Part shown: piece after piece, positions 1-64,000 of the stretch
How positions within the stretch are numbered: the stretch's first letter is position 1
Layout of the letters: the number at the start of each line of letters is the position of its first letter
Source: Dietzia psychralcaliphila
GTDB lineage: Bacteria > Actinomycetota > Actinomycetes > Mycobacteriales > Mycobacteriaceae
Length of the DNA: 64,000 nucleotides
Direction of reading: 5' to 3'
Assembly: GCF_003096095.1 (NCBI RefSeq)
Contig: NZ_CP015453.1
Span: 3,534,001-3,598,000 of the forward strand
The notes under the pieces: generated by a model
Told to the model about the DNA's origin: nothing
What the model saw: the letters and a program-made list of their open reading frames with translations, nothing else
Database searches by the model: none
Program-made: the position numbers and the translations under genes

Positions 1-584
1 TGACGGAAGTTGAGCACCGCGCGCTGCACGTGATCGCCGGTGGAGACCACGACCGCGCCGGTGGTCCCGCGCTCGCGGAAGATACGGTCGGTGAACTGGG
101 CGTTCTGGACGGTGGAGTTGGAGTTCCCCTCCTCCGTGATCCGCCACGGTGCGACGCCGGCGCCGCGGAGCCAGTCGCCCATCGCCCGGGCCTCGGTGCG
201 GCCGTTCTGCGGAACGCCACCGGTCACGATGATGCGGGCGGTGGGGTACTCCTGCGCCAGCCGGAAGCCGGTCCTCAGACGCTCGTCGAGCACCGGTCGG
301 ATGCCGCCGTCCGGGAACAGGCCCGCGCCCAGGATGACGATGTCCGTGGTGAACGGGTTGACCGTGAGTACCGCAGGATCGTCGCTCGTGAGAGCCTCCA
401 GCCCTCCGCACACCTGCAGCATGGACGGGTCGACGTTCTGACACCCCAACATGGTGAGGCCGTTGTAGAGCGCGACGCCCGAGGGTATCTCCGCGGAGCC
501 CGCGGATGCGGTGCCGGCCCCTACGCCCAGCGCGAGCGCCGCCGTGGCCGCGACTGCGGCGAGACGGATCTGTGTCCTAGCCAC
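1..584 (-). CDS. YdcF/SanA-like (DUF218) secreted protein, C-terminal end cut by the window
   Basis: The first 194 codons are visible and no stop is reached before the left edge. It starts with GTG, preceded by a good Shine-Dalgarno (GGAGAGGAA, 592-600). Residues 1-30 form a Sec signal: a short Arg-containing start, an Ala/Leu-rich core and an ASA-like cleavage site. The mature part contains DIVILGAGLFPDG, ARIIVTGGVPQNGRTEA and a later VVVSTGDH, the order seen in DUF218 (YdcF/SanA) proteins, which have a Rossmann-like fold. Family members are linked to envelope integrity and bind nucleotides, but the substrate is usually unknown. Two cysteines near mature residues 15-35 may form a disulfide after export. 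It is divergent from alkA. Confidence 0.8.
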   Translation of the reverse strand, partial: MARTQIRLAAVAATAALALGVGAGTASAGSAEIPSGVALYNGLTMLGCQNVDPSMLQVCGGLEALTSDDPAVLTVNPFTTDIVILGAGLFPDGGIRPVLDERLRTGFRLAQEYPTARIIVTGGVPQNGRTEARAMGDWLRGAGVAPWRITEEGNSNSTVQNAQFTDRIFRERGTTGAVVVSTGDHVQRAVLNFR

Positions 585-693
585 GATAACGTTCCTCTCC
601 CAAACCTTGTGGGCCATTTCGTGACCCGATAGTTATCGGTGGCGACGGTACCGCTGTTACCTGTGAGGCAAGATGGGCAAGAAATTCGCCGGG

Positions 694-699
694 TAGCCT
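694..699 (+). promoter_or_regulatory. -10 hexamer of alkA, probable leaderless promoter
   Basis: TAGCCT lies 7 nt before the ATG at 707, so transcription should begin at or next to the start codon. There is no Shine-Dalgarno in front of the gene. Confidence 0.5.
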
Positions 700-706
700 G
701 ATCGGC

Positions 707-1381
707 ATGCCCGCAGGATACGACAAATCGACGGCCGTTCGACACCTCTACGTGGCGGACCCCCAGCTCGGGCGGCACATCGACACCGTCGGTCCGTGCA
801 CCCTCACGCCCGCCCCCGATATCGGACCGCACACCCTGTTCGACCGCCTGGCCTCCTCGATCCTGTCCCAGCAGCTGTCGGTCAAGGCCGCCGCGACGAT
901 CGCCGGCCGGCTCCGGGACCAGGCGGCCGGGCCTCATCATCTCGACCCGGGACGCGTCGCCGCCCTGTCCGACGAGGAACTCCGCGCGTGCGGTATCTCC
1001 CGCCCCAAGGTCGCCGCGCTGCGCGACCTGGCCGACGCGGTGGAGACCGGTCGGATCCCCACGCTGGCGGAACTGACCGGACTCGACGACGACGAGGTGG
1101 TCACCTCCCTGACCACCGTCCGCGGGGTGGGCCGATGGACAGTGGAGATGCTGCTGATCTTCCTATTGGACAGACCCGACGTGTTCCCCGTGGCTGATGT
1201 CGGGGTGCGCCGCGGATTCGAGCGCGTCACGGGGCTCGACGAGACCCCCACCGCCACCCAGATGCTCACCCGCGCCGAGAGCTGGGCCCCGTACCGGTCG
1301 GTCGCCTCCTGGTACCTGTGGCGGGCGGTCGACCAGACCGGCCAGGCGGTGCCCGCGCCGCCACCGCGTCCTGTCCGGTAG
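707..1381 (+). CDS. alkA: DNA-3-methyladenine glycosylase II (HhH-GPD family)
   Basis: Base-excision repair enzyme that removes alkylated purines from DNA in the cytoplasm. The 224-residue protein is a single HhH-GPD domain. It has the LASSILSQQLSVKAA helix near residue 50, the helix-hairpin-helix TTVRGVGRWTVEMLL near 140-155, and the DxGVRRG stretch whose Asp164 is the expected catalytic residue. No C-terminal iron-sulfur cysteines are present, which fits AlkA rather than Nth/MutY. The start at 707 is supported by the adjacent -10 hexamer. Nine bases separate its stop from tpx, so the two may share transcripts. Confidence 0.88.
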   Translation: MPAGYDKSTAVRHLYVADPQLGRHIDTVGPCTLTPAPDIGPHTLFDRLASSILSQQLSVKAAATIAGRLRDQAAGPHHLDPGRVAALSDEELRACGISRPKVAALRDLADAVETGRIPTLAELTGLDDDEVVTSLTTVRGVGRWTVEMLLIFLLDRPDVFPVADVGVRRGFERVTGLDETPTATQMLTRAESWAPYRSVASWYLWRAVDQTGQAVPAPPPRPVR

Positions 1382-1390
1382 AACGGACAC

Positions 1391-1888
1391 ATGGCAACCA
1401 CCGCATTCAAGGGAAACCCCGTCACCACGTCCGGCGAGCTCCCCGCCGTCGGCTCGACCGCTCCGGCCTTCGATCTGGTCGGCACCGACCTGGCACCCGT
1501 GACCTCCGAGTCACTCTCGGGCAAGAACGTCGTGCTCAACATCTTCCCCAGTGTCGACACGGGCGTCTGCGCTCAGTCGGTCCGCACCTTCAACGAGAAG
1601 GCCACCGACCTGGACAACACCGCGGTCGTCAACGTCTCGGCGGATCTCCCGTTCGCGCACAAGCGATTCGCCGCTGACGAGGGCATCGAGAACGCGTCCG
1701 CCGGCTCCACCTTCCGCGGCGACTTCGCGTCGGCGTACGGCGTCGAGATGACCGACGGCCCCCTCGCCGGACTGTGCGCCCGCTCGGTCGTCGTGCTCGA
1801 CGCCGACGGCAAGGTGGTCTACACCCAGCTCGTCGACGAGATCACCACCGAGCCGGACTACGACGCCGCGCTCGCAGCACTCAACTGA
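1391..1888 (+). CDS. tpx: Thiol peroxidase (Tpx, atypical 2-Cys peroxiredoxin family) lacking the usual resolving cysteine
   Basis: Reduces hydrogen peroxide and organic hydroperoxides in the cytoplasm, normally recharged by thioredoxin. The 165-residue length is standard. The peroxidatic motif [15 protein letters not shown] places Cys60. The family's resolving cysteine normally follows the DLPFAxxRF motif near residue 94, but here the sequence reads [14 protein letters not shown], so it is Ala. The only other cysteine is Cys129 (GLCARSVVV), at a site that is normally not cysteine. The enzyme may work as a 1-Cys form or use Cys129. A strong bidirectional terminator follows. Confidence 0.92.
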
Positions 1889-1931
1889 CACCGGCTCGGG
1901 CCTGACACTGCCCAGGCCACCGCAGACGGCA

Positions 1932-1968
1932 GACAGCGGCCCGCCCCTCCCCGGGGCGGGCCGCTGTC
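1932..1968. terminator. Bidirectional intrinsic terminator between tpx and the FMN reductase gene
   Basis: Perfect 16-bp GC-rich inverted repeat (arms 1932-1947 and 1953-1968, 5-nt loop) between convergent genes. It lacks a U tract, as is common in high-GC actinobacteria. Confidence 0.75.
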
Positions 1969-1985
1969 GTTCACACCGTGGCTGC

Positions 1986-2549
1986 TCAGACGGTGGAACC
2001 CACCAGGGAGAAGCGGCGCGTGGCCTCCTCGAGCTGGCCGAACAGCGTGGCGAGCTCATCGGCCCGGCGCTCGGCCGGCTCGACACCCTCCGGGCCGAAC
2101 TCGGTGAACAGGCTCAGCGAGACCTGCTGGCGGACGCCGAACATGCGGAAGTTGGCGATGATCTGGCGCCAGTGCTCGACCGCGCGCACGCCACCCTCGG
2201 CGCCGTACGAGACAAAGGCGACCGGCTTGTCCGCCCACTCGTTGCCGAGCGAGTCGAAGGCGTTCTTGAGGCCGCCGGGGACGCTGTGGTTGTACTCGGG
2301 GGTCACAAAGACGAAGGCGTCGTAGGAGTCGATCGTGTCGCTCCAGCGCTGCACCCGCTCGTCCTCGTACTGCTTCTGCGCCGCACCCGGCACGGTGGCC
2401 GAGGTGAGCAGTGGGACGTCGAAGGCCTTGAGGTCGACCAGTTCGTAGGTAGCGTCCGGTCGCGACGCCGCCTGCGCCGCGACCCACTCGGCCACGGACT
2501 CACCGGTCCGCTCGTCACGGATACTGCCCAGGATGATGCCGATCTTCAT
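1986..2549 (-). CDS. NAD(P)H-dependent FMN reductase (flavodoxin-like fold)
   Basis: 187-residue cytoplasmic flavoprotein of the NADPH_dep_red/SsuE-AzoR1 superfamily. The FMN phosphate loop is visible at the start (GIILGSIRDERTGES, residues 3-17), and PEYNHSVPGGLKNAFDSLG near residue 80-100 is the second flavin-contacting motif. Such enzymes reduce FMN, quinones, azo compounds or chromate with NAD(P)H. The sequence alone does not fix the substrate. The ATG at 2549 is chosen because GAGGGAA precedes it at good spacing and the nucleotide loop begins at once. An imperfect palindrome lies upstream at 2588-2601. Confidence 0.85.
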   Translation of the reverse strand: MKIGIILGSIRDERTGESVAEWVAAQAASRPDATYELVDLKAFDVPLLTSATVPGAAQKQYEDERVQRWSDTIDSYDAFVFVTPEYNHSVPGGLKNAFDSLGNEWADKPVAFVSYGAEGGVRAVEHWRQIIANFRMFGVRQQVSLSLFTEFGPEGVEPAERRADELATLFGQLEEATRRFSLVGSTV

Positions 2550-2587
2550 TGGTGTTCCCTCTCGTCGGTGGACGTGCTCAGTGCCCC

Positions 2588-2601
2588 CACCATACTTGGT
2601 G
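2588..2601. promoter_or_regulatory. Small inverted repeat upstream of the FMN reductase gene, possible operator
   Basis: CACCA-TACT-TGGTG, 38 nt upstream of the start codon and overlapping a TATGGT -10-like hexamer on the minus strand. The short arms make this tentative. Confidence 0.25.
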
Positions 2602-2614
2602 ATACGACAACTAT

Positions 2615-3427
2615 CTAGCGCCTCCCGTAGACAGTGACCGACGCCACCGCGCACACCCGTCCACGCTCGTCCCGCGTGACCGCCTGCGCGATCCCCCAGC
2701 TCCGGCCGTCGTGGAGCGCCTCGGCGCGCACCGTGACCGGGCCGACGAGCGGGATCTGACGCACGTATCGCACGTCGAGCGACGACGAGCTGACCTCCCG
2801 CTCGTGCGGGAACACCGCTGAACCGGCCACCTCCGCCACGGCGGCGAAGACCCCTCCGTGCAGGTTGCCCAGCGGATTGGCCAACGCCGGCTCGGGAGCG
2901 ATCACGGCCTCCACCGCGCGGGTGCCCGCCGGGCCGTCATCGTGGTGCGTCATCGTCAGGCACAGCACCTCGGCCAGCGTTCCCGGCGCCAGCGCGGAAG
3001 GCCAGGGCGGCTCGTCGTCATAGTCGTCCGGGTCCACGACCCCGGCGATCTCCATCGACTTGACCAGTCCCGCGGCGACCACTCGGCCGTCATCGTCGAG
3101 TACGTCGCCCCGCGTGGTGAGGCAATGACCGTCGTCGCCCAGGTGGTCCGTGCGCACGCCCAACCCGGTCGACCCCTCGCGGGGGCGCGCCAGCAGGTCC
3201 AGGCGGAGCTCGGTGGTGACGGTCCACATCCCCTCGGGCCGGTGGCGGTGGTTCTCGGCGCCGAGGCCGGAGTCGACCAACACGGCCAGTCCCCCCGTGG
3301 CGAAGCGACCGGACGGGTCCACGAACTGGTCGGCGACCGGCTGATGCCAGCTCACGGTGCCGTCGTCGGCCTGGCTGAAGGTCAGCCCCAGTCGTGGTTC
3401 CGGGCCGTGGTGCGTCGATTCCCTCAT
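2615..3427 (-). CDS. Double hot-dog acyl-CoA thioesterase-like protein
   Basis: 270 residues with two hot-dog-like halves. The C-terminal half carries NPLGNLHGGVFAAVAEVAGSA, the classic PaaI/4HBT-type motif in which an HGG turn caps the central helix. The N-terminal half has a matching FATGGLAVLVDSGLGAE stretch. Proteins of this form hydrolyse CoA thioesters or act as dehydratase relatives. The acyl chain cannot be told from sequence. ATG at 3427 is supported by a TAGCGT -10 hexamer six bases upstream (leaderless). It is divergent from the histidine kinase gene. Confidence 0.7.
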   Translation of the reverse strand: MRESTHHGPEPRLGLTFSQADDGTVSWHQPVADQFVDPSGRFATGGLAVLVDSGLGAENHRHRPEGMWTVTTELRLDLLARPREGSTGLGVRTDHLGDDGHCLTTRGDVLDDDGRVVAAGLVKSMEIAGVVDPDDYDDEPPWPSALAPGTLAEVLCLTMTHHDDGPAGTRAVEAVIAPEPALANPLGNLHGGVFAAVAEVAGSAVFPHEREVSSSSLDVRYVRQIPLVGPVTVRAEALHDGRSWGIAQAVTRDERGRVCAVASVTVYGRR

Positions 3428-3433
3428 CTCGCG

Positions 3434-3439
3434 ACGCTA
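3434..3439 (-). promoter_or_regulatory. -10 hexamer of the thioesterase gene, probable leaderless promoter
   Basis: TAGCGT on the minus strand with a 6-nt gap to the ATG at 3427. Confidence 0.5.
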
Positions 3440-3490
3440 ACACGTGTTCCAGTCCTGCTCGACGGGCTCAGGTGGCCGCACAATGGGGTG

Positions 3491-3535
3491 GTGCCACTAA
3501 GAGCAGTGCCCCTAAGAGCTGTGCCCCTGAGCAGC
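3491..3535 (+). repeat. 15-bp tandem repeat, three units, each starting with GTG
   Basis: Units at 3491-3505, 3506-3520 and 3521-3535 share the pattern GTGCC(A/C)CT(A/G)AG. They encode VPLRA VPLRA VPLSS at the N-terminus of the sensor kinase, and each unit supplies an in-frame GTG start codon. Confidence 0.85.
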
Positions 3536-4939
3536 GAGGTTCTCACGACGCCCCGGCGGTGGCCGATCCGCGTGGCCACCACCGTGATCGCCACCGCGAT
3601 CGTCATGCTGGTGTTGGCCGCCGCTGCGGGAGGCGCGTGGCTGCTGCTGCGCTCGGCGGCGCACAGCGCGATCGACTCCGCCGACCGCACCCGGGCCGTC
3701 GACGTGGCGGGGGCGCTGTCCGCCCGTGGACCACAGGCCGCCCTCGAACTGGTCGCCGAGCCGCTGTCCGGTGTCGACCTCGTGAGGATCGTGGGACCCG
3801 ACGACAGGCTGGTCGCCGCCCAGGTCACCCGGGGACTCGAGGACGTGCCCCCGGTGCCCGCTCCCGAGGCCGGGGAGGTCTCCCGGCACCAGCTGGAGTC
3901 GCCCAACGGGGCGGATCTGCGGGTGACGTCGGTGGGCGTGGACGTCGGCGGCGTGACGTTCACCGTCGACGTGGGCACCGACTCCGACCGGTACGACACC
4001 GTGCTCGCCGCCGGCGCGATCCTGTTCCTGTCGTTCGTGCCCGTGGCGGGCCTGGCGACGGCGGTGTTCGTCCACTACGCGATGGGGCGGGTGCTGCGGC
4101 CCGTCGAGTCGATCCGATCGCGGGTCGCCGAGATCTCCGCCTCCGGACGCGGGGACCGGGTCCCGGTCCCCGAGGCGGAAGACGAGATCGCACGCCTGGC
4201 CCGGACGATGAACGCCATGCTCGCCCGCCTCGACGCCGCGCGGACCGCGCAGGTGGCCTTTGTCGGCGACGCCTCGCACGAGCTGCGCAGTCCGCTCTCC
4301 ACCCTGTCGACCCTGCTGGAGCTGTCCTCGACCTCCGGCACGCCGGTGGACGTGGAGACCGTCGACGAGCTCCTCCTGCCCGAGGTGCAGCGGATGAGGT
4401 CGATGGTCGAGGACCTGCTCCTGCTGGCCAAGAACGACGAGCGCGGTGTCCCACTGCGTCGCGAGGACGTGGACCTCGACGACATCGTCCTCTCCGAGGT
4501 CGGACGGCTCCGTGGTCTGGGCGGCCTCGACGTCACGGGCGCGGTGGAGCCCGCCCGACTGGTCGGCGACCCCGACGCCCTGCTGAGGGTCGTGCGCAAC
4601 CTCGTCGACAACGCACGGCGGCACGCGCGCACGGCCGTGTCGATCGGGCTCACCGTGGATCGCCCCGCACACGGGGAGCCGCGCGCGGTGATCACCGTCG
4701 ACGACGACGGCGAGGGTGTGCCACCCGATCAGCGCGACACGGTGTTCGACCGCTTCGCCCGCCTCGACGCCGACCGCGCCCGGGGCACCGGCGGGTCCGG
4801 CCTGGGACTGGCGATCGTCGCCGAGATCACCCGCTCCCACGGTGGAACGGTCCATGTCTCCGACGCGTCCTCGGGCGGAGCCCGGTTCGTGGTGGAGCTA
4901 CCGGTCGAGACCATCGGGGAGCTCCCCGATCAGCCGTGA
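3491..4939 (+). CDS. Membrane sensor histidine kinase (HAMP, HisKA, HATPase_c)
   Basis: About 482 residues. The order is a first membrane helix (~24-45), an extracytoplasmic sensor loop of about 115 residues, a second helix (~167-192), a HAMP domain, a HisKA helix with the phospho-acceptor in VGDASHELRSPLS (His near 263), and a C-terminal ATPase with NLVDNARRHA (N box), DDDGEGVP and GGSGLGLAIV (G boxes). It is a TcrY/PrrB-type kinase expected to phosphorylate an OmpR-family regulator. No such regulator is adjacent. The nearest is the orphan at 9640-10332. The start is uncertain among in-frame GTGs at 3488, 3491, 3506 and 3521. 3491 is favoured by a CACAAT hexamer 6 nt upstream. Confidence 0.88.
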   Translation: MPLRAVPLRAVPLSSEVLTTPRRWPIRVATTVIATAIVMLVLAAAAGGAWLLLRSAAHSAIDSADRTRAVDVAGALSARGPQAALELVAEPLSGVDLVRIVGPDDRLVAAQVTRGLEDVPPVPAPEAGEVSRHQLESPNGADLRVTSVGVDVGGVTFTVDVGTDSDRYDTVLAAGAILFLSFVPVAGLATAVFVHYAMGRVLRPVESIRSRVAEISASGRGDRVPVPEAEDEIARLARTMNAMLARLDAARTAQVAFVGDASHELRSPLSTLSTLLELSSTSGTPVDVETVDELLLPEVQRMRSMVEDLLLLAKNDERGVPLRREDVDLDDIVLSEVGRLRGLGGLDVTGAVEPARLVGDPDALLRVVRNLVDNARRHARTAVSIGLTVDRPAHGEPRAVITVDDDGEGVPPDQRDTVFDRFARLDADRARGTGGSGLGLAIVAEITRSHGGTVHVSDASSGGARFVVELPVETIGELPDQP

Positions 4940-5009
4940 CCGATCCGGGCCGCCACCACCCGCGGCGGCGCGCGACCGACCGGGCGGCGAGCGGATAGGA
5001 TCAGCGCCC

Positions 5010-6419
5010 GTGTGGGCTCGCCTGAACCGCCTCTTCGACGCCGAGGACGTGTGGACCCGCCCGTTGCCGGAGAACTACCTCCGCGCCGACGTGGTCCTCG
5101 CCCTGGCGATGTTCGCCTGCTCGGCGGTGGGCCTGGAGATCCTGCGGAGCATGGGTGTGCTGGGCGGCGAGACCGCGCCGCTCTGGGCCCAGTACCTGGC
5201 CATGGTGAGCGCGGCGGCACTGCTGGCGATCCGGCGTCGGTACCCGCTCCTGACCGGTCTCGGGGCGACCGCGCACCTGCTGATCATCGGCAGCGTCATG
5301 CCGTTGGTGATGGGTCAGGTCTCCCAACAGGTGCTGTACTTCATCGCGGTCTACTCCGCGGTGGCGTGGGCCCGCGACAGGCGGGCTCTGGTGGGTGTCT
5401 CGGTGGGGATCGCCGCCGCGCTCGTCGTGTGGATGATCTGGTACATCGCGCTGGGATCCGGGATGCAGCAGATCCTCGACGCTCTCGACGACACCGACCG
5501 CTCGTCGGGGCTCGTCCCTCCCGTGCCCGCCTACCTCGTCTACACCGCCCTCATCAACATCGTCTACTTCGGGGGCGCCGCAGCACTCGGTATCACCTCG
5601 TGGCGGGGGGCACGTCGACGCCACGCCCTTGCCGAACAGGCCCACACCATCGAGGACCAGGCCGAGGCGTTGCGCGACCGCGCCGTCGTCGAGGAGCGAC
5701 TGCGCATCGCGCGCGAGCTGCACGACGTGATCGCCCACCACGTCGCCGCGATCGGCGTCCAGGCCGGCGCCGCGCGCAAGGTCATGGGCAGCGACCCCGA
5801 GGCCGCGGCAGGAGCCCTGCGCACGGTCGAGGAGTCGTCCCGGTCCGCGGTCGGCGAGATGCGGGCCCTGCTGGGTGCACTCCGGTCGGCAGACCAGGCG
5901 ACCGGCCCGAACGCCGCCGACACCGGCTCCGCCGACGTGCCCTCCGCCGACACCCCCACCGCTGCCGCCTCCGACCCCTCCCGGTCCGCCGGCCACGGGC
6001 TCGCGGACGTCGAACGACTGGCCACCTCGCTGGACACCGCCGGATTCTCCACCGACGTCTCGGTCGTCGCCGGCGCCGGGCATCCCCTCGACGAGGTCCC
6101 GCCACTCGTCGGCCTCTCCCTGTACCGGACCGCGCAGGAGGCGCTGGCCAACGTCCGGCGTCACTCCACCGCCGATCGGGCAGGGGTGGTCCTGCGCACC
6201 GGCGAACACCCGGACGGCACCCCGTACGCGGAGATCGAGGTCCTCGACGGTGGTCGCCCCCGTACCGGGACCTCGGGCAGCGGTCTGGGGCTGCTGGGCA
6301 TGCGCGAGAGGGTCCGCTCACACGGCGGAGAGTGCGAGATAGGCCCCCGGGTGACCGGTGGGTATCGCGTCCGCGTGAGGTTGCCGTACCGCCCGAACCT
6401 CGACGGGGACCGGGCATGA
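5010..6419 (+). CDS. NarL-type sensor histidine kinase (HisKA_3)
   Basis: 469 residues. The first ~200 hold several membrane helices (about residues 28-50, 62-80, 87-108, 112-150, 170-195). They are followed by a coiled coil and the HisKA_3 dimerisation segment VVEERLRIARELHDVIAHHV, whose first His is the phospho-acceptor. The C-terminal ATPase has the G box GSGLGLLGMRERVRSHGG. An Ala/Pro/Asp-rich linker, variable in composition, sits between kinase subdomains (around residues 295-330). The GTG at 5010 has GGATAGGA about 9 nt upstream. The stop overlaps the regulator's ATG, so the pair is translationally coupled. Confidence 0.9.
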   Translation: MWARLNRLFDAEDVWTRPLPENYLRADVVLALAMFACSAVGLEILRSMGVLGGETAPLWAQYLAMVSAAALLAIRRRYPLLTGLGATAHLLIIGSVMPLVMGQVSQQVLYFIAVYSAVAWARDRRALVGVSVGIAAALVVWMIWYIALGSGMQQILDALDDTDRSSGLVPPVPAYLVYTALINIVYFGGAAALGITSWRGARRRHALAEQAHTIEDQAEALRDRAVVEERLRIARELHDVIAHHVAAIGVQAGAARKVMGSDPEAAAGALRTVEESSRSAVGEMRALLGALRSADQATGPNAADTGSADVPSADTPTAAASDPSRSAGHGLADVERLATSLDTAGFSTDVSVVAGAGHPLDEVPPLVGLSLYRTAQEALANVRRHSTADRAGVVLRTGEHPDGTPYAEIEVLDGGRPRTGTSGSGLGLLGMRERVRSHGGECEIGPRVTGGYRVRVRLPYRPNLDGDRA

Positions 6420-7288
6420 CCGGGGCCCAGGGGGGCGAGGGCCCCGGCGGGAGCCACGGCCACGCGGGTGTCCACGGCTCCCCCGGTGTCCACGGCTCCC
6501 CCGACGTCCACGGCTCCCCCGACGTCCTGCGCGTACTCGTCGTGGACGACCAGGCGCTCATGCGCTCCGGTTTCTCGATGATGCTCGGCGTGGAGCCGGA
6601 CCTCGAGGTGATCGGCGACGCCGCCGACGGCGCGAGCGCGGTCGAGCTGTGCCGACGACTGCGCCCCGACGTCGTGCTGATGGACGTCCAGATGCCGGGG
6701 ACCGACGGCATCGAGGCGACACGACTCATCACCGGCGAGGGCCTCGCGAAGGTCCTCATCCTCACCACCTTCGACCGCGACGACTACCTCTTCGACGCCC
6801 TCCGCGCCGGAGCGAGTGGCTTCCTGCTCAAGAACTCCGACCCCGACGACCTCGTCGACGGCGTCCGGGCCGTGGGCCACGGCCACGCCCTGCTCGCTCC
6901 GGAGGTCACTCGACGAGTCATCGAACGCCTGGCCACTGCCCCGCAGTCGACCGGAGCCGGCACTGCCCAGGGGCCGGGGCACGACACAGGAAACCGCACA
7001 GCGCGCGGCACTGAGCCCGGCACTGAGTTCGGCCCTGAGCCCGGCTCCGAGTCCGGCGCGGTGCCGTCGCATCCTCTGAGCCTCGACCTGCTCACCTCCC
7101 GCGAAACCGAGGTGCTGCGTCTGGTCGCCCAGGGGTTGTCCAACGCGGAGATCGCACGCACTCTGGTCGTCGGCGAGGCCACCGTCAAGACCCACGTGTC
7201 GGCGTGCCTGTCCAAGCTCCACCTCCGCGACCGCGTCCAGGCGGTCGTCCTCGCCTACGAGGCCGGCCTGGTCCACCCCGGCGAGTGA
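6416..7288 (+). CDS. NarL/LuxR-family response regulator
   Basis: 290 residues. The receiver domain starts only near residue 37 (LRVLVVDDQALMRSGF) and contains the phospho-acceptor Asp in VVLMDVQMPG and the conserved Lys in FLLKNSD. The LuxR helix-turn-helix is at the end (LTSRETEVLRLVAQGLSNAEIA). Two features are unusual. The first 36 residues include three 18-bp DNA repeats (HGSPGV/HGSPDV). The receiver-to-HTH linker is long and contains four 12-bp repeats (GTEP, GTEF, GPEP, GSES). ATG overlaps the kinase stop (ATGA). The ABC exporter genes downstream are the likely target. Confidence 0.92.
   Translation: MTGAQGGEGPGGSHGHAGVHGSPGVHGSPDVHGSPDVLRVLVVDDQALMRSGFSMMLGVEPDLEVIGDAADGASAVELCRRLRPDVVLMDVQMPGTDGIEATRLITGEGLAKVLILTTFDRDDYLFDALRAGASGFLLKNSDPDDLVDGVRAVGHGHALLAPEVTRRVIERLATAPQSTGAGTAQGPGHDTGNRTARGTEPGTEFGPEPGSESGAVPSHPLSLDLLTSRETEVLRLVAQGLSNAEIARTLVVGEATVKTHVSACLSKLHLRDRVQAVVLAYEAGLVHPGE
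6467..6520 (+). repeat. 18-bp tandem repeat, three units, in the regulator N-terminus
   Basis: Units 6467-6484, 6485-6502 and 6503-6520 (GGTGTCCACGGCTCCCCC type) preserve the reading frame. A fourth partial copy follows at 6521. Confidence 0.85.
7007..7054 (+). repeat. 12-bp tandem repeat, four units, in the regulator linker
   Basis: Units of the type GGCACTGAGCCC starting at 7007, 7019, 7031 and 7043, encoding G-x-E-x four times between the receiver and DNA-binding domains. Confidence 0.75.
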
Positions 7289-7440
7289 TCCGCGACGAGC
7301 AGTCGACCGTCCGCCGTCCACCTCCCCCCTGAGGGGGAGATCTCCCCGCCCCTTCCCGGAGAAGTCATCCTCCCGGCTGATCCGCCGAGGCACCCACCGG
7401 CAATAGCGTGGACCGGGTACAGGACACCAGGGAGGACACG
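7289..7440. promoter_or_regulatory. Intergenic region between the regulator and the ABC exporter operon
   Basis: 152 bp with a 7-bp C-rich/G-rich hairpin (7322-7339) after the regulator stop and several GATC-containing partial dyads. It is the natural place for the operator of the adjacent LuxR regulator, but I cannot identify a defined binding site. Confidence 0.35.
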
Positions 7441-8322
7441 ATGCTGGAACTCGACGGGCTCACCCGACGCTTCGGTGAGACCCTCGCCGTGGACGATGTC
7501 GGATTCGGGGTCCCACGTGGGGCCATGACCGGCTTCGTCGGCGGCAACGGCGCCGGGAAGACCACCACGATGCGGATGATCATGGGCGTGCTGCAGCCCA
7601 CTGCGGGCACGGTCACGTGGCAAGGCCGGGAGGTGACCGTCGCCGACCGTCGCACCTTCGGGTACATGCCGGAGGAACGCGGGCTCTACCCGAAGCAGCC
7701 CATCCTCGACCAGCTCGTCTACCTCGGCAGGCTTCAGGGGCGCAGTCCCGACGGGGCCAGGCGGTCGGCGACGGACCTGCTGGGGCGGTTCGGGCTCGGC
7801 GACCGCACCTCGGACAAGCTCGAGTCGCTGTCCCTGGGCAACCAGCAGCGCGTCCAGATCGTCGCGGCGGTCATCGGCGGGCCGGAACTGCTCGTCCTCG
7901 ACGAACCCTTCTCGGGCCTCGACCCGGTCGCCGTCGACTCCATGGTCGACCTGCTGCGCGAGCACACCACCCAGGGCGTGCCCGTGCTGTTCTCCTCTCA
8001 TCAACTCGACCTGGTCGAGCGGCTCTGTGACAACCTCGTCGTCCTGTCCCGCGGGCGGGTCGTCGCCCGCGGGACGGTCGACGACCTCCGCCGACGGGGA
8101 CGCGTCCTGCACCGCCTGGTCGTCGGCACGGACGCCGGGTGGGTCCGGGGTCTCCCGGGCGTGCACGTCGTCGACGTCGACGGACCCACCGCGCTGTTGG
8201 ACCTCGACCGGCCCGAGGCGGCCGACCTCGTCCTGCGTGAGGCACTCACCCGGGGCAGCGTTCGTGAACTCGCCGAGATCGTCCCCACCCTGTCCGAGAT
8301 CTACCGCGAGGTGACGTCATGA
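7441..8322 (+). CDS. ABC transporter ATP-binding protein (NatA-like)
   Basis: 293 residues. Walker A is GGNGAGKTT (~residue 36), the signature is LSLGNQQR, and Walker B/D-loop is LLVLDEPFSGLDP. A switch His follows in LFSSHQLDL. The C-terminal ~80 residues resemble the extension of drug/sodium exporters of the NatA/CcmA group. ATG at 7441 is chosen for the AGGGAGGA Shine-Dalgarno five bases upstream. The stop overlaps the permease ATG. Together they form a two-gene exporter probably controlled by the two-component system just upstream. Confidence 0.92.
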   Translation: MLELDGLTRRFGETLAVDDVGFGVPRGAMTGFVGGNGAGKTTTMRMIMGVLQPTAGTVTWQGREVTVADRRTFGYMPEERGLYPKQPILDQLVYLGRLQGRSPDGARRSATDLLGRFGLGDRTSDKLESLSLGNQQRVQIVAAVIGGPELLVLDEPFSGLDPVAVDSMVDLLREHTTQGVPVLFSSHQLDLVERLCDNLVVLSRGRVVARGTVDDLRRRGRVLHRLVVGTDAGWVRGLPGVHVVDVDGPTALLDLDRPEAADLVLREALTRGSVRELAEIVPTLSEIYREVTS

Positions 8323-9572
8323 CCACCACGACCACCACCCGGCCGCCGTCGACCGATTCGGCGTGGCGCATCGTCGCCGGGCGCGAGATCATGGTCAAAC
8401 TCCGCGACCGTAACTTCATCATCTCCACCCTCACCACCATCGCGATCTTCATCGTCGCCTTCGGTCTGTCGTTCTTCCTCGGAGGGCGCGATGGCGAGAA
8501 GACCGTGGCCGTCGCCTCGAACGACGCCGCGGCCATCGTGCAGGCCGCCGCCAGCGCCGAGCCCGCTGCAGCCGGCGCAGGCTCGGACGAGGGCACCGGG
8601 TCCGACTCGCCACCGGCGGCCGGTCCCCCGATCGAACTGTCCGTCACCGAGGTCGCGAACCCCGAGGCCGCCGAGCAGGCGGTACGGGAGGGAGAAGCCG
8701 ACGCCGCCCTGCTCGGCGCACCCGGCGGGTGGACGCTCGTCGGGTCGGACGGGGTCGATCCCGACATCGCCGCCGCCGTGGGGGCCGTGGTGGCTGCCGA
8801 CGCGCTCGAGCGCAACGCGGCAGCCGTGGGCACATCCGTCGCCGACCTCACCACCGGGTCCGTCGTGCAGGAACGGCTGCTCGATCCGAACGGGGCCGCC
8901 GACGAGGGCGTGCAGTTGATCGCCGGGTTCGTCTTCGTGTTCCTGTTCTACATGGCCGCCATCCTCTTCGGATACGCCATCGCGAACAGTGTCGTCGAAG
9001 AGAAGCAGTCGCGGATCGTCGAGATCCTGGCCGCCGCCATCCCGTTGCGCCAGTTGCTGGTCGGGAAGGTCGTGGGTGCCACTGTGCTCGCACTCGGCCA
9101 GATGGTGGTCTTCGTGGCCATCGGACTGATAGGGCTGACGTTCACCGACTACGCCTCGTTGCTGCCCTCGATCGCGGGTGCGGCGGGGTGGTACCTGGTG
9201 CTCTTCGTGATCGGTTTCGTGGCGCTGGCCTGCCTGTTCGCCGTGGCGGGGGCGATGGCCACCCGCGCGGAGGATGTGCAGTCCACGTCGTCCCCACTAC
9301 TGACGCTCATCATGGTGGCGTCGTTCGCCGGCCTGTTCCTCCAGGACACGTGGCAGGTGATCGCCTCGTACGTGCCGATCATGTCGACGGTGACGATGCC
9401 GATCCGCCTGGTCGAGGGCTCCGCCGCGTGGTGGGAGCCGCCGGTCGCCGCCGTGATCACCCTGGTCGTCGCCGGCGCTGTCATGGTGGTCGCCGAGCGG
9501 GTGTACCGGAGGTCGATCATGCAGACCGGCGGCAAGCTCACCTACCGTCAGGCGCTCTCGCTGGCCGAGTGA
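8319..9572 (+). CDS. ABC-2 type exporter permease (NatB-like)
   Basis: 417 residues. It has one N-terminal helix (~residues 29-50), a large extracytoplasmic domain with an Ala/Gly/Glu/Asp-rich stretch, then about five helices in the C-terminal half (from ~residue 195). The cytoplasmic elbow VEEKQSRIVEILAAAIPLRQLLVGKVVG is the ABC-2 family hallmark. The layout matches NatB, which with NatA exports Na+ in Bacillus, but drug or lipid export is equally possible. It is the last gene of a possible kinase-regulator-ATPase-permease unit. Confidence 0.88.
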   Translation: MTTTTTTRPPSTDSAWRIVAGREIMVKLRDRNFIISTLTTIAIFIVAFGLSFFLGGRDGEKTVAVASNDAAAIVQAAASAEPAAAGAGSDEGTGSDSPPAAGPPIELSVTEVANPEAAEQAVREGEADAALLGAPGGWTLVGSDGVDPDIAAAVGAVVAADALERNAAAVGTSVADLTTGSVVQERLLDPNGAADEGVQLIAGFVFVFLFYMAAILFGYAIANSVVEEKQSRIVEILAAAIPLRQLLVGKVVGATVLALGQMVVFVAIGLIGLTFTDYASLLPSIAGAAGWYLVLFVIGFVALACLFAVAGAMATRAEDVQSTSSPLLTLIMVASFAGLFLQDTWQVIASYVPIMSTVTMPIRLVEGSAAWWEPPVAAVITLVVAGAVMVVAERVYRRSIMQTGGKLTYRQALSLAE

Positions 9573-9639
9573 CCGGGGCGGGTTGTCCGCAGGCCGTGTG
9601 AGGTGGGCGGTGTGGGGCTGGCGAGGTGTCGGGGGGCGG

Positions 9640-10332
9640 TCATCCCCCGGCCCTCGCCACCTCGCTGTCCACCAGCCGGTACCCCTGACCACGCACGGTC
9701 TCGATCGCACGGGCACCGAACGGGGCATCGATCTTCCGACGCAGATAGCCCACGTAGACCTCGACGATGTTGTCGTCCCCGTCATACGCGGCATCCCACA
9801 CCGCCCGGAGGATCTGCGGCTTGGAGACCACCTGGTTGCGGTTCCTGATGAGGTATTCGAGGACCGCGTACTCGCGGGCGGTCACCGGGATCCGTTCCCG
9901 GCCTCGCCGTACCTCCCGCGCGGCGGGATCGACCTCCAGGTCCCCTGCCCTGAACGACGTCGGCCGCTCGGGGGCTCCGCGCCTGACCAGCGCCCTGAGC
10001 CGCGCCTCCAGAACGACGAAGGAGAACGGCTTGACCAGGTAGTCGTCGGCGCCCAGATCGAAGGCGTCCGCCTCGTCGTACTCCCCGTCCTTGGCGGTGA
10101 GCATGAGCACGGGGGTCCAGATCTCGCGGCGGCGCATCTCCCGCACGACCTCGTATCCGCTCCGTCGCGGCATCATGATGTCCAGCACCACCACGTCGAA
10201 GTCCCCGTCGGCGGCCATGTCGAGACCGACCTCACCGTCAGGGGCCGTCTCCACGGCCCATCCGCCGGCGACGAGCCCGCGTCGCACGCTCTCGAGAAGC
10301 GCCGGCTCGTCGTCGACCACGAGTACCCGCAT
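9640..10332 (-). CDS. OmpR/PhoB-family response regulator (orphan)
   Basis: 230 residues. The receiver has VVDDE at the start, the phospho-acceptor Asp in VVVLDIMMPRRSGYE, and the conserved Lys in DDYLVKPFSF. The C-terminal winged helix includes ARREVRRGRERIPVTAREYAVLEYL-type residues and ends in VRGQGYRLV. It resembles mycobacterial TcrX/MprA-type regulators. No kinase is adjacent. The orphan kinase at 3491-4939 is a plausible partner, separated by the NarL system and ABC genes. The stop lies in a short space facing the permease gene. Confidence 0.9.
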   Translation of the reverse strand: MRVLVVDDEPALLESVRRGLVAGGWAVETAPDGEVGLDMAADGDFDVVVLDIMMPRRSGYEVVREMRRREIWTPVLMLTAKDGEYDEADAFDLGADDYLVKPFSFVVLEARLRALVRRGAPERPTSFRAGDLEVDPAAREVRRGRERIPVTAREYAVLEYLIRNRNQVVSKPQILRAVWDAAYDGDDNIVEVYVGYLRRKIDAPFGARAIETVRGQGYRLVDSEVARAGG

Positions 10333-10394
10333 ACAGTGCCCTCCGACCGTGTCCTGTTCGACCGTGTCTCGATCGCCCGTGTGGCCCGCGACGC

Positions 10395-11237
10395 CTACTC
10401 GGCCGCCGGGTCGATCTCCTGGTCCATCTCCTCCGCGGGGACCAGTGAGTCGGCGTGACGCCGGACCACCTTCGCCGGCACACCGGCAACGGTCGTGTGC
10501 GGCGGCACCTCGTCGAGCACCACCGAACCCGCGGCCACCCGCGAGCAGTCACCCACGAGCACGTTGCCCAACACGATCGACCCCGCCGACAACAGCACTC
10601 CCGAACCGATCTTGGGGTGGCGGTCGCCGTCCTCGTTCCCGGTCCCGCCGAGGGTGACGCCCTGCAGGATCGAGACACCATCGCCGATCACGCAGGTCTC
10701 ACCCACCACGATCCCGGTGGCGTGGTCCACGAGGATGCCCGAGCCCACGCGCGCTGCCGGGTGGATGTCCATCGCGAAGACCTCGGACACCCGGCTCTGG
10801 AGGAACGAGGCCGCCATGACCCTGCCCGCGTTCCACATCTCGTGCGCCACGCGGTGGACCTGGAGTCCGAGGAATCCCTTGGCGAACAGGTAGGGCACCA
10901 GGTAGTTGGGATAGGCCGGGTTTCGCTCGAAACTCACCACCAGGTCGGCCGCGACCGCCTCCAGGACGTGAGGATGCTCGACCAGGACCGCGCGGATCTC
11001 CTTCTCCAAGACGTGCCGGCCGATCTCGGGGGTCGCGATGCGGGAGGCGGCGAGCCTCGCCAGGGATTCGCCCAGGTCGTCGCATCCGTCGATGAGATCC
11101 AGGACCAGACCGGCGATCAGGGGCTCGTCGCGACTCTGCGTGGCATCCACGGACAGCCGGTCCCAGACGGCGCGGACGGAGGAGTCGGCCTCAGTCTGCG
11201 GGACGCAGGGGTTCTCGATGCTCAGCTCGATGGTCAC
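10395..11237 (-). CDS. cysE: Serine O-acetyltransferase (CysE-type, left-handed beta helix)
   Basis: Makes O-acetylserine from serine and acetyl-CoA for cysteine biosynthesis in the cytoplasm. The 280 residues match long enterobacterial CysE: an N-terminal all-alpha SATase domain (~1-140), then hexapeptide repeats with DIHPAARVGSGILVDHATG (catalytic Asp/His region), ETCVIGDGVSILQGVTLGG and the substrate-loop GNEDGDRHPKIG. The GTG at 11237 is chosen because a TACCCT -10 lies 7 nt upstream and the helical domain begins there. An upstream in-frame extension is Pro/Ala low complexity. No cysK is adjacent. A maltose/galactoside acetyltransferase role is less likely because of the helical domain. 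Confidence 0.85.
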   Translation of the reverse strand: MTIELSIENPCVPQTEADSSVRAVWDRLSVDATQSRDEPLIAGLVLDLIDGCDDLGESLARLAASRIATPEIGRHVLEKEIRAVLVEHPHVLEAVAADLVVSFERNPAYPNYLVPYLFAKGFLGLQVHRVAHEMWNAGRVMAASFLQSRVSEVFAMDIHPAARVGSGILVDHATGIVVGETCVIGDGVSILQGVTLGGTGNEDGDRHPKIGSGVLLSAGSIVLGNVLVGDCSRVAAGSVVLDEVPPHTTVAGVPAKVVRRHADSLVPAEEMDQEIDPAAE

Positions 11238-11244
11238 CCGGTAC

Positions 11245-11250
11245 AGGGTA
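11245..11250 (-). promoter_or_regulatory. -10 hexamer of cysE, probable leaderless promoter
   Basis: TACCCT on the minus strand with 7 nt to the GTG at 11237. Confidence 0.45.
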
Positions 11251-11289
11251 GGCGCGTTCCGCTTTCCGGGGCGAGTCACCTCGGGATCG

Positions 11290-11345
11290 GGTGCGGCGGG
11301 TGCAACGGGCGCGGCGGGCGCGGCGGGCGCGGCGGCGGGCCCGCG
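11290..11345. repeat. GC-rich 9-bp tandem repeat between cysE and the ABM gene
   Basis: Consecutive copies of a GGGCGCGGC-type unit, with degenerate copies on either side. If translated with cysE it would read as Ala/Pro repeats, but the preferred cysE start excludes it. Confidence 0.6.
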
Positions 11346-11417
11346 TTCGCCCCGGCGCAGGATCCGGCGGGGGCGCAACGCTCGACGGGGTCGCGCCGGC
11401 CCGGGCAGGATGGAGCC

Positions 11418-11741
11418 ATGATGCTCATCAACGTGCGATTTGACGTCAAACCCGAGTTCGCCGACTCCTGGCTCGAGATCACCCGCGACTTCACCGACGC
11501 CACCAGAGCCGAGCCCGGAAACCTCTGGTTCGACTGGTACAGATCACCCGATGCCCCCACCACCTTCCTTCTCTGCGAGGCGTTCCGCGACGGAGATGCG
11601 CCAGCCGAGCACGTGGGCTCGTCGCACTTCACGGAGTTCACCGGCTCCGCCGCGCAGTACCTCGAGCGCACCCCGCGGATCATCAACACCACGGTCGACG
11701 GCGAGGAGTGGGGAACGATGGGCGAGATCACCGTCGATTAG
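11418..11741 (+). CDS. Antibiotic biosynthesis monooxygenase (ABM)-domain protein
   Basis: 107 residues, a single dimeric alpha/beta barrel domain of the ABM/YgiN type. Hallmarks are the N-terminal strand MLINVRFDVKP, the WLEITRDFTDATRAEPGNLWFDWYRS segment with the E-P-G turn, and SSHFTEFT near residue 75. Homologues include cofactor-free monooxygenases and heme-degrading or unknown proteins. No heme-ligand pattern is obvious. Either ATG at 11418 or at 11421 could be used. GGATGGAG fits the second at better spacing. Confidence 0.8.
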   Translation: MMLINVRFDVKPEFADSWLEITRDFTDATRAEPGNLWFDWYRSPDAPTTFLLCEAFRDGDAPAEHVGSSHFTEFTGSAAQYLERTPRIINTTVDGEEWGTMGEITVD

Positions 11742-11823
11742 CCTGATCGGGTCGCAACGCACCTCCCCGCCACCGCGCCCCGCCACACCGTCCGGCGGCC
11801 CGGCGACCCGGCGGCCCGGCGGG

Positions 11824-13605
11824 TCAGAACGGTGGCGGGTCGACCACTGCGGCGGCGTGCTCCTCTGCGCTCCGCGCGTGCTGCCGGGCCCGGCGCTCGA
11901 GGATCAGCAATTCACGTTCGCCCTGACGACGGGCTCGTCGACGGCGTTCCCTGGTCGTGTACCGGAATCCGATGAAGACCCCTCGCGGGGAACCGTCGCT
12001 GTGCGTGGGTTCGCGACTGACCTCCCCCGGGGCACTGTCCACGCGTGGGGCGCGGCAATCATCGTCGCGGTCACCCGAATCGTGAGCAGCTCCATCACCC
12101 GGGAAGACCTGTCCAGGTGACACCCTCGTGCGGGCCTGCGCGGGCCGGTCCGGCCACTGAGCGGCCTCGGACTCCGCCTCGACCGCCTCCTCGACCTTCC
12201 GTGCGCGGGCCAGGGGGCCCGAGGGCCAGGTGCGGACGGTCCGACCCGTCTCCGTGACGATGTCGACCACGCCCTGAGGGTCCACGCTGTATCTCCAGCC
12301 GGAGAAGGTCTTGAGCCGGTGGTGCGTCCGACACAGACAGATGAGGTTCCACTCGACTGTCAGTCCACCAGTCTCCGGATCCTCCTTGATGAACGGGATC
12401 ACGTGGTCCACATCGCAACGATCAGCGGCGACCGAGCATCCTGGGTGACGGCAGGTGCCGTCGCGGAGTCTGATCCGTCGGGCCAGCCAGCCCGGGACGG
12501 AGTACTTGAACTCGGCGCCCTGATCGGAACCGGCCCGTCCGGTGAAGACGGTCTCGAAGGTCGCCCCGCGGGCACGGTCGAGAAGATCCTTCAGCATTTC
12601 CAGGGAGCCCTCCCCCGAACGGCGGAAGAACACCTCGGACCCGCCGTCCCCGGTCATGACCACGGTGATGTGCGGCTGCAGAGGTTCGGCGAGACCGTGT
12701 CCGTCAGCGGGGCTCCCCGTCCGAGCCATGGACGGGTCCGGGGCGGGGTGCGCGGCGGAGCCTGTGTCGAGATCTGCGGCAGGGACCGGGGAAGAGCTCG
12801 GACCCACGGTCGCGAGATCGACCAGGGCGTCCGCTCGGCGCTCATCGGCACTGCGGTCGTCGACGGGCGCGCCGCCCTCGTCATCGTTGTGGCCGTCTCG
12901 ACGGCCTGCGCCTGCCGTGTGTCTGGACCAAGTCCCGGTCCCCGCCATCTGGTCCAACCGTTCCGCCAGAACCTCGGCGCCGGCGGCGCTGAGACTGGCA
13001 GAGACGGACGCCATGCCATCCGGCGCCTTCCGGATCCACACGCCACGGCCACGGATGGCCTCCTGCTGGCGTCTGCGCACACCGTCAGGGTCGACCCGAC
13101 GGACTGCGCGGTCCATCATCCGCCGGAGTTGACCCAAACCCGGTCGACTACCGGCGTCAAGCGATTCAACGTAGCGGCGCGCCGCCAGCTCGGCTGCGTC
13201 ACGGCACAGCGCGTCGTCGGTCACCCCGCGAAGACAGCTCACCATCGTGCCCGCCGTCCGCTCGTCGATCCGCCCGGACTCGATCTCCTCGAGAATCGCC
13301 GGACAGCGTTCGACCAGTTCAACCGCAAGGTCCACCATGGAACCCGCCCGGTTCGCGTGGACTCCCAATGTCACAGCCAGCTCCGAACGCGCGAGCTCCC
13401 ATGGGTCGACGGCGGCGTGATCGCGGACGGGGCGCTCGGAGTGGTGGGCGACGTCATCGATGGCCCGAACGTGCTCGACGGCGGCGTCGAAAGTCCTGTA
13501 GACGGCCCGAATGCGCAACCCCGCCGCGCGATTCTCGGCATCGACAGCGAGACGAGCGATCTCGGACTCGCACGCGAACAGCCGCTCGGTCTCCCTCGAC
13601 TTCAT
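11824..13605 (-). CDS. DUF222 / HNH endonuclease-signature protein (13E12 family)
   Basis: 593 residues. Residues ~10-330 form the DUF222 region (VDLAVELVERCPAILEEIESGRIDERTA, ARRYVESLD, RRMMDRAVRRVDPDGV). After it comes an HNH core near 400-450: CRHPGCSVAADRCDVDHV, then NLICLCRTHHRLK. These proteins, called 13E12 in mycobacteria, are multicopy in actinomycetes. Nuclease activity is inferred from the motif only. Low-complexity segments lie near residues 230-300 and at the C-terminus (Arg-rich). A near-perfect operator-like palindrome sits 13 bp upstream. Its stop faces the ABM gene stop across an 82-bp CG-rich spacer. Confidence 0.85.
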   Translation of the reverse strand: MKSRETERLFACESEIARLAVDAENRAAGLRIRAVYRTFDAAVEHVRAIDDVAHHSERPVRDHAAVDPWELARSELAVTLGVHANRAGSMVDLAVELVERCPAILEEIESGRIDERTAGTMVSCLRGVTDDALCRDAAELAARRYVESLDAGSRPGLGQLRRMMDRAVRRVDPDGVRRRQQEAIRGRGVWIRKAPDGMASVSASLSAAGAEVLAERLDQMAGTGTWSRHTAGAGRRDGHNDDEGGAPVDDRSADERRADALVDLATVGPSSSPVPAADLDTGSAAHPAPDPSMARTGSPADGHGLAEPLQPHITVVMTGDGGSEVFFRRSGEGSLEMLKDLLDRARGATFETVFTGRAGSDQGAEFKYSVPGWLARRIRLRDGTCRHPGCSVAADRCDVDHVIPFIKEDPETGGLTVEWNLICLCRTHHRLKTFSGWRYSVDPQGVVDIVTETGRTVRTWPSGPLARARKVEEAVEAESEAAQWPDRPAQARTRVSPGQVFPGDGAAHDSGDRDDDCRAPRVDSAPGEVSREPTHSDGSPRGVFIGFRYTTRERRRRARRQGERELLILERRARQHARSAEEHAAAVVDPPPF

Positions 13606-13617
13606 AACACCCCCATC

Positions 13618-13651
13618 GCCTCTATGTTCGATAGTAGTCGAACATAGAGGC
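13618..13651. promoter_or_regulatory. 14-bp inverted repeat upstream of the DUF222/HNH gene, putative operator
   Basis: Arms GCCTCTATGTTCGA (13618-13631) and TCGAACATAGAGGC (13638-13651) are exact inverse copies around a 6-bp spacer, starting 13 bp before the start codon. Each arm contains the GTTCGA/TCGAAC half-site of the mycobacterial SOS box, but arranged outward-facing. Confidence 0.7.
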
Positions 13652-13798
13652 GAACACTGGGGCCTTCTCGGTGAGGAGTTGCTTATTCATCGAGGGAGTT
13701 CGGCGAGACCCTCCGCGGACGGCGCTCCACAGATCTGACACGGGCCGGCCGACCGGGTGGTCCCGGTCGGCCGCCCCCGACGTTCGATCCGACCGACC

Positions 13799-14617
13799 TC
13801 AGCCCACGCTGCCCAGCGCGGCGCCCACGAGCGCGGCCGGGTCGGTCGGCCACCACTGGCCGTAGTCGAGCGCGTAGACGCGGTTGAGGTCCGAGACGAC
13901 ACCTCCGACCGTCACCTGCTGGCGGATCGGGAGCTGATGAATGGTGGCGCTCGGGTTGAGGCGTCCGCCGGAGCCCCAGTCGTGCTGCCAGAAGTACTGA
14001 CCCAGGCCTCGCTGCCGACACCAGTCGATGGTCGGCGCGTTGGCGTAGACGCCGAGCTTCATCCCCGCGCCGTGCAGGTGGTGGCGGAAGCGCTCGAGGT
14101 ACGGGGCGATCAGGTTGTCGAACTCCCAGCGGGTGGGGTTGTCGTCGATCGCGGCGTACATCGGCACCCCACGAGGACCGCCTGCGGCGAAGTGGATACC
14201 GATGCCGATCCTGGAGTGGTGGTCACCTCCCGCCGCACCCGCGCGCCAGTCGGCGGTGGTGTCCCTGCCGAACTGGTAGCAGGAGACCATGTTGAGGCCG
14301 TGCGCACGGAAGTCGTCGACCTCGCGCCGGAGCAGCGGCTTGCCGGTCATCCACTCCGCGCCGGGACGGCGGTTCGAGCAGTACCGCACCGCGCCCATGT
14401 GGCCGGCCGCTCGGACCGACGCCGCCGACGGCGGGCCCGACGCGTAATCGAGCAGCGTGCCGATCGGGATTCCTGCACCCGCGCCGGGGAGGGCGCCGAG
14501 AGGTGCGGGGATGGACGACTGGGCACTGACCGCGGGCGTGAGGCCCGCAGCGAGTGCGCCGGCTCCGGCCGCACCGAGGCCGGCGCGACGGAGGAAGGAA
14601 CGGCGGTCGAACGTCAT
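13799..14617 (-). CDS. Tat-exported DUF1906 (Rv2525c-like glycoside hydrolase-like) protein
   Basis: 272 residues. The N-terminus FDRRSFLRRAGLGAAGAG is a twin-arginine signal with an Ala/Gly core ending near residue 33. The mature part begins the DUF1906 TIM barrel with GTLLDYASGPP, and has VRYCSNRR, MVSCYQFG, PMYAAIDDNPT and GVYANAPTIDWCRQRGLGQYFWQHDW. In Mycobacterium tuberculosis the Tat substrate Rv2525c has this fold and is related to GH25-like hydrolases, with no proven substrate. It probably acts in the cell wall. ATG at 14617 follows CGGAGTT. Confidence 0.85.
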   Translation of the reverse strand: MTFDRRSFLRRAGLGAAGAGALAAGLTPAVSAQSSIPAPLGALPGAGAGIPIGTLLDYASGPPSAASVRAAGHMGAVRYCSNRRPGAEWMTGKPLLRREVDDFRAHGLNMVSCYQFGRDTTADWRAGAAGGDHHSRIGIGIHFAAGGPRGVPMYAAIDDNPTRWEFDNLIAPYLERFRHHLHGAGMKLGVYANAPTIDWCRQRGLGQYFWQHDWGSGGRLNPSATIHQLPIRQQVTVGGVVSDLNRVYALDYGQWWPTDPAALVGAALGSVG

Positions 14618-14777
14618 GAGGGAACTCCGAGATCTCGGTCGAAGACGAAAGGCGGGTGTGACGCGTGGGACCTCACCGCCTCAGGCGAGTGTGTCACAAG
14701 AACATCGCGGCGTCTCCCCTGGCGTTATCACACGGGTGTCGAACCGCGGCGCAGGCGCGACTGGTTGACTGTTCACC

Positions 14778-15677
14778 ATGAATCGCACGCCCAGATGGTC
14801 CGCCTCCGACGTCACCGACCAGACGGGACGCACCTTCGTGGTGACCGGGGCCAACGCGGGGATCGGCCTGGCCACCACACGCGCGCTCGTGGCCAGGGGC
14901 GCCCAGGTGGTCATGGCCTGCAGGAACCTCGAGAAGGCCGAGGCCGCGCGAGCCACCCTGCCGGCCGCGACTCGTGACCTGGCGCTGGCCCGCCGGCTGG
15001 ACCTGGCAGACCTCGACTCGGTGGACGAGTTCGTCGCCGGGACGGGAGATCGGGTGGATGTCCTGATCAACAACGCCGGCGTCATGAACCTCCCGCCGTC
15101 CCGGACCGCCCAGGGCCACGAGATGCAGTTCGGCGTCAACGCGCTCGGTCACCACGCACTCACCCAGGGATTGTTGCCGAGGTTGACCGACCGTGTGGTC
15201 TGGCTTGGTTCGTTGGCGCATCTGCGAGGCCGTGTCGACACCGACGATCTGAGCATGGACCTGCGCGGATACCGCCCGATGGCGGCCTACGCCAACTCCA
15301 AGTTGGCCTGCATCATGCTCGCCTACGAGTGGAACCGCCGGCTCGGGCGCGACGGCCGGGGGATCCGGTCGATGGCCGCTCACCCCGGTTACACCACCAC
15401 CGAGCTCATCCGGCAGAGCGGCCGCCCCACCGCCGACCGGTTCTTCGAGCTGGGAAACTCGATCTCGTGGGCCGGGCTGACGCCGGAGATGGGCGCACTA
15501 TCGGTGCTCTACGCCGCGACCGTGCCGGACCTGCCCGGCGCGACGTTCGTGGGCCCCGATCGACTCGGCGGGCTGAAGGGGCATCCGAAGATCGCCAGGT
15601 CGAGCGCCAGTTCTCGTGACGCGCGGGTGGGCGCCGCCCTCTTTGAACGCTGCACCGAGATGGTGGCGTTCCGGTAG
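14778..15677 (+). CDS. Short-chain dehydrogenase/reductase (retinol/protochlorophyllide-reductase-like)
   Basis: 299 residues. Rossmann motif [15 protein letters not shown] (~23-37), NNAG at LINNAGVMN, the catalytic Tyr-x3-Lys as [10 protein letters not shown], and a preceding serine ([10 protein letters not shown]). The long C-terminal substrate-binding part matches the oxidoreductase group containing mycobacterial Rv0068/Rv0439c-type enzymes. The cofactor is probably NADP(H), judging from the Arg after the second strand (ACRNLEKAE). The substrate is unknown. It is divergent from the DUF1906 gene and convergent with dapA. Confidence 0.85.
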
Positions 15678-15680
15678 TCC

Positions 15681-15736
15681 GCACCCCGTTCCACGACGAC
15701 GAGGGGTGCATCCACCCGGCGCCGCCCGTGCCGGGT
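15681..15736. terminator. Possible terminator hairpins between the SDR gene and dapA
   Basis: Two short GC-rich dyads, 15681-15687/15703-15709 and 15714-15720/15730-15736, in the 74-bp gap between convergent genes. Confidence 0.4.
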
Positions 15737-15751
15737 CCGCGGCGAGGCGGG

Positions 15752-16639
15752 TCAGGCGAGCCCGGACGCCGCCAGGCCCTTGCGGAGCTTGTCCTGGTGC
15801 TCCGGCGGACCCTGGAGCAGGGGCATGCGCAGTTGGTCGGAACCGAGCAGTCCCTGCATCTTGAGAGCGGCCTTGACCTGGATGGCGCCCTGTGAGGTGT
15901 GCATGATCGCGTCGATTGCGGGAATGAGGCGGGTGTGGATCTCGCGGGCGCGGGGGAGATCGCCGGCGTCGACGGCGTCGATCATCGCCCGGTAGTCGTC
16001 GCCGGCCACGTGTCCGACCACCGAGACGATCCCGGTGGCGCCCAGGGCGAGGAACGCGAGGTTGAGCACGTCGTCGCCCGAGAACCACAGCAGGTCGGTC
16101 TCGGCCATGAGTCGGCTGGCCTCGAACAGGTCGCCCTTGGCGTCCTTGACCGCGCGGAGGCCGGGGATCTCGGCCAGCCGCCGGATCGTGTCCGTGGCCA
16201 GGGCGGTGCCGGTTCGTCCCGGGATGTCGTAGGCCATGACGGGCCGATCGGCGGCCTCGGCGATCATCCGGAAGTGCTCGACGATCCCGTGCTGTGTGGG
16301 TTTGTTGTAGTACGGCGTCACCACCAGGAGGGTGTCGGCGCCCCGCTTCACCATCTCCGTGGCCGCGCGGATCGAGTGCTCCGTGTCATTGGTGCCGCAA
16401 CCGGCCATCACCGCCACGCGGTCACCGACGGCCTCGACCACCGCACCCACGGCGTCGTAGTCCTCGTCGTCGGTGGTCGTGGCGGACTCACCGGTGGTGC
16501 CGTTGACCAGCAGACCGTCGTGGCCGTGGTCCGCGAGATGGACGGCGAGTCGCTGCAGCCCGTCGAAGTCGATTGAGCCGTCGTCGTGCATTGGGGTCAC
16601 CATCGCGGTGATGACCCGACCGAAGGGATTGTCCGACAT
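15752..16639 (-). CDS. dapA: 4-hydroxy-tetrahydrodipicolinate synthase
   Basis: Condenses pyruvate with aspartate semialdehyde, the first committed step of lysine and diaminopimelate synthesis. 295 residues of standard length. Motifs in order are VNGTTGES (Thr of the proton relay), VVTPYYNKP (catalytic Tyr), AYDIPGRTG (substrate Arg) and RAVKDAKGD (Schiff-base Lys). The ATG at 16639 is preferred over GTG 16645 because a TATCCT -10 lies 7 nt upstream. It is monocistronic here, and other dap genes are not in the window. It could be a second dapA paralogue. Confidence 0.9.
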   Translation of the reverse strand: MSDNPFGRVITAMVTPMHDDGSIDFDGLQRLAVHLADHGHDGLLVNGTTGESATTTDDEDYDAVGAVVEAVGDRVAVMAGCGTNDTEHSIRAATEMVKRGADTLLVVTPYYNKPTQHGIVEHFRMIAEAADRPVMAYDIPGRTGTALATDTIRRLAEIPGLRAVKDAKGDLFEASRLMAETDLLWFSGDDVLNLAFLALGATGIVSVVGHVAGDDYRAMIDAVDAGDLPRAREIHTRLIPAIDAIMHTSQGAIQVKAALKMQGLLGSDQLRMPLLQGPPEHQDKLRKGLAASGLA

Positions 16640-16646
16640 GGGCACC

Positions 16647-16652
16647 AGGATA
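16647..16652 (-). promoter_or_regulatory. -10 hexamer of dapA, probable leaderless promoter
   Basis: TATCCT on the minus strand, 7 nt before the ATG at 16639. Confidence 0.5.
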
Positions 16653-16778
16653 GGCGGTCCCGCCGGATCGTTGTTCCGGTGCCGCCACCGGCCTCTCCGA
16701 CGGAGTCGTCCGGAGGCACGTGCGGTCCGTCGCGGTTAGGGTCGTCACCACCCCACACGCACGACCCAGGAGGACCAC

Positions 16779-17069
16779 ATGAACTCGGAGACACCCCCGG
16801 AGACCCCAGAGGACCTGGGCAACACCATCGACGGAACGCGTGTCGGTGACGGAAGTGCGACGGATCCGGCATCCGGGCAGGGAGAGACCGGAATCGACCC
16901 GGACGCCCCGGGCAGCGGTGGACACAGTGACGGACAGAGCGTCGGCCACGGTGACGGCAGCGCGACGACGGGAACGCGCGACCTGGAGGAGCAGAAGCGG
17001 ATCTACCAGACCCCGGAACAGCCGGACCACGCGCTCGGCGGGAGCGAGGGCACCGCCGACGGCATGTAG
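16779..17069 (+). CDS. Small acidic, Gly-rich, predicted disordered protein
   Basis: 96 residues starting behind a perfect AGGAGG (16768-16773). Composition is dominated by Gly, Asp, Glu, Ser, Thr and Pro with almost no aliphatic residues until a short helical-looking segment (DLEEQKRIYQTPEQPDHAL, ~68-86). No signal peptide or membrane helix. I recognise no family. Its composition recalls hydrophilin or stress-protectant proteins, but that is inference. It stands alone, divergent from dapA. Confidence 0.65.
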   Translation: MNSETPPETPEDLGNTIDGTRVGDGSATDPASGQGETGIDPDAPGSGGHSDGQSVGHGDGSATTGTRDLEEQKRIYQTPEQPDHALGGSEGTADGM

Positions 17070-17106
17070 TCCGTCAACTCCCTGGCGCCCCGGTCCGAGG
17101 GGAGGT

Positions 17107-17232
17107 TCAGCGAACCTTGTCCGGGTTGGTGTTCAGGAAGCGGCCCAGGGTGTTGTCGACCACGATGTGAGCCACCTCGTTGGTCGTGGCCATACCCACG
17201 CGCAGCGTGGTGGCCAGAGCGTTCTGCAGCAT
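17107..17232 (-). CDS. 41-residue small protein of unknown function
   Basis: Short reading frame with a strong Shine-Dalgarno (GGGAGG, five bases before ATG 17232) and a clean stop at 17107. The peptide begins MLQNALATTLRVGMATTNEV and continues with a mixed hydrophobic/polar segment that could fold as amphipathic helix, then ends NPDKVR. There is no signal peptide. Mycolata use similarly small, leaderless peptides as PorA/PorH outer-membrane channels, so an envelope role is possible but unproved. Confidence 0.5.
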   Translation of the reverse strand: MLQNALATTLRVGMATTNEVAHIVVDNTLGRFLNTNPDKVR

Positions 17233-17347
17233 GGAAACCTCCCGGCGAGTGATGTGACTCCCGTCACTGACAGCTGTCACCCTACGCCCCGGAACGGGGA
17301 AACGTCGCCGTATCAGCGAAAAACCTGGACGGCCGTTCTGGACGGGC

Positions 17348-17379
17348 GATCCGGCCGGGCCGATCCGGCCGGGCCGATC
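17348..17379. repeat. 14-bp direct repeat upstream of the pirin gene
   Basis: Two adjacent copies of a GATCCGGCCGGGCC-type unit plus a partial third, in the 192-bp gap between the 41-residue gene and pirin. Confidence 0.6.
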
Positions 17380-17391
17380 CTCACGATGCTA

Positions 17392-17406
17392 TTGTTGTTA
17401 CATCAA
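17392..17406. promoter_or_regulatory. Palindromic AT-rich site upstream of the pirin gene, putative operator
   Basis: TTGTTGT-T-ACATCAA is an almost perfect 15-bp palindrome, 18 bp before the pirin GTG and overlapping a TATTGT hexamer. The surrounding DNA is far more GC-rich. MarR-type repressors often bind such sites next to pirin genes. Confidence 0.4.
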
Positions 17407-17424
17407 CTAGCCGAGGGGGTCGTC

Positions 17425-18213
17425 GTGCCCGATCCAGGGGTCAGGATCCGTCGCTCTGCCACGCGATCCCACACCGGAGGCGGCTGGTTGGACTCCCGTC
17501 ACTCGTTCTCCTTCGCCCGCCACCAGGATCCGATGAACACACACTTCGGACGACTGCTGGTGAACAACGACGACAGGATCGCTCCGGGTTCCGGCTTCGA
17601 CACCCATGGTCACCGGGACATGGAGATCGTCACCTGGGTGCTGTCCGGCTCGCTCGTCCACCAGGATTCCGAGGGCCACAACGGGATCATCTACCCCGGT
17701 CTCGCCCAGCGGATGAGCGCGGGGTCCGGGATCCTGCACTCCGAGCGCAACGACGACTGGCGCGACGGGTCGATCCTGCGCCCCGTCGGCGGGGCCGAAC
17801 CGGTGCACCTGGTGCAGATGTGGGTCGTCCCCGACTCCACTGGCGGGGATCCGGGATACGAACAGTCCGAGATCGACCCCGGTGAGCTGGAGAACCACCT
17901 CGCCGTCGTCGCGAGTGGCCTACCCTCCCACGCCGACCGGGCCGCGATCCGGATTCGCAACCGCTCCTCCGCACTGCTCGCGGCGCGAGTGCAGCCCGGT
18001 CGAACCGTCCAACTCCCCGACGCGCCGTACCTCCACCTCTATGTGCCCGTGGGTTCGGTCGATCTCGAGGGCGAGGGCGTACTGGCCACCGGTGACGCCG
18101 CGCGGCTCACCGCCACGGGTGGGCGCCGGGTCACCGCCGGCGTGGACGGCGCCGAGATCCTCGTGTGGGAGATGCACGCGGGGATGACGATGCTCGAGGT
18201 GAGAGGGCACTGA
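17425..18213 (+). CDS. Pirin family protein (bicupin)
   Basis: 262 residues. The N-terminal cupin carries the metal-site motif FDTHGHRDMEIVTWVLSGSL with two His, then HSERNDD with the next His. The C-terminal cupin is shorter and lacks a full metal set. Bacterial pirins include quercetinases and redox-linked regulators of unknown substrate. The GTG at 17425 is chosen for the GAGGGGG five bases upstream. An in-frame ATG at 17386 would put the operator-like palindrome inside the gene. The last codons and stop lie in the first unit of a 17-bp tandem repeat. Confidence 0.85.
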   Translation: MPDPGVRIRRSATRSHTGGGWLDSRHSFSFARHQDPMNTHFGRLLVNNDDRIAPGSGFDTHGHRDMEIVTWVLSGSLVHQDSEGHNGIIYPGLAQRMSAGSGILHSERNDDWRDGSILRPVGGAEPVHLVQMWVVPDSTGGDPGYEQSEIDPGELENHLAVVASGLPSHADRAAIRIRNRSSALLAARVQPGRTVQLPDAPYLHLYVPVGSVDLEGEGVLATGDAARLTATGGRRVTAGVDGAEILVWEMHAGMTMLEVRGH

Positions 18214-18302
18214 CTGCGAGAGGACGCTGACTGCGAGAGGGCACTGATGGCAGACGGGCGCTGAAGGCAGACGGGCGCTGACGGCGACAGGGCCCTGTCG
18301 GC
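18201..18302 (+). repeat. 17-bp tandem repeat, six units, across the pirin stop codon
   Basis: Units begin at 18201, 18218, 18235, 18252, 18269 and 18286 (GAGAGGGCACTGACTGC type, drifting to AGACGGGCGCTGACGGC). The pirin stop TGA (18211-18213) is in unit 1, and five of six units contain CTGA. Confidence 0.85.
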
Positions 18303-18350
18303 GGGAACGCCCCGGCCGACGTCAGTCGACCGTGGCGTTCCCGGTCGACG

Positions 18351-20066
18351 TCAGTCGGAATCGGAGGTCCGGAGCGGATTCGGCGCTCCGTCGTCCTCCT
18401 CCTCTGACGGGATGCGGTGCAGCGGGCCGATCGGCTCGGGCGAGGGTGTGGTCTCGTTCTTCTCGAACTCCTCGGGCGAATAGGCACGATCCCACTGCCT
18501 GGTCACCGTGGGCGGGCGTTCGCCGAGGTCGGCGGAGATGCCCTTGACGAGGCTGTACATCATCACGAAGCCCATGACGAAGAACGGCAGCCCGATGACG
18601 GTGATGACCTCCTGCAGGGCGGTGAGCCCACCCGTGCCGGTCCCTGCGAGCAGCGTCGCCGCGACGGCACCCATGAGGACGCCCCAGATGATGCGCTGGT
18701 GGATGGGCGAGGGGGAGACGGTGTCGTCCTCGCCCGAGGCCATCATGTCCACGACCATCGCGGCCGAGTCGACCGAGGTGGTGAAGAAGATGACGACGAT
18801 CAGCACCGCGATCCCGGAGACGAGGGTCGCGAGCGGGTAGTTGGACAGGAACGCGAACAGCGCGCCCGGGATGTCGCCGTCGTCGACCACCGCTTCCACG
18901 AGCCCGCCGGGGCCGTTGAGCTCGATGTCGAAGGACGCCATGCCGAAGACGCCGAACCAAATGATGGAGAAGGCCACCGGGAGGACGAGTACACCGAAGA
19001 CGAACTGGCGGATCGTCCGGCCGCGACTGATGCGGGCGATGAAGATCCCGACGAACGGCGACCACGTGATGGTCCATGCCCAGTAGAAGACGGTCCATGT
19101 GTTCTGCCACGTCGCGAGGTCGTCGCTCGCGGGGAAGACGTTGTTCCAGAACGCCAGCTCCGGCAGTGTCGAGGCATAGACCCCGAAGGTCTCCACAGTC
19201 CCCTTGAGCAGGAACAGGGTGGGGCCGGTGACGACGATGAAGACGAGCAGCGCGATGGCCAGGGTGATGTTGATCGTGGACAGTCGCTTGATGCCCTTGT
19301 CCAGGCCGGCCGCCACCGAGATGCAGGCGATGGTGGTGACCACCACGATGACGGCCACCTGAACCAGCGGCGACACCGCGATCCCGAAGAGCTCGTTGAG
19401 TCCGGCGTTGATCTGGAGCGTGCCGAGACCGACGGAGGTGGCCACACCGAAGATCGTTCCCACCAGAGCGACGATGTCGATGGTCTTGCCGATGGGTCCG
19501 TAGACGCGGTTGCCCAGGACCGGTGCGAAGATCGAACTCACACGCGGGGGCATCTTGCGCTTGTAGATGAAGTAGGCGAAGGCCAGGGCCGGCAGCGCGA
19601 AGATGGTCCAGGTGTGCAGACCGAAGTGGTACAGGGTGAAGGCCATGGCCTCCTGCGCGGCCTCCGTGCTCCCGGCTTCCACCCCTCCGCGCGGAGGGGT
19701 GGCGAAGTGCGAGATCGGCTCGGCCACACCCCAGAACATGAGGATGGTGCCGATCCCCGCCGCGAAAAGCATGCCGAACCAGGCCGCGGTGGAGTGTTCG
19801 GGCTCCTCACCGTCGGCGCCGAGCCGGACGTGACCGAACCGGCTCATCGCGATCCACAGCAGGAAGAGCAGGAAGATCGACACCCCGGAGATGTAGAACC
19901 ACCCGAGGTTGGTCATGATCCACCCCGAGGCCGCGCCGAAGAGGCTGCCGACCTGGTCTCCGGCGACAAAGGTGATGATGACGAACGCCAGCACGATGCC
20001 GACTGTCGCCAGGAACACCCCCGGGTCCGTTCTGAGCTTGAGTGCGCGCGTGATCCGTTCGGACAT
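18351..20066 (-). CDS. BCCT-family transporter (glycine betaine/choline/carnitine type)
   Basis: 571 residues with about 12 membrane helices from residue ~18 to ~500. The glycine-rich helix MLFAAGIGTILMFWGVAEP and the tryptophan-rich motif FYWAWTITWSPFVGIFIARISRGR are diagnostic of BCCT symporters, which take up quaternary ammonium osmolytes with Na+ or H+. The charged C-terminal tail (~60 residues, Glu/Arg/Pro-rich) could serve in osmosensing as in BetP, by analogy. The ATG at 20066 follows GAGGGAG. Upstream in-frame codons lack family similarity. Confidence 0.9.
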   Translation of the reverse strand: MSERITRALKLRTDPGVFLATVGIVLAFVIITFVAGDQVGSLFGAASGWIMTNLGWFYISGVSIFLLFLLWIAMSRFGHVRLGADGEEPEHSTAAWFGMLFAAGIGTILMFWGVAEPISHFATPPRGGVEAGSTEAAQEAMAFTLYHFGLHTWTIFALPALAFAYFIYKRKMPPRVSSIFAPVLGNRVYGPIGKTIDIVALVGTIFGVATSVGLGTLQINAGLNELFGIAVSPLVQVAVIVVVTTIACISVAAGLDKGIKRLSTINITLAIALLVFIVVTGPTLFLLKGTVETFGVYASTLPELAFWNNVFPASDDLATWQNTWTVFYWAWTITWSPFVGIFIARISRGRTIRQFVFGVLVLPVAFSIIWFGVFGMASFDIELNGPGGLVEAVVDDGDIPGALFAFLSNYPLATLVSGIAVLIVVIFFTTSVDSAAMVVDMMASGEDDTVSPSPIHQRIIWGVLMGAVAATLLAGTGTGGLTALQEVITVIGLPFFVMGFVMMYSLVKGISADLGERPPTVTRQWDRAYSPEEFEKNETTPSPEPIGPLHRIPSEEEDDGAPNPLRTSDSD

Positions 20067-20125
20067 GGTCTCCCTCGTCTGTTCGGCAGTACTGCGGGCC
20101 GGGACTGTCCCCGGGGGGCGGAGTT

Positions 20126-20698
20126 TCAGTACGCGAAGTTGTGTACCACGAACACCTTGCCACCCGCGGAGAAGGCGATCCCCATACCCGCCGAACGGTA
20201 CCCGGGGTCGATCAGGTTGTCGTTGTGGCCGGGCGAGTTCTTCCACAGGTCAACCAGGCACACCGGCCCGCAGTGAGTACCGGCGGCAACGATGTTCTCC
20301 CCGTGGCCGCGGTTCAGCAGGGCCTGGTTGTGGTAGACGGCGTCCTGGGCGGCGAGCCGGTCGGCCCACAACTGAGCCTCGCGGTCCAGAGTCTGGTTGG
20401 GGGCCAGCGCGCCGAGCCCCCTGGACACCCGGTAGGAGTCGATCTCCCGGACGATGCCCTCGCGCAGCCCGCCTGAGACGTCCTGGTAGATCATCCCGGT
20501 CGATCCGACCGCGGCCCACACCTCGGCGGGCACCGCGGCACGGGCCTGGGAGACCAGTCCGTCCACCACGTGCTGCGGGATGAGCGGCGGCAGAGCCTGG
20601 GCGGAGGCCGTCGCGGCTCCGCCACCGATCAGAGTGGCGGAGGTGACGGCGATGGTCGCGAGTGACGCGGTGAGCCTGGAGCGCATGGAGGTGATCAT
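20126..20698 (-). CDS. Secreted CAP (SCP/PR-1-like) domain protein
   Basis: 190 residues. Residues 1-33 are a Sec signal (MRSRLTASL..., hydrophobic core, ATASAQA cleavage). The CAP domain follows, with IVREIDSYRVSRGLGALAPN, LWADRLAAQ, HGENIVAAG and GHNDNLIDPGYRSAGMGIAF, ending VFVVHNFAY. Bacterial CAP proteins are extracytoplasmic with unknown activity. Two cysteines (HCGPVC) probably form a disulfide. Start is ATG 20698. An in-frame ATG at 20686 is also possible. Confidence 0.85.
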   Translation of the reverse strand: MITSMRSRLTASLATIAVTSATLIGGGAATASAQALPPLIPQHVVDGLVSQARAAVPAEVWAAVGSTGMIYQDVSGGLREGIVREIDSYRVSRGLGALAPNQTLDREAQLWADRLAAQDAVYHNQALLNRGHGENIVAAGTHCGPVCLVDLWKNSPGHNDNLIDPGYRSAGMGIAFSAGGKVFVVHNFAY

Positions 20699-20784
20699 GC
20701 CGTCCCGGCGAGCCTGAAGCGAACCGATTGGCGGATGAGGTATTCGCAGTGCGTGACGCCCGTGACCTGCGTATATCAGTGTTA

Positions 20785-21732
20785 CTAATGGTGCCCGAGT
20801 GACCTCGGCACGAGGAACAGTCCCGCCCCCGGCAACACCTCGACGTTCACCGGGAGCGGCGCCACGGCGTCGCCGTCCGCGAAGGCCTCCACGTCCTGCG
20901 CCTCGATCCGGACCGCCCTGCACCGACGCGTGGTCACCCCTCGGAGCCCCACGTGCGTACCGGAGTAGATCCTGCGGAAATGCCACGCCAGACGAAGTCT
21001 GGAGATCCTGCCGACGTAGCAGACGTCGAATAACCCGTCGGACCGGTCGGCGTCGGGGGCGATCATCATGTCGCCGCCATAACTCCGGGTGATGGCGAAC
21101 GCGCTGAGCAGGACCTCTGCCTCCACCGTCTCCTCCCCAGCCTCGCCGGGGTCGAAGGTCATGCGGAACCGACGGGGCCGGTATGTCGGGAACTCGATGA
21201 TCGAGGCCAGGACATAGCGCAGTGGCCCGCCGAGGATCGTCATCTCGTTGACGCGCCGGTTGACCGCCGAATCGAGCCCTGCGCACAGGACGGAGGCGAA
21301 GACGTGCGGGGCGCCGCCGTCCGGGGTGGCCCGGCCCAGGTCCACCTGCTCGACGCGGCCGCCGGCGACGACGTCCGCGGCCGCCTCGGGGCTGTCCAGC
21401 GGGACGCCGTACTCGCGGGCCAGATCGTTTCCCGTGCCCGCCGGGATGATGCCGATCGGGACGCCCGTGAACGCCTGCGCCTGCACGGCCAACGAGACCA
21501 TCCCGTCCCCGCCGCACACGGCGAGCGCGTCCACACCGCCGGCGATCGCCTGCCGGGCCAGGTCGAGGGACTCCTCCGCACTGGAACCCCTCAGGGAGTC
21601 GACCTCCAGCCCGTGGGACCTCAGCCTCTCCGCAGCCCTGTGGGCGACACGGTCACCACGCCCACCGCCGGCGACCGGGTTGGTGAGCAGGGCGACCGTG
21701 CGGATCCGACGATCGGACAGCCGCGCGGTCAC
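20785..21732 (-). CDS. Diacylglycerol kinase family lipid kinase
   Basis: 315 residues. The DAGK catalytic domain has NPVAGGGRGD at the start, the ATP-binding GGDGMVSLAVQA motif, and GIIPAGTGNDLAREYG. The C-terminal YegS-like region contains GGDMMIAPDADRSDGLFDVCYVG. It probably phosphorylates diacylglycerol at the membrane. The mycobacterial homologue Rv2252 has been linked to phosphatidylinositol mannoside metabolism. The GTG at 21732 overlaps the stop of the flavoprotein gene by 4 nt (GTGA), so they are coupled. Order and strand match Rv2251-Rv2252. Confidence 0.88.
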   Translation of the reverse strand: MTARLSDRRIRTVALLTNPVAGGGRGDRVAHRAAERLRSHGLEVDSLRGSSAEESLDLARQAIAGGVDALAVCGGDGMVSLAVQAQAFTGVPIGIIPAGTGNDLAREYGVPLDSPEAAADVVAGGRVEQVDLGRATPDGGAPHVFASVLCAGLDSAVNRRVNEMTILGGPLRYVLASIIEFPTYRPRRFRMTFDPGEAGEETVEAEVLLSAFAITRSYGGDMMIAPDADRSDGLFDVCYVGRISRLRLAWHFRRIYSGTHVGLRGVTTRRCRAVRIEAQDVEAFADGDAVAPLPVNVEVLPGAGLFLVPRSLGHH

Positions 21733-23441
21733 GGGATCAACGTCCCCGGGTTGCACACGCCCTTCGGGTCCACGGCCTGTTTGACCGCGCGCAGCATCCG
21801 CACGCCCACCTCGCCGATCTCGGCCTCGAGGTAGGGCCTGTGGTCCACCCCGACCGCGTGATGGTGGGTGATGGTCCCCCCGGTGGCCACGATCGCCTCG
21901 GTCGCCGCCCGCTTGGCGTCGGTCCACTGCGCGACGGGGTCCTCGCCCCGCTGACCCGCCACCACCGTGAAGTAGAGCGACGCGCCGGTGGGATAGACGT
22001 GACTGATATGGCACATGACCAGTGCGGGCGTGCCACTGGCCTCGAGCGAGGTGGTCAGCGCCCCGGCGACGGCGTCCCGCAGCGCGGTCAGGTTCGACCA
22101 GTCGGTCGCGGTCTCCAGGGTCTCGACGAGCGCGCCGTTGTCGAGCAACGAGTCACGCAGGACGGGCGCGCCGAAGCGGCCGTGTTCCCACGCCTCGGCC
22201 GGGCCGGCACCCAGCGAGATGCCGCCGTGGGCCAGGAGCACCGCGCGGGTCTCGGCGTGTCGCGACCCGGCGTGCTCGGGCGTGCCCTCGAACAGCGTCA
22301 GGCACAGGCAGCCGCCGGCCTCACCGCCCGCACTGTCTCCACTGCCGCCACTGCCGCCGTCGCCGCCCGCACCCTCTGCGCCCACACCCTCCGCACCCAC
22401 GCCCTCGGCCCGCTCCCCGATCGCCTCGGTGGCGGTGGCCAGGTTGACGGCCGTCTCCGCCTCATCCGACAACCGGATGACCGTGGGGCCCGCCCCCTGC
22501 TGCTCGACCGCGCGGAGTGCAGCGGCCCCGGTGGCGAAGTCGGGGAAGCGGAACGCCTCGTGTCGGACCGTCTCGGGCACCGGATGAATCCGCAGCCGCA
22601 CCCGGGTGCACACCCCGAAGGCGCCCTCGGAACCCATCAGCCACTGCCGCAGGTCCGGTCCGGCGGCCGACGCGGGGGCCCGGCCGGCCTCGATCACGCC
22701 GACCGGGGTCACCACGGTCAACCCGCGGACCATCTCGTCAAAGCGCCCGTACCCGGCGGAGGCCTGTCCGGACGAACGGGTCATCGCGTAACCGCCCACG
22801 GTCGCGTACGGGAAGGACTGCGGGAAGTGCCCCAGCGAGAACCCGTGCTCGGCCAGCAGTTCCTCTGCCCGGGGGCCGGACAAGCCCGCCCCGAGGACCG
22901 CCTCGCCCGATTCGGGATCGATCGATTCGAGAGCGTCGAAGTGCACGAGGTCCACCGAGATCACGGCCCGGTGGCCGCCGGCGTCAGGAGTGAGGCCACC
23001 CACCACGGACGTGCCGCCACCGAACGGGACCATCGCGACCCCCTCGCGTCCGCACCAGTCCAGCAGGGCCGCCACTTCGTCGTCGTCCCGTGGTGCGACC
23101 ACCGCGTCAGGGCAGTCCACCTGGGGCCTCAGCCGCCAGGACAGCAGATCGGGCGTCGACTTCCCCCTGGCGCGGAGCAGGCGCTGGGCGTCTGCGGTGG
23201 AGACGTTGCCCTCCCCCACGACGGCTGCGAGGGCCGACAGATCGGGACCGGTCAGGCGGGACGGGGAGGCCGTCACGGCGCCGGGATCGAAGTGCAGGCC
23301 GCTCTCGGCGGTCACCCCGAGCACGTCGCGCAGCAGGCCGCGGATGCCCTCACCCAGGTCCCTCGCCTCGGCCTCGGTGCCCCACCGGGACAGGGCCATG
23401 GGAGGCATCGGAAGGTTGTCAGCGGAGTTCATGTCGCTCAT
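21729..23441 (-). CDS. FAD-linked oxidase, alkyl-DHAP synthase-like (Rv2251 type)
   Basis: 570 residues. The FAD-binding PCMH domain shows VVAPRDDDEV, VPFGGGTSVVGG, GLSGPRAEELLAEHGFSLGH, ATVGGYAMTRSSGQASAGYG and SEGAFGV. The C-terminal oxidase domain ends THHHAVGVDHRPYLEAEIG, the multi-His motif of alkyldihydroxyacetonephosphate synthases. An insertion near residues 345-375 is made of 15-bp and 9-bp DNA repeats (AEGVG units, then Gly/Ser). A role in ether-lipid or glycerolipid chemistry is suggested by the flanking diacylglycerol kinase and glpD, not proven. The ATG at 23441 has a TACTGT -10 six bases upstream. Confidence 0.82.
   Translation of the reverse strand: MSDMNSADNLPMPPMALSRWGTEAEARDLGEGIRGLLRDVLGVTAESGLHFDPGAVTASPSRLTGPDLSALAAVVGEGNVSTADAQRLLRARGKSTPDLLSWRLRPQVDCPDAVVAPRDDDEVAALLDWCGREGVAMVPFGGGTSVVGGLTPDAGGHRAVISVDLVHFDALESIDPESGEAVLGAGLSGPRAEELLAEHGFSLGHFPQSFPYATVGGYAMTRSSGQASAGYGRFDEMVRGLTVVTPVGVIEAGRAPASAAGPDLRQWLMGSEGAFGVCTRVRLRIHPVPETVRHEAFRFPDFATGAAALRAVEQQGAGPTVIRLSDEAETAVNLATATEAIGERAEGVGAEGVGAEGAGGDGGSGGSGDSAGGEAGGCLCLTLFEGTPEHAGSRHAETRAVLLAHGGISLGAGPAEAWEHGRFGAPVLRDSLLDNGALVETLETATDWSNLTALRDAVAGALTTSLEASGTPALVMCHISHVYPTGASLYFTVVAGQRGEDPVAQWTDAKRAATEAIVATGGTITHHHAVGVDHRPYLEAEIGEVGVRMLRAVKQAVDPKGVCNPGTLIP
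22369..22413 (-). repeat. 15-bp tandem repeat, three units, inside the flavoprotein gene
   Basis: Units at 22369, 22384 and 22399 encode AEGVG-type pentapeptides. A further 9-bp Gly/Ser-encoding repeat lies just beside it. Confidence 0.75.
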
Positions 23442-23444
23442 ACT

Positions 23445-23469
23445 GGAACAGTAAACAGCAATCTGTTCC
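23445..23469. promoter_or_regulatory. Putative TetR operator between the flavoprotein and tetR genes
   Basis: GGAACAG (23445-23451) and CTGTTCC (23463-23469) form a 7-bp inverted repeat with an 11-bp spacer. The left arm overlaps the flavoprotein -10 hexamer TACTGT (23448-23453, minus), so binding would block its transcription. The site is 82 bp from the tetR start. Confidence 0.6.
23448..23453 (-). promoter_or_regulatory. -10 hexamer of the flavoprotein gene, probable leaderless promoter
   Basis: TACTGT on the minus strand with 6 nt to the ATG at 23441. Confidence 0.5.
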
Positions 23470-23550
23470 GTTTTCGACGATCTCCGCCCCGACGGGCACC
23501 GAACCCGCGAGAGATCGCCACAGGGCGCCGCGCGCCAGTCAGGAGCTCCG

Positions 23551-24207
23551 GTGACCTCGTCCGCCCCGGCACTGTCGACCGACCGCACCGCGGGCACCCG
23601 CGACCGCGCGCTCAAGGCCGCCCACACCTCGATACTCGAGATCGGGGCCACCCGCACCACGATGGTCGAGGTCGCCCGCCGATCCGGGGTAGGACGGACC
23701 ACTCTCTACCGCCACTGGCCGGACATCACGGCGCTCTTCGCCGACCTGCTCACCCGCGAGCTCACCGCAGTCGTCGAGCGGGTCGACCCGGCGCTCCCCG
23801 ACTCGGCTCTCCGCAACTCGGCGCTCCACGCCTCAGCGCTCCCCGACTCGGCGCCCGGCGACGCGGACGAGCTCGTGGAGCTGCTGTGCACCTTCGCGGA
23901 CGAGGTGCGCGCCGATCCGCTGCTGGACGCGTTCCGGCGGCACGAGTCCGACATGCTCTCCGAGTACGTCTTCCACCGTCTCGGCACCTCACAGCGCCGG
24001 CTCATCGACGTCCTCCGCGGACTGCTCGCGCAGGCGATCGCGACCGATCCCAGGCTGGCGGGGCGCGACGCCGACCGGACCGCGACCATGCTCTTCCTCG
24101 CCGTCCAGGGGCTGGTCCTGTCCGCTCCGCTCGCCGACCCGCCGCTCGACCCGGCCACCTGGCGGACCGAACTGCACCTACTCATCAAGGGGTACCTCGG
24201 CCTATGA
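23551..24207 (+). CDS. TetR-family transcriptional regulator (Rv2250c-like)
   Basis: 218 residues. The N-terminal helix-turn-helix spans about 20-65: ALKAAHTSILEIGATRTTMVEVARRSGVGRTTLYRHWPD. The ligand-binding part carries an unusual insert at ~81-100 built of four 15-bp DNA repeats (ALPDS, ALRNS, ALHAS, ALPDS). GTG 23551 has AGGAG five bases upstream. The stop overlaps the glpD ATG (ATGA). It probably represses itself, glpD and the divergent flavoprotein-kinase genes through the inverted repeat at 23445-23469. The ligand is unknown. Confidence 0.9.
   Translation: MTSSAPALSTDRTAGTRDRALKAAHTSILEIGATRTTMVEVARRSGVGRTTLYRHWPDITALFADLLTRELTAVVERVDPALPDSALRNSALHASALPDSAPGDADELVELLCTFADEVRADPLLDAFRRHESDMLSEYVFHRLGTSQRRLIDVLRGLLAQAIATDPRLAGRDADRTATMLFLAVQGLVLSAPLADPPLDPATWRTELHLLIKGYLGL
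23791..23850 (+). repeat. 15-bp tandem repeat, four units, inside tetR
   Basis: Units at 23791, 23806, 23821 and 23836 (GCGCTCCCCGACTCG type), in frame, between the DNA-binding and ligand-binding parts. Confidence 0.85.
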
Positions 24208-25910
24208 CCGGTCACACCGCGCATGGCACCACTGCGCCCGCCACCACCGCGTTCGACAACAGCGCGTCCGCCAACAGTGCGTCCGCCAACAGCGTGTCCG
24301 TCCCCACCACCGCACTGTCCGCCGCCCGCCGGGCCGGCGAGCTCGCCGAACTGCGGGACCGCGACACCCCCGTAGATCTGGTCGTGATCGGCGGGGGCAT
24401 CACCGGCGCCGGGATCGCGCTCGACGCCGCCTCCCGCGGGCTCGAGACCGTGCTTCTCGAGGCCCACGACCTGGCGTTCGGCACCAGCCGGTGGTCCTCC
24501 AAGCTCGCCCACGGCGGCCTGCGCTATCTGGCCACCGGCAACATCGGCATCGCGCGCCGCTCGGCCGTCGAGCGCGGGATCATGCTCGAACGCACCGCCC
24601 CCCATCTCGTGCGCCCGCTCGCCCAGGTCGTTCCGGTGTTCCGTGACACCCCCCCGCTGGGCGCGGTGCTCCCGGGGCTGGGGTTCCTCGCCGGCACCGT
24701 GCTGTCCCGCCTCGCCGGCACGCGGGCCGACAGGCTGCCCGGCGCGCGGATCCTGAGCGCGGGGAAGGTCGCACGGTACGTGCCCGGGGTCCGACGCCGC
24801 GGCCTGGAGTTCGGGCACCTCAACTGGGACTGCCAGCTGATCGACGACGCCCGCCTGGTCACCGCCGTGGCGCGGACAGCGGCCGGGCACGGCGCCCGCG
24901 TGATCACCCGGGCGCGCGTCCTGGAGGCCACCGGGACCCGGGTCACCGTCCGAGATGAATTCGGCGGAGGTGGCGGGGAGAGTAGTGACGACGACGAGTT
25001 CACGATCTCCGCGCGGGCCGTCGTGAGCGCCACCGGCGTCTGGGCCGGCCAGACCACACCCGGGGTGCGCGTGCGCCCCTCACGCGGCACGCACCTGGTC
25101 GTCAGGGCGGCCGCGTTGGGCGATCCCGTGGGCGCCCTCACCGTGCCCGTCCCGGGCGAGACCAACCGGTTCTGCTTTGCCCTCCCCGCCGAGTTCGGTC
25201 GGCTGCACGTGGGCCTGACCGACGTGGACGCCCCCGGACCGGTCCCGGACGTGCCTGAGGCCACCGAGGACGAGATCGACTTCCTGCTCGACGTGGTCAA
25301 CCGGGCACTCGAGACCGGGCTGACCCGCGAGGACGTCCTGGGAACCTTTGCCGGCCTGCGCCCGCTGGTCGACTCCGGGGACGGCAACACCGCCGACCTC
25401 TCACGCGAGCACGCGGTGCTCACCTCGGACAACGGCCTCATCACCATCACCGGCGGCAAGCTCACCGAGTACCGGCTCATGGCCGAGCAGGCGGTCGACC
25501 TCGTCGTGGGGCGGACAGGGGTCGCCGCCGGGCCGTGTCGCACCGCCGATCTGCCGCTGATCGGCGCCCCGGGACATCCCGAGGTCGCTCGACCCACTCC
25601 TGTTTCGGGTGGTGGTCGGTTGCCGGCGTCACTGGTGGCGCGCTACGGACAGGAGGCCGCGGCCGTGGTGTCCGAGAGTCTGCTGGACCGGCCACTGGAG
25701 AAGGTGGCGGACGGACTCGACGTGACCCGCGCCGAGTTCTCCTACGCCGTCACCCACGAGGGCGCACTGACCGTCGGCGACATACTGGACCGCCGCAGCC
25801 GGATCGGGTTGGTGCACACCGACCGCGCGGCCGCCGAGCCCACCGCCCGGGAGGCACTCGCCGCATCCCCCGGATCCGCCACTCCCCCACCGGATCCGCT
25901 ACCGCTGTAG
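24204..25910 (+). CDS. glpD: Glycerol-3-phosphate dehydrogenase, FAD-dependent
   Basis: 568 residues. Oxidises sn-glycerol-3-phosphate to DHAP at the membrane and passes electrons to quinone. The FAD-binding motif is VVIGGGITGAGIALDAASRG (~59-78), followed by FGTSRWSSKLAHGGLRYL, the strongly conserved GlpD signature. GTHLVV and TITGGKLTEYRLMAEQAVD are later landmarks, and a C-terminal cap domain closes the protein. The first ~50 residues are extra and contain three 15-bp repeats (NSASA type). Coupled to tetR by ATGA. The arrangement mirrors Rv2249c-Rv2250c. Confidence 0.92.
   Translation: MTGHTAHGTTAPATTAFDNSASANSASANSVSVPTTALSAARRAGELAELRDRDTPVDLVVIGGGITGAGIALDAASRGLETVLLEAHDLAFGTSRWSSKLAHGGLRYLATGNIGIARRSAVERGIMLERTAPHLVRPLAQVVPVFRDTPPLGAVLPGLGFLAGTVLSRLAGTRADRLPGARILSAGKVARYVPGVRRRGLEFGHLNWDCQLIDDARLVTAVARTAAGHGARVITRARVLEATGTRVTVRDEFGGGGGESSDDDEFTISARAVVSATGVWAGQTTPGVRVRPSRGTHLVVRAAALGDPVGALTVPVPGETNRFCFALPAEFGRLHVGLTDVDAPGPVPDVPEATEDEIDFLLDVVNRALETGLTREDVLGTFAGLRPLVDSGDGNTADLSREHAVLTSDNGLITITGGKLTEYRLMAEQAVDLVVGRTGVAAGPCRTADLPLIGAPGHPEVARPTPVSGGGRLPASLVARYGQEAAAVVSESLLDRPLEKVADGLDVTRAEFSYAVTHEGALTVGDILDRRSRIGLVHTDRAAAEPTAREALAASPGSATPPPDPLPL
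24255..24299 (+). repeat. 15-bp tandem repeat, three units, in the glpD N-terminus
   Basis: Units at 24255, 24270 and 24285 (GCCAACAGTGCGTCC type), encoding Asn/Ser/Ala residues ahead of the FAD domain. Confidence 0.8.
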
Positions 25911-25922
25911 GAGTAGCGGATC
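25893..25922. terminator. Hairpin at the glpD stop codon
   Basis: 10-bp inverted repeat GATCCGCTAC/GTAGCGGATC with a 10-nt loop, overlapping the glpD stop and facing the convergent ADC-like gene. Confidence 0.6.
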
Positions 25923-25962
25923 ACGCGAGAGGACAGCGGATCCCCCGGGGGGACCACGGGGC

Positions 25963-26739
25963 TCAGGCGAGGGGCCGGGGCGCCTGGAACTCGGCCTCGA
26001 AACGCTCGAAGGAGAACGTGGCCAGCGCGCGAGCCCGGTCGAGGCCGAGTTCACGCACGGCGTCGGCGATGCGGGCGATATGGGGATCGCCCTCGTCGGC
26101 CCCGGAGGCGATCGCCACGCGCGCGCCCCCCAGTGGCCGGAACCGACCGCCCGCGACCTTGGCGCCGGCGCGGACCAGGACCGGCTTTCCGTCGAGGACC
26201 TGGATGCAATTCATCCCCAGGGAGTGGCGACCGGGGAGCGGCACTCCCAGGCGGGTGTCGAGCTTCAGGTCGATTCCACCGGCCCCCGAGGACCCGACGG
26301 CTCCCAGGCGGGCGTCGTCGAGAGCTCCACCGGCCGTCCCGACCATGTCGCCCTTCCACTTGGGAAAGCCCCAGAGTTCGTTGCCCGCCGCGAGGGTGAA
26401 ATCCTGGTCCACCGGCAACTCGTGGATGTGCTGCTGCACCCCGGCTCCCGGGACCTTGACCTGGAATGCCAGCCCGACCTCGTGGTATCCACCCAGGACG
26501 TTGCCCGGGACGTCGTGGTACCGCACGTGGATCATCGTCACCGGTGTGCGGCCGCCCGGGAGCGACACCGGCTCGGCCCCTGCGGAATCGAGGATCGCGG
26601 ACTGGGGGCCGGCGGCGATGAGCCGCCGGGCGACGGCCGTCCGCGACAGGAACGCGGCGCCCGAGATCGAGGCGGAGACGACGGGGACCGGGAACGTGAT
26701 CTGGCGGCCTGCGACAACACGGGTGGTGGGAGAACTCAT
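25963..26739 (-). CDS. Acetoacetate decarboxylase (ADC)-like superfamily protein
   Basis: 258 residues. The central motif ELWGFPKWKGDM corresponds to the ADC active-site strand that carries the Schiff-base lysine. The first Lys is present but the adjacent second Lys of true ADC is Trp. Other landmarks are YHEVGLAFQV and the closing aromatic-rich strand. ADC-like proteins include decarboxylases, aldolases and dehydratases, so the reaction is open. ATG 26739 lies six bases after a TAACGT -10 hexamer (leaderless). Convergent with glpD. Confidence 0.72.
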   Translation of the reverse strand: MSSPTTRVVAGRQITFPVPVVSASISGAAFLSRTAVARRLIAAGPQSAILDSAGAEPVSLPGGRTPVTMIHVRYHDVPGNVLGGYHEVGLAFQVKVPGAGVQQHIHELPVDQDFTLAAGNELWGFPKWKGDMVGTAGGALDDARLGAVGSSGAGGIDLKLDTRLGVPLPGRHSLGMNCIQVLDGKPVLVRAGAKVAGGRFRPLGGARVAIASGADEGDPHIARIADAVRELGLDRARALATFSFERFEAEFQAPRPLA

Positions 26740-26745
26740 GCCCCG

Positions 26746-26751
26746 ACGTTA
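26746..26751 (-). promoter_or_regulatory. -10 hexamer of the ADC-like gene, probable leaderless promoter
   Basis: TAACGT on the minus strand with 6 nt to the ATG at 26739. Confidence 0.5.
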
Positions 26752-26885
26752 GTCGCTGCAGTAACAGGTTTCATCACCTTTCGGGGCTAACGTCCCGGGT
26801 TTGTGCGGGGATAGACCAGGTAGAGACGGGCACTCGGTCCGCCCACGCGGCACCGACCGCGACGATGTCCACCCGGAGGCACACC

Positions 26886-27071
26886 ATGGTGAAGGCATTC
26901 GCTGACTTCCTCGCACAGTTCGACTTCACCGTAGGCTCGTCCGCTGCGATCAACGGATTCATCTCCGGCTCCAACGCCGCGCTCGAGCAGTCCTTCGGAT
27001 TCGACAGCTCGATCGGCCGACTCGCGGTGAGCAGCATCGGCTGGGTCGGCCCGGGCGAGCCCGTCACCTGA
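26886..27071 (+). CDS. 61-residue small protein, possible mycolata envelope peptide
   Basis: ATG 26886 follows GGAGG at 7-nt spacing. The peptide starts MVKAFADFLAQFDFTVGSSA and is a mix of Phe, Ala, Ser, Gly and Asn with few charges, ending GWVGPGEPVT. There is no cleavable signal and no long membrane helix, but helical wheels of residues 3-15 and 30-55 would be amphipathic. Corynebacterial PorA and PorH channels are peptides of about this size that also lack signals. I see no direct sequence match. It stands alone between two convergent or divergent metabolic genes. Confidence 0.6.
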   Translation: MVKAFADFLAQFDFTVGSSAAINGFISGSNAALEQSFGFDSSIGRLAVSSIGWVGPGEPVT

Positions 27072-27135
27072 TCCGGGTCCCCCGGCACCGGAGAACCCCC
27101 GGTCATCCTCTCGGGTGGTCGGGGTCCCTCGTGCG

Positions 27136-28596
27136 TCAGGTGGGTTCCGACAGATCCTCGGTCGGCAGGCCCGCCACCTGCGCACCCGACTTGCCCTTGT
27201 ACCGCGGCCGCAGCAGGTTGGCCGGGGACAGGATGTCGTCGACCTCCTCCGCCGAGAGCAGGCCCATCTCCAGCACCACCTCGCGCACGCCACGACCCGA
27301 GCGCGCGCACTCACGACCCACCAGGTCACCGTTGTGGTGCCCGATGACCGGGTTGAGGTAGGTGACGATGCCGATCGAGTCCATGACGTTGCGGCGCGCC
27401 ACCTCCACATTGGCGGTGATGCCCCGGACACACTTCTCGGTGAGGGTCTCGATCGCGGACGTGAGCAACGAGATCGACTCGAACATCGCCTGGGCGATCA
27501 CGGGCTCCATCACGTTGAGCTGCAGCTGGCCCGCCTCCGCCGCCATCGTCACCGTGACGTCGTTGCCGATCACCTTGAAGCAGACCTGGTTGACCACCTC
27601 GGGGATCACCGGGTTCACCTTGGCCGGCATGATCGACGACCCCGCCTGGAGCTCCGGGAGGTTGATCTCGTTGAATCCCGCGCGCGGGCCGGAGGAGAGC
27701 AGACGCAGGTCGTTGCAGATCTTGGACACCTTGGACGCCGTCCGCTTGAGAGCGGCGTGGACGTTGACGTAGTCACCGGTGTCGCTGGTCGCCTCGATGA
27801 GGTTCATGGCCCCGGTGACCGGCAGACCGGTCACCGCACGCAGGTGGTCGACCACCGCGCGGCGGTAGTCGGGCGGCGTGTTGACCCCGGTGCCGATGGC
27901 CGTGGCGCCGAGATTCACGTCGAGCAGCATCCGGGCCGCCGCGCCGAGCACGTGGAGCTCCTCGTCGAGGGTCACCGCGAATCCACCGAACTCCTGGCCC
28001 ATGGACATGGGGACGGCGTCCTGCAACTGCGTCCGGCCCATCTTGAGGACCTCGCGGAACTCCTCCGACTTGTCGTAGCAGGCCTCCCGCAACGCGACGA
28101 TCGCCGGCTCGAGCCGCTCGAGCGAGTGCCACAGGGCGATCCGGAAACCGGTCGGGTAGGCGTCGTTGGTGGACTGCGAACGGTTGACGTCGTCGTTCGG
28201 ACTGATGACGTCGTAGGCGCCCTTGGGGTGGCCGGTCCGCTCCAGCGCGAGGTTGGCCACCACCTCGTTGGTGTTCATGTTGACCGAGGTGCCGGCCCCG
28301 CCCTGGTAGACGCACGAGGGGAACTGGTCCATGCAGCGGCCGTCCCGCAGGATCTCGTCGCACGCGCCGACGATGGCCTCCGCCACGTCCGGGTCCAGGA
28401 CTCCCATCTCGAGGTTCGCCAGCGCGGCGGCCTTCTTGACCATGACCATCCCGCGGACGAAGTCCGGGATGTCGCTGATGGTCTTCGAATCGATGGGGAA
28501 GTTCTCGACGGCCCGCACGGTGTGGATCCCGAAGTAGGCGTCAGCCGGGACCTCTTTCTCACCGAGCAGGTCTCTTTCCACACGGGTGTTGGTCAT
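27136..28596 (-). CDS. aspA: Aspartate ammonia-lyase
   Basis: Interconverts aspartate with fumarate and ammonia. 486 residues of the fumarase/aspartase superfamily. Motifs: [27 protein letters not shown] (substrate pocket), [11 protein letters not shown], and the flexible catalytic loop [15 protein letters not shown] with the base Ser. The C-terminal KGKSGAQ fits aspartase. Fumarase C would lack several of these residues. The ATG at 28596 is chosen for GGAGG in front of it. It is monocistronic, with a small hairpin between it and the 61-residue gene. Confidence 0.9.
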
Positions 28597-28701
28597 TCGT
28601 CCTCCGCTGGTCGGGTCGGCACGATCCACAGTAGACACGGCTCACGGTAACCGCGTGGGGTCACGGTTCGCGGGGATCCCCCGCGGCCGCGACACCTTGC
28701 C

Positions 28702-28707
28702 TAGGGT
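28702..28707 (+). promoter_or_regulatory. -10 hexamer of the PAP2 gene, probable leaderless promoter
   Basis: TAGGGT with 6 nt to the ATG at 28714. Confidence 0.5.
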
Positions 28708-28713
28708 GTGGGC

Positions 28714-29502
28714 ATGTCGCGCACGACGGCCTCCCGCCGCACCCGGGCCCTGACCACGGCGAAGGACCTTCTGCGACCACTGTCCCCCTCGGACGGTGTC
28801 CTGGGCAGCATCGTCGACAGGGGCCAGGTGCCCCTGCCACGCGGGACGTGGGCCGTCTTCGGGGTGGCGTTCGCGGGATTCGCGCTGCCGGTGATCGGGT
28901 TCGTCGAACTGGCCGAGCGGATCAGCTCCGGCGCCAAACTGCCCTTCGACCGGCCCGTCATGCTGTGGTTGCGTCGGCGGCACACCCCGCGCAACACGCG
29001 GATCGTCCGGGTGGTCACGGAACTCGGCGGGGTCACCGCCGTCCCGGTGTTCGCCCTCACCGCCGCCGGCTACCTCGCCTACGTGCGGGGGAGTCGACGA
29101 CCGGCCGCGTTGCTCACCGTGTCCCTGGTCGGGTCCACCCTCATCAACTCGGTCCTCAAGCTCATGTACCGGCGGGCCCGACCCACCTTCTTCACCCACA
29201 TCGTGGAGGAGAAGAGCTACTCGTTCCCCAGTGGACACGCCATGGCCAGTGCCGCGCTCGCGGGCTGCGCCTGCGTGCTCGCCTGGCCCACCGGCTGGCG
29301 GTACCCCGTGATCGCCGGGTCCGCCGCATATGTCCCCGCGGTCGGTGTGACCCGCATGTATCTCGGGGTGCATTTCCCCAGCGACGTCCTGGCCGGCTGG
29401 TGCGTGAGTCTGGCATGGGTGGGCGAGGTGGCCACGATCATGTGGCTCGTCGACCGTCTCGACGACCTACCTCCGTTGACCTCGCTCTCGGCGTCGCGAT
29501 GA
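28714..29502 (+). CDS. PAP2-family membrane phosphatase
   Basis: 262 residues with about six membrane helices. All three PAP2 motifs are present: KLMYRRARP (~148-156), PSGHAMASA with the catalytic His (~175), and RMYLGVHFPSDVLAG (~215-229). Members dephosphorylate phosphatidate or polyprenyl pyrophosphates at the membrane, and the lipid cannot be told from sequence. First gene of a three-gene overlap series with a macrodomain protein and a second, PAP2-like membrane protein. ATG 28714 follows a -10 hexamer directly. Confidence 0.88.
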   Translation: MSRTTASRRTRALTTAKDLLRPLSPSDGVLGSIVDRGQVPLPRGTWAVFGVAFAGFALPVIGFVELAERISSGAKLPFDRPVMLWLRRRHTPRNTRIVRVVTELGGVTAVPVFALTAAGYLAYVRGSRRPAALLTVSLVGSTLINSVLKLMYRRARPTFFTHIVEEKSYSFPSGHAMASAALAGCACVLAWPTGWRYPVIAGSAAYVPAVGVTRMYLGVHFPSDVLAGWCVSLAWVGEVATIMWLVDRLDDLPPLTSLSASR

Positions 29503-30017
29503 GCACGCCCGCCCGAGTCGAACTGCGCCACGGGGACATCACCCGACTGTCGGTGGATGCGGTGGTCAACGCCGCCAACAGTTCCCTGCTGGGAGGTGGC
29601 GGCGTGGACGGGGCGATCCACCGCGCGGGCGGGCCCGCCATCCTGCGGGAGTGCCGCGAACTGCGGGCCACCAGGTTCCCGGACGGGCTCCCCACCGGCC
29701 ACGCGGTCGCGACCGGGGCCGGCGAACTGCCCGCCAGATGGGTGATCCACACCGTCGGCCCGGTGTACGGACGGACGCCCGACGGACCGCAGCGGCTGAC
29801 CGACTGTTACAGCACCTGCCTCGCCGTGGCCGACGACCTCGGGGCCCGGACCGTGGCGTTCCCGCTCATCTCCGCCGGGGCCTACGGATGGCCGCGCGAG
29901 GACGCCGTCCGCACCGCGCTGGACACCCTGCACGGGGTGTCCACCGACGTGCGGACGGCGATCCTGGTGCTGTTCGACGCCGCCACCCTGCGACTGGCCG
30001 AGTCTCTTGTCGGCTGA
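29499..30017 (+). CDS. Macrodomain protein, O-acetyl-ADP-ribose deacetylase-like
   Basis: 172 residues, one complete macrodomain. Signatures: GDITRLSVDAVVNAANSSLL near the start, GGGGVDGAIHRAGGP, PTGHAVATGAGELPARWVIH and AFPLISAGAYGWP. The Asn and GGVDGAIH loop belong to the MacroD/YmdB type that hydrolyses O-acetyl-ADP-ribose or ADP-ribosyl-protein esters. Starts inside the stop of the PAP2 gene (ATGA), so it is coupled to it. Its stop lies 11 nt inside the next gene if that uses the TTG at 30007. Confidence 0.9.
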   Translation: MSTPARVELRHGDITRLSVDAVVNAANSSLLGGGGVDGAIHRAGGPAILRECRELRATRFPDGLPTGHAVATGAGELPARWVIHTVGPVYGRTPDGPQRLTDCYSTCLAVADDLGARTVAFPLISAGAYGWPREDAVRTALDTLHGVSTDVRTAILVLFDAATLRLAESLVG

Positions 30018-30681
30018 CGCGACCGCAGCGGCTGTCTCGCCGGCGGCCCCGGAGGTGATCCTGACCGAGGTCTTCGCCCCGTGGGCGGTTCTCACCGTCG
30101 CGTCGCTCCACCTCGGGCACCGGGTGGGCTCGCCTGCCTGGGGCGTGGCGACCGCCGCGGGCCTCGGGCTGGTGCCCCAGTCGGCGATCGCCTGGCGGGT
30201 GCGACGCAAAGCACTGTCCGATCACCACGTGACCCGGCGGGAGGACCGCCCGCTCGTGATCGCCGGCATCGCCGGGTCGGTGGCGACGCTGATGGTGGCG
30301 CAGCGCCGCCGGGGCGCGCCTGCAGAGCTGCGACGGATGACGAGAGCCGCGCTGGTGGCGTTGGGGGTCGCCGGGGCAGCCACCTGTCGTATCAAGGTCT
30401 CGTTCCACACCGCCGTGTTGGCAGGTGTCATCTCGGTGCTGGCCCGGGAGATCTCACCCGGTTACTGGCGACTCCTGGTCCTGGTACCGCCGGTGGCGTG
30501 GGCGCGGGTGCGGATCAGTCACCACACCCCGGTGGAGACGGCGCTGGGCGGAGCGATCGGGGTGGTCTGCGGCTACTGGGGCGGGGGGCACGTGGGCAGG
30601 CCCCCCCGAGACCCCGCCGGGGCCCTGAGCCCGACCTCCCCGCGGGAACCGTGGTGGGGGTTCCCGCGGGGCGTCGGCTAG
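30007..30681 (+). CDS. PAP2-like integral membrane protein
   Basis: Up to 224 residues with about five membrane helices. The motifs KVSFHTAVLAG and RVRISHHTPVETALGGAIG line up with PAP2 motifs 2 and 3, with His residues retained, while motif 1 is weak. A lipid phosphatase or a non-catalytic relative is likely. The start is uncertain. The TTG at 30007 overlaps the macrodomain gene. A perfect anti-SD sequence GGAGGTGATC (30051-30060) is followed at once by an in-frame CTG at 30061. The last codons contain a 13-bp terminator stem. Confidence 0.65.
   Translation: MSADATAAAVSPAAPEVILTEVFAPWAVLTVASLHLGHRVGSPAWGVATAAGLGLVPQSAIAWRVRRKALSDHHVTRREDRPLVIAGIAGSVATLMVAQRRRGAPAELRRMTRAALVALGVAGAATCRIKVSFHTAVLAGVISVLAREISPGYWRLLVLVPPVAWARVRISHHTPVETALGGAIGVVCGYWGGGHVGRPPRDPAGALSPTSPREPWWGFPRGVG
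30051..30060 (+). promoter_or_regulatory. Full-length Shine-Dalgarno match inside the annotated 5' end of the PAP2-like gene
   Basis: GGAGGTGATC pairs along ten bases with the 3' end of 16S rRNA. The GGAGG core is five bases before an in-frame CTG at 30061, which raises the possibility of a rare CTG start. Confidence 0.4.
30638..30671. terminator. Terminator hairpin embedded in the 3' end of the PAP2-like gene
   Basis: 13-bp perfect inverted repeat (30638-30650 / 30659-30671, 8-nt loop) just before the stop at 30679-30681. It faces htpG, whose stop is 11 bp further. Confidence 0.65.
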
Positions 30682-30691
30682 ACGACCTACG

Positions 30692-32695
<2,004 letters not shown>

Positions 32696-32827
32696 GGTGG
32701 CGGCGGTTCCTTTCTGGTGGACTGGCGGACGCGACCCGTGCGGGCGCGCCCGGTGCTGTGCGCGACGTGCTGTTCACGACGACACGATCAACCTACTGTG
32801 GGGCCCGGACATTCCTGAGGAGCCCCC

Positions 32828-33394
32828 GTGACTACGAATCCACTGCCCGACACCCACCTGGCCGTCCTCGACGCCGCCACCGCACTGTTCGGCCGCGCAC
32901 TCGCCGGCGGGCTCGACGGCGACTGTGAAGCGTGCCCCGGCTGGACCCGCCGCGACTGCGCCAACCACGTCCTCGGTGGCGGGTTGCGGTACGCGGCCTA
33001 CTTCCCGCGGCTGCCCGAGTCGGAGATCGCCTGGACCCGCACCACGGACCATGCCGGCGAGAAGCCGGTACCCGCGCTCTACCGCACATCCGCGGGTCTG
33101 CGGAAGGAACTGGCCGGGGCCCCCGACGCCGACGCGCCGGTCCCCCACCGCCTGGCCGAGATCCCCGTGCGGGACCTGCTCGCCCTGCGGGTCGTCGAAC
33201 TGCTCGTCCACGCGCACGACCTCGACCCGTCGACCTGGGACTCACCCGAGGCGGAAGAACTGGCCGGGTGGTGCCTGGACCACGCCCGTGAGGTGCTGGA
33301 GCTGATGAGGTCCTTCGACGTCCTCGCAGAGGCCCGCGCGGTCCCTATCGGTGCGGACCCCCGCGCGCGACTCCTCGCGCTGTCCGGGCGGTAA
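32828..33394 (+). CDS. Mycothiol-dependent maleylpyruvate isomerase-like (DinB/MDMPI_N) protein
   Basis: 188 residues forming a four-helix bundle. The metal-binding pattern is visible as ACPGWTRRDCANHVLGG (first His) and VVELLVHAHDLD (two His), matching the TIGR03083/MDMPI_N family found in mycothiol-producing actinobacteria. Members are mycothiol-dependent S-transferases or isomerases. The C-terminal domain of true maleylpyruvate isomerase is missing, so the substrate is unknown. GTG 32828 follows AGGAG. Divergent from htpG. Confidence 0.8.
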   Translation: MTTNPLPDTHLAVLDAATALFGRALAGGLDGDCEACPGWTRRDCANHVLGGGLRYAAYFPRLPESEIAWTRTTDHAGEKPVPALYRTSAGLRKELAGAPDADAPVPHRLAEIPVRDLLALRVVELLVHAHDLDPSTWDSPEAEELAGWCLDHAREVLELMRSFDVLAEARAVPIGADPRARLLALSGR

Positions 33395-33534
33395 CCGCCG
33401 CCCGGGCCGCGACCCGTCGGCGGCCGGAACGTCGGAGGGGATTTTCTCGTGACTCCGGTCAGTGCGCGGACTAGCGTCGACCATGCGGAGGACGCCACGG
33501 CACGGGCCGGGGCACGCACGCGAGAGGATCCGCG

Positions 33535-33963
33535 ATGACCATGCAGTCCAGCCCCTACATCTCCTTCCCCGGCAACGCGTCCGAGGCGTTCCCGTACTAC
33601 CGCGACCTCTTCGGTGGTCGACTCGACCTGATGACCTACGACGCCATGCCGTCAATGGAGGGGTTCCCGTTCACCCCGCCGCCCGGGTCGGTCGCCCACG
33701 CGACGCTGGAGGCCCCGGGCATCACCCTGACCGGCGGCGACAACATGGGCGAGGACCTGCCCCAGCTCGCCAGTGAGGTCTACTCGTTCCTGCTCGCCTT
33801 CGACTCCACCGAGGACGCACACACCTTCATCGCGAAGGTCGCCGACGGCGGCGGCGAGATCGCGATGCCGTTCGAACCGGCTCCCTGGGGGGATCACTAC
33901 GGTCAGGTCAGGGACCGGTTCGGCATCCGCTGGGACGTGATGGTCGACGGCTCGACCGGGTGA
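33535..33963 (+). CDS. VOC-superfamily protein (PhnB-like)
   Basis: 142 residues, a paired beta-alpha-beta-beta-beta fold. PYISFPGNASEAFPYYRDLFGG at the start and PWGDHYGQVRDRFGIRWDVMV at the end are typical of PhnB/3-demethylubiquinone-methyltransferase-like VOC proteins. Metal ligands normally at the start and in the H-A-x-L strand are partly present (VAHATL). Function may be glyoxalase, bleomycin-type resistance or unknown. It stands alone between the MDMPI and SDR genes, with 140 bp of unremarkable upstream DNA. Confidence 0.8.
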   Translation: MTMQSSPYISFPGNASEAFPYYRDLFGGRLDLMTYDAMPSMEGFPFTPPPGSVAHATLEAPGITLTGGDNMGEDLPQLASEVYSFLLAFDSTEDAHTFIAKVADGGGEIAMPFEPAPWGDHYGQVRDRFGIRWDVMVDGSTG

Positions 33964-34011
33964 TTTCGTGCTGACCTACCCGTGACCACCGTATCGATCA
34001 CGTCCGCTTGT

Positions 34012-34017
34012 TACGGT
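34012..34017 (+). promoter_or_regulatory. -10 hexamer of the SDR gene, probable leaderless promoter
   Basis: TACGGT with 6 nt to the ATG at 34024. Confidence 0.5.
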
Positions 34018-34023
34018 TCAGCC

Positions 34024-34800
34024 ATGGATATCTCCGGAGCAAGTGCAATCGTCACGGGCGGAGCGTCGGGCATCGGCGCGGCCGTCGTCCGTCAACTCGC
34101 CGCGCAGGGTGCGAAGGTGGTCGTCGCCGACCTCAACGCCGAGAAGGGCGAGGCCCTCGCGAACGAGGTGGGGGGCGTCTTCGTCGCCGTCGACGTGACC
34201 AAGACCGACCAGAACATCAAGGCCATCGAGGCCGCCCTCGAGCTCGGCCCGCTGCGCTACCTGGTCAACTCGGCCGGCATCGGCTGGGCCCAGCGCACGA
34301 TCGGTCGTGACGGCGAGTTCTCGTCGGCCTTCGACATCGACTCGTTCCGCAAGGTCATCGACATCAACCTCATCGGCTCGTTCGACATGCTGCGACTGGC
34401 CGCCACGGCCATGTCCCGTGGCGAGGCCGACGACGACGGCCAGAAGGGCGCGATCGTCAACATGGCCTCCGTCGCCGCGTTCGACGGGCAGATCGGCCAG
34501 GCCGCGTACTCCGCGTCCAAGGGCGGCATCGTGGGCCTGACCCTGCCCGTGGCCCGTGATCTCTCGGCCGCAGGCATCCGCCTCAACACCGTGGCCCCCG
34601 GTCTCATCGACACCCCGATCTACGGCGAGGGCCCCGACTCGGAGGCGTTCAAGGCCAAGCTGGGCGAGAGCGTCCTGTTCCCCAAGCGTCTCGGCTCGGG
34701 CGACGAGCTGGCGTCGATGGTCATGGAGCTGCTCACCAACCCGTACATGAACGCGCAGACCGTGCGCGTCGACGGTGGTATCCGGATGCCACCGAAGTGA
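34024..34800 (+). CDS. Short-chain dehydrogenase, 3-hydroxyacyl-CoA dehydrogenase type 2-like
   Basis: 258 residues. TGGASGIGAAVVRQL (cofactor loop), VVADLNAEKGEAL with Asp for NAD preference, NSAGIGWAQRTIG, the catalytic Ser in NMASVAAFDGQIGQAAYSASK, and a PGLIDTPIYG loop. The inserted GDDDGQKGAIVN strand and overall length resemble HSD17B10-type enzymes that oxidise branched 3-hydroxyacyl-CoA, hydroxysteroids and related substrates. Monocistronic, ending in a very strong terminator. Confidence 0.85.
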   Translation: MDISGASAIVTGGASGIGAAVVRQLAAQGAKVVVADLNAEKGEALANEVGGVFVAVDVTKTDQNIKAIEAALELGPLRYLVNSAGIGWAQRTIGRDGEFSSAFDIDSFRKVIDINLIGSFDMLRLAATAMSRGEADDDGQKGAIVNMASVAAFDGQIGQAAYSASKGGIVGLTLPVARDLSAAGIRLNTVAPGLIDTPIYGEGPDSEAFKAKLGESVLFPKRLGSGDELASMVMELLTNPYMNAQTVRVDGGIRMPPK

Positions 34801-34839
34801 CCCGGAGCTGTGGAGACCCGCCCCCGGGTCGCCACAGCA

Positions 34840-34880
34840 GAGAGGGGCCCCGCCGGATCGGATCCGGCGGGGCCCCTCTC
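34840..34880. terminator. Strong bidirectional terminator, 20-bp perfect stem
   Basis: Arms 34840-34859 and 34861-34880 are exact inverse copies with a single central base, between the SDR gene and the convergent gluD. Confidence 0.85.
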
Positions 34881-34881
34881 G

Positions 34882-34955
34882 TCGCACTGGGTCTGGTCGT
34901 GTCTGGTCTGGACGTGCCAGGCCTGGTCGCGTCAGGCCTGGTCGTGTCAGGCCTT
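34882..34955. repeat. 15-bp tandem repeat, five units, across the gluD stop codon
   Basis: Units at 34882, 34897, 34912, 34927 and 34942 (TCGTGTCAGGCCTGG type). The gluD stop (34947-34949) lies in the last unit. The next unit carries another in-frame stop at 34932-34934. Confidence 0.8.
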
Positions 34956-35777
34956 CGCGCGCTTCTTCTTCAATCGCCCCTCGAGGTAGACGGCGAGCTT
35001 GGTGAGCGTGTAGTTGATGATCACGAAGAGGATGCCGGCCACGATGTACGCGGGAACGGTGTTGGCGTAGGCGGAGCCCAGGGTCTTGGACCAGTTGAGC
35101 AGCTCCAGGTAGGTGATGCCGTAGCCGAGGGCCGAGTCCTTGAGGACGACGACGAGCTGGCCGACGAGCGCCGGGAGCATGGCCGTGAGGGCCTGGGGGA
35201 GCTGGATCGAGCGCAGCACCTGTCCCGGGGTGAGCCCCACCGCGAGTCCCGCCTCGGTCTGCCCCGAGGGCAATCCGTGGACTCCCGAACGGACGAGTTC
35301 CGCGATGACCGCACCGTTGTAGAGGGTGAGCGCGGTGACCACCGCGGCCAGCGGCGCGTGCTGGTTGGGGACGATGTTCGAGGTGGCGAAGTACCCGAAG
35401 TAGGCGAACACCATCATCAGCAGAACCGGGACCGAGCGGAAGAACTCCACGATCACACTGCAGAACCACCGCAGCGGGGCGAACGGCGAGAGCCGACCCA
35501 TGCCGAAGAGCAGCCCGAAGATCACCGCGAGGACGATCGAGATCGCCGCCGCCGTGAATGTCCCCTTGAGGCCGGGGATCAGGTAGGAGGTCCACACCTC
35601 CGGATCGGTGACGAACGGTTCCCACATGAACGCCTGCAGCTGGCCGGCGGCCTCGAACTGGACGTAGACCACGTAGGCGATACCGACGGCGATCAGGGCA
35701 CCGATCACCGTGAAGATCTTGTGGCGGAGTCGGGCCTTGGGGCCCGGGGCGTCGAACAGGACGGCCTGGGTGCTCAT
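34947..35777 (-). CDS. gluD: Glutamate ABC importer permease GluD
   Basis: 276 residues, His/Glu/Gln/polar amino acid permease family. About five to six membrane helices. The EAA loop is ELVRSGVHGLPSGQTEAGLAVGLTPGQVL, the ATPase docking site. A short N-terminal cytoplasmic tail and a Lys/Arg-rich C-terminal tail (RLKKKRAKA) flank the core. ATG 35777 overlaps the gluC stop by 4 nt. Last gene of the gluABCD unit known from Corynebacterium glutamicum, where it imports glutamate. Confidence 0.92.
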   Translation of the reverse strand: MSTQAVLFDAPGPKARLRHKIFTVIGALIAVGIAYVVYVQFEAAGQLQAFMWEPFVTDPEVWTSYLIPGLKGTFTAAAISIVLAVIFGLLFGMGRLSPFAPLRWFCSVIVEFFRSVPVLLMMVFAYFGYFATSNIVPNQHAPLAAVVTALTLYNGAVIAELVRSGVHGLPSGQTEAGLAVGLTPGQVLRSIQLPQALTAMLPALVGQLVVVLKDSALGYGITYLELLNWSKTLGSAYANTVPAYIVAGILFVIINYTLTKLAVYLEGRLKKKRAKA

Positions 35778-36436
35778 CGCTTCACCGACAGCTTCCGTGA
35801 GAGGGACGTGGTCCAGAGTCCGATCGGGAGGGTGAGGATCACGAACACCATGGCAAAGAAGAAGAACGTCGGCAGGCTCGCGCCCTCGTTCTCCGTGATC
35901 ACCTGGAGCAGGCCCGCCGAGTCGCCCACGCCGATGACCGCGGCGACCGTCGAGTTCTTGATGAGCGCGATGATGACCGACCCCATGGGGGCGATGGAAC
36001 CGCGGAACGCCTGCGGGAGGATCACCTCACGTAGTGACTGACCGAAGCCGAGGCCGATGGACCGGGCCGCCTCGGCCTGTCCCACCGGCACCGTGTTGAC
36101 GCCGGAGCGCAGGGCCTCGCAGACGTACGCGGCGTGGTAGACGGCGAGCATGATCGCGGCCCACCAGAAGGCGTTGCGGGCGAAGTCGTCCGAGACGGAC
36201 AACTGGAGGATGAAGGACAGGCCCAGGATGCTGAACACCATCAGCAGGGTCAACGGCAGGTTCCGGAAGATGTTGACGTAGGAGGTGCCGAGTCCGCGGA
36301 GGACCGCCACCGGGGAGACCCTGAGGATCGCGATGATCGTCCCCAGCACCATGGCACCGATGATCCCGAGTAGCGAGAGCTGGATGGTGACCCACACCGC
36401 CCCCAGGACGTCATAGTCGGCGAAGATATCGCCCAT
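35774..36436 (-). CDS. gluC: Glutamate ABC importer permease GluC
   Basis: 220 residues with about five helices and the EAA loop EALRSGVNTVPVGQAEAARSIGLGFGQSL. NIFRNLPLTLLMVF is the usual helix-2 motif of this permease family. The ATG at 36436 is chosen for AAAGG in front of it. An upstream in-frame extension would run through a hairpin. Forms a heterodimer with GluD, loaded by the lipoprotein GluB and powered by GluA. Confidence 0.92.
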   Translation of the reverse strand: MGDIFADYDVLGAVWVTIQLSLLGIIGAMVLGTIIAILRVSPVAVLRGLGTSYVNIFRNLPLTLLMVFSILGLSFILQLSVSDDFARNAFWWAAIMLAVYHAAYVCEALRSGVNTVPVGQAEAARSIGLGFGQSLREVILPQAFRGSIAPMGSVIIALIKNSTVAAVIGVGDSAGLLQVITENEGASLPTFFFFAMVFVILTLPIGLWTTSLSRKLSVKR

Positions 36437-36464
36437 GGTCGACCTTTCGTGATGTGGTGTCGGG

Positions 36465-36501
36465 GGCCTCCGCGCCACCGTTGACCGGTGGCGCGGAGGC
36501 C
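36465..36501 (-). terminator. Intercistronic hairpin between gluB and gluC, possible attenuator
   Basis: 16-bp perfect inverted repeat (36465-36480 / 36486-36501, 5-nt loop) 46 nt downstream of the gluB stop and 29 nt upstream of the gluC start. Such hairpins commonly keep binding-protein mRNA in excess over permease mRNA. Confidence 0.6.
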
Positions 36502-36511
36502 GTCGTGGATC

Positions 36512-36543
36512 AGATCAGTGGTTGCTCAGATCAGTGGTAGATC
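36512..36543. repeat. 16-bp direct repeat just after the gluB stop
   Basis: AGATCAGTGGTTGCTC (36512) and AGATCAGTGGTAGATC (36528), with a partial third copy reaching the stop codon. Confidence 0.65.
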
Positions 36544-36546
36544 AGC

Positions 36547-37362
36547 TCAGGCGCAGGCGGCCGGGTTGGGCGGGTTGCCCTCGCCCGGCGTGAAGCCGGC
36601 CGCCCCGAGGTTCTCCTCCACGGCGGTGTCCCAGCTGCCGTCGGAGATCATCTCGCGGATGGCCTCGTTGATCTGCTCACACTTCTCGGTGTCGCCCTTC
36701 TGGATCCCGATGCCGTACAGCTCCTCGCTGAACGGCGAACCGACGACCTTGAGCTGCCCCTGATACTGGTCCTGCGCGGCGTAACCCGCGAGGATCGTGT
36801 CATCCGTGGTGAGCGCGTCGACCGCATTGGACACCAGCGCCGAGACACACTCGGAGTAGGTGCCGAACTCCTGGAGGTTGACCCCCGGGACCTCTTCCTG
36901 GACGTTCTGGGCGGAGGTCGACCCGGAGACCGAGCAGAGGCGCTTGCCCTCCAGGGACTCGGGCCCGGTGATGCTGTCGTCGTCCGCGCGGACCAGCAGG
37001 TCCTGGCCGGCGATGAAGTACGGTCCGGCGAAGTCGACCTTCTCCTTGCGGGCGTCCGTGATCGAGTAGGTGGCCACGATCATGTCCACCTGCCCCGTCT
37101 CGAGGAGGGTCTCGCGCTGGGCACTGGGTGCCTGGACCCACTCGATGTCCTCGGCGGGGGTGCCGAGCTGCTCGGCCACGTACGTGGCCACGTCGACGTC
37201 GAGTCCGTTGTAGTCGTTGCCCTCCTTGAGGCCGAGGCCGGGCTGGTCGAACTTGATGCCGATCCGGAGCTGGTTCTCGCCACCCTCATCGCTTCCGCAC
37301 GCGGCCAGGCCGAGAGCCAGGGTGACGGCCGCTACGGCCGATCCGATCCGTCGGATGTTCAT
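36547..37362 (-). CDS. gluB: Glutamate-binding lipoprotein GluB
   Basis: 271 residues. The lipobox LGLAAC places the lipidated Cys at 22, anchoring the binding protein outside the membrane. The SBP_bac_3 fold follows: LRIGIKFDQPGLG, YNGLDVDVATYVAEQLG, VDMIVATYSITDARKEKVDFAGPY (ligand Arg/Asp region) and LCSVSGSTSAQNV. Three further cysteines in the second lobe may form disulfides. ATG 37362 follows GAGGAG. The gene is separated from gluA by a 102-bp spacer containing three 18-bp repeats. Confidence 0.92.
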   Translation of the reverse strand: MNIRRIGSAVAAVTLALGLAACGSDEGGENQLRIGIKFDQPGLGLKEGNDYNGLDVDVATYVAEQLGTPAEDIEWVQAPSAQRETLLETGQVDMIVATYSITDARKEKVDFAGPYFIAGQDLLVRADDDSITGPESLEGKRLCSVSGSTSAQNVQEEVPGVNLQEFGTYSECVSALVSNAVDALTTDDTILAGYAAQDQYQGQLKVVGSPFSEELYGIGIQKGDTEKCEQINEAIREMISDGSWDTAVEENLGAAGFTPGEGNPPNPAACA

Positions 37363-37384
37363 GTGTTCTCCTCGTGGGATGGGT

Positions 37385-37438
37385 GGGTAGAGCTCTGTTT
37401 GTGGGTCGAACTCTGTTGTTGGGTTGAGCTCTGCTGGC
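37385..37438. repeat. 18-bp tandem repeat, three units, between gluA and gluB
   Basis: Units 37385-37402, 37403-37420 and 37421-37438 of the type GGGTAGAGCTCTGTTTGT, with a few changes each, in the untranslated spacer of the operon. Confidence 0.75.
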
Positions 37439-37464
37439 GGCTGACGCTGGTGGTGGAGTCCGAC

Positions 37465-38199
37465 TCAGTTGGTCAGGATCTTGGAGAGGAAGTCCTTCGC
37501 GCGCCCGCTCTGCGGATTGGTGAAGAATTCCTCAGGGGTGGCCTGTTCGACCAGTTCCCCGTCTGCCATGAAGATGACGCGGTCGGCGGCCTTCCGCGCG
37601 AAACCCATCTCGTGCGTCACCACGACCATCGTCATTCCGGACTTGGCCAGCCCGGTCATCACGTCGAGGACCTCGTTGATCATCTCCGGGTCCAGGGCCG
37701 AGGTGGGCTCGTCGAAGAGCATCACCTTGGGATCCATCGCCAGGGACCGGGCGATGGCCACGCGCTGCTGTTGGCCACCAGAGAGCTGGGCCGGGTATTT
37801 GGACGCCTGGTGCTCCACACCGACCCGCTCGAGCAGCTCCATCGCCCGCTTCTCCGCCACCGACTTGGACTGCTTGCGCACCTTGATGGGCCCGAGCGTC
37901 ACATTCTCGAGAATGGTCTTGTGTGCGAACAGGTTGAACGACTGGAACACCATGCCGACGTCAGCGCGGAGTCTGGCGAGTTCCTTGCCCTCCTCGGGGA
38001 GCTCCTTGCCGTCGATGGTGATCGAGCCGGATTCGAAGGTCTCGAGCCTGTTGATCGCGCGGCACAGCGTCGACTTGCCCGAGCCCGAGGGGCCGATCAC
38101 GACGATGACCTCACCCTCCTCGATGGACATGGTGATGTCTTTGAGCGCCTGGAAGTCACCGAAGTGCTTGTTCACGCCTGAGATCTCGACGAGTGCCAT
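37465..38199 (-). CDS. gluA: Glutamate ABC importer ATPase GluA
   Basis: 244 residues. Walker [11 protein letters not shown]-loop [10 protein letters not shown], signature [16 protein letters not shown], Walker [14 protein letters not shown] and switch His in [10 protein letters not shown], all typical of polar amino acid importer ATPases (GlnQ/GluA). First gene of gluABCD. ATG 38199 is six bases after a perfect TATGAT -10, with no Shine-Dalgarno, so the operon probably starts as a leaderless mRNA. Divergent from desaturase 1. Confidence 0.94.
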
Positions 38200-38205
38200 G
38201 GAGGG

Positions 38206-38211
38206 ATCATA
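38206..38211 (-). promoter_or_regulatory. -10 hexamer of gluABCD, probable leaderless promoter
   Basis: TATGAT on the minus strand with 6 nt to the gluA ATG. Confidence 0.65.
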
Positions 38212-38259
38212 GGCGCCTGAGGATTGATTGAAGATCGACTCGCCGATCTGGGTTTCCGG

Positions 38260-38288
38260 TCGACAAGTCGGCCAACCCTCCGTACCGT
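38260..38288 (+). promoter_or_regulatory. Promoter of desaturase 1
   Basis: TCGACA (38260-38265), 17-nt spacer, TACCGT (38283-38288), then 6 nt to the ATG at 38295: a complete -35/-10 pair giving a leaderless transcript. Confidence 0.6.
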
Positions 38289-38294
38289 CTGCCT

Positions 38295-39533
38295 ATGGCG
38301 ATATCAGACGTGAAGGAATACGCCCATCTCTCCGCCGAGGATGTCGAGGCCATCGGTGAAGAACTGGACGCGATCCGCCAGGAGGTCGTGGATTCACTCG
38401 GCGAGGCGGACCGCAAGTACGTGCAGGACACCATCAGGCTCCAGCGCGGCCTCGTCGCCGGCGCCCGCGTCGTTCTCCTCTTCTCCGGATACCGCCCGGC
38501 CTGGCTGGTGGGCACCGCGATGCTGGGCGCGGGCAAGATCATCGAGAACATGGAGCTCGGACACAACGTCATGCACGGGCAGTGGGACTGGATGAACGAT
38601 CCGGTGATCCACTCCACCACGTGGGAATGGGACATCGTGGGCACCTCCGAGCACTGGAAGGCCACCCATAATCACCATCACCACACGTACACCAACATCA
38701 TCGGAATGGACGATGACGTCGGGTACGGCGTGGTCCGCGTGACGAGGGACCAGCCCTGGAACCCGGCGTACTCGTTGAACATCGTCTGGAACACGATTCT
38801 GGCATTCGCGTTCCAGTGGGGCGTGGGTGTCCAGCACCTGGAGATCGCTCCGGGCACCATCAACTCGTCCGGCCGCGCGGAGCAGAAGCGCCGCATCGGC
38901 CAGTTCCTGCGCAAGGCCCGCCGCCAGGTGGGTAAGGATTACGTGTGGTTCCCGCTGCTGTCGGGCCCCAACTGGAAGTCGACGATGTCGGCAAACGCCA
39001 CCGCCAACGTCATCCGGAACTTGTGGTCCAACGCCGTGATCTTCTGCGGGCACTTCCCGGACGGGGCGGACAAGTTCACGCTGGAGGACCTCTCCGAGGA
39101 GACCCAGGCGCAGTGGTACCTGCGGCAGATGCTCGGCTCAGCCAACTTCACCGGCAGCCAGCTCACCCACTTCATGTCCGGCAACCTGTCGTACCAGATC
39201 GAGCACCACCTCTTCCCCACCGTCCCGTCCAACCGGTACGGCGAGATCTCCGAGAAGGTGCAGGACGTGTGCCGACGCTGGGATCTGCCGTACACGACGG
39301 GCCCGCTGTACAAGCAGTACTGGCAGTCGTGGCGCACGATCGCCAAGCTCTCCCTGCCGAACCGCTTCCTCAAGGCCACCGCGGACGACGCCCCGGAAAC
39401 CAGGTCGGAGCGCATGTTCGAGGGTGAGCCGCGGACCTACAACGACCACGAGGGGCCGCGCTCGGGCCTGGTCACCGCCCTGAAGCATCGGACCGACCCG
39501 AACCAGCTCCGGCGACTGACCCGCACGGTCTGA
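38295..39533 (+). CDS. Membrane fatty acid desaturase (DesA3-like acyl-CoA delta-9 type), copy 1
   Basis: 412 residues. Three histidine boxes bind the di-iron centre: GHNVMHGQWDWMND (HxxxH), THNHHHHTYTN (HxxHH with extra His) and QIEHHLFP. Four membrane helices are expected in two pairs. Such enzymes put a double bond in stearoyl/palmitoyl-CoA using an electron-transfer partner. No ferredoxin reductase gene is adjacent. The start MAISDVKEYAHL is shared with a close paralogue at 47288-48496. A small conserved-looking gene begins 2 bp after the stop. Confidence 0.9.
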   Translation: MAISDVKEYAHLSAEDVEAIGEELDAIRQEVVDSLGEADRKYVQDTIRLQRGLVAGARVVLLFSGYRPAWLVGTAMLGAGKIIENMELGHNVMHGQWDWMNDPVIHSTTWEWDIVGTSEHWKATHNHHHHTYTNIIGMDDDVGYGVVRVTRDQPWNPAYSLNIVWNTILAFAFQWGVGVQHLEIAPGTINSSGRAEQKRRIGQFLRKARRQVGKDYVWFPLLSGPNWKSTMSANATANVIRNLWSNAVIFCGHFPDGADKFTLEDLSEETQAQWYLRQMLGSANFTGSQLTHFMSGNLSYQIEHHLFPTVPSNRYGEISEKVQDVCRRWDLPYTTGPLYKQYWQSWRTIAKLSLPNRFLKATADDAPETRSERMFEGEPRTYNDHEGPRSGLVTALKHRTDPNQLRRLTRTV

Positions 39534-39535
39534 CC

Positions 39536-40018
39536 GTGGCGGGCGATCGGTCGGACGTCGGAGCTGCCAGCGGAGGCCCCACCCCGAGCGTCGACGAGGC
39601 CCACCGGCGCCCACCCGGGGTGACCGATGCCGAGGTTGAGGCCACCGGCACCGCGACCGAGGCGCTCGAGTACGTGGAACGTGCCCGCGGGTACCTCTAC
39701 GACCTCCACCAGCTGATCGGGCGGGCGGACCTCCTCTACAAGAAGGCCGCGGACCAGTTGGATGCGGTCGGACGCAGCGAACTCGCCGAGCTCATCCGGA
39801 GTGAGATGGTCGGGGTGAACGTCCTCCACGGACGGTGGACGTTCCAGATGGTCGAAGAATTCGACGACGGCTACTGGACCACCGCCCGCGAGGTCAGCAG
39901 GGCGGTCAGGAACGAGGTCACCGGCGGGCACCGACACGTCCAGGAGGCCGAGCTCAAGGAGCAGAACCGGACCTCGGGTCACCCGGTGCACGAGGCGACC
40001 CCACGGGAAAACAACTAG
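39536..40018 (+). CDS. Hypothetical protein coupled to desaturase 1
   Basis: 160 residues from GTG 39536, only two bases after the desaturase stop, so probably cotranslated. The first ~45 residues are low complexity. The core (~46-140) looks all-helical: ALEYVERARGYLYDLHQLIG, LYKKAADQLDAVGRSELAELI, MVGVNVLHGRWTFQMVEEFDDGYW, with many conserved-looking charged and aromatic residues. No signal, membrane helix or metal motif. I do not recognise the family. The context suggests a partner or regulator of lipid desaturation. Confidence 0.7.
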   Translation: MAGDRSDVGAASGGPTPSVDEAHRRPPGVTDAEVEATGTATEALEYVERARGYLYDLHQLIGRADLLYKKAADQLDAVGRSELAELIRSEMVGVNVLHGRWTFQMVEEFDDGYWTTAREVSRAVRNEVTGGHRHVQEAELKEQNRTSGHPVHEATPRENN

Positions 40019-40051
40019 ATCGTCCGTGGGGTCACTGGGTGTGAGCCGGCA

Positions 40052-40330
40052 TCAACCGGTCCGGTGTCGGCCCGCCATGGCGTGTCGTTCGGACTCGGTC
40101 GTTCCACCCCAGACGCCGTAGAGCTCTTTGGACTCCATGGCGAACTGCCTACAGGCGGTGAAGACGGGGCATACCGCACACACGGTCTTCGCCTCCTCCT
40201 CCTTGCGGCGACGCTCCCCCTTGGATTCGTCCTCTGCGCTGTAGAAGAGGTCCTCCCGACCGATGCACGCGGCCCTGTCCCGCCACGACCAGAAATCCGA
40301 CGTGGGCTCAAGGTTCCTGTATCGGGGCAT
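40052..40330 (-). CDS. WhiB-family iron-sulfur transcription factor
   Basis: 92 residues. The four cluster cysteines are Cys22, Cys51, Cys54 and Cys60 (C-x28-C-x2-C-x5-C), followed by the G-V-W-G-G turn and a basic end (SERHAMAGRHR). WhiB proteins bind a [4Fe-4S] cluster and sigma-A to control development, redox or stress genes. The subclass cannot be fixed by eye. ATG 40330 follows AAGGAG. The 213-bp upstream region is the most AT-rich stretch of the window and presumably holds its promoter. Confidence 0.92.
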   Translation of the reverse strand: MPRYRNLEPTSDFWSWRDRAACIGREDLFYSAEDESKGERRRKEEEAKTVCAVCPVFTACRQFAMESKELYGVWGGTTESERHAMAGRHRTG

Positions 40331-40543
40331 GGCATCTCCTTCCCGCCAACCTGAAGTGCCCTGCCATGAGCCCTGGATGTTCAGAAAGCGGTTCCCCTCA
40401 TCCTGTCAGGCGACAGGGAGAGGTCAAACGAACGACGGGGCACAAAGGCAAGCCTAATTTTCTGAAAAGGCCTCCGCCGCTTCCCTAGTCAGCCAATTTC
40501 CCTCGATGTTAAATTTCGACAATGCGCTCGGAATGCCGAGTAG
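40331..40543. promoter_or_regulatory. AT-richer whiB upstream region
   Basis: 213 bp between whiB and the glycosyltransferase gene. Around 40440-40530 the local GC content falls visibly (runs such as AATTTTCTGAAAA and GTTAAATTTCGAC). The whiB promoter should be here, but no clear -10/-35 pair or known operator could be assigned. Confidence 0.4.
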
Positions 40544-41536
40544 TCAGCTGTTGCGACCGGTCGCGGCTGCCATCCGTATCACCTCGGCCGCACGAGATGC
40601 CGCGCCGTCGACACCCCACCAGGATCTGATTCCGGCCGGCTCCCCGTCGCGGCACCTGTCGATCTGTGACCTGACCGCTCGCGCGACGGCCGTCGGGCCG
40701 TTTCCGTATCGCATCACTGAGGCCCCCGGGACCCCGTCGAGAGCCCCGGCCGTGGCGTCCTGCTCCCCGTACGCGCGACGGCCCGGCACCACCACCAGTG
40801 GCACATCGGCGCACGCGGCATCGGCCACGGACGCCTGACCTGCCCCGGTCACCACTACATCCGCAGAGCACAACTCCGGCCAGGGGTCCTCGTGCCAGGA
40901 TCCGTCCGGCCCACCGATCTCGAGCCACTCGGCCACTCCGAGTTCGCGCGCCGTGGTCCGCACCGCCCGCCAGAACCTGTGGTCCCCACCCGAGCCGGAG
41001 CCGTTCAGGTGAACCACTCTTGGTCGACGTCGTCGATCCCGGGGTTCGCGATCCCGGCGCTCGAACCGGGACACACCACCGATCTCCGCTACCGAACTCT
41101 CGGTCCGCCGCAGGGTGGCCTGGTGCACGCCAGGGGGCCAGGCACCGATCAGGCGCTCCGCCGCACGGACCCTCAGCAGGTGGGGCTCGTCCACCCTCAC
41201 CCCGGGCGGAAGGGTGCTGACCATCGGAATGCCGGTCATCCGCGCGGCCAATGACATTGCGGGCGAGGAATCCACCCAGAAGGCGCGGGGTCGCGCACGG
41301 TCCATCCACGCGACCGCCACGCGACGGGCGCCGAGGGTGATCTCATCCGGGAACTCCTGGTCCCCAGTCTCGGCGGGGAGATGGATGACCTGGGTTCCCG
41401 GCGGCAGGAGTGCGTCATCGAACCGTCCCGCGATGAGCATCGTGACCTCGAAGCCCCGCTCCCGCAGGGCTTCCATCACCGGGAGCACGCGGTGGAGATG
41501 ACTCCGCCCACGGTTGTGGACGTAGATGCCGATCAT
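40544..41536 (-). CDS. MurG-like (GT28-type) glycosyltransferase domain protein
   Basis: 330 residues, GT-B-like. Starts IGIYVHNRGRSHLHRVLPVMEAL, an N-lobe strand-helix pair with the His-containing acceptor region. The C-lobe has VVTGAGQASVADAACADVPLVVVPGRRAYGEQ, close to the UDP-GlcNAc-binding G-x-x-S-x-x-E region of MurG and related GT28 enzymes. The middle part is Arg-rich. It may glycosylate a lipid or small molecule, with donor unknown. ATG 41536 follows GGGGAG. Transcribed with, and 48 bp downstream of, nothing obvious. Confidence 0.72.
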   Translation of the reverse strand: MIGIYVHNRGRSHLHRVLPVMEALRERGFEVTMLIAGRFDDALLPPGTQVIHLPAETGDQEFPDEITLGARRVAVAWMDRARPRAFWVDSSPAMSLAARMTGIPMVSTLPPGVRVDEPHLLRVRAAERLIGAWPPGVHQATLRRTESSVAEIGGVSRFERRDREPRDRRRRPRVVHLNGSGSGGDHRFWRAVRTTARELGVAEWLEIGGPDGSWHEDPWPELCSADVVVTGAGQASVADAACADVPLVVVPGRRAYGEQDATAGALDGVPGASVMRYGNGPTAVARAVRSQIDRCRDGEPAGIRSWWGVDGAASRAAEVIRMAAATGRNS

Positions 41537-41584
41537 CTCTGCGCTCCCCTCCGCCGCTGTTCCCGACCAGACCCCGTCCGTGCC

Positions 41585-42145
41585 CTAGTCCGCTCCGCGG
41601 ATGGCCCCCAGGAGTGCGTCGCAGAACGCGGGGAGGTCGTCGGGGTTACGGCTGGTGAACACGCCGTCCGAGCTGACCAGTTCCTCGTCCACCCACTCGG
41701 CGCCGGCGTTGACCAGATCCGTCCGCAGGCTCGGGTAGGAGGTGACGCGGCGCCCGCGGACGACGTCGGCCTCGATAAGGACCCACGGCGCGTGGCAGAT
41801 GGCCAGAACCGGCTTACCCGCCTCGACCATCTCGCGAACCATGGTCACGGCGTACTGGTCCTGTCGGAGTGCATCCGGGTTGGCGACGCCGCCCGGCAGG
41901 ACCAGGACGTCGATATCGGCTGCGGTCACGTCGGCGGTGGTGCGGTCGACCGCCTGGGTGCCCGCCGGGGTGAGATGGTCGACCAGATCGACCTCGCCGT
42001 CGGAGGTACTGACCAGGAGCGCGGTGTGACCCGCCTCGGTCACCGCCCCCCAGGGTTCGGTGAGCTCGACCCGCTCGATGCCCTCGCCGGCCACGAGGAA
42101 TACGACGGTGCTGGTGTCGGTGGTGTCGTCCTGAGTCTCGGTCAT
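41585..42145 (-). CDS. DJ-1/PfpI-family protein
   Basis: 186 residues. The flavodoxin-like class I amidotransferase fold is indicated by VVFLVAGEGIERVEL at the start (Glu of the triad region), DIDVLVLPGGVANPDALR, and the nucleophile elbow VLAICHAPWVLIEA with the reactive Cys followed by His. This matches PfpI/YhbO stress-protection proteins reported as deglycases, glyoxalase III or chaperones. ATG 42145 is the only start that leaves the domain intact without a long disordered extension. Divergent from the LmeA-like gene. Confidence 0.87.
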   Translation of the reverse strand: MTETQDDTTDTSTVVFLVAGEGIERVELTEPWGAVTEAGHTALLVSTSDGEVDLVDHLTPAGTQAVDRTTADVTAADIDVLVLPGGVANPDALRQDQYAVTMVREMVEAGKPVLAICHAPWVLIEADVVRGRRVTSYPSLRTDLVNAGAEWVDEELVSSDGVFTSRNPDDLPAFCDALLGAIRGAD

Positions 42146-42242
42146 GACCTGATCGTGGGCCCGGACCCCCCAGGCCCGCAACCGGACCAACGGTGACCCC
42201 CGCCCGGTGGCCCCGTGACGCGTGGTCCGGCACGATACGTGG

Positions 42243-42971
42243 ATGCGACGACGAGACCCGATCGACCGACGAGGGCGGCGCGACCGCCGGCGAGGCGGAT
42301 GTGGCTGTTCCCTGCTCGTGCTGCTGCTCCTGTTGGTGGGGCTGGTGGTGGCCGCGGAGTTCGGCGCCCGGTGGTATCTGTCGGACCGCGCGGAGCGCGA
42401 GGCGTCGGCCCGACTCGGCGCGCCGGTGTCGGTGGGATTCGGGCCGACCCCGATCCTGTGGGACCTGGCCACCACGCAGGCCGTGGACTCGGTCCGGATG
42501 ACCTCCCCCGGTGACGCCACCGTGCCCCGTATCGACGTGACCGGATACTCGGTCCGGTTGGTCGACGGTGCGATCCTGGCCGGGACGGCGGACGGGACCG
42601 CCACGCTCAGCGGCGAGCAGCTCGCCGCGGCCGCGGCCGAGGGCAATCCCGCCGGCGGGTCTCCGGTGGCCGGACTGACGGAGGTCCGTTCCGTGCGTCC
42701 CGACGCACAGGCGGGGCTGCTGCGCGCGGACATCGGCGGTATCGCGGAGATCGGCGTGGCCCCGGGGGTCTCCGGCGGCCAGCTCACCCTGACTCCGGAA
42801 CAGACCGAGCTGGTCGGCTTCCCTCTGCCGGACGGCTTGTTCTCCGGCATCACCGGCACCGTCGACTCAACCCTCGCCGCACTTCCCGAGGGTGTGTCGA
42901 TCCAGGGCGCCCGCGTGGTGCCCGACGGCTTCGAGGTCGCGCTAGTCGGGACGGACGTCACGCTGCGGTAG
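42243..42971 (+). CDS. LmeA-like DUF2993 lipid-binding protein
   Basis: 242 residues. A very basic N-terminus (MRRRDPIDRRGRRDRRRGG) precedes one membrane helix (LLVLLLLLVGLVVAAEF, ~28-45) that anchors the protein. The periplasmic DUF2993 part follows with GAPVSVGFGPTPIL and VDSVRMTSPG. LmeA (Rv0817c type) is a phospholipid-binding factor needed for lipomannan/lipoarabinomannan elongation in mycobacteria. Here the role is inferred from the family. An upstream GTG at 42222 is possible. Convergent with the cyclase gene, with 10 bp between stops. Confidence 0.8.
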   Translation: MRRRDPIDRRGRRDRRRGGCGCSLLVLLLLLVGLVVAAEFGARWYLSDRAEREASARLGAPVSVGFGPTPILWDLATTQAVDSVRMTSPGDATVPRIDVTGYSVRLVDGAILAGTADGTATLSGEQLAAAAAEGNPAGGSPVAGLTEVRSVRPDAQAGLLRADIGGIAEIGVAPGVSGGQLTLTPEQTELVGFPLPDGLFSGITGTVDSTLAALPEGVSIQGARVVPDGFEVALVGTDVTLR

Positions 42972-42981
42972 CGCTCACCAA

Positions 42982-43065
42982 CTAGTCCGCAGGACGCTGG
43001 TCGGTTCCGTAGACCGCGGGACCCCGGTCTGTTCCGTAGTCCGCGGGTCCCCGGTCGGTTCCGGC
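42982..43065 (-). repeat. 27-bp tandem repeat, three units, at the cyclase 3' end
   Basis: Units 42985-43011, 43012-43038 and 43039-43065 encode GTDRGPADY-type nonapeptides that form the last residues of the cyclase. The stop codon abuts unit 1. Confidence 0.8.
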
Positions 43066-44625
43066 GGCGGCCGGGACGCACAGTTCCGTGGGTTCGGACC
43101 TGCCCCTCACCACCTCGGATCCGACCCGGTCCCACCGGGCGGCCTCTGCTCCACCCGCCGACGACACCGCGGTACCGGAGGCCAGCACGAGACCGGTCTG
43201 GTTCTTGGCCAGTTCGCACAACCGTGATGCCTCGTTGACCGCGTCGCCGATGACCGTGTACTCGAGACGGTCGTCGGCGCCGACGTACCCGGCGACGACG
43301 CCCCCGTAGGACACCCCGATCCCCGCCCGGCATCCCGGCACCCGGTCCGGCAGCCGCTCGCCGAGGACACGGGCGCAGGCCAGCGCCGCGGAGGCGGGAT
43401 CGTCCATCGACCGGGGCGCGCCGAACACCACGAGAGCCGCGTCGCCGAGAAAGCTGTCCACGACGCCGTCGTACTCCTCGACCGTCTCCACGACCACACG
43501 GAAGAACTGGTTCAGGACGTCGACCACCTCCGCCGCCTCGGACCGGACCGCCATCTCGGTGGACCCGATGATGTCCACAAAGACGACGCCGACGTGGGAG
43601 GCGCTGCCGCCCAGCTCGGGGTCCCGCTCCTCGGCCGCTTCCGCCACGTCGCGGCCCACGTGCCGGCCGAACAGATCGCGGAGCCGTTCGCGTTCCTGCA
43701 GCCCGGCCGCCATGCGGTTGAACCCGCGTTGGAGTTCACCCAGCTCGGTGCCGTCATAGACCACTACGCGTCGTGCCAGTTCCCCGTTGGTGATGTCTTC
43801 CATCGCCCAACGGAGACTGCGCAGCGGCCCGAGGACCGAACCCGTCGCCAGGGAGATGAGGAGGAATCCGGCGAGGAGAGAGGTGGCGCCGAGCACGATC
43901 ACGATGACGGCGAGCCGTTCCAAAGACAGTGCCCGGCCCGCCAACGTATAGATCGCCACGATGATCAGACCCGCGATCGGGACCCCGCTGCCGACCACCC
44001 ACGCCACCCGCAGGCGCGTCATCGCTCCCAGGAATCGGGTGCGCGGTGCGGTACCACTGGCCAGGGCGACCGCGGCCACGGGGCGCAGACAGAAGTCGGC
44101 GAAGAGGAACGCCACACCGCAGACGACCATGCCGGAGAAGACGATCGTGAACCCGACCGAGGGGATCGCCTCCGGGTCGATCACCCCGAAGGCGGGCGTG
44201 ACCACGGCCGCGCCCAGCAGCCACAGGAAAGCCTGGATCAGCGTCATGCGGCCGGGCAACCGGAGGGTCCGCACCCGCTCCCGGTCCGTGGGTTCGCGGC
44301 CGTCGAGGAACCAGCGCACGCGGCGATAGACCGCACTACGCACCCAGACCGTGCCCACGATCGTCGCCAGCGAGACATAACCCGGGACGACGATGGCGGT
44401 GGGGACGAGGAACTCGGTGGAGGGCAGAGTGGGCCCCGGCAGGACGAAGAGGATCAGTACCGCGGCAACGCCCACCCCGACGAGGTTGGAGCCCAGCAGC
44501 GTCAGGACGAGCAGGACCTGGACGCGAAGGGATCTCAGACGGGCCGACTCCGTCCCCCGCCCGAGCAGCACCGAACCCAGTTCCGGGCGTCGCAGCAGTG
44601 ACAGGTCGAGTCGCACGATCAACAT
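42982..44625 (-). CDS. Membrane class III adenylate/guanylate cyclase-like protein with HAMP domain
   Basis: 547 residues. Six membrane helices lie in the first ~270 residues, then a HAMP domain (~275-325) and a class III cyclase domain (~345-520), the layout of mycobacterial Rv1318c/Rv1319c/Rv1320c/Rv3645. Metal-binding Asp residues are present in VVFVDIIGSTEM and SFLGDAALVVFGAP, and GDAVNEASRL carries the substrate Asp and catalytic Asn/Arg. The purine-specifying Lys expected just before F-x-GD is Ser391 (VVDSFLGD). Activity or nucleotide choice may be altered. The tail is a 27-bp repeat-encoded extension. Confidence 0.87.
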   Translation of the reverse strand: MLIVRLDLSLLRRPELGSVLLGRGTESARLRSLRVQVLLVLTLLGSNLVGVGVAAVLILFVLPGPTLPSTEFLVPTAIVVPGYVSLATIVGTVWVRSAVYRRVRWFLDGREPTDRERVRTLRLPGRMTLIQAFLWLLGAAVVTPAFGVIDPEAIPSVGFTIVFSGMVVCGVAFLFADFCLRPVAAVALASGTAPRTRFLGAMTRLRVAWVVGSGVPIAGLIIVAIYTLAGRALSLERLAVIVIVLGATSLLAGFLLISLATGSVLGPLRSLRWAMEDITNGELARRVVVYDGTELGELQRGFNRMAAGLQERERLRDLFGRHVGRDVAEAAEERDPELGGSASHVGVVFVDIIGSTEMAVRSEAAEVVDVLNQFFRVVVETVEEYDGVVDSFLGDAALVVFGAPRSMDDPASAALACARVLGERLPDRVPGCRAGIGVSYGGVVAGYVGADDRLEYTVIGDAVNEASRLCELAKNQTGLVLASGTAVSSAGGAEAARWDRVGSEVVRGRSEPTELCVPAAAGTDRGPADYGTDRGPAVYGTDQRPAD

Positions 44626-44856
44626 CGTGCCATCCGTGAGCCCAGGAGTGACTACCTCGTCACACTAATCCCGGGGAACTGGGAGTGAGGCCCTCCGGGG
44701 CGTAGGGTGGACGAGTCGGCCCGCACCACTCTTGCCTCGGGCCGAATCGGATGTCGACCTCCCGTGGTCGCGCACCGGGCGCGTCGCCTCCGAGCGACGC
44801 GGGATCCCAGGAGCGCGCCGGGCAAGACGCCCCATCTATGTACGGAGATTCCTCCC
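44626..44856 (+). promoter_or_regulatory. Leader region upstream of the DEAD-box helicase gene
   Basis: 231 bp between the divergent cyclase and helicase genes. It contains an 8-bp hairpin CGCGTCGC/GCGACGCG (44780-44787 / 44794-44801) and a GGAG about 9 nt before the TTG start. Long structured leaders are common for RNA helicases, but I recognise no known RNA element. Confidence 0.35.
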
Positions 44857-46413
44857 TTGTCACGTTCTTTCGCCGATCTCGGCGTTCCTTCATCCCTGCT
44901 CGACGTCCTCACGGGCGTCGACATCGTCACCCCCACGCCGATCCAGTCGGCCACGCTGCCCGACGCGATGTCCGGGCGCGACGTCCTGGGCCGGGGCCGC
45001 ACCGGCTCCGGCAAGACCTACGCCTTCTGCCTCCCGCTGGTCACCCGTCTCGCCGCCTCGGCACCCGCCGGCGGTCGGCGTAAGCGCAACTCACCGCGCG
45101 GGCTGATCCTCGCCCCCACCCGCGAGCTCGCCCGTCAGATCGACGAGACGCTCGCGCCGCTGGCCAAGGCCATGGGCCTCAAGACGACCGTGATCTTCGG
45201 CGGGGTCTCGCAGGGCCGCCAGGTCAGCGCGCTCGATCAGGGCGTCGACATCGTGGTGGCCTGCCCGGGCCGGCTCGAGGACCTCATGGGCCAGAAGCAC
45301 TGCCGTATGGATTCGATCGAGGTCAGCGTCCTCGACGAGGCCGATCACATGGCCGATCTGGGCTTCCTTCCGGGAGTCACCCGGATCCTGGCGGCCACGC
45401 CCCAGGGCGCCCAGCGACTGCTGTTCTCCGCGACCCTCGACCAGGGTGTGGACAAGCTGGTGAGGAAGTTCCTCGACAATCCGGTCGTGCACGAGGTCGA
45501 CGACGGCTCCGCCACCCCCGGCGCGACCGCGCACCACGTCTTCCACGTCGACCCGGACGACCGCGTCCGCGCACTGGCGGACCTGGCCGGAGTGAACGAG
45601 CGGACCGTCATGTTCACCCGCACCAAGCACGGCGCCAAGCGGCTGGCCAAGCAGCTCTCCGGTCGAGGCGTGACGAGCGTGGACCTGCACGGCAACCTGT
45701 CTCAGAACGCGCGCGTCCGCAACCTCGACGCGTTCTCCTCGGGCCAGGCGAGCGTGCTCGTGGCCACCGACATCGCGGCACGCGGCATCCACGTCGATGA
45801 CGTCGGGCTCGTCGTCCACGCCGATCCGCCGGCCGAGCACAAGGCCTACGTGCACCGCTCGGGTCGCACCGCACGCGCGGGTGCAGTCGGCACCGTCGTC
45901 ACCGTGGCCACCTCAGACCAGGTCCGCGAGGTGCGCTCGCTGCTGCGGTCGGCCGGCGTGACCGCGGGCGAGATCGTGCTCCCCGTGGGCGCGAACGCCG
46001 CCACCGCGCTGGCCGACGCCCCCGAGCCGCCCGCACACGTGCCCGGGGACGACGCTCCCGCGGGCCGTCAGAGTCAGGGTCAGAGCCGCCAGAGCCAGAA
46101 CCGGCAGCGTCAGGGCCGGTCTCAGGGCGGGCAGGGCCAGAACCGTCAGGGCCAGGGCCGCGACGGCGGCGAGCGCGGAGGCCGCGCGCAGGAGTCGTCC
46201 GGCTCGGACGGCACCCGTCGTCGTCCCCGTCGGCCCCAGAGTGCCGGCGCCCAGGGATCCGGTCACGGTTCCAGCCGTCAGGGTTCCGGCGCCCAGGGCT
46301 CGGCTCGTCAGGGTTCGGGTGGCCAGCGCTCCGCTGCCACCCACACGATCGCCCAGAGTGCAGGCCATTCGCGTGGCGGCGAGCGCCGCAAGGCCAGCCG
46401 CGCCGCCGGCTGA
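44857..46413 (+). CDS. DEAD-box RNA helicase (RhlE/DeaD-like)
   Basis: 518 residues from a TTG start. Motifs in order: Q motif TPTPIQ, Walker A GRTGSGKTYAF, APTRELARQID, DEADHMADLGF, LFSATL, VMFTRTKHGAKRLAK, VATDIAARGIHVDDVGLVV and HRSGRTARAG. The C-terminal ~130 residues are a Gln/Gly/Ser/Arg-rich disordered tail with repeats like QGSG and RQGQ, typical of RNA-binding tails. Unwinds RNA in ribosome assembly, decay or cold adaptation. An upstream in-frame GTG at 44707 would add residues without family similarity. Confidence 0.9.
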   Translation: MSRSFADLGVPSSLLDVLTGVDIVTPTPIQSATLPDAMSGRDVLGRGRTGSGKTYAFCLPLVTRLAASAPAGGRRKRNSPRGLILAPTRELARQIDETLAPLAKAMGLKTTVIFGGVSQGRQVSALDQGVDIVVACPGRLEDLMGQKHCRMDSIEVSVLDEADHMADLGFLPGVTRILAATPQGAQRLLFSATLDQGVDKLVRKFLDNPVVHEVDDGSATPGATAHHVFHVDPDDRVRALADLAGVNERTVMFTRTKHGAKRLAKQLSGRGVTSVDLHGNLSQNARVRNLDAFSSGQASVLVATDIAARGIHVDDVGLVVHADPPAEHKAYVHRSGRTARAGAVGTVVTVATSDQVREVRSLLRSAGVTAGEIVLPVGANAATALADAPEPPAHVPGDDAPAGRQSQGQSRQSQNRQRQGRSQGGQGQNRQGQGRDGGERGGRAQESSGSDGTRRRPRRPQSAGAQGSGHGSSRQGSGAQGSARQGSGGQRSAATHTIAQSAGHSRGGERRKASRAAG

Positions 46414-46429
46414 GTCTCCAGCCTCCGAC

Positions 46430-46481
46430 CGATCAGCCGCCAGCTGTCACCCGAACACGGTGATGGTCTGGCGGCTGATCG
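46430..46481. terminator. Convergent terminator-like inverted repeat
   Basis: 14-bp perfect inverted repeat (46430-46443 / 46468-46481, 24-nt loop) between the helicase gene and the thioesterase gene, overlapping the latter's stop. Confidence 0.5.
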
Positions 46482-47265
46482 CCGTCAGCGCCCCGTCCGG
46501 TCCCCACAGCATGGCGTGGGTGTGCGCGTAGCCGTCGCGGGAGGCATCGGTGGTCGCCTCGTACGCGAAGACCGCCTCCGGTGGGATCGTGTCCGGACCG
46601 ATCTCCGCCACCAGCTCCAGCGTCCAGGTCAGGCTGCTGGCGGGCGCGAACCCGGAGAGCATCTGGATGGTCGCCGGGGGCCACGCGTCCGCGAGCACCA
46701 GCAGATGCTCCTCGTGGAACTCCTCGGGGGTCTCCCGCAGCTGCGCCCAGCCGGAGAGGTCGCCGGTCTCGGCGCCACTGAACGGTAGTGCGCCGCCGAC
46801 CTGTCGCAACGCGAGGAATCGGTAGAACTCCGGGGTCATCTTCTCGATGTAGGGGAACGGCTCGATCGTCCCGGGCTCCGGCAACTCCGGCATGGGATGT
46901 CTGGGGGGCACGACGATGGTGGACTCGCGGTGCTTCCCGAACGCCGCCAGGGCGGTGGCGACGAGAGCGCCGTCCTGGCGCAGCGTGGCCTGGCACTGCG
47001 TCACGTTCTTCCCGACCCGCAGGATCTCGGCATGGACCTCGACCGCGCCCGTCGTGGCGGGGCCGATGAACGAGACGGTGAACGACCTCAACGGATGTGG
47101 AGACCCGGACCCGTCTCCGGCCGCGTCCCTCAGCCGACCCTTGATCGACGCCAACAGCAGCGCCCCGGTCAACCCGCCGTAGATCGCGCGGCCCTGCGTC
47201 CAGCCGTCCGTGACCTCGACGGTCCCACCGCGCGCGGCGGCCTCCAGCATGCTCTTCAGCGACAT
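46447..47265 (-). CDS. TesB-like acyl-CoA thioesterase family protein (double hot-dog)
   Basis: 272 residues with two hot-dog halves. The N-half shows GRAIYGGLTGALLLASIKG, with the turn-capped central helix, then LRSFTVSFIGPA and VGKNVTQCQATLRQDG. The C-half has SSLTWTLELV and ALWGPDGALTAISRQTITVFG. This is the thioesterase-like superfamily found widely in mycobacteria and used in acyl-CoA turnover. It lies 22 bp upstream of nothing cotranscribed on its 5' side except desaturase 2, whose gene ends just before the thioesterase start region and points away from it. Confidence 0.75.
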   Translation of the reverse strand: MSLKSMLEAAARGGTVEVTDGWTQGRAIYGGLTGALLLASIKGRLRDAAGDGSGSPHPLRSFTVSFIGPATTGAVEVHAEILRVGKNVTQCQATLRQDGALVATALAAFGKHRESTIVVPPRHPMPELPEPGTIEPFPYIEKMTPEFYRFLALRQVGGALPFSGAETGDLSGWAQLRETPEEFHEEHLLVLADAWPPATIQMLSGFAPASSLTWTLELVAEIGPDTIPPEAVFAYEATTDASRDGYAHTHAMLWGPDGALTAISRQTITVFG

Positions 47266-47287
47266 GCCGGACAGTCTGCCAAAGCGC

Positions 47288-48496
47288 TCAGTGGACCAGT
47301 TGGGCGCGCCCCTTCTGCCGGAACGCGGCCAGCGCGGTCGCCAGACCGGGCATCTGCGGCATCCGGTCGAACATCTTCTCGCTGCGCGTCTCCGCGGCGT
47401 CGTCGGCGGTCCGGTGCAGGTACTTGTCGGGCAGCGAGAGACGCGCGATGGTGCGCCACGACTGCAGGTACTGCTTCCACAGCGGTCCGCTCACATACGG
47501 CAGGTCGTACCGCTCGCACAGGTCACGGACCCGCAGGGAGATCTCCGAGTACCGGTTGGACGGCAGGTCGGGGAACATGTGGTGCTCGATCTGGAACGAC
47601 AGATTGCCCGACATGAGGTTCATGACCGGGCCGCCGTCGAGGTTGGCGCTGCCCAGCATCTGACGCAGGTACCACTCGGCCTGGGTCTCGGTCTTGACAT
47701 CCTTGGGGGTGAACTTCTCCGCCCCGTCCGGGAAGTGACCGCAGAAGATCACCGCGTTGGTCCAGATGTTGCGGATGATGTTGGCGGTGACGGTGGCGGT
47801 GAGCGCCTGCCGACCCGCCGGTCCGGCGAGGACGGGGAAGAGGATGTAGTCCTTGAGGACCTGCTTGCCCGCCTTCCGAAGGAACGCCTTGGCGGTACGC
47901 CGGTCGGCGGGCGTGGCACCGGAGCCCGGGAACGCGTCCTGGAACCGCACGTCCTGCAGGCCGATCCCCCATTCGAACCCCAGCATCAGCACGGTGTTGA
48001 CCAGGAGGTTGGCGGAGTACTTGGGCTCCCACGGCACGTCACGCGTGACCCGCAGGACGCCGAACCCCACGTCGTCGTCAAGCCCGACGATGTTCGTGAA
48101 CTTGTGGTGCAGGTAGTTGTGGGTGTGCTTCCAGTCCGCGGAACTGCCGACGAGGTCCCACTCCCAGGTGGTGGAGTGGATCTCCGGATCGTTCATCCAG
48201 TCCCACTGCCCGTGCAGGACGTTGTGCCCGATCTCCATGTTCTCGAGGATCTTGGCAACGGCCAGCGCACCCGTGCCGAGCGCCCAGGCCGTACGGTTCC
48301 GCGCACCGATGTACAGGACCGCCCGGGCACCGAGTTCGATCCCACGCTGCAGGCGGATCACGCTGTGGATGTACCGGTAGTCCCGCTCCCCGCGCGAGGC
48401 GATGACGTCGGCCCTGATCGCGTCGAGTTCCCGCCCCAGCTCTTCGATCTGCTCGGGACAGAGATGGGCGTACTCACCTACATCAGATATGGCCAT
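47288..48496 (-). CDS. Membrane fatty acid desaturase (DesA3-like), copy 2
   Basis: 402 residues, a clear paralogue of the protein at 38295-39533. Shared features include the start MAISDVxEYAHL, GHNVLHGQWDWMND (box 1), WKHTHNYLHHKFTN (box 2) and SFQIEHHMFPDLPSNRY (box 3). Box 2 here is the plain HxxHH, without the extra His of copy 1. Also leaderless: TAGAGT lies six bases before ATG 48496. The stop is 22 bp from the thioesterase start, in the same direction, so the thioesterase gene is next downstream. Confidence 0.9.
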   Translation of the reverse strand: MAISDVGEYAHLCPEQIEELGRELDAIRADVIASRGERDYRYIHSVIRLQRGIELGARAVLYIGARNRTAWALGTGALAVAKILENMEIGHNVLHGQWDWMNDPEIHSTTWEWDLVGSSADWKHTHNYLHHKFTNIVGLDDDVGFGVLRVTRDVPWEPKYSANLLVNTVLMLGFEWGIGLQDVRFQDAFPGSGATPADRRTAKAFLRKAGKQVLKDYILFPVLAGPAGRQALTATVTANIIRNIWTNAVIFCGHFPDGAEKFTPKDVKTETQAEWYLRQMLGSANLDGGPVMNLMSGNLSFQIEHHMFPDLPSNRYSEISLRVRDLCERYDLPYVSGPLWKQYLQSWRTIARLSLPDKYLHRTADDAAETRSEKMFDRMPQMPGLATALAAFRQKGRAQLVH

Positions 48497-48502
48497 GGAT
48501 CA

Positions 48503-48508
48503 ACTCTA
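48503..48508 (-). promoter_or_regulatory. -10 hexamer of desaturase 2, probable leaderless promoter
   Basis: TAGAGT on the minus strand with 6 nt to the ATG at 48496. Confidence 0.55.
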
Positions 48509-48588
48509 GGCCGGTCCGGTGGATCTTAACCACCTGTGGGAGCTCTTGACGGCGAATTCGTGACCAAGCGCACCACGATGGGTCGACT

Positions 48589-49590
48589 TCACTGACTCCA
48601 CGCGCGGCGCAGCACGTCCAGCGTGCCGTGGACCCGCTCGCGGGTCGACCCCACGGGGGCGATCATGAGCTCGTCCGCGCCCGCACGCGAAGCGAAATCC
48701 TGCAGGTAGTCGCGAACTGCGGGCCCGTCCCCGACGGCGGTGCAGCTGATCATGTGCAGGATCTGACGGCCGCCGGCCGACTCCATGATCATGTCCAGCT
48801 CCTCGTCCGAGAAGTGCCGCCCGCGCCCGGCCATCAGCTTCACGCGTTGGCGCCGGTAGTGCTGGAGCTCGCGGGCGGCGCGGCCGGTGTCGTCGTCGGC
48901 CACCACGTTCACGGCGGCGATCATGTACGGCTCGGCCAGCTGCTCACTGGGCTCGAAGCGGTCGCGGTACACCGCCGAGGCCTGCTCGAGCGCGTCGGGC
49001 GCGAAGTGCGAGGCGAACGCGTACGGCAGCCCGAACTTGGCGGCGAGCTGGGCGCCGAACAACGAGGACCCGAGGATGTAGAGGGGGACCCTGGTGCCCC
49101 GGCCCGGGGTCGCGGTGATCCCGCGGGTCCGCGCGAGATCGGAGGGGGAGTCCCCGAGGAACGCCTGCAGCTCGCGGACGTCGTCGGGGAAATGCTCGGC
49201 GGCCGACGGCTCGCGGCGCAGTGCGCGGATGGTCTGCGGGTCGGTGCCGGGGGCGCGGCCGAGCCCCAGGTCGATGCGGCCCGGGTGCAGCTCTGCCAAT
49301 GTGCCGAACTGCTCGGCGATCACGATCGGCGAGTGGTTGGGCAGCATGACGCCCCCGGACCCCAGCCGGATCCGCTCGGTCTGCGAGGCGATGTGCGCCA
49401 TGAGCACCGCCGGTGCCGACGAGGCGATGGAGCCCATGTTGTGGTGCTCCGAGTACCAGACCCGTTCGTACCCCAGCTCCTCTGCCTTCTGCGCCAGCGC
49501 CACCGAGTCCTGCAACGCGTCCCCGACGGACTGGCCAGGACGGACGGAGGCGAAGTCGATCACGGACAGGGGCATCGGGGAGGGGGTCAT
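48589..49590 (-). CDS. LLM-class flavin-dependent oxidoreductase (MsnO8-like)
   Basis: 333 residues, luciferase-like TIM barrel. The start [21 protein letters not shown] and [22 protein letters not shown] are typical of the TIGR03558 'alternate luciferase' subgroup. [23 protein letters not shown] and [14 protein letters not shown] follow. Probably uses reduced FMN and oxygen, with unknown substrate. ATG 49590 is used here. An internal ATG at 49575 is equally compatible with the family start. Divergent from thiM. Confidence 0.85.
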
Positions 49591-49660
49591 GACGGGTCCA
49601 ACCCCGGCCTCGCGGGACCTATTCCGCCGCGGGGAACGACGGGGGCGGCACACTGGGGGG

Positions 49661-50521
49661 ATGTCCGCTCCCGGCCCCGGTGCCAGCTCAGGTTCCAGTT
49701 CTGTCGACGTCGCCCACCTCGTCTCGGTGATGCGCGGGGCCGAGCCGCTGGTGCACTGCCTGACCAACTCGGTGGTCCGGCAGATCACCGCCGACGTCCT
49801 GCTCGCCGCCGGCGCCGCGCCCGCGATGGTCGACCACCCCGACGAGGCCGGGGACTTCGCCGCCGTCGCCTCGGGTGTGCTGATCAACGTCGGCAACCCG
49901 ACGACCGAGCAGATCGAGGGGATGCACGCCGCCATCGCCTCCGCCCGCGACCACGGCACGCCGTGGGTGCTGGACCCGGTCGCGGTGGGTGGTCTGGCAC
50001 TGCGCACCGGTCTGGCGACCGGCTGGCTCGACCACGGGCCCGCGGCGATCCGGGCCAACGCCTCCGAGATCGTCGCGCTCGCCGGGGCGGGAGCGGGTGG
50101 GCGGGGCGTGGACTCGACCCACGACGTGGCCGTGGCGTTGGCTCCGGCGTTGTCGCTCGCCGAGCGCACCGGGGGGATCGTGGCGGTGACGGGACCGCAG
50201 GACATCGTCGTCACCAACTCCGGCGGGTCGACGATCGCCACCTGGGTCACCTCCGGACACCCGCTGTTGCAGAAGGTGATCGGCACCGGCTGCGCGCTCG
50301 GTGCGGTGACGGCCGCCTATCTCGGTGCGGCCCGCACCGCCGGACTCCCCGACCACGACGCGGTGGTGGCCGCCCACGCCCACGTCGGCGCGGCGGGCAC
50401 GGCCGCCGGGCGGGTCGCCGCGGGTCCCGGCCTGTTCGCGGTGGCGTGGCTCGACGCGTTGTACACGCTCACGCCCGAGGAGATCGCGGACACGGTCACC
50501 CTCCTCGACGCCTCGCCGTGA
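49661..50521 (+). CDS. thiM: Hydroxyethylthiazole kinase
   Basis: Phosphorylates 4-methyl-5-(2-hydroxyethyl)thiazole in thiamine salvage. 286 residues. Motifs: [65 protein letters not shown] and the ATP/anion-hole [16 protein letters not shown] with the catalytic Cys-containing loop. The stop overlaps the thiE GTG by 4 nt, so the two salvage enzymes are coupled. No TPP riboswitch is visible in the 70-bp upstream gap. Confidence 0.93.
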
Positions 50522-51264
50522 CCCACCCGGCCCGCGCGCGCCGCGCATCCGCTCCGGTCGGGCACGGCGGTCCGGGGGACTCCGTCGACTGGCGGCTGTA
50601 CCTGGTCACCGATCCCCACCTCGGTGGCGGGCGGGACGCGGTGCCCGGGATCGTCTACGAGTCCGTACTCGGCGGGGTGGGTGTGGTCCAGTTCCGGGAC
50701 AAGGAGTGCGGAGGTGAGTGCGACGACGACGAGTTCGCCTCACGCGCCGCCGCCGTCGCCGACGCCGCCCGACGGGCCGGAGCACAGGTGGGCCGCGACG
50801 TGCCGGTGTTCGTCAACGACCGGCTGGACGTGGCGCGGGAGCTGGGGCTGCACCTTCACGTGGGGCAGCGGGACGTGCCGTTCGCGCGGGCCCGCGCCGA
50901 GCTCCCGGGGTATCTGATGCTCGGGCTGTCGATCGAGTCCGACGAACAACTCCGGGTCGCGGTGGCAGGTCCCGGGCCCGCGCCGGACGTGATCGGGGTG
51001 AGCCCGGTCTGGGCCACCGCCACCAAGACCGACACCGCGGTGGCGCTCGGCCCGGAGGGAGCCGACCGCATCGCCCGCGCGGCCCACCGACGGGGCGTCG
51101 CGGCGGTGGGAATCGGTGGGATCACCTCGGCGAACGTCGGCCTGCTCGCCGGCACCGCACTGGACGGCGTGTGCGTGGTGTCGGCTGTGATGACCGCGAC
51201 CGATCCACGTGCGGCCGCCGCCGACCTGCTCTCCCGTTGGGACCGGGCCCGGGCTCACGGCTGA
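50518..51264 (+). CDS. thiE: Thiamine-phosphate synthase
   Basis: Joins the thiazole phosphate made by ThiM with HMP pyrophosphate to give thiamine phosphate. 248 residues, about 25 of them a disordered N-terminal extension. TIM-barrel motifs: [22 protein letters not shown] (the pyrophosphate Arg/Lys), [39 protein letters not shown] and [15 protein letters not shown] start inside the thiM stop (GTGA). A short insertion GGECDDDE follows the RDK motif. Confidence 0.92.
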
Positions 51265-51290
51265 ACCGACCCAAGAACCTGCGGGCCCCG

Positions 51291-51866
51291 TCAGTTCTCC
51301 CAGGGGTGGCAGACGCCGAACCCGCCGTAGCCGGTGCCGATCGTCGGATGGGTGGACAGGGTCAGCTCGTCCTGGTGATCGTTGATCAGGTAGACGTAGC
51401 GGATCTCGGATTGCGTGTGTTCCTCGTCGGTGGGCTTGGGCCGGAACCCGTGCGGCTCGACGGCGTTCAGGACCTCGCCCAGGGCCCGGTCCCAACCGGC
51501 GGGGTCCAGGGCATCGGGATGACGCATCTCGCGGGCGTAGAACTTTCCGATCCCGGTGTCCAGGGCACCGGCGGCATCGCTCCGGCTGGGACAGGCCACC
51601 TCCTGGGCCGGCCGCGACTCCCTCCAGCCGCCCGCGCCGATTCTGTCCTCGAGGACCCGCCGGATCTCCGCCTGCCCCGCCTCGAGTGCGGCGCGGGAAC
51701 CCGCGACGTCGATCGTGGTGTCGAGCGGAACGTTCGCCGCGCCGATCGGGCCGGTGCTGGTGGGAGGGGCCGGCGCCGGGTCCGGCGTGGCGCCTCCCGT
51801 GCAGCCCGTCGCGGCCACGATCAACGGGAGGGCCAGAATCGGGTAGGCAGACCGAAACCGCGTCAC
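51291..51866 (-). CDS. Putative lipoprotein, unknown function
   Basis: 191 residues from GTG 51866. The N-terminus RFRSAYPILALPLIVAATGC is a lipoprotein signal whose Cys is followed by TGGATPDPAPAPP. The rest is an alpha/beta domain with RAALEAGQAEIRRVLEDRIG, WRESRPAQEVACPSRSDAAGA and TIGTGYGGFGVCHPWEN. Two late cysteines could pair. I do not recognise the family with confidence. It is probably attached to the outer face of the membrane. Convergent with thiE. Confidence 0.72.
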   Translation of the reverse strand: MTRFRSAYPILALPLIVAATGCTGGATPDPAPAPPTSTGPIGAANVPLDTTIDVAGSRAALEAGQAEIRRVLEDRIGAGGWRESRPAQEVACPSRSDAAGALDTGIGKFYAREMRHPDALDPAGWDRALGEVLNAVEPHGFRPKPTDEEHTQSEIRYVYLINDHQDELTLSTHPTIGTGYGGFGVCHPWEN

Positions 51867-51883
51867 CACACCAATGGTGCCCG

Positions 51884-51889
51884 TACCGT
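51884..51889 (+). promoter_or_regulatory. -10 hexamer of the VOC gene, probable leaderless promoter
   Basis: TACCGT with 7 nt to the ATG at 51897. Confidence 0.45.
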
Positions 51890-51896
51890 CGGCCGC

Positions 51897-52247
51897 ATGC
51901 AGAACAGCACCCCGGACCAGATCACGATGGTCGAATTCCCCAGCACGTCGATGCCGGCGACCGCCGACTTCCTCGCGACCGTGTGCGGCTGGACGCCCAC
52001 CGTGTACGGGACGTCGTACACCGACCTCACCGGCGGCGGGATCGAGGTGGGGGTCCAGGGCGACGACGACGAACAGTCCCCGGCTCCGCTGATGGTGATC
52101 CGGGTGGCCGACCTGGCCGAGGCCCGCGGGCGGGTCGAGGCCGCGGGCGGCGTGGTGACCCTTGAGCCGTTCTCCTTCCCCGGCGGCCGACGGTTCCACT
52201 TCCGCGAACCGGGTGGCAACGAGATGTCCATGTGGGTGCCCGAGTAG
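51897..52247 (+). CDS. VOC-superfamily (glyoxalase-fold) small protein
   Basis: 116 residues. The paired VOC motif is visible: MVEFPSTSMPATADFLATVCGWTPTVYG at the start, LMVIRVADLAEARGRVEAAGG in the middle, and FHFREPGGNEMSMWVPE at the end, with the Glu metal ligand in EPGGNE. Substrate unknown. The stop is the first of three in-frame stop codons spaced 15 bp apart in a tandem repeat. Confidence 0.82.
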   Translation: MQNSTPDQITMVEFPSTSMPATADFLATVCGWTPTVYGTSYTDLTGGGIEVGVQGDDDEQSPAPLMVIRVADLAEARGRVEAAGGVVTLEPFSFPGGRRFHFREPGGNEMSMWVPE

Positions 52248-52280
52248 TCGGTGCCCGAGTAGTCACTGCCCGAGGTGTGA
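52236..52280 (+). repeat. 15-bp tandem repeat, three units, carrying stop codons
   Basis: GTGCCCGAGTAGTCG (52236), GTGCCCGAGTAGTCA (52251) and a diverged CTGCCCGAGGTGTGA (52266). Read in the VOC frame they give TAG, TAG and TGA. Confidence 0.85.
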
Positions 52281-52321
52281 CAGCTCAGACTGTTGCGTGC
52301 TGCCTTCTCACCAGGTCGGCT

Positions 52322-53266
52322 TCACAATGTCGGCTCGAACCCCTCCGGCAGCGCGAGCCTCGTGAGTTTGGCCGGGTTCGAGTGGAAGTAGACCCGCGTG
52401 ACGTGGTGGTCGACCACGGCCAACTGGGCCACCCGCACGACCCCGCGGGAGACCACCGCCAGCGCGAACTCCCCGTTGACCTCGACCGGCGCGATCATGC
52501 CGCCGGACAGCTCCGTCGCCTTGACCAGGAAGTACGCGCACTTGCGGGCCCCCACGATGTCCCGCCTGGCGGCGTTGACCTTCCCGTCACTGTCCGAGAC
52601 CACCCGGGCGTCCGCGGTGAGGACGTCGATCGTCTGCTGGAGGTCACCGGCCAGGACTGCCTCGACCAACCTCGAGATCACCGCCTCCGACGCGCGCTCC
52701 GGCGGACGTAGGTCGGTGTCCAACCGATGCCGGGCCCGGCTGACCCACTGGCGGACCGTGGGCACGGCCGCGTCCAGTGCCTCGGCGATCTCGGCGTAGG
52801 GCAGGGCGTAGGCCTCGCGCAGGACAAAGGCCGCGCGCTCGTCGGGGCCCAGCTGCTCGTAGGCCAACAGGACGGCGATCCGCAGGTCGTCGCGCTGTTC
52901 GACCATTTCCGAGGGCAGCAGGGCGGTGTCGACGGGTTCGGGGAGCCACGCCCCGACGTAGGCCTCCCGCTTGCGTCGCCGCAGCCGGTCCAGGCACAAC
53001 CGCGTGGTGACGGTGGTGAGCCAGGCCTCGGGGTTGTCGGGCGCCGTGCCCGGTTCGAGCGCGACCAGACGGGCCAGGGCCTCGTCGGCGGCGTCCTCGG
53101 CGTCGGCCCACGTCCCGGTGATGCGGTACCCCACCCCGAGGAGTCGCCCCCGGACCCGGTCGATCGCGGACCGGTCGAGCCCGGCGACCACCCCGGGCGC
53201 TGTCACCCCGGGCGCTGTCACCTCGGCCGCTGTCACCCCGGGCGCTGTCACCTCGGCCGCTGTCAC
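52322..53266 (-). CDS. ECF41-type sigma factor with fused SnoaL-like regulatory domain (SigJ-like)
   Basis: 314 residues from GTG 53266, inside the ahpD-like stop (GTGA). After ~30 repeat-derived residues come sigma region 2 (VGYRITGTWADAEDAADEALARL, TTVTTRLCLDRLRRRK) and region 4 (QLGPDERAAFVLREAYALPYAEIAEAL). A C-terminal SnoaL/NTF2-like domain follows (~200-314), with SDSDGKVNAARRDIVGARK and ending NPAKLTRL, corresponding to the DGGGK and NPDKL elements of group ECF41. In that group the C-terminal domain replaces an anti-sigma factor, and the partner is a carboxymuconolactone decarboxylase-type gene, as here. Confidence 0.9.
   Translation of the reverse strand: MTAAEVTAPGVTAAEVTAPGVTAPGVVAGLDRSAIDRVRGRLLGVGYRITGTWADAEDAADEALARLVALEPGTAPDNPEAWLTTVTTRLCLDRLRRRKREAYVGAWLPEPVDTALLPSEMVEQRDDLRIAVLLAYEQLGPDERAAFVLREAYALPYAEIAEALDAAVPTVRQWVSRARHRLDTDLRPPERASEAVISRLVEAVLAGDLQQTIDVLTADARVVSDSDGKVNAARRDIVGARKCAYFLVKATELSGGMIAPVEVNGEFALAVVSRGVVRVAQLAVVDHHVTRVYFHSNPAKLTRLALPEGFEPTL
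53191..53265 (-). repeat. 15-bp tandem repeat, five units, at the sigma factor start
   Basis: Units at 53191, 53206, 53221, 53236 and 53251. On the coding strand each is GTGACAGCG(G/C)CCG(A/G)G and begins with GTG, giving five in-frame start codons 15 bp apart. Confidence 0.9.
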
Positions 53267-53763
53267 CTCGGGCGCACGGGATCGATGTCCTCCGGGCGGA
53301 CGCCCCGCAGCGATCCCGGGTCCTTCCGGGTGGCGACGGCGATCCGGTTCCATGCGTTGATGGTGACGACCTCCATCAGCAGCTGTCCAGTGCCCGCCTC
53401 GCCCCGGTGACGGACCACGTCGTCCCAGAGCTCGTCGGAGACCGACTCCTCGCCGTGGATGTGCGTGATCGCGTCCGCGAATCTCAGGACCGCGAGGTCG
53501 CCCGCGGGCAGCTCCCCGGCGTGCGCGGGCCAGTCCTCAGCGGCGAGGATGCGGGTGTCGTCCCAGCCGCCCCGCCGGGCGTCGCGTCGGTGCATCGCGG
53601 TGCAGAAGCGGCAGTTGTTCACCGCAGAGACGCGGAGGCGGATGAGGTGGCTGTCGGAGCGGGAGACCCGGGCCCGGGTGTAGGCCTCGAGCGCCAGCAT
53701 GGGGGCCATCGCCCCCGCGCTGACCTGTGTGCGCTGTCCGTGATCGTTCCGGTGTGTACTCAT
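53263..53763 (-). CDS. AhpD-like carboxymuconolactone decarboxylase-family protein, ECF41 partner
   Basis: 166 residues. The AhpD-like helical domain has LIRLRVSAVNNCRFCTAMHRRDAR with the redox C-x-x-C and the following His, then AVLRFADAITH and MEVVTINAWNRIA. Probably a thiol-dependent peroxidase or reductase of unknown substrate. It precedes and overlaps the sigma factor gene, the conserved context of ECF41 sigmas. ATG 53763 is chosen because an exact ECF41-type promoter ends 8 nt upstream. A GTG at 53799 would lie inside that promoter. Confidence 0.87.
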   Translation of the reverse strand: MSTHRNDHGQRTQVSAGAMAPMLALEAYTRARVSRSDSHLIRLRVSAVNNCRFCTAMHRRDARRGGWDDTRILAAEDWPAHAGELPAGDLAVLRFADAITHIHGEESVSDELWDDVVRHRGEAGTGQLLMEVVTINAWNRIAVATRKDPGSLRGVRPEDIDPVRPR

Positions 53764-53771
53764 ACCCCTTC

Positions 53772-53798
53772 GACGCACCAGCGCCCCCGGATGTGACA
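53772..53798 (-). promoter_or_regulatory. ECF41-type promoter (TGTCACA-N16-CGTC)
   Basis: On the minus strand TGTCACA (53798-53792), 16 nt, then CGTC (53775-53772), and 8 nt to the ahpD-like ATG. This is exactly the motif described for ECF41 sigma factors. A near copy of the -35 element (TGTCATA) lies 17 bp further upstream. Confidence 0.8.
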
Positions 53799-53815
53799 CG
53801 CCCCCGGATATGACA
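53782..53815 (-). repeat. 17-bp tandem duplication of the ECF41 -35 element
   Basis: Coding-strand units TGTCATATCCGGGGGCG and TGTCACATCCGGGGGCG lie head to tail and differ by one base. Confidence 0.8.
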
Positions 53816-53859
53816 GCGGATGGGTGCAGTCACCTATGGCGATCTGAGGAGTCCCCTCC

Positions 53860-53865
53860 TAGCCT
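53860..53865 (+). promoter_or_regulatory. -10 hexamer of the DUF1707 gene, probable leaderless promoter
   Basis: TAGCCT with 6 nt to the ATG at 53872. Confidence 0.5.
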
Positions 53866-53871
53866 GGACGC

Positions 53872-54465
53872 ATGACCGATCCCGACGATCTGCTGCTCTC
53901 TGACACCGAGCGCCTGCACGCGCTCACCGCCCTCGGCGATCACTACGCGGCTGGCCGCCTCGACGACCCGGAGTTCCACTCCCGCTCGGGCGACGTGGCC
54001 GCCGCGCGCACACTGGGTCAGCTACGCGGGTCGTTCAGCGATCTGCCGGGGGGCATGCCGCTGACCAGCGTTGACGGCATGATCGTCCAGTCGGCCACGG
54101 CGGGCGGTGGCGAGCTGGTGCGATCCTCGTCGTCGTCACCCGCGGTGTCGGATCCGGATCGCGAACTCCAGGATCTGCGCAAGCGCGGCAGGACGGTGGA
54201 GACGCTCGACGGGCTGGTCCTGGGAGCGACACTCGTGGCCTTCCTCATCCTCCAGTTCGTGGTGGGCTGGGACTTCGCGTGGATCGTGTGGCCCTCATTG
54301 GTGCTGACCCTGGGGGTGCCGCGCGCGATCATGCAGTTCTCCGACTCGGACGAGGAGCTCTACGAGGAGCTCAAGGAGTCCGACGACGAGGCCCGCAAGG
54401 AGCGCCTCCGTGCGGCCACCGAGCGGATCCGCGAGCTCGGAGACGGGCGCGAGACGCGGGACTGA
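53872..54465 (+). CDS. DUF1707 domain membrane protein
   Basis: 197 residues. The N-terminal DUF1707 motif is LLLSDTERLHALTALGDHYAAGRLDDPEFHSRSGDVAAART, a short SHOCT-like helical domain. After an acidic linker come two close membrane helices (~120-160: LVLGATLVAFLILQF, FAWIVWPSLVLTLGVPRAIM), then a charged C-terminal helix rich in Glu/Arg. Function unknown. DUF1707 proteins are widespread in actinobacteria. Divergent from the ECF41 operon, whose promoter is next to it. Confidence 0.85.
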   Translation: MTDPDDLLLSDTERLHALTALGDHYAAGRLDDPEFHSRSGDVAAARTLGQLRGSFSDLPGGMPLTSVDGMIVQSATAGGGELVRSSSSSPAVSDPDRELQDLRKRGRTVETLDGLVLGATLVAFLILQFVVGWDFAWIVWPSLVLTLGVPRAIMQFSDSDEELYEELKESDDEARKERLRAATERIRELGDGRETRD

Positions 54466-54538
54466 ACCACCCGGCCCCGCGTCACCCCCCGGCGTGCTGC
54501 CGCATCGACGACGGGGGGCCGGGGGCCGGGGGACGAGG

Positions 54539-55924
54539 TCAGGTCTCCTCGAGCGCGACGCCCTTGCGCTCCGGGAGCGTGAAGGCGGCCAGGGCGGCCA
54601 CGACGAAGGCCGCCGCGAACACACCGAAGACCATCGCGGTGCCGCCCGCGCCCAGCATCACCGGGACGAGCAGCGGCGCGATGATCGAGGCGATCCGCCC
54701 GAACGCCGCCGCCGCACCGGTGCCGGACCCGCGGGTCGTGGTGGGATACAACTCGGGGCCGATCGCGTACAGCGCGCCCCACGCTCCGAGGTTGAAGAAC
54801 GACAGTGCCATGCCCGCGGCGATGATCGTCGCCGGCGTGTCCGCGAGGCCGAACAGGCCCGCGGCCACAGCCGAACCGGACAGGAACACCGCGAGGGTTA
54901 CCCGGCGGCCCCACACCTCGATGAGCCACGCCGCCACCGCGTACCCCGGCAACTGGGCGAGCGTGATGATGAGCGTGTAGCCGAAGGACCTCACCAGGTC
55001 GAAACCCTGGGAGACCAACAGGCTGGGCAGCCAGATGAACGCACCATAATAAGAGAAGTTGATGCCGAACCACACGATCCACAGGGCTCCGGTCCGCCTG
55101 CGCAGGCGCGGGGACCAGATCGACTCGCGGGTCGCCTCCTCGAAGGCTGCGGCCCGGGACGGCGCCGTGCCTGAGGTGGTCGCGGCGGTGGTCCCTGCGG
55201 TGGTCGCGGCGGACTCTGCCCTGGACCCTGGGGCAGCCTCGGCGGGCGGTTCGACGCCCGCCGAGGCCTCGAACTCGCGGACGATGCGCTCGGCCTCGTC
55301 CACCCGACCCCTGGACTCCAGGAACCGCACCGACTCGGGCAGGCCGAACCGGATCACCAGCGCATAGGCGGCCGGGACCAGGCCCACCGCCAGCGCCCAG
55401 CGCCACCCGTCGTCGCCGGTCGGGACCACGAAGTACCCGATGAGCGCCGCCATGATCCAGCCGACGGCCCAGAACCCCTCGAGGATCACCACTACCCTGC
55501 CGCGGATCCGGCGGGGCGCGAACTCGCTGACCAGCGTCGATGCCACGGGCAACTCCGCGCCCAGGCCGAGGCCCACGATGAAGCGCAGGACGATGAGCAT
55601 CAGGATGCCGGTCGACAACGCCGCCGCTCCCGTGGCCAGCCCGTAGACCAGCAGCGTGGCGGCAAAGACCTGGCGGCGGCCGATCTTGTCCGCGAGCAGC
55701 CCGCCCAGTGCGGCGCCGATGGCCATGCCCACGAAGCCGATCGAGCCGATCCAGGACAACTCGGTGGGGGTCAGCGCCCAGTGCACGGCCAGCGCAGCCA
55801 TGACGAACGAGATGAGGCCGACGTCCATGGCGTCCAGTGCCCAGCCGATCCCGGATCCGAGCAACAGCTTGCGGTGCTTGCGGGTGAACGGCAGGCCGTC
55901 GAGGCGCTCCGTGCGTGAGGTCAT
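54539..55924 (-). CDS. MFS transporter (sugar/aromatic acid-type)
   Basis: 461 residues, 12 membrane helices in two halves. GGLLADKIGRR is the MFS loop 2-3 motif, and the helix-1 motif GSGIGWALDAMDVGLISFV with its Asp resembles the metabolite:H+ symporter/AroH group. The central cytoplasmic loop is long and Ala/Thr-rich from repeated GTC/GCG codons. Substrate unknown, perhaps an organic acid. ATG 55924 is preferred, with a TAGCGT -10 hexamer 8 nt upstream. A longer in-frame extension is low complexity. Confidence 0.87.
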   Translation of the reverse strand: MTSRTERLDGLPFTRKHRKLLLGSGIGWALDAMDVGLISFVMAALAVHWALTPTELSWIGSIGFVGMAIGAALGGLLADKIGRRQVFAATLLVYGLATGAAALSTGILMLIVLRFIVGLGLGAELPVASTLVSEFAPRRIRGRVVVILEGFWAVGWIMAALIGYFVVPTGDDGWRWALAVGLVPAAYALVIRFGLPESVRFLESRGRVDEAERIVREFEASAGVEPPAEAAPGSRAESAATTAGTTAATTSGTAPSRAAAFEEATRESIWSPRLRRRTGALWIVWFGINFSYYGAFIWLPSLLVSQGFDLVRSFGYTLIITLAQLPGYAVAAWLIEVWGRRVTLAVFLSGSAVAAGLFGLADTPATIIAAGMALSFFNLGAWGALYAIGPELYPTTTRGSGTGAAAAFGRIASIIAPLLVPVMLGAGGTAMVFGVFAAAFVVAALAAFTLPERKGVALEET

Positions 55925-56225
55925 GCGCGATAACGCTACTCCCGGCCCGCGGGTGTCTCGCGCGCCCGGGGACCGGCCGACAGGGCGACGCCGGGCCCTC
56001 CCGTCGGGGTCCAACGACGCCCTCCGGCCGGGGTCCCACGGCGCCCCACGGCGCCCTCCGGCGAGTGGTCGCGCACGGCACCTGAGCGGGAACGGCACCT
56101 CGGAGAACGTGAGCGGATGTGACCACGCGAGGGATCGGTCGCACCGGGGGACGGCGGCCGTGGGGCTCAGGAGAATTCGTCACGAGGTCTGGACTTGGAC
56201 CAGTGTCCGGGTAGCCTGGTGAAGT
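55925..56225. other. 301-bp gene-free region between divergent MFS and deacylase genes
   Basis: It holds the MFS -10 hexamer (55933-55938, minus), imperfect G/C repeats around 55990-56065 (GGGGTCC and CGGCGCCC units) and the deacylase -10 TAGCCT (56212-56217). A weak dyad (GGAC...GTCC, 56191-56208) precedes it. I see no credible coding region. Confidence 0.5.
56212..56217 (+). promoter_or_regulatory. -10 hexamer of the deacylase gene
   Basis: TAGCCT 8 nt before ATG 56226, suggesting a leaderless start there. Confidence 0.45.
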
Positions 56226-58073
56226 ATGTGTTTTGCATCACAAACTGGGGAGTGCCTCGTGGACACCACTGATCACGCCAGCCCGGGCGGCGCCGACTTC
56301 GACATCGTGATCCGCGGCGGGACCGTCTACGACGGCACCGGTGCGCCGGGCGTCCGGTCCGACCTCGGAATCCGGGCCGGCGTCATCACGGCGGTGAGCC
56401 CCACCCCGCTCCCGGTCTCTCCCGGCACACGCGTCATCGAGGCCGACGGCAGATGGGTGACGCCCGGTTTCGTCGACACCCACACCCACTACGACGTGGA
56501 ACTCCTCGTCTCACCCGGGCTGGGCGAGTCAGTCCGCCACGGCGTCACCACCGTGCTCGTGGGCAACTGCTCCCTGTCCGGGGTGTACGCGGACGCGGTC
56601 GACGTGGCCGACCTGTTCAGCCGCGTGGAGGCCCTGCCCCGGGACGCCGTCCTGGAGGCACTCGAGCGGACGAAGTCCTGGTCCGACCCGGCGGCGTGGC
56701 GTCGCGCGGTCGAGGCGCTGCCGTTGGGTCCCAACGTGGCGAGCTTCCTCGGCCACTCCGATGTCCGCGCCTCGGTGATGGGGCTCGGCCGGGCGACCGA
56801 CCCGGAGCACTCCCCCAGCCGTGACGAGTTGCGTGAGATCGACCGGCGCGTGGAGCAGGCGCTCGACGAGGGCTTCCTGGGCGTGTCCACCATGACCAAC
56901 CCCTGGGACAAGATGGACGGCGACCGCTACCGCTCGCGGACCCTGCCCTCCACGCACGCCTCGTGGAAGGAGTTCCGGCGCATCAGCCGGGCCCTTCGCC
57001 GCCGCGACCGGGTCCTCCAAGGCGTGCCCAACCTCAACACCAAGGTCGATGTGGCCTTCTACGTGGCCACCAGCACCGGGCTACTCCGCAAGCCGCTGCG
57101 GGTGACGCTCCTGGCCGCGGCTGACACTCTGGCCGAACCGTGGGTCAACCGGATCTTCCGGCCGCTGGCCTGGATCGCCAACACCCTGGGCAGGGGCAGG
57201 TTCGTGTGGCAGCACCTGCCCACCACGTTCAAGGTGTGGGCCGACGGGATCGACCTGGTGGTCTTTGAGGAGTTCGGCTCCGGACGCGAGGCCCTGCACC
57301 TGGTCGACGAGATGGCCCGCACGGACCTGCTCGGGAAGGAGAGCTACCGCCGCTGGTTCCGCGAGGACTTCGAGAAGCGGTTCAGCCCGCGGGTCTGGCA
57401 CCGCGACTTCGACGACGCGCTCATCGTGGCCTGTCCCGACGAGGCGCTGGTGGGCAAGACCATCGGCGACGTGGCCCGGGCCCGCACGCTGCACCCGGCC
57501 GACGCCTACCTCGACCTGGTGGTGGAATACGGTACCGACCTGCGGTGGACCACCACCATCGCCAACGCGCGCGAGAAGGTCGCCAACCGGCTCGCGCGGA
57601 CACCGGGCATCACCATCGGCTTCTCCGACGCGGGGGCGCACCTGCGCAACATGGCCTTCTACAACTTCGGCGTCCGCCTGCTCGAGCGCGTGTACGAGGC
57701 GGATCGCCGCGGCGCACCGTTCCTGTCGGTCGAGGACGCCGTATACAAGCTCACCGGCGAACTCGCCGACTTCTACCGGCTCGACGCCGGCCGGATCGAA
57801 CCCGGGCGGCGGGCCGATGTGGTGGTGATCGACCCGGCCGGCCTGAACGGAGAATCGCTGGGCTACCACGAGGAGGCGATGCCGGAGCTCGGCGGCATCC
57901 ACCGCATGGTCAACCGCAACGACCGGGCGGTGGCCGCCACGGTCATCGGCGGCCACGTGGTGTGGGAGGACGGGCAGTTCGCGGAGGGCTTCGGCAGCGA
58001 GATCGCCGCGGGACGGTTCCTGCCCTCCGGCGAGAGCGTGGGTCCGCGCACGAGTTCGAAGGTCGCACTCTGA
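56226..58073 (+). CDS. N-acyl-D-amino-acid deacylase-like amidohydrolase
   Basis: 615 residues (604 if GTG 56259 is used). Metal-dependent amidohydrolase: VTPGFVDTHTHYDVELL (HxH metal site), GVTTVLVGNCSLSGV with the Cys metal ligand typical of D-aminoacylases, a later LGHSD, and FSDAGAHLR with the catalytic Asp. The C-terminal FYRLDAGRIEPGRRADVVVIDP closes the composite beta-sandwich. May act on N-acyl D-amino acids or related amides. A CRP/GlxR-like box (56227-56242) spans the ATG. GTG 56259 has GGGGAG upstream. The stop overlaps the damaged patatin gene. Confidence 0.83.
   Translation: MCFASQTGECLVDTTDHASPGGADFDIVIRGGTVYDGTGAPGVRSDLGIRAGVITAVSPTPLPVSPGTRVIEADGRWVTPGFVDTHTHYDVELLVSPGLGESVRHGVTTVLVGNCSLSGVYADAVDVADLFSRVEALPRDAVLEALERTKSWSDPAAWRRAVEALPLGPNVASFLGHSDVRASVMGLGRATDPEHSPSRDELREIDRRVEQALDEGFLGVSTMTNPWDKMDGDRYRSRTLPSTHASWKEFRRISRALRRRDRVLQGVPNLNTKVDVAFYVATSTGLLRKPLRVTLLAAADTLAEPWVNRIFRPLAWIANTLGRGRFVWQHLPTTFKVWADGIDLVVFEEFGSGREALHLVDEMARTDLLGKESYRRWFREDFEKRFSPRVWHRDFDDALIVACPDEALVGKTIGDVARARTLHPADAYLDLVVEYGTDLRWTTTIANAREKVANRLARTPGITIGFSDAGAHLRNMAFYNFGVRLLERVYEADRRGAPFLSVEDAVYKLTGELADFYRLDAGRIEPGRRADVVVIDPAGLNGESLGYHEEAMPELGGIHRMVNRNDRAVAATVIGGHVVWEDGQFAEGFGSEIAAGRFLPSGESVGPRTSSKVAL
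56227..56242. promoter_or_regulatory. CRP/GlxR-like box at the deacylase start
   Basis: TGTG-TTTTGCAT-CACA, matching the actinobacterial CRP/GlxR consensus TGTGANNTANNTCACA at 10 of 12 defined positions. It sits just downstream of the -10, where binding would repress. Confidence 0.5.
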
Positions 58074-58906
58074 GGAGCCGGACCGCCATCGTGTTGGCCT
58101 GCGGCGGCACGATCGGTGGAGCGTGGACGATCGCGGCCCTGTCCGCCCTGGACATGCAGCGCGGCCGCGCGCAGGACCCGCGGCTCCGCAGCCACCTGGC
58201 GTCCACCCCTCCGGGAGTCCCTCCGCTCCCGCGCCTGCCGCTGTTGAACCCCGGGTTGCTGCGGTCGCGGTCGGGGCTCGCCGCCGTGACCGGCATCGCC
58301 CCCACCGGCCGTGCCGACGCCGACTGGCTGCAGCGTCTCGCCGACGGCTTCAGCAGCGGAGGCCGGCTCCCGCACCGGGACGTGAGAATGGTGGCCTACG
58401 ACGTCCGCTCGGGAAAGAGGGTCGCGTTGGGCGCCCCGGGATCCCCCACCGTGAGCGTCGGCGAGGCCCTGCGCGCATCCTGGGCGATCCCCGGTTGGAT
58501 GCCGCCGGTCCCGGTCGGCGACCGCCTCTTCGTCGACGGGGGTGCGGCGTCGACCGCGTCGGTGGACCTCCTCACGTCCCGCGACGCGGACCTGGTCTAC
58601 GTGATCGCCCCGATGGCCTCGGCGCCGGGCGTCCGCGCACCCGGGCCCGGCGGCGTGCTGGAACACCGCCTGCTCCGGCGCCCGATGTCGACGGGTCTCG
58701 ACGCCGAGATCGCCTCCGCCCGCGCACGCGGGACCACCGTCATCCCCATCCGTCCCACGGCACGGGACCTCGCGGGCCTCGGCGCCAACTTCATGCGCCG
58801 CTCCCGCCGGGCCGCCGCGTTCGAGGCCGCCATGACGACCGCCCCCGGAACCGTGCGCGCCGCACTGTCCGGGGACACCCTGTCCGGGAACGGAACCGGC
58901 GCGTAG
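58070..58906 (+). pseudogene. Patatin-like phospholipase, apparently broken by an in-frame deletion
   Basis: Reading frame of about 278 codons whose best start is CTG 58070, in the place where an ATGA overlap with the upstream stop would be expected. It begins AIVLACGGTIGGAWTIAALSAL, the patatin oxyanion region, and later has ASWAIPGWMPPVPVGDRLFVDGGAAST with the catalytic Asp-Gly-Gly. The segment that should lie between them with the nucleophile G-x-S-x-G is absent, and the sequence jumps straight from ALSAL to DMQRGRAQDPRLRSHLAS. Without Ser it should be inactive as a lipase. A non-catalytic role cannot be excluded. Confidence 0.72.
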
Positions 58907-58937
58907 TAGGAGCAGAGTCCCCCGCCGGGTCCTCGCC

Positions 58938-60416
58938 TCACTCCGTCGGCAGACCGGCGGCCTCCCAGGCCTGGAAGCTGCCCTCGAGCTCGACCACGGT
59001 GTACCCGGCACTGCGCATCGCGCTGGCCACCACCGAACTGCGGGCTCCCGACTGGCAGTAGGTCACGATGGTCCCGGAGTCCGGCAGCCGGTCGCGCTCC
59101 CACATCACCTGACCGCCGTGCACCTGCGTGGCGTCCGGGACGTGGCCCTCGTCGAACTCCGTGGCGGCACGGACGTCCAGCACCATGGCGGGCTCACGGT
59201 CGTCGAGTCCCCGCGGTTCGACCGTCTCCGGGACGAATGCCGGCAGGCCGTCGCGTGAGGTGATGTACCCGGCCGTGGTGTCGATTCCGACCCGCGCGAC
59301 GTGTCGCCGCAGCTCCTCGGCCGTCTCGCGGTTCTCGGTGAGCATGACCAGTCCGCGAGTGTCCTGCTCGGGGTCGATCGCCCAGCCCGCGTACGTCCCC
59401 GCCTGGCCGGCGGGGAGGTTGATGGCGCCCGAGACCGTGCCCTCGTGGACCTCGTCGGCGGAACGGGGGTCGACGACGACGAGCTCGCCCGCCTCGATAC
59501 CGGAGACCACCTTCTCCGCCGGCAGTTCGGGCAGCTCCGCGAGCGGATATCCGAGGACGGGGGGACCGTCCCGGTTCTCGCGCTTCATCCGCCCGAAGTA
59601 GGCCGGCGCGTCGGGCTGGCCGTCGAGTAGCTCGGAGACGAAGCCCTCCTCGTCGTCGTTCTGCACGTACTTCGGCCACCACGCGAACTTCCGCTCGTAT
59701 CCCACCGAGCTCGAGGGCAGGGCGCCCAGGGACTTGCCGCAGGCCGAGCCGGCGCCGTGGGCCGGGAACACCTGGACGTGGTCGGGCAGGGTGAGGAAGT
59801 GGTCGCGCAGGCTGGCGAAGAGCTGCGCCGCGCTCTCGTGGCGGGTGTCCTTGCTGGTGGAACCCCCGTTGGTGGAGCCCGCACCGTGACCGTCACCGGA
59901 ACCCCCGCCGGTCGAATCCCCGCCGGTCGAATCCCCGCCGTCCGCGACCTCATCGAGCAGGTCGGGTCGACCAAGGTCGCCGCAGAAGACGAAGTCGCCG
60001 GTGAGCGCGTAGCCGGGTTCGTCGGCGAACGCGCCGTCGGTGATGAGGAACATCAGGTGCTCGGGTGTGTGGCCCGGCGTGTGCACGGCCTTGATGGCGA
60101 TGTTGCCCAGCTCGATGACGTCGCCGTCATTGAGCAGTTCGGCGTCGAAGCCGTAGCTCCAGTCCTCGCCGCCCTCGCCCGAGAGGTAGGTGGTCGCGCC
60201 GGTGGCGGCGGCCAGCTCGCGGGTGCCGGACAGGTAGTCGGCGTGGATGTGCGTCTCGGCGACCTTGACGATCGTCATGTTGTGCTGCTCAGCCATCTCG
60301 AAGTACGGCTCGAGGTCACGACGGGGGTCCACGACGATCGCCTCCCCGCTGCTCTGGCAACCGATGAAGTAGCTGGCCTGGGCGAGGTCGGTGTCATAGA
60401 TGCGTTCGAGGAGCAT
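58938..60416 (-). CDS. Metallo-beta-lactamase/persulfide-dioxygenase-like protein with two rhodanese domains
   Basis: 492 residues. The N-terminal MBL domain has ETHIHADYLSGTRELA (metal motif), HTPGHTPEHLMF, GDFVFCGDLGRPDLL and VFPAHGAGSACGKSLG, close to ETHE1/CstB-type persulfide dioxygenases. A 30-residue Gly/Ser/Asp insert at ~160-190 comes from 15-bp repeats. Rhodanese domain 1 (~300-385) lacks the active Cys (VMLTENRET). Domain 2 (~390-490) has the loop YCQSGARSS with Cys. Probably detoxifies or transfers sulfane sulfur. ATG 60416 is chosen at the start of the MBL strand. Divergent from the PPOX gene. Confidence 0.87.
   Translation of the reverse strand: MLLERIYDTDLAQASYFIGCQSSGEAIVVDPRRDLEPYFEMAEQHNMTIVKVAETHIHADYLSGTRELAAATGATTYLSGEGGEDWSYGFDAELLNDGDVIELGNIAIKAVHTPGHTPEHLMFLITDGAFADEPGYALTGDFVFCGDLGRPDLLDEVADGGDSTGGDSTGGGSGDGHGAGSTNGGSTSKDTRHESAAQLFASLRDHFLTLPDHVQVFPAHGAGSACGKSLGALPSSSVGYERKFAWWPKYVQNDDEEGFVSELLDGQPDAPAYFGRMKRENRDGPPVLGYPLAELPELPAEKVVSGIEAGELVVVDPRSADEVHEGTVSGAINLPAGQAGTYAGWAIDPEQDTRGLVMLTENRETAEELRRHVARVGIDTTAGYITSRDGLPAFVPETVEPRGLDDREPAMVLDVRAATEFDEGHVPDATQVHGGQVMWERDRLPDSGTIVTYCQSGARSSVVASAMRSAGYTVVELEGSFQAWEAAGLPTE
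59907..59936 (-). repeat. 15-bp tandem repeat inside the MBL-rhodanese gene
   Basis: Two exact copies of GCCGGTCGAATCCCC, with diverged copies on both sides, encode the Gly/Asp/Ser/Thr insert. Confidence 0.8.
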
Positions 60417-60550
60417 GGAGTGTCTCCGTTTCCGTAGGAAGCAGGTACACAACGCACCGTAAAACCCTCGGGGGTATAGCGCCACCGCTCGACGCGGATG
60501 GCACGCACACTGGACTGGCGTACCCCGCCCCCGACGAGAGGACCCCCGCC

Positions 60551-60625
60551 GTGTCCGATTCCCCCGTGTCCGATTCCCCCGTGTCCGATTCCCCTGTGAA
60601 CGATTCCCCCGTGAACGACTCCCCG
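60551..60625 (+). repeat. 15-bp tandem repeat, five units, each starting with GTG
   Basis: Units at 60551, 60566, 60581, 60596 and 60611 of the type GTGTCCGATTCCCCC (last two GTGAACGA...). They form the 5' end of the PPOX gene, and each offers a GTG start. TTG at 60626 continues the pattern. Confidence 0.92.
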
Positions 60626-61018
60626 TTGACCGACGACCTGCGCCGCCTACTCGCCGCACCGAACCCGTGCGTCATGGCGACGCTGCGCAAGGACGGCTCG
60701 CCGGTGACCGTGCCCACCTGGTATCGGTTGGTCGACGACCGAATCCACCTCAACCTGGACGCCGGCCGCGTCCGGCTGCAGCACCTGCGGCGAGACCCGC
60801 GGGTGGCACTGTCCGTGCTGGACGCCGACGACTGGTACTCGCACGTGAGCATCCAGGGTCGGATCACCGAGATCACCGAGGATCCCGACCTGTCCGGCAT
60901 CGACGCGCTGTCCCGGCACTACACAGACCAGCCCTACCCGGTCCGCGACCGTCCCCGTGTCGACGCCTGGCTGGAGATCGAGCGCGTACACACGTGGGGG
61001 TCCGCGGCGCGATCCTGA
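60551..61018 (+). CDS. Pyridoxamine 5'-phosphate oxidase-like (F420/FMN split-barrel) protein
   Basis: 155 residues. After ~25 residues encoded by tandem repeats, the split-barrel domain starts LRRLLAAPNPCVMATLRKDGSPVTVPTWYRLVDDRIHLNL, followed by RLQHLRRDPRVALSVLD and VSIQGRITEITED. This is the TIGR03618-like family of F420- or FMN-dependent reductases common in mycobacteria. Substrate unknown. The GTG at 60551 is the first of five in-frame GTG codons. A GAGAGGA lies about 9 nt upstream of it. Confidence 0.82.
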   Translation: MSDSPVSDSPVSDSPVNDSPVNDSPLTDDLRRLLAAPNPCVMATLRKDGSPVTVPTWYRLVDDRIHLNLDAGRVRLQHLRRDPRVALSVLDADDWYSHVSIQGRITEITEDPDLSGIDALSRHYTDQPYPVRDRPRVDAWLEIERVHTWGSAARS

Positions 61019-61060
61019 TCCGGTGGCGGGCGCCGCGGCATAGCCTCTGGGCAGAACGTC

Positions 61061-61124
61061 AGCCCCTCAGCCTTTTAGCCCCTCAGCCTTTTAGTCCTTC
61101 GGCCTTTCAGTCCTTCAGTCCTTC
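61061..61124. repeat. 16-bp tandem repeat, four units, upstream of the AhpD-like gene
   Basis: AGCCCCTCAGCCTTTT at 61061 and 61077, then diverged copies at 61093 and 61109. Intergenic, in a 151-bp gap. Confidence 0.85.
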
Positions 61125-61169
61125 AGACCGGCGCCCCACCCGGGCGCCCCACGCCCCCCGGAGCCGCAC

Positions 61170-61745
61170 ATGTCCGACCGTTACCCCCTCGCCGAACTCG
61201 CCGATCTGCCCGACGACCTGCGGGAGCGCATCCTCGCGGAGCAGGAGAAGGCCGGGTTCGTCCCCGAGGTGTTCCTGATGTTCGGACGCCGACCCGCGGA
61301 GTGGCGGGCGTTCTTCGCCTACCACGACGCGGTGATGGACCGCGAGGGCTCGAACATGTCCAAGGCGGACAAGGAGATGATCATCGTGACCATCTCCGCG
61401 CAGAACAACTGCCAGTTCTGCGTGGTGGCTCACGGGGCGATCCTTCGGATCGTCAAGAAGGACCCGTACCTCTCCGACCAGTTGGCCGTGAGCCATCACA
61501 AAGCCGAACTGACCCCCCGGGAGCGCGCGATCTGCGACTTCGCCACCAAGGTCAACCTGCGGTCCGACGAGCTCGTCGACGCCGACTTCGCCGCGCTGCA
61601 CGCGCACGGCCTGGACGACGAGGACGCGTGGGACATCGCGACGATCACCGGCCTGTTCGGGCTGAGCAACCGGGTGGCCAACGCCACCGACATGCGGCCG
61701 AACCCGGAGTTCTACACGATGGGTCGGCTGCCGCGGTCGACGTAG
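61170..61745 (+). CDS. Carboxymuconolactone decarboxylase-family peroxidase-related protein
   Basis: 191 residues. AhpD-like: SKADKEMIIVTISAQNNCQFCVVAHGAILR with C-x-x-C and nearby His, and a second helical half ELTPRERAICDFATKVNLR. It fits the TIGR01926 'peroxidase-related enzyme' type and is a distant relative of the protein at 53263-53763 but without a sigma factor beside it. Probably thiol peroxidase activity. The upstream 16-bp repeats end 45 bp before the ATG. Confidence 0.85.
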   Translation: MSDRYPLAELADLPDDLRERILAEQEKAGFVPEVFLMFGRRPAEWRAFFAYHDAVMDREGSNMSKADKEMIIVTISAQNNCQFCVVAHGAILRIVKKDPYLSDQLAVSHHKAELTPRERAICDFATKVNLRSDELVDADFAALHAHGLDDEDAWDIATITGLFGLSNRVANATDMRPNPEFYTMGRLPRST

Positions 61746-61765
61746 GCCGCCGCGGTCGCGTAGCT

Positions 61766-62506
61766 CTACAGCTGCTTGTGCGGGATCCCGTTGATGGTGC
61801 CGCCGTCCACCACGAACTCGGTGGCGGTGGCGTAGGAGGACTCGTCCGAGGCCAGGAACAGGACGAAGTTGGCCACGTCCTCGACCGTGCCGAGGCGGCC
61901 CAGGGGGATGGGGATCATGTCGTCCGGGATGCCCTCGGTGATGGGGGTGCGGACGAGCCCCGGGTGCAGTGAGTTACAGCGGATTCCGTGCGGGGCGAGT
62001 TCGAGCGCGACCGACTTGGTGAGCCCGCGGACCGCCCACTTCGCGGCCACGTACCCGTGCGCCCACGGGGTGCCGCGCATGCCCTCGATCGAGGACACGT
62101 TGATGATCGAGCCGCGGCCGGCGGCGATCATCGTCTCGGTGACCGCCTGGCACCCGTAGAAGGTCCCCGTGAGGTTCACGTCGAGGATCTGCTGCCACTT
62201 GTCGTGCCGGAACTTGTGCAGCTCGGCACCATTGGCGATCCCGGCGTTGTTGACCAGGACGTCGACCCCGCCCCAGTCGGCGACCGTCTCCTCGACGACG
62301 GCCTTCCACTGCTCGGGAGCGGACACATCGAGGTGACGGTAGCGCGCGTTCGCCCCCAGTTCTGCCGCCACGGCCTCGCCCTGCTCGTCGAGCACGTCGG
62401 TGAGCACGACCCTGGCGCCCTCCTCTACGAGCCGGCGCGCATCACCCTCACCCATCCCCCGCGCGGCGCCCGTGATGATGGCGACCTTGCCCTCGACCCG
62501 ACCCAT
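61766..62506 (-). CDS. Short-chain dehydrogenase (FabG/20-beta-hydroxysteroid dehydrogenase-like)
   Basis: 246 residues. TGAARGMGEGDARRL (cofactor loop), LTDVLDEQGEAV with Asp for NAD, NNAGIANGAELHKF, catalytic Ser and Tyr in NVSSIEGMRGTPWAHGYVAAKWAVRGL, and HPGLVRTPITEG. Similar to the FabG3/20-beta-HSD group that reduces steroid or 3-keto substrates. ATG 62506 follows GAGGGAG. It is next to, and codirectional with, the DapB-like dehydrogenase upstream (51 bp). Confidence 0.87.
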   Translation of the reverse strand: MGRVEGKVAIITGAARGMGEGDARRLVEEGARVVLTDVLDEQGEAVAAELGANARYRHLDVSAPEQWKAVVEETVADWGGVDVLVNNAGIANGAELHKFRHDKWQQILDVNLTGTFYGCQAVTETMIAAGRGSIINVSSIEGMRGTPWAHGYVAAKWAVRGLTKSVALELAPHGIRCNSLHPGLVRTPITEGIPDDMIPIPLGRLGTVEDVANFVLFLASDESSYATATEFVVDGGTINGIPHKQL

Positions 62507-62557
62507 GACGACTCCCTCTACTCGTGAACAGTTGTGGTGATGACGCCGATCGCTGCG

Positions 62558-63634
62558 TCAGCGCGCGCCGACGAGGCCCGGAGCTCCGGTGAGCGGCATC
62601 TGCAATGTGGTGGTCAGTCCCGGTGCGGCGGCCACGACGGCGGGAACGGCGTTGACGACCCGGCCGACCCCGGCCAGGATCGCCGAGTAGTTGTGGTCAC
62701 CGTCCGCGCTCTGCGCGGCCAGGTCGAGGACGTACGACGGCTCGCCGATCACCTCGACGCGGTAGGAGTGACCTTCCTGGACCGCGTACGGCCAGTCCGG
62801 ACGCAGGTCGTCCCGGGTGCGGGTGACGTGTTCGACCACGATGACGGGCTCGCCCGCCACCATCCCGGTGATCTGGAAACGGAACCCCGCCTGGGTGCCC
62901 TCGGCGATGGTGCAGGCCGCGACCTCGTAGGTCTCCGGCGCGGGTTCGCGCTCGACATGTTCGGTGATCTCGTCCACCTCCACGCCCAACCCGGCCGCGA
63001 GCAGGTGGATCGACGCGCCCCACCCTGCGGTCAACACACCGGGCAGGAACAGCAGCGGGGTCTGGTCGAGAGGGGTGCCGAACCCCATCACGTCGACCAT
63101 CGACTCGGTGGAATCGTAGGTGGCGTAGTCGGAGAACTCGGTGCAGCGGACCTGACGCACCTCGCGGCAGGTCCCGGTGATCACGAGCGGCAGGAGGTCG
63201 TTGGTGAAACCCGGGTCCACGCCGGTCACGAAGAGGGTGGCCCCGCCCTCCAGTGCCGCGGCCTCGAGCTTGGCGCGGGCACTGTCGGGGATCCCGGCGA
63301 CGGGGTTGATGAGCGGGGTGGGCGCGGTGCCGGCCACATTGATCCCGGCGGAGAGGTACTCGCGGATGTCACGCGCGGCCTCCACCGGCCGGTTGTCGCT
63401 CATCGCGCAGTAGACCACGCAGTCAGGCCTCGCGGCGATGATGTCGGCCGAGCTCGTGGTGGCGGTGACGCCGGTCGTCACCTCGAGACCGGCGAGTTCA
63501 CCTGCGTCCCTCCCCGCCTTCGCCGCGGAGTGCACCCAGACGCCCACGAGTTCGAAACGCGGGTCCTCGATGAGCTGGCGCAGGGCGATCGCCCCGGCGT
63601 TGCCCGTGGCGATCTGTGCGACCCGGATGGCCAT
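62558..63634 (-). CDS. DapB/amine dehydrogenase-like NAD(P)-dependent oxidoreductase
   Basis: 358 residues. The N-terminal Rossmann domain begins IRVAQIATGNAGAIALRQLIED and has VVYCAMSDNRPVEAARDI. A substrate domain follows with FVTGVDPGFTNDLLPLVITG and RCTEFSDYATYDSTESMVDVMGFG. The family (NAD(P)H-dependent amine dehydrogenase-like, diaminopimelate/dihydrodipicolinate reductase fold) includes mycobacterial proteins of unknown substrate. ATG 63634 follows GGGAGGGG. Upstream lies a 34-bp perfect palindrome. Confidence 0.8.
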   Translation of the reverse strand: MAIRVAQIATGNAGAIALRQLIEDPRFELVGVWVHSAAKAGRDAGELAGLEVTTGVTATTSSADIIAARPDCVVYCAMSDNRPVEAARDIREYLSAGINVAGTAPTPLINPVAGIPDSARAKLEAAALEGGATLFVTGVDPGFTNDLLPLVITGTCREVRQVRCTEFSDYATYDSTESMVDVMGFGTPLDQTPLLFLPGVLTAGWGASIHLLAAGLGVEVDEITEHVEREPAPETYEVAACTIAEGTQAGFRFQITGMVAGEPVIVVEHVTRTRDDLRPDWPYAVQEGHSYRVEVIGEPSYVLDLAAQSADGDHNYSAILAGVGRVVNAVPAVVAAAPGLTTTLQMPLTGAPGLVGAR

Positions 63635-63820
63635 GTGTCCCCTCCCGACCTGAGGCGTCACGTGGTGATGCGCGCCCGTTCGCGGCGGACGCTACCAGAG
63701 CGTGCCGCCTGGCCGGGGCCTTACCGGACACTTGACCGGACAGCTGTCCGGTCAAGTGTCGCGGCGAGGCGTCGCGGTCGGTTGTGGGGTCGGTTGTCGG
63801 GCTCGATTGTCGGGGTCGGG
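63635..63820. other. 186-bp intergenic region between sodC and the dehydrogenase gene
   Basis: It contains the 34-bp perfect palindrome (63727-63760) and G-rich degenerate repeats of about 13 bp (GGTCGGTTGTCGG type, ~63775-63819) ending at the sodC stop. Both flanking genes run leftward. Confidence 0.6.
63727..63760. promoter_or_regulatory. 34-bp perfect palindrome, operator or terminator
   Basis: GACACTTGACCGGACAG followed at once by its exact reverse complement. It starts 93 bp upstream of the dehydrogenase ATG and 61 bp downstream of the sodC stop. The lack of a loop favours a protein-binding site, but a terminator of sodC is possible. Confidence 0.7.
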
Positions 63821-64000
63821 TCAGCCGAGGACGACACCGCAGGCGCTGCGGCTGCCTCCGTCACCCGCCATCAGCGTGTCCTCGTCGGGCCCCTCCGGCG
63901 CGTAGCGCTCCGGGATGTTGGCCAGGTTGTCCGAGTTCTCGTGGATCATCACGGCCGAGCCGTCGTCGTCCAGGAGCAGCTCGCGGTCCAGCCGGTCGGT
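63821..64000 (-). CDS. sodC: Cu/Zn superoxide dismutase, N-terminal part beyond the window
   Basis: The last 60 codons are visible. [40 protein letters not shown] is the C-terminal signature of bacterial Cu/Zn-SOD: a metal His, the Asp/Gly-rich turn with the catalytic Arg, and the disulfide Cys. In mycobacteria SodC is an exported lipoprotein detoxifying superoxide. The signal here is out of view. G-rich repeats follow its stop. Confidence 0.9.

Follow-up and report, generated by a model that had tools for sequence, protein, structure and literature searches.

The 64-kb window analyzed here (a stretch of 64,000 nucleotides of the Dietzia psychralcaliphila genome) contains a gene pair, encoding a carboxymuconolactone decarboxylase (CMD)/AhpD-like protein and a sigma factor, behind a promoter-like sequence in which the -35 element is duplicated. 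The locus raises the question of which sigma factor drives the pair, where its RNA begins, and whether the second -35 element has a role. The explanation that best accounts for the whole, to which we assign a probability of about 0.75, is a self-activated operon promoter of the ECF41 type with a leaderless start at the ATG, coupled translation of the sigma gene, and an upper -35 element that has decayed.

The minus strand at 53798-53772 consists of TGTCACA, 16 nt, and CGTC, as an earlier sequence-only reading of this DNA had claimed. The CGTC ends at 53772 and is separated by 8 nt (GAAGGGGT) from the ATG at 53763, which is the distance given in that reading. The order on this strand is TGTCATATCCGGGGGCG-TGTCACATCCGGGGGCG-CTGGTG-CGTC-GAAGGGGT-ATG (Table 1). 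A pattern scan for TGTCACN-N15..17-[CT]GTC identified 53798-53772 as the sole site in the window.

Table 1. Features of the promoter region and gene pair, in window positions
Feature	Position	Strand	Basis
Upper 17-bp copy TGTCATATCCGGGGGCG, degraded -35 TGTCATA at 53815-53809	53799..53815	-	TRF; shared only with G002 (L010) among 15 Dietzia loci
Lower 17-bp copy TGTCACATCCGGGGGCG, -35 TGTCACA at 53798-53792	53782..53798	-	TRF; TGTCAC[AG] in 15/15 Dietzia loci
-10 element CGTC, 16 nt past the -35	53772..53775	-	Invariant, 15/15 Dietzia loci
8-nt discriminator GAAGGGGT	53764..53771	-	Final base a pyrimidine in 14/15 Dietzia loci
Predicted +1, A of ATG, 9th base past CGTC	53763	-	Prediction from S. 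meliloti start, pyrimidine-purine step, and N8 peak
CMD/AhpD-like gene, 166 aa	53263..53763	-	PF02627 (E = 2.7e-10); TIGR00778 above cutoff; AhpD core domain
ECF41-type sigma factor gene, start GTG at 53266	52322..53266	-	Sigma-70 regions 2 and 4; SigJ homology; WLPEP
Tandem array of a 15-bp unit at the sigma start (5.8 copies)	53189..53275	-	TRF; in-frame GTG in each unit

The ECF41/COE promoters described by Wecke et al. (2012, PMC3426412) have the sequence TGTCACA-N16-CGTC and a carboxymuconolactone decarboxylase gene that is co-directional with, and upstream of, the sigma gene. The sigma factors of that group are characterized by a WLPEP motif in the linker between sigma2 and sigma4, a C-terminal extension, and apparently a single target (PMC3426412), and the Dietzia system is alike in these respects, with regard to the single target by pattern only. 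The COE gene expected beside an ECF41 sigma gene, for a carboxymuconolactone decarboxylase, an oxidoreductase, or an epimerase, is present, its product matching PF02627 and carrying a conserved CxxC; C51, C54, and H58 are invariant among 13 aligned Dietzia AhpD-like proteins. Pfam analysis of the sigma protein revealed sigma-70 regions 2 and 4 (PF04542 and PF08281), both above cutoff. WLPEP was found at W107-P111 and is invariant across 10 aligned Dietzia sigma factors. A C-terminal extension is also present (that of the ECF41 group is SnoaL-like and about 100 aa long), and the C-terminal motif of the sigma factor reads NPAKL, which we take to be the motif known as NPDKL. The sequence-only reading had assigned the sigma factor a fused SnoaL-like domain. 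What stands of this is homology to SigJ: the SigJ chain 5xe7 aligns to residues 34-275, and the SigJ model PRK09636 matches residues 41-312, below the model cutoff. A Pfam scan of the sigma factor listed no SnoaL domain even at E values up to 10, and the quality of the predicted structure (mean pLDDT, 50) was insufficient for fold comparison. A SnoaL-like domain is thus indicated only indirectly, by the homology to SigJ and by the ECF41 group as a whole (PMC8999054). The 16-nt spacer falls within the N16(+/-1) of ECF41 target promoters. Taken together, the motif, its spacing, and the features of the sigma factor argue for the ECF41 assignment that had been proposed. A further hallmark of the group is that no cognate anti-sigma gene adjoins the sigma gene.

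The two genes overlap at GTGA, to which the sigma gene contributes its GTG and the AhpD-like gene its TGA. Since each unit of the 15-bp array at the sigma start contains an in-frame GTG, the sigma start codon is multiplied; by eye, none of the other 14 Dietzia loci compared has this array. The units also carry TGTCACC on the opposite (plus) strand. These were considered as possible half sites for the sigma factor; inspection of the last unit by eye found no CGTC at 16 nt. A further 15-bp tandem repeat (2.7 copies, GGTGCCCGAGTAGTC) is located at 52235-52274, in the gap that separates the sigma gene from its neighbor.

When 121 genomes were searched with the sigma factor, a clear orthologue was found in 16 of the 23 Dietzia genomes, counting that of the window. 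Upstream DNA was readable at 15 Dietzia loci; G019, in which the sigma match begins at contig base 7 and the DNA before it is therefore missing, was left out. A named search with an alignment of the AhpD-like protein returned 11 loci, 10 from Dietzia and 1 from Flavobacterium at 35% identity. TGTCAC[AG]-N16-CGTC-N8-ATG was present at all 15 readable loci, without exception. Two of the sigma matches were partial, that of G006 (L024) being split into two separate parts that lie in different frames, and that of G012 (L023) covering residues 30-227 only. Both genomes nevertheless have an intact promoter and the AhpD-like gene, and the sigma genes may be decaying or may contain sequencing errors.

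Neither the motif nor its spacing varies between Dietzia species, whereas the DNA farther upstream diverges, which argues against the operon being driven mainly by another promoter or sigma factor, with the motif as a minor contributor. The genome does contain other sigma factors (nine matched stretches, this one included), as that alternative would need; no genome-wide motif match lies beside the best other homologue (L091, 32% identity). We consider it quite unlikely and favor the ECF41-type promoter. L091, near 1501-2283 (620179-620961 in its own genome), is a second sigma factor that is extended at its C terminus, the 32% identity extending over residues 41-308; inspection by eye found no WLPEP in it, and TGTCACA-N15..17-CGTC is absent there.

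The pattern TGTCACR-N16-CGTC-N8-ATG was found exactly once per genome, at this locus, in 15 of the 23 Dietzia genomes, and the reversed control gave no match. Within the 3.9-Mb genome of the window, TGTCACA-N15..17-CGTC had nine matches, four of them with exactly N16, compared with one for the reversed pattern. A genome scan for the N16 form had been proposed in the sequence-only reading. At the eight N15..17 sites other than that of this locus, the next 120 nt downstream do not include the most upstream start of any open reading frame (ORF) of 80 aa or more. Because there is one N8-ATG site per genome and the eight further sites lack such ORFs, the sigma factor would, by pattern, have a single target, its own operon. 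Given the gene order and the occurrence of the motif at one site, autoregulation is probable. Published work on B. licheniformis, R. sphaeroides, and S. meliloti describes the same single-target picture (PMC3426412, PMC6180224). The S. meliloti SMb20029-rpoE9 system (PMC3616915, PMC6180224) resembles the Dietzia locus in its motif and gene pair, in its single target, which in Dietzia holds by pattern, and in the 9-nt distance to the start, which is mapped in S. meliloti and predicted here.

The position of the transcription start can be approached from the same S. meliloti system, in which transcription of SMb20029-rpoE9 (encoding RpoE9) was mapped to a start 9 nt downstream of the motif (PMC3616915). 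The S. meliloti sequence printed in PMC6180224 also ends 9 nt past CGTC, and we read its last base as the start. A start 9 nt past CGTC would place +1 at the A of the ATG here. We then examined ECF41 sites with leaders. From 38 loci outside Dietzia, chosen by sigma homology, 23 had TGTCACN-N16-[CT]GTC and an ORF with a Shine-Dalgarno-like stretch 32-99 nt downstream, a few of which may be false promoters. Bases 8 and 9 past CGTC form a pyrimidine-purine step in 19 of these 23 leadered actinobacterial sites and not in the other 4; the best other step reached 8/23. The same step occurs in 14 of the 15 Dietzia loci, in which base 9 is the fixed A of the ATG and base 8 alone is informative, the exception having an A directly before the ATG. 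All of these sequences share descent, so that the counts do not represent independent events. M. tuberculosis starts show a similar preference, with a purine at +1 and a pyrimidine common at -1 (PMC3898074).

The rival reading is a short leader with GAAGGGG as the Shine-Dalgarno sequence, or translation from codon 19, in which case the leader would be about 54 nt long. GAAGGGG, directly before the ATG, is purine-rich and Shine-Dalgarno-like, and the two mapped ECF41 transcripts of Wecke et al., from two other bacteria in two other phyla, have leaders of 22/23 nt with a ribosome-binding site, unlike the start predicted here (Table 5 of PMC3426412 gives 31 and 32 nt for these genes). However, the purine run GAAGGGGT stops 1 nt short of the ATG and differs among the loci (GACAAGAC, TGGAGGTC), and it is not conserved as a Shine-Dalgarno sequence would be. 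Similar G-rich bases follow CGTC in leadered ECF41 sites, far from any ATG, so these bases seem to be part of the promoter. As for codon 19, its Met is invariant among the 13 aligned AhpD-like proteins (of 15 loci), all of which begin with M-[SG]-T. The variable N-terminal segment that follows, within codons 1-18, differs in length by 1 to 15 residues and always by whole codons, and the frame set by the first ATG is uninterrupted through it in all 13, which favors the first ATG over Met19. The N8 peak in a second genus, described below, also opposes a short leader, and we regard such a leader, or a start at codon 19, as unlikely. The predicted leaderless and probably self-activating operon is well supported by these comparisons. 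The sequence-only reading had anticipated a leaderless or near-leaderless mRNA, and the comparative evidence and the mapped S. meliloti start support that prediction.

In a second genus of the same family (g29), TGTCACA-N16-CGTC-N4..12-ATG gave 65 matches in 49 of 98 genomes (reversed control, 5). N8 accounted for 48 of the 65, with each of the remaining eight spacings represented 1-4 times, and the base before the ATG is T or C at 46 of the 48 N8 sites. It is this complete g29 list that underlies the N8 peak, not the broader spacing histogram, which comprises 82 rows of the matches listed, with the rows of g22, g27, g5, g9, and g23 left out. Among these matches listed, 71 non-Dietzia rows were counted, with N8 in 22 and N2 in 14; CGTC-N2-ATG is thus itself frequent in this list, and three such sites coincide with N8 sites. 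A looser pattern (TGTCACR, N6-10, ATG/GTG) matched in 228 of 301 genomes, with many matches in the reversed control too, and was discarded as mostly chance.

Of at least 25 TGTCACA N8-ATG regions outside Dietzia among the matches listed, 24 were fetched, each about 3.2 kb in length. An ORF of at least 90 aa begins at N8 in 22 of the 24, 4 of which also have an in-frame start at N2; of 8 N6 sites fetched for contrast, 3 have an ORF of this length at N6. A sigma homologue lies within the fetched DNA in 15 of the 24 regions and is missing from 9, and the N8 matches outside Dietzia are therefore not all established ECF41 loci. In a Pfam scan of three N8 products, that from genus g3 matched CMD, one of the two from g29 matched CMD with a score slightly below the cutoff, and the other had no match. 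Both g3 regions contain an AhpD-like gene and a sigma homologue. Five N8-ATG sites (L134, L135, and L144 from g29; L146 and L147 from g22) precede genes that are not CMD-like by eye, one enoyl-CoA-hydratase-like and the others small and membrane-like. The DNA fetched around these five sites contains no sigma homologue, and they may be other ECF41 targets or chance matches.

An earlier motif scan had found 10 leadered sites outside Dietzia, and N8-ATG was at that point regarded as a peculiarity of the genus, a view dropped once N8 was found in g29. Leadered forms are common, and the leaderless form appears to be neither unique to Dietzia nor the rule. On balance, we favor the view that leaderless ECF41 promoters recur in the family (Dietzia, g29, and two g3 species), with the initiator base of the sigma factor belonging to the start codon, so that a circuit of one sigma factor and one target would be linked to leaderless translation.

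The mechanism suggested by these analyses would operate as follows. The C-terminal extension would hold the sigma factor back in the absence of a signal. Once released, the sigma factor would recognize TGTCACA-N16-CGTC, and RNA synthesis would begin at the A of the ATG, 9 nt past CGTC, yielding a leaderless mRNA in which the initiator doubles as the start codon. Translation of the sigma gene would follow by coupling through the GTGA overlap. In this way the sigma factor would activate the promoter of its own operon, the CMD/AhpD-like gene followed by the sigma gene.

Both the ECF41 promoter type and leaderless mRNAs are known. The leaderless mRNAs of actinobacteria, for example M. tuberculosis, begin at the start codon or a few bases away from it, as is predicted here; in the accessible part of PMC3898074, ECF41 promoters are not described among them. 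No description of leaderless ECF41 transcripts was found in the literature searched, which largely excluded subscription papers and makes this a weak statement, and we regard the leaderless form as a modest novelty. If correct, ECF41 targets would provide a natural test of leaderless translation with a predictable +1, and one type of promoter and target would exist in leadered and leaderless forms among related genera. An extended ECF41 start rule for actinobacteria is also suggested, consisting of CGTC, 8 nt with G-rich bases at 5-7, and then a pyrimidine-purine step.

The remaining question is the duplicated -35 element. TRF analysis revealed a repeat of period 17 with 2.0 copies and 94% matches at 53782-53815. 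The upper copy, TGTCATATCCGGGGGCG, abuts the lower copy, TGTCACATCCGGGGGCG, and is identical to it at 16 of 17 positions. TGTCATA (53815-53809) therefore lies 17 bp upstream of TGTCACA and differs from it by one base, and its spacing to CGTC is 33; the sequence-only reading had described both the tandem duplication and this spacing correctly. That reading had left it open whether the second -35 is a decoy, a loading site, or a remnant. A functional element of this kind, tuning how much sigma-bound RNA polymerase occupies the promoter as a decoy or as a loading or holding site, might be suspected from the near-exact copy and its presence in two species. A comparison of repeat number among relatives, which had been proposed, found two copies in only 2 of the 15 Dietzia loci (the window genome and G002), and the upper -35 is missing from the other 13. 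The lower copy retains the consensus TGTCACA in both carriers, but the upper one reads TGTCAT in each, so that the upper copy seems to have lost the consensus before the carriers split. Inspection by eye for an alternative -10 found no CGTC at 15-17 nt from the upper -35.

Doubled sites were also sought more widely. Across 401 genomes of the family, 40 sites had a TGTCA that precedes the -35 of the motif by 13-29 bp, slightly more than the 24 obtained by our own count with the reversed pattern; most of these were taken by pattern and not as established ECF41 promoters. Two of the g29 N8-ATG sites (G353 and G277) have such an upstream TGTCA. The offsets of the doubled sites fill the whole 13-29 range without a clear peak or fixed value, 17 bp accounting for 5 of the 40, two of which are the Dietzia pair, and these sites thus give no sign of a conserved two-site geometry. 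Because the element is absent from 13 of 15 loci, reads TGTCAT in both carriers, and has no counterpart at a constant offset, the upper -35 is most likely a remnant and not a decoy or loading site; a function for it seems very improbable. As the decayed half of a 17-bp duplication limited to one Dietzia lineage, a feature that distinguishes it from the ECF41 systems of PMC3426412, it would probably have little or no effect, and the duplicated -35 is in itself of little importance.

As for the history of the duplication, G004 has a single copy, with matching flanks on both sides, and a tree of the ahpD-sigma pair groups G002 with this single-copy genome (93/97); a tree of the neighboring gene gave no order. 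Pairing of G002 with G004 would require loss in G004, recombination, or two gains. Farther upstream of the promoter, CCATAGG followed by TGA or GGA (window 53830-53839, minus strand) recurs in several Dietzia loci and may be part of the promoter of a divergent ORF that starts at 53872 on the plus strand.
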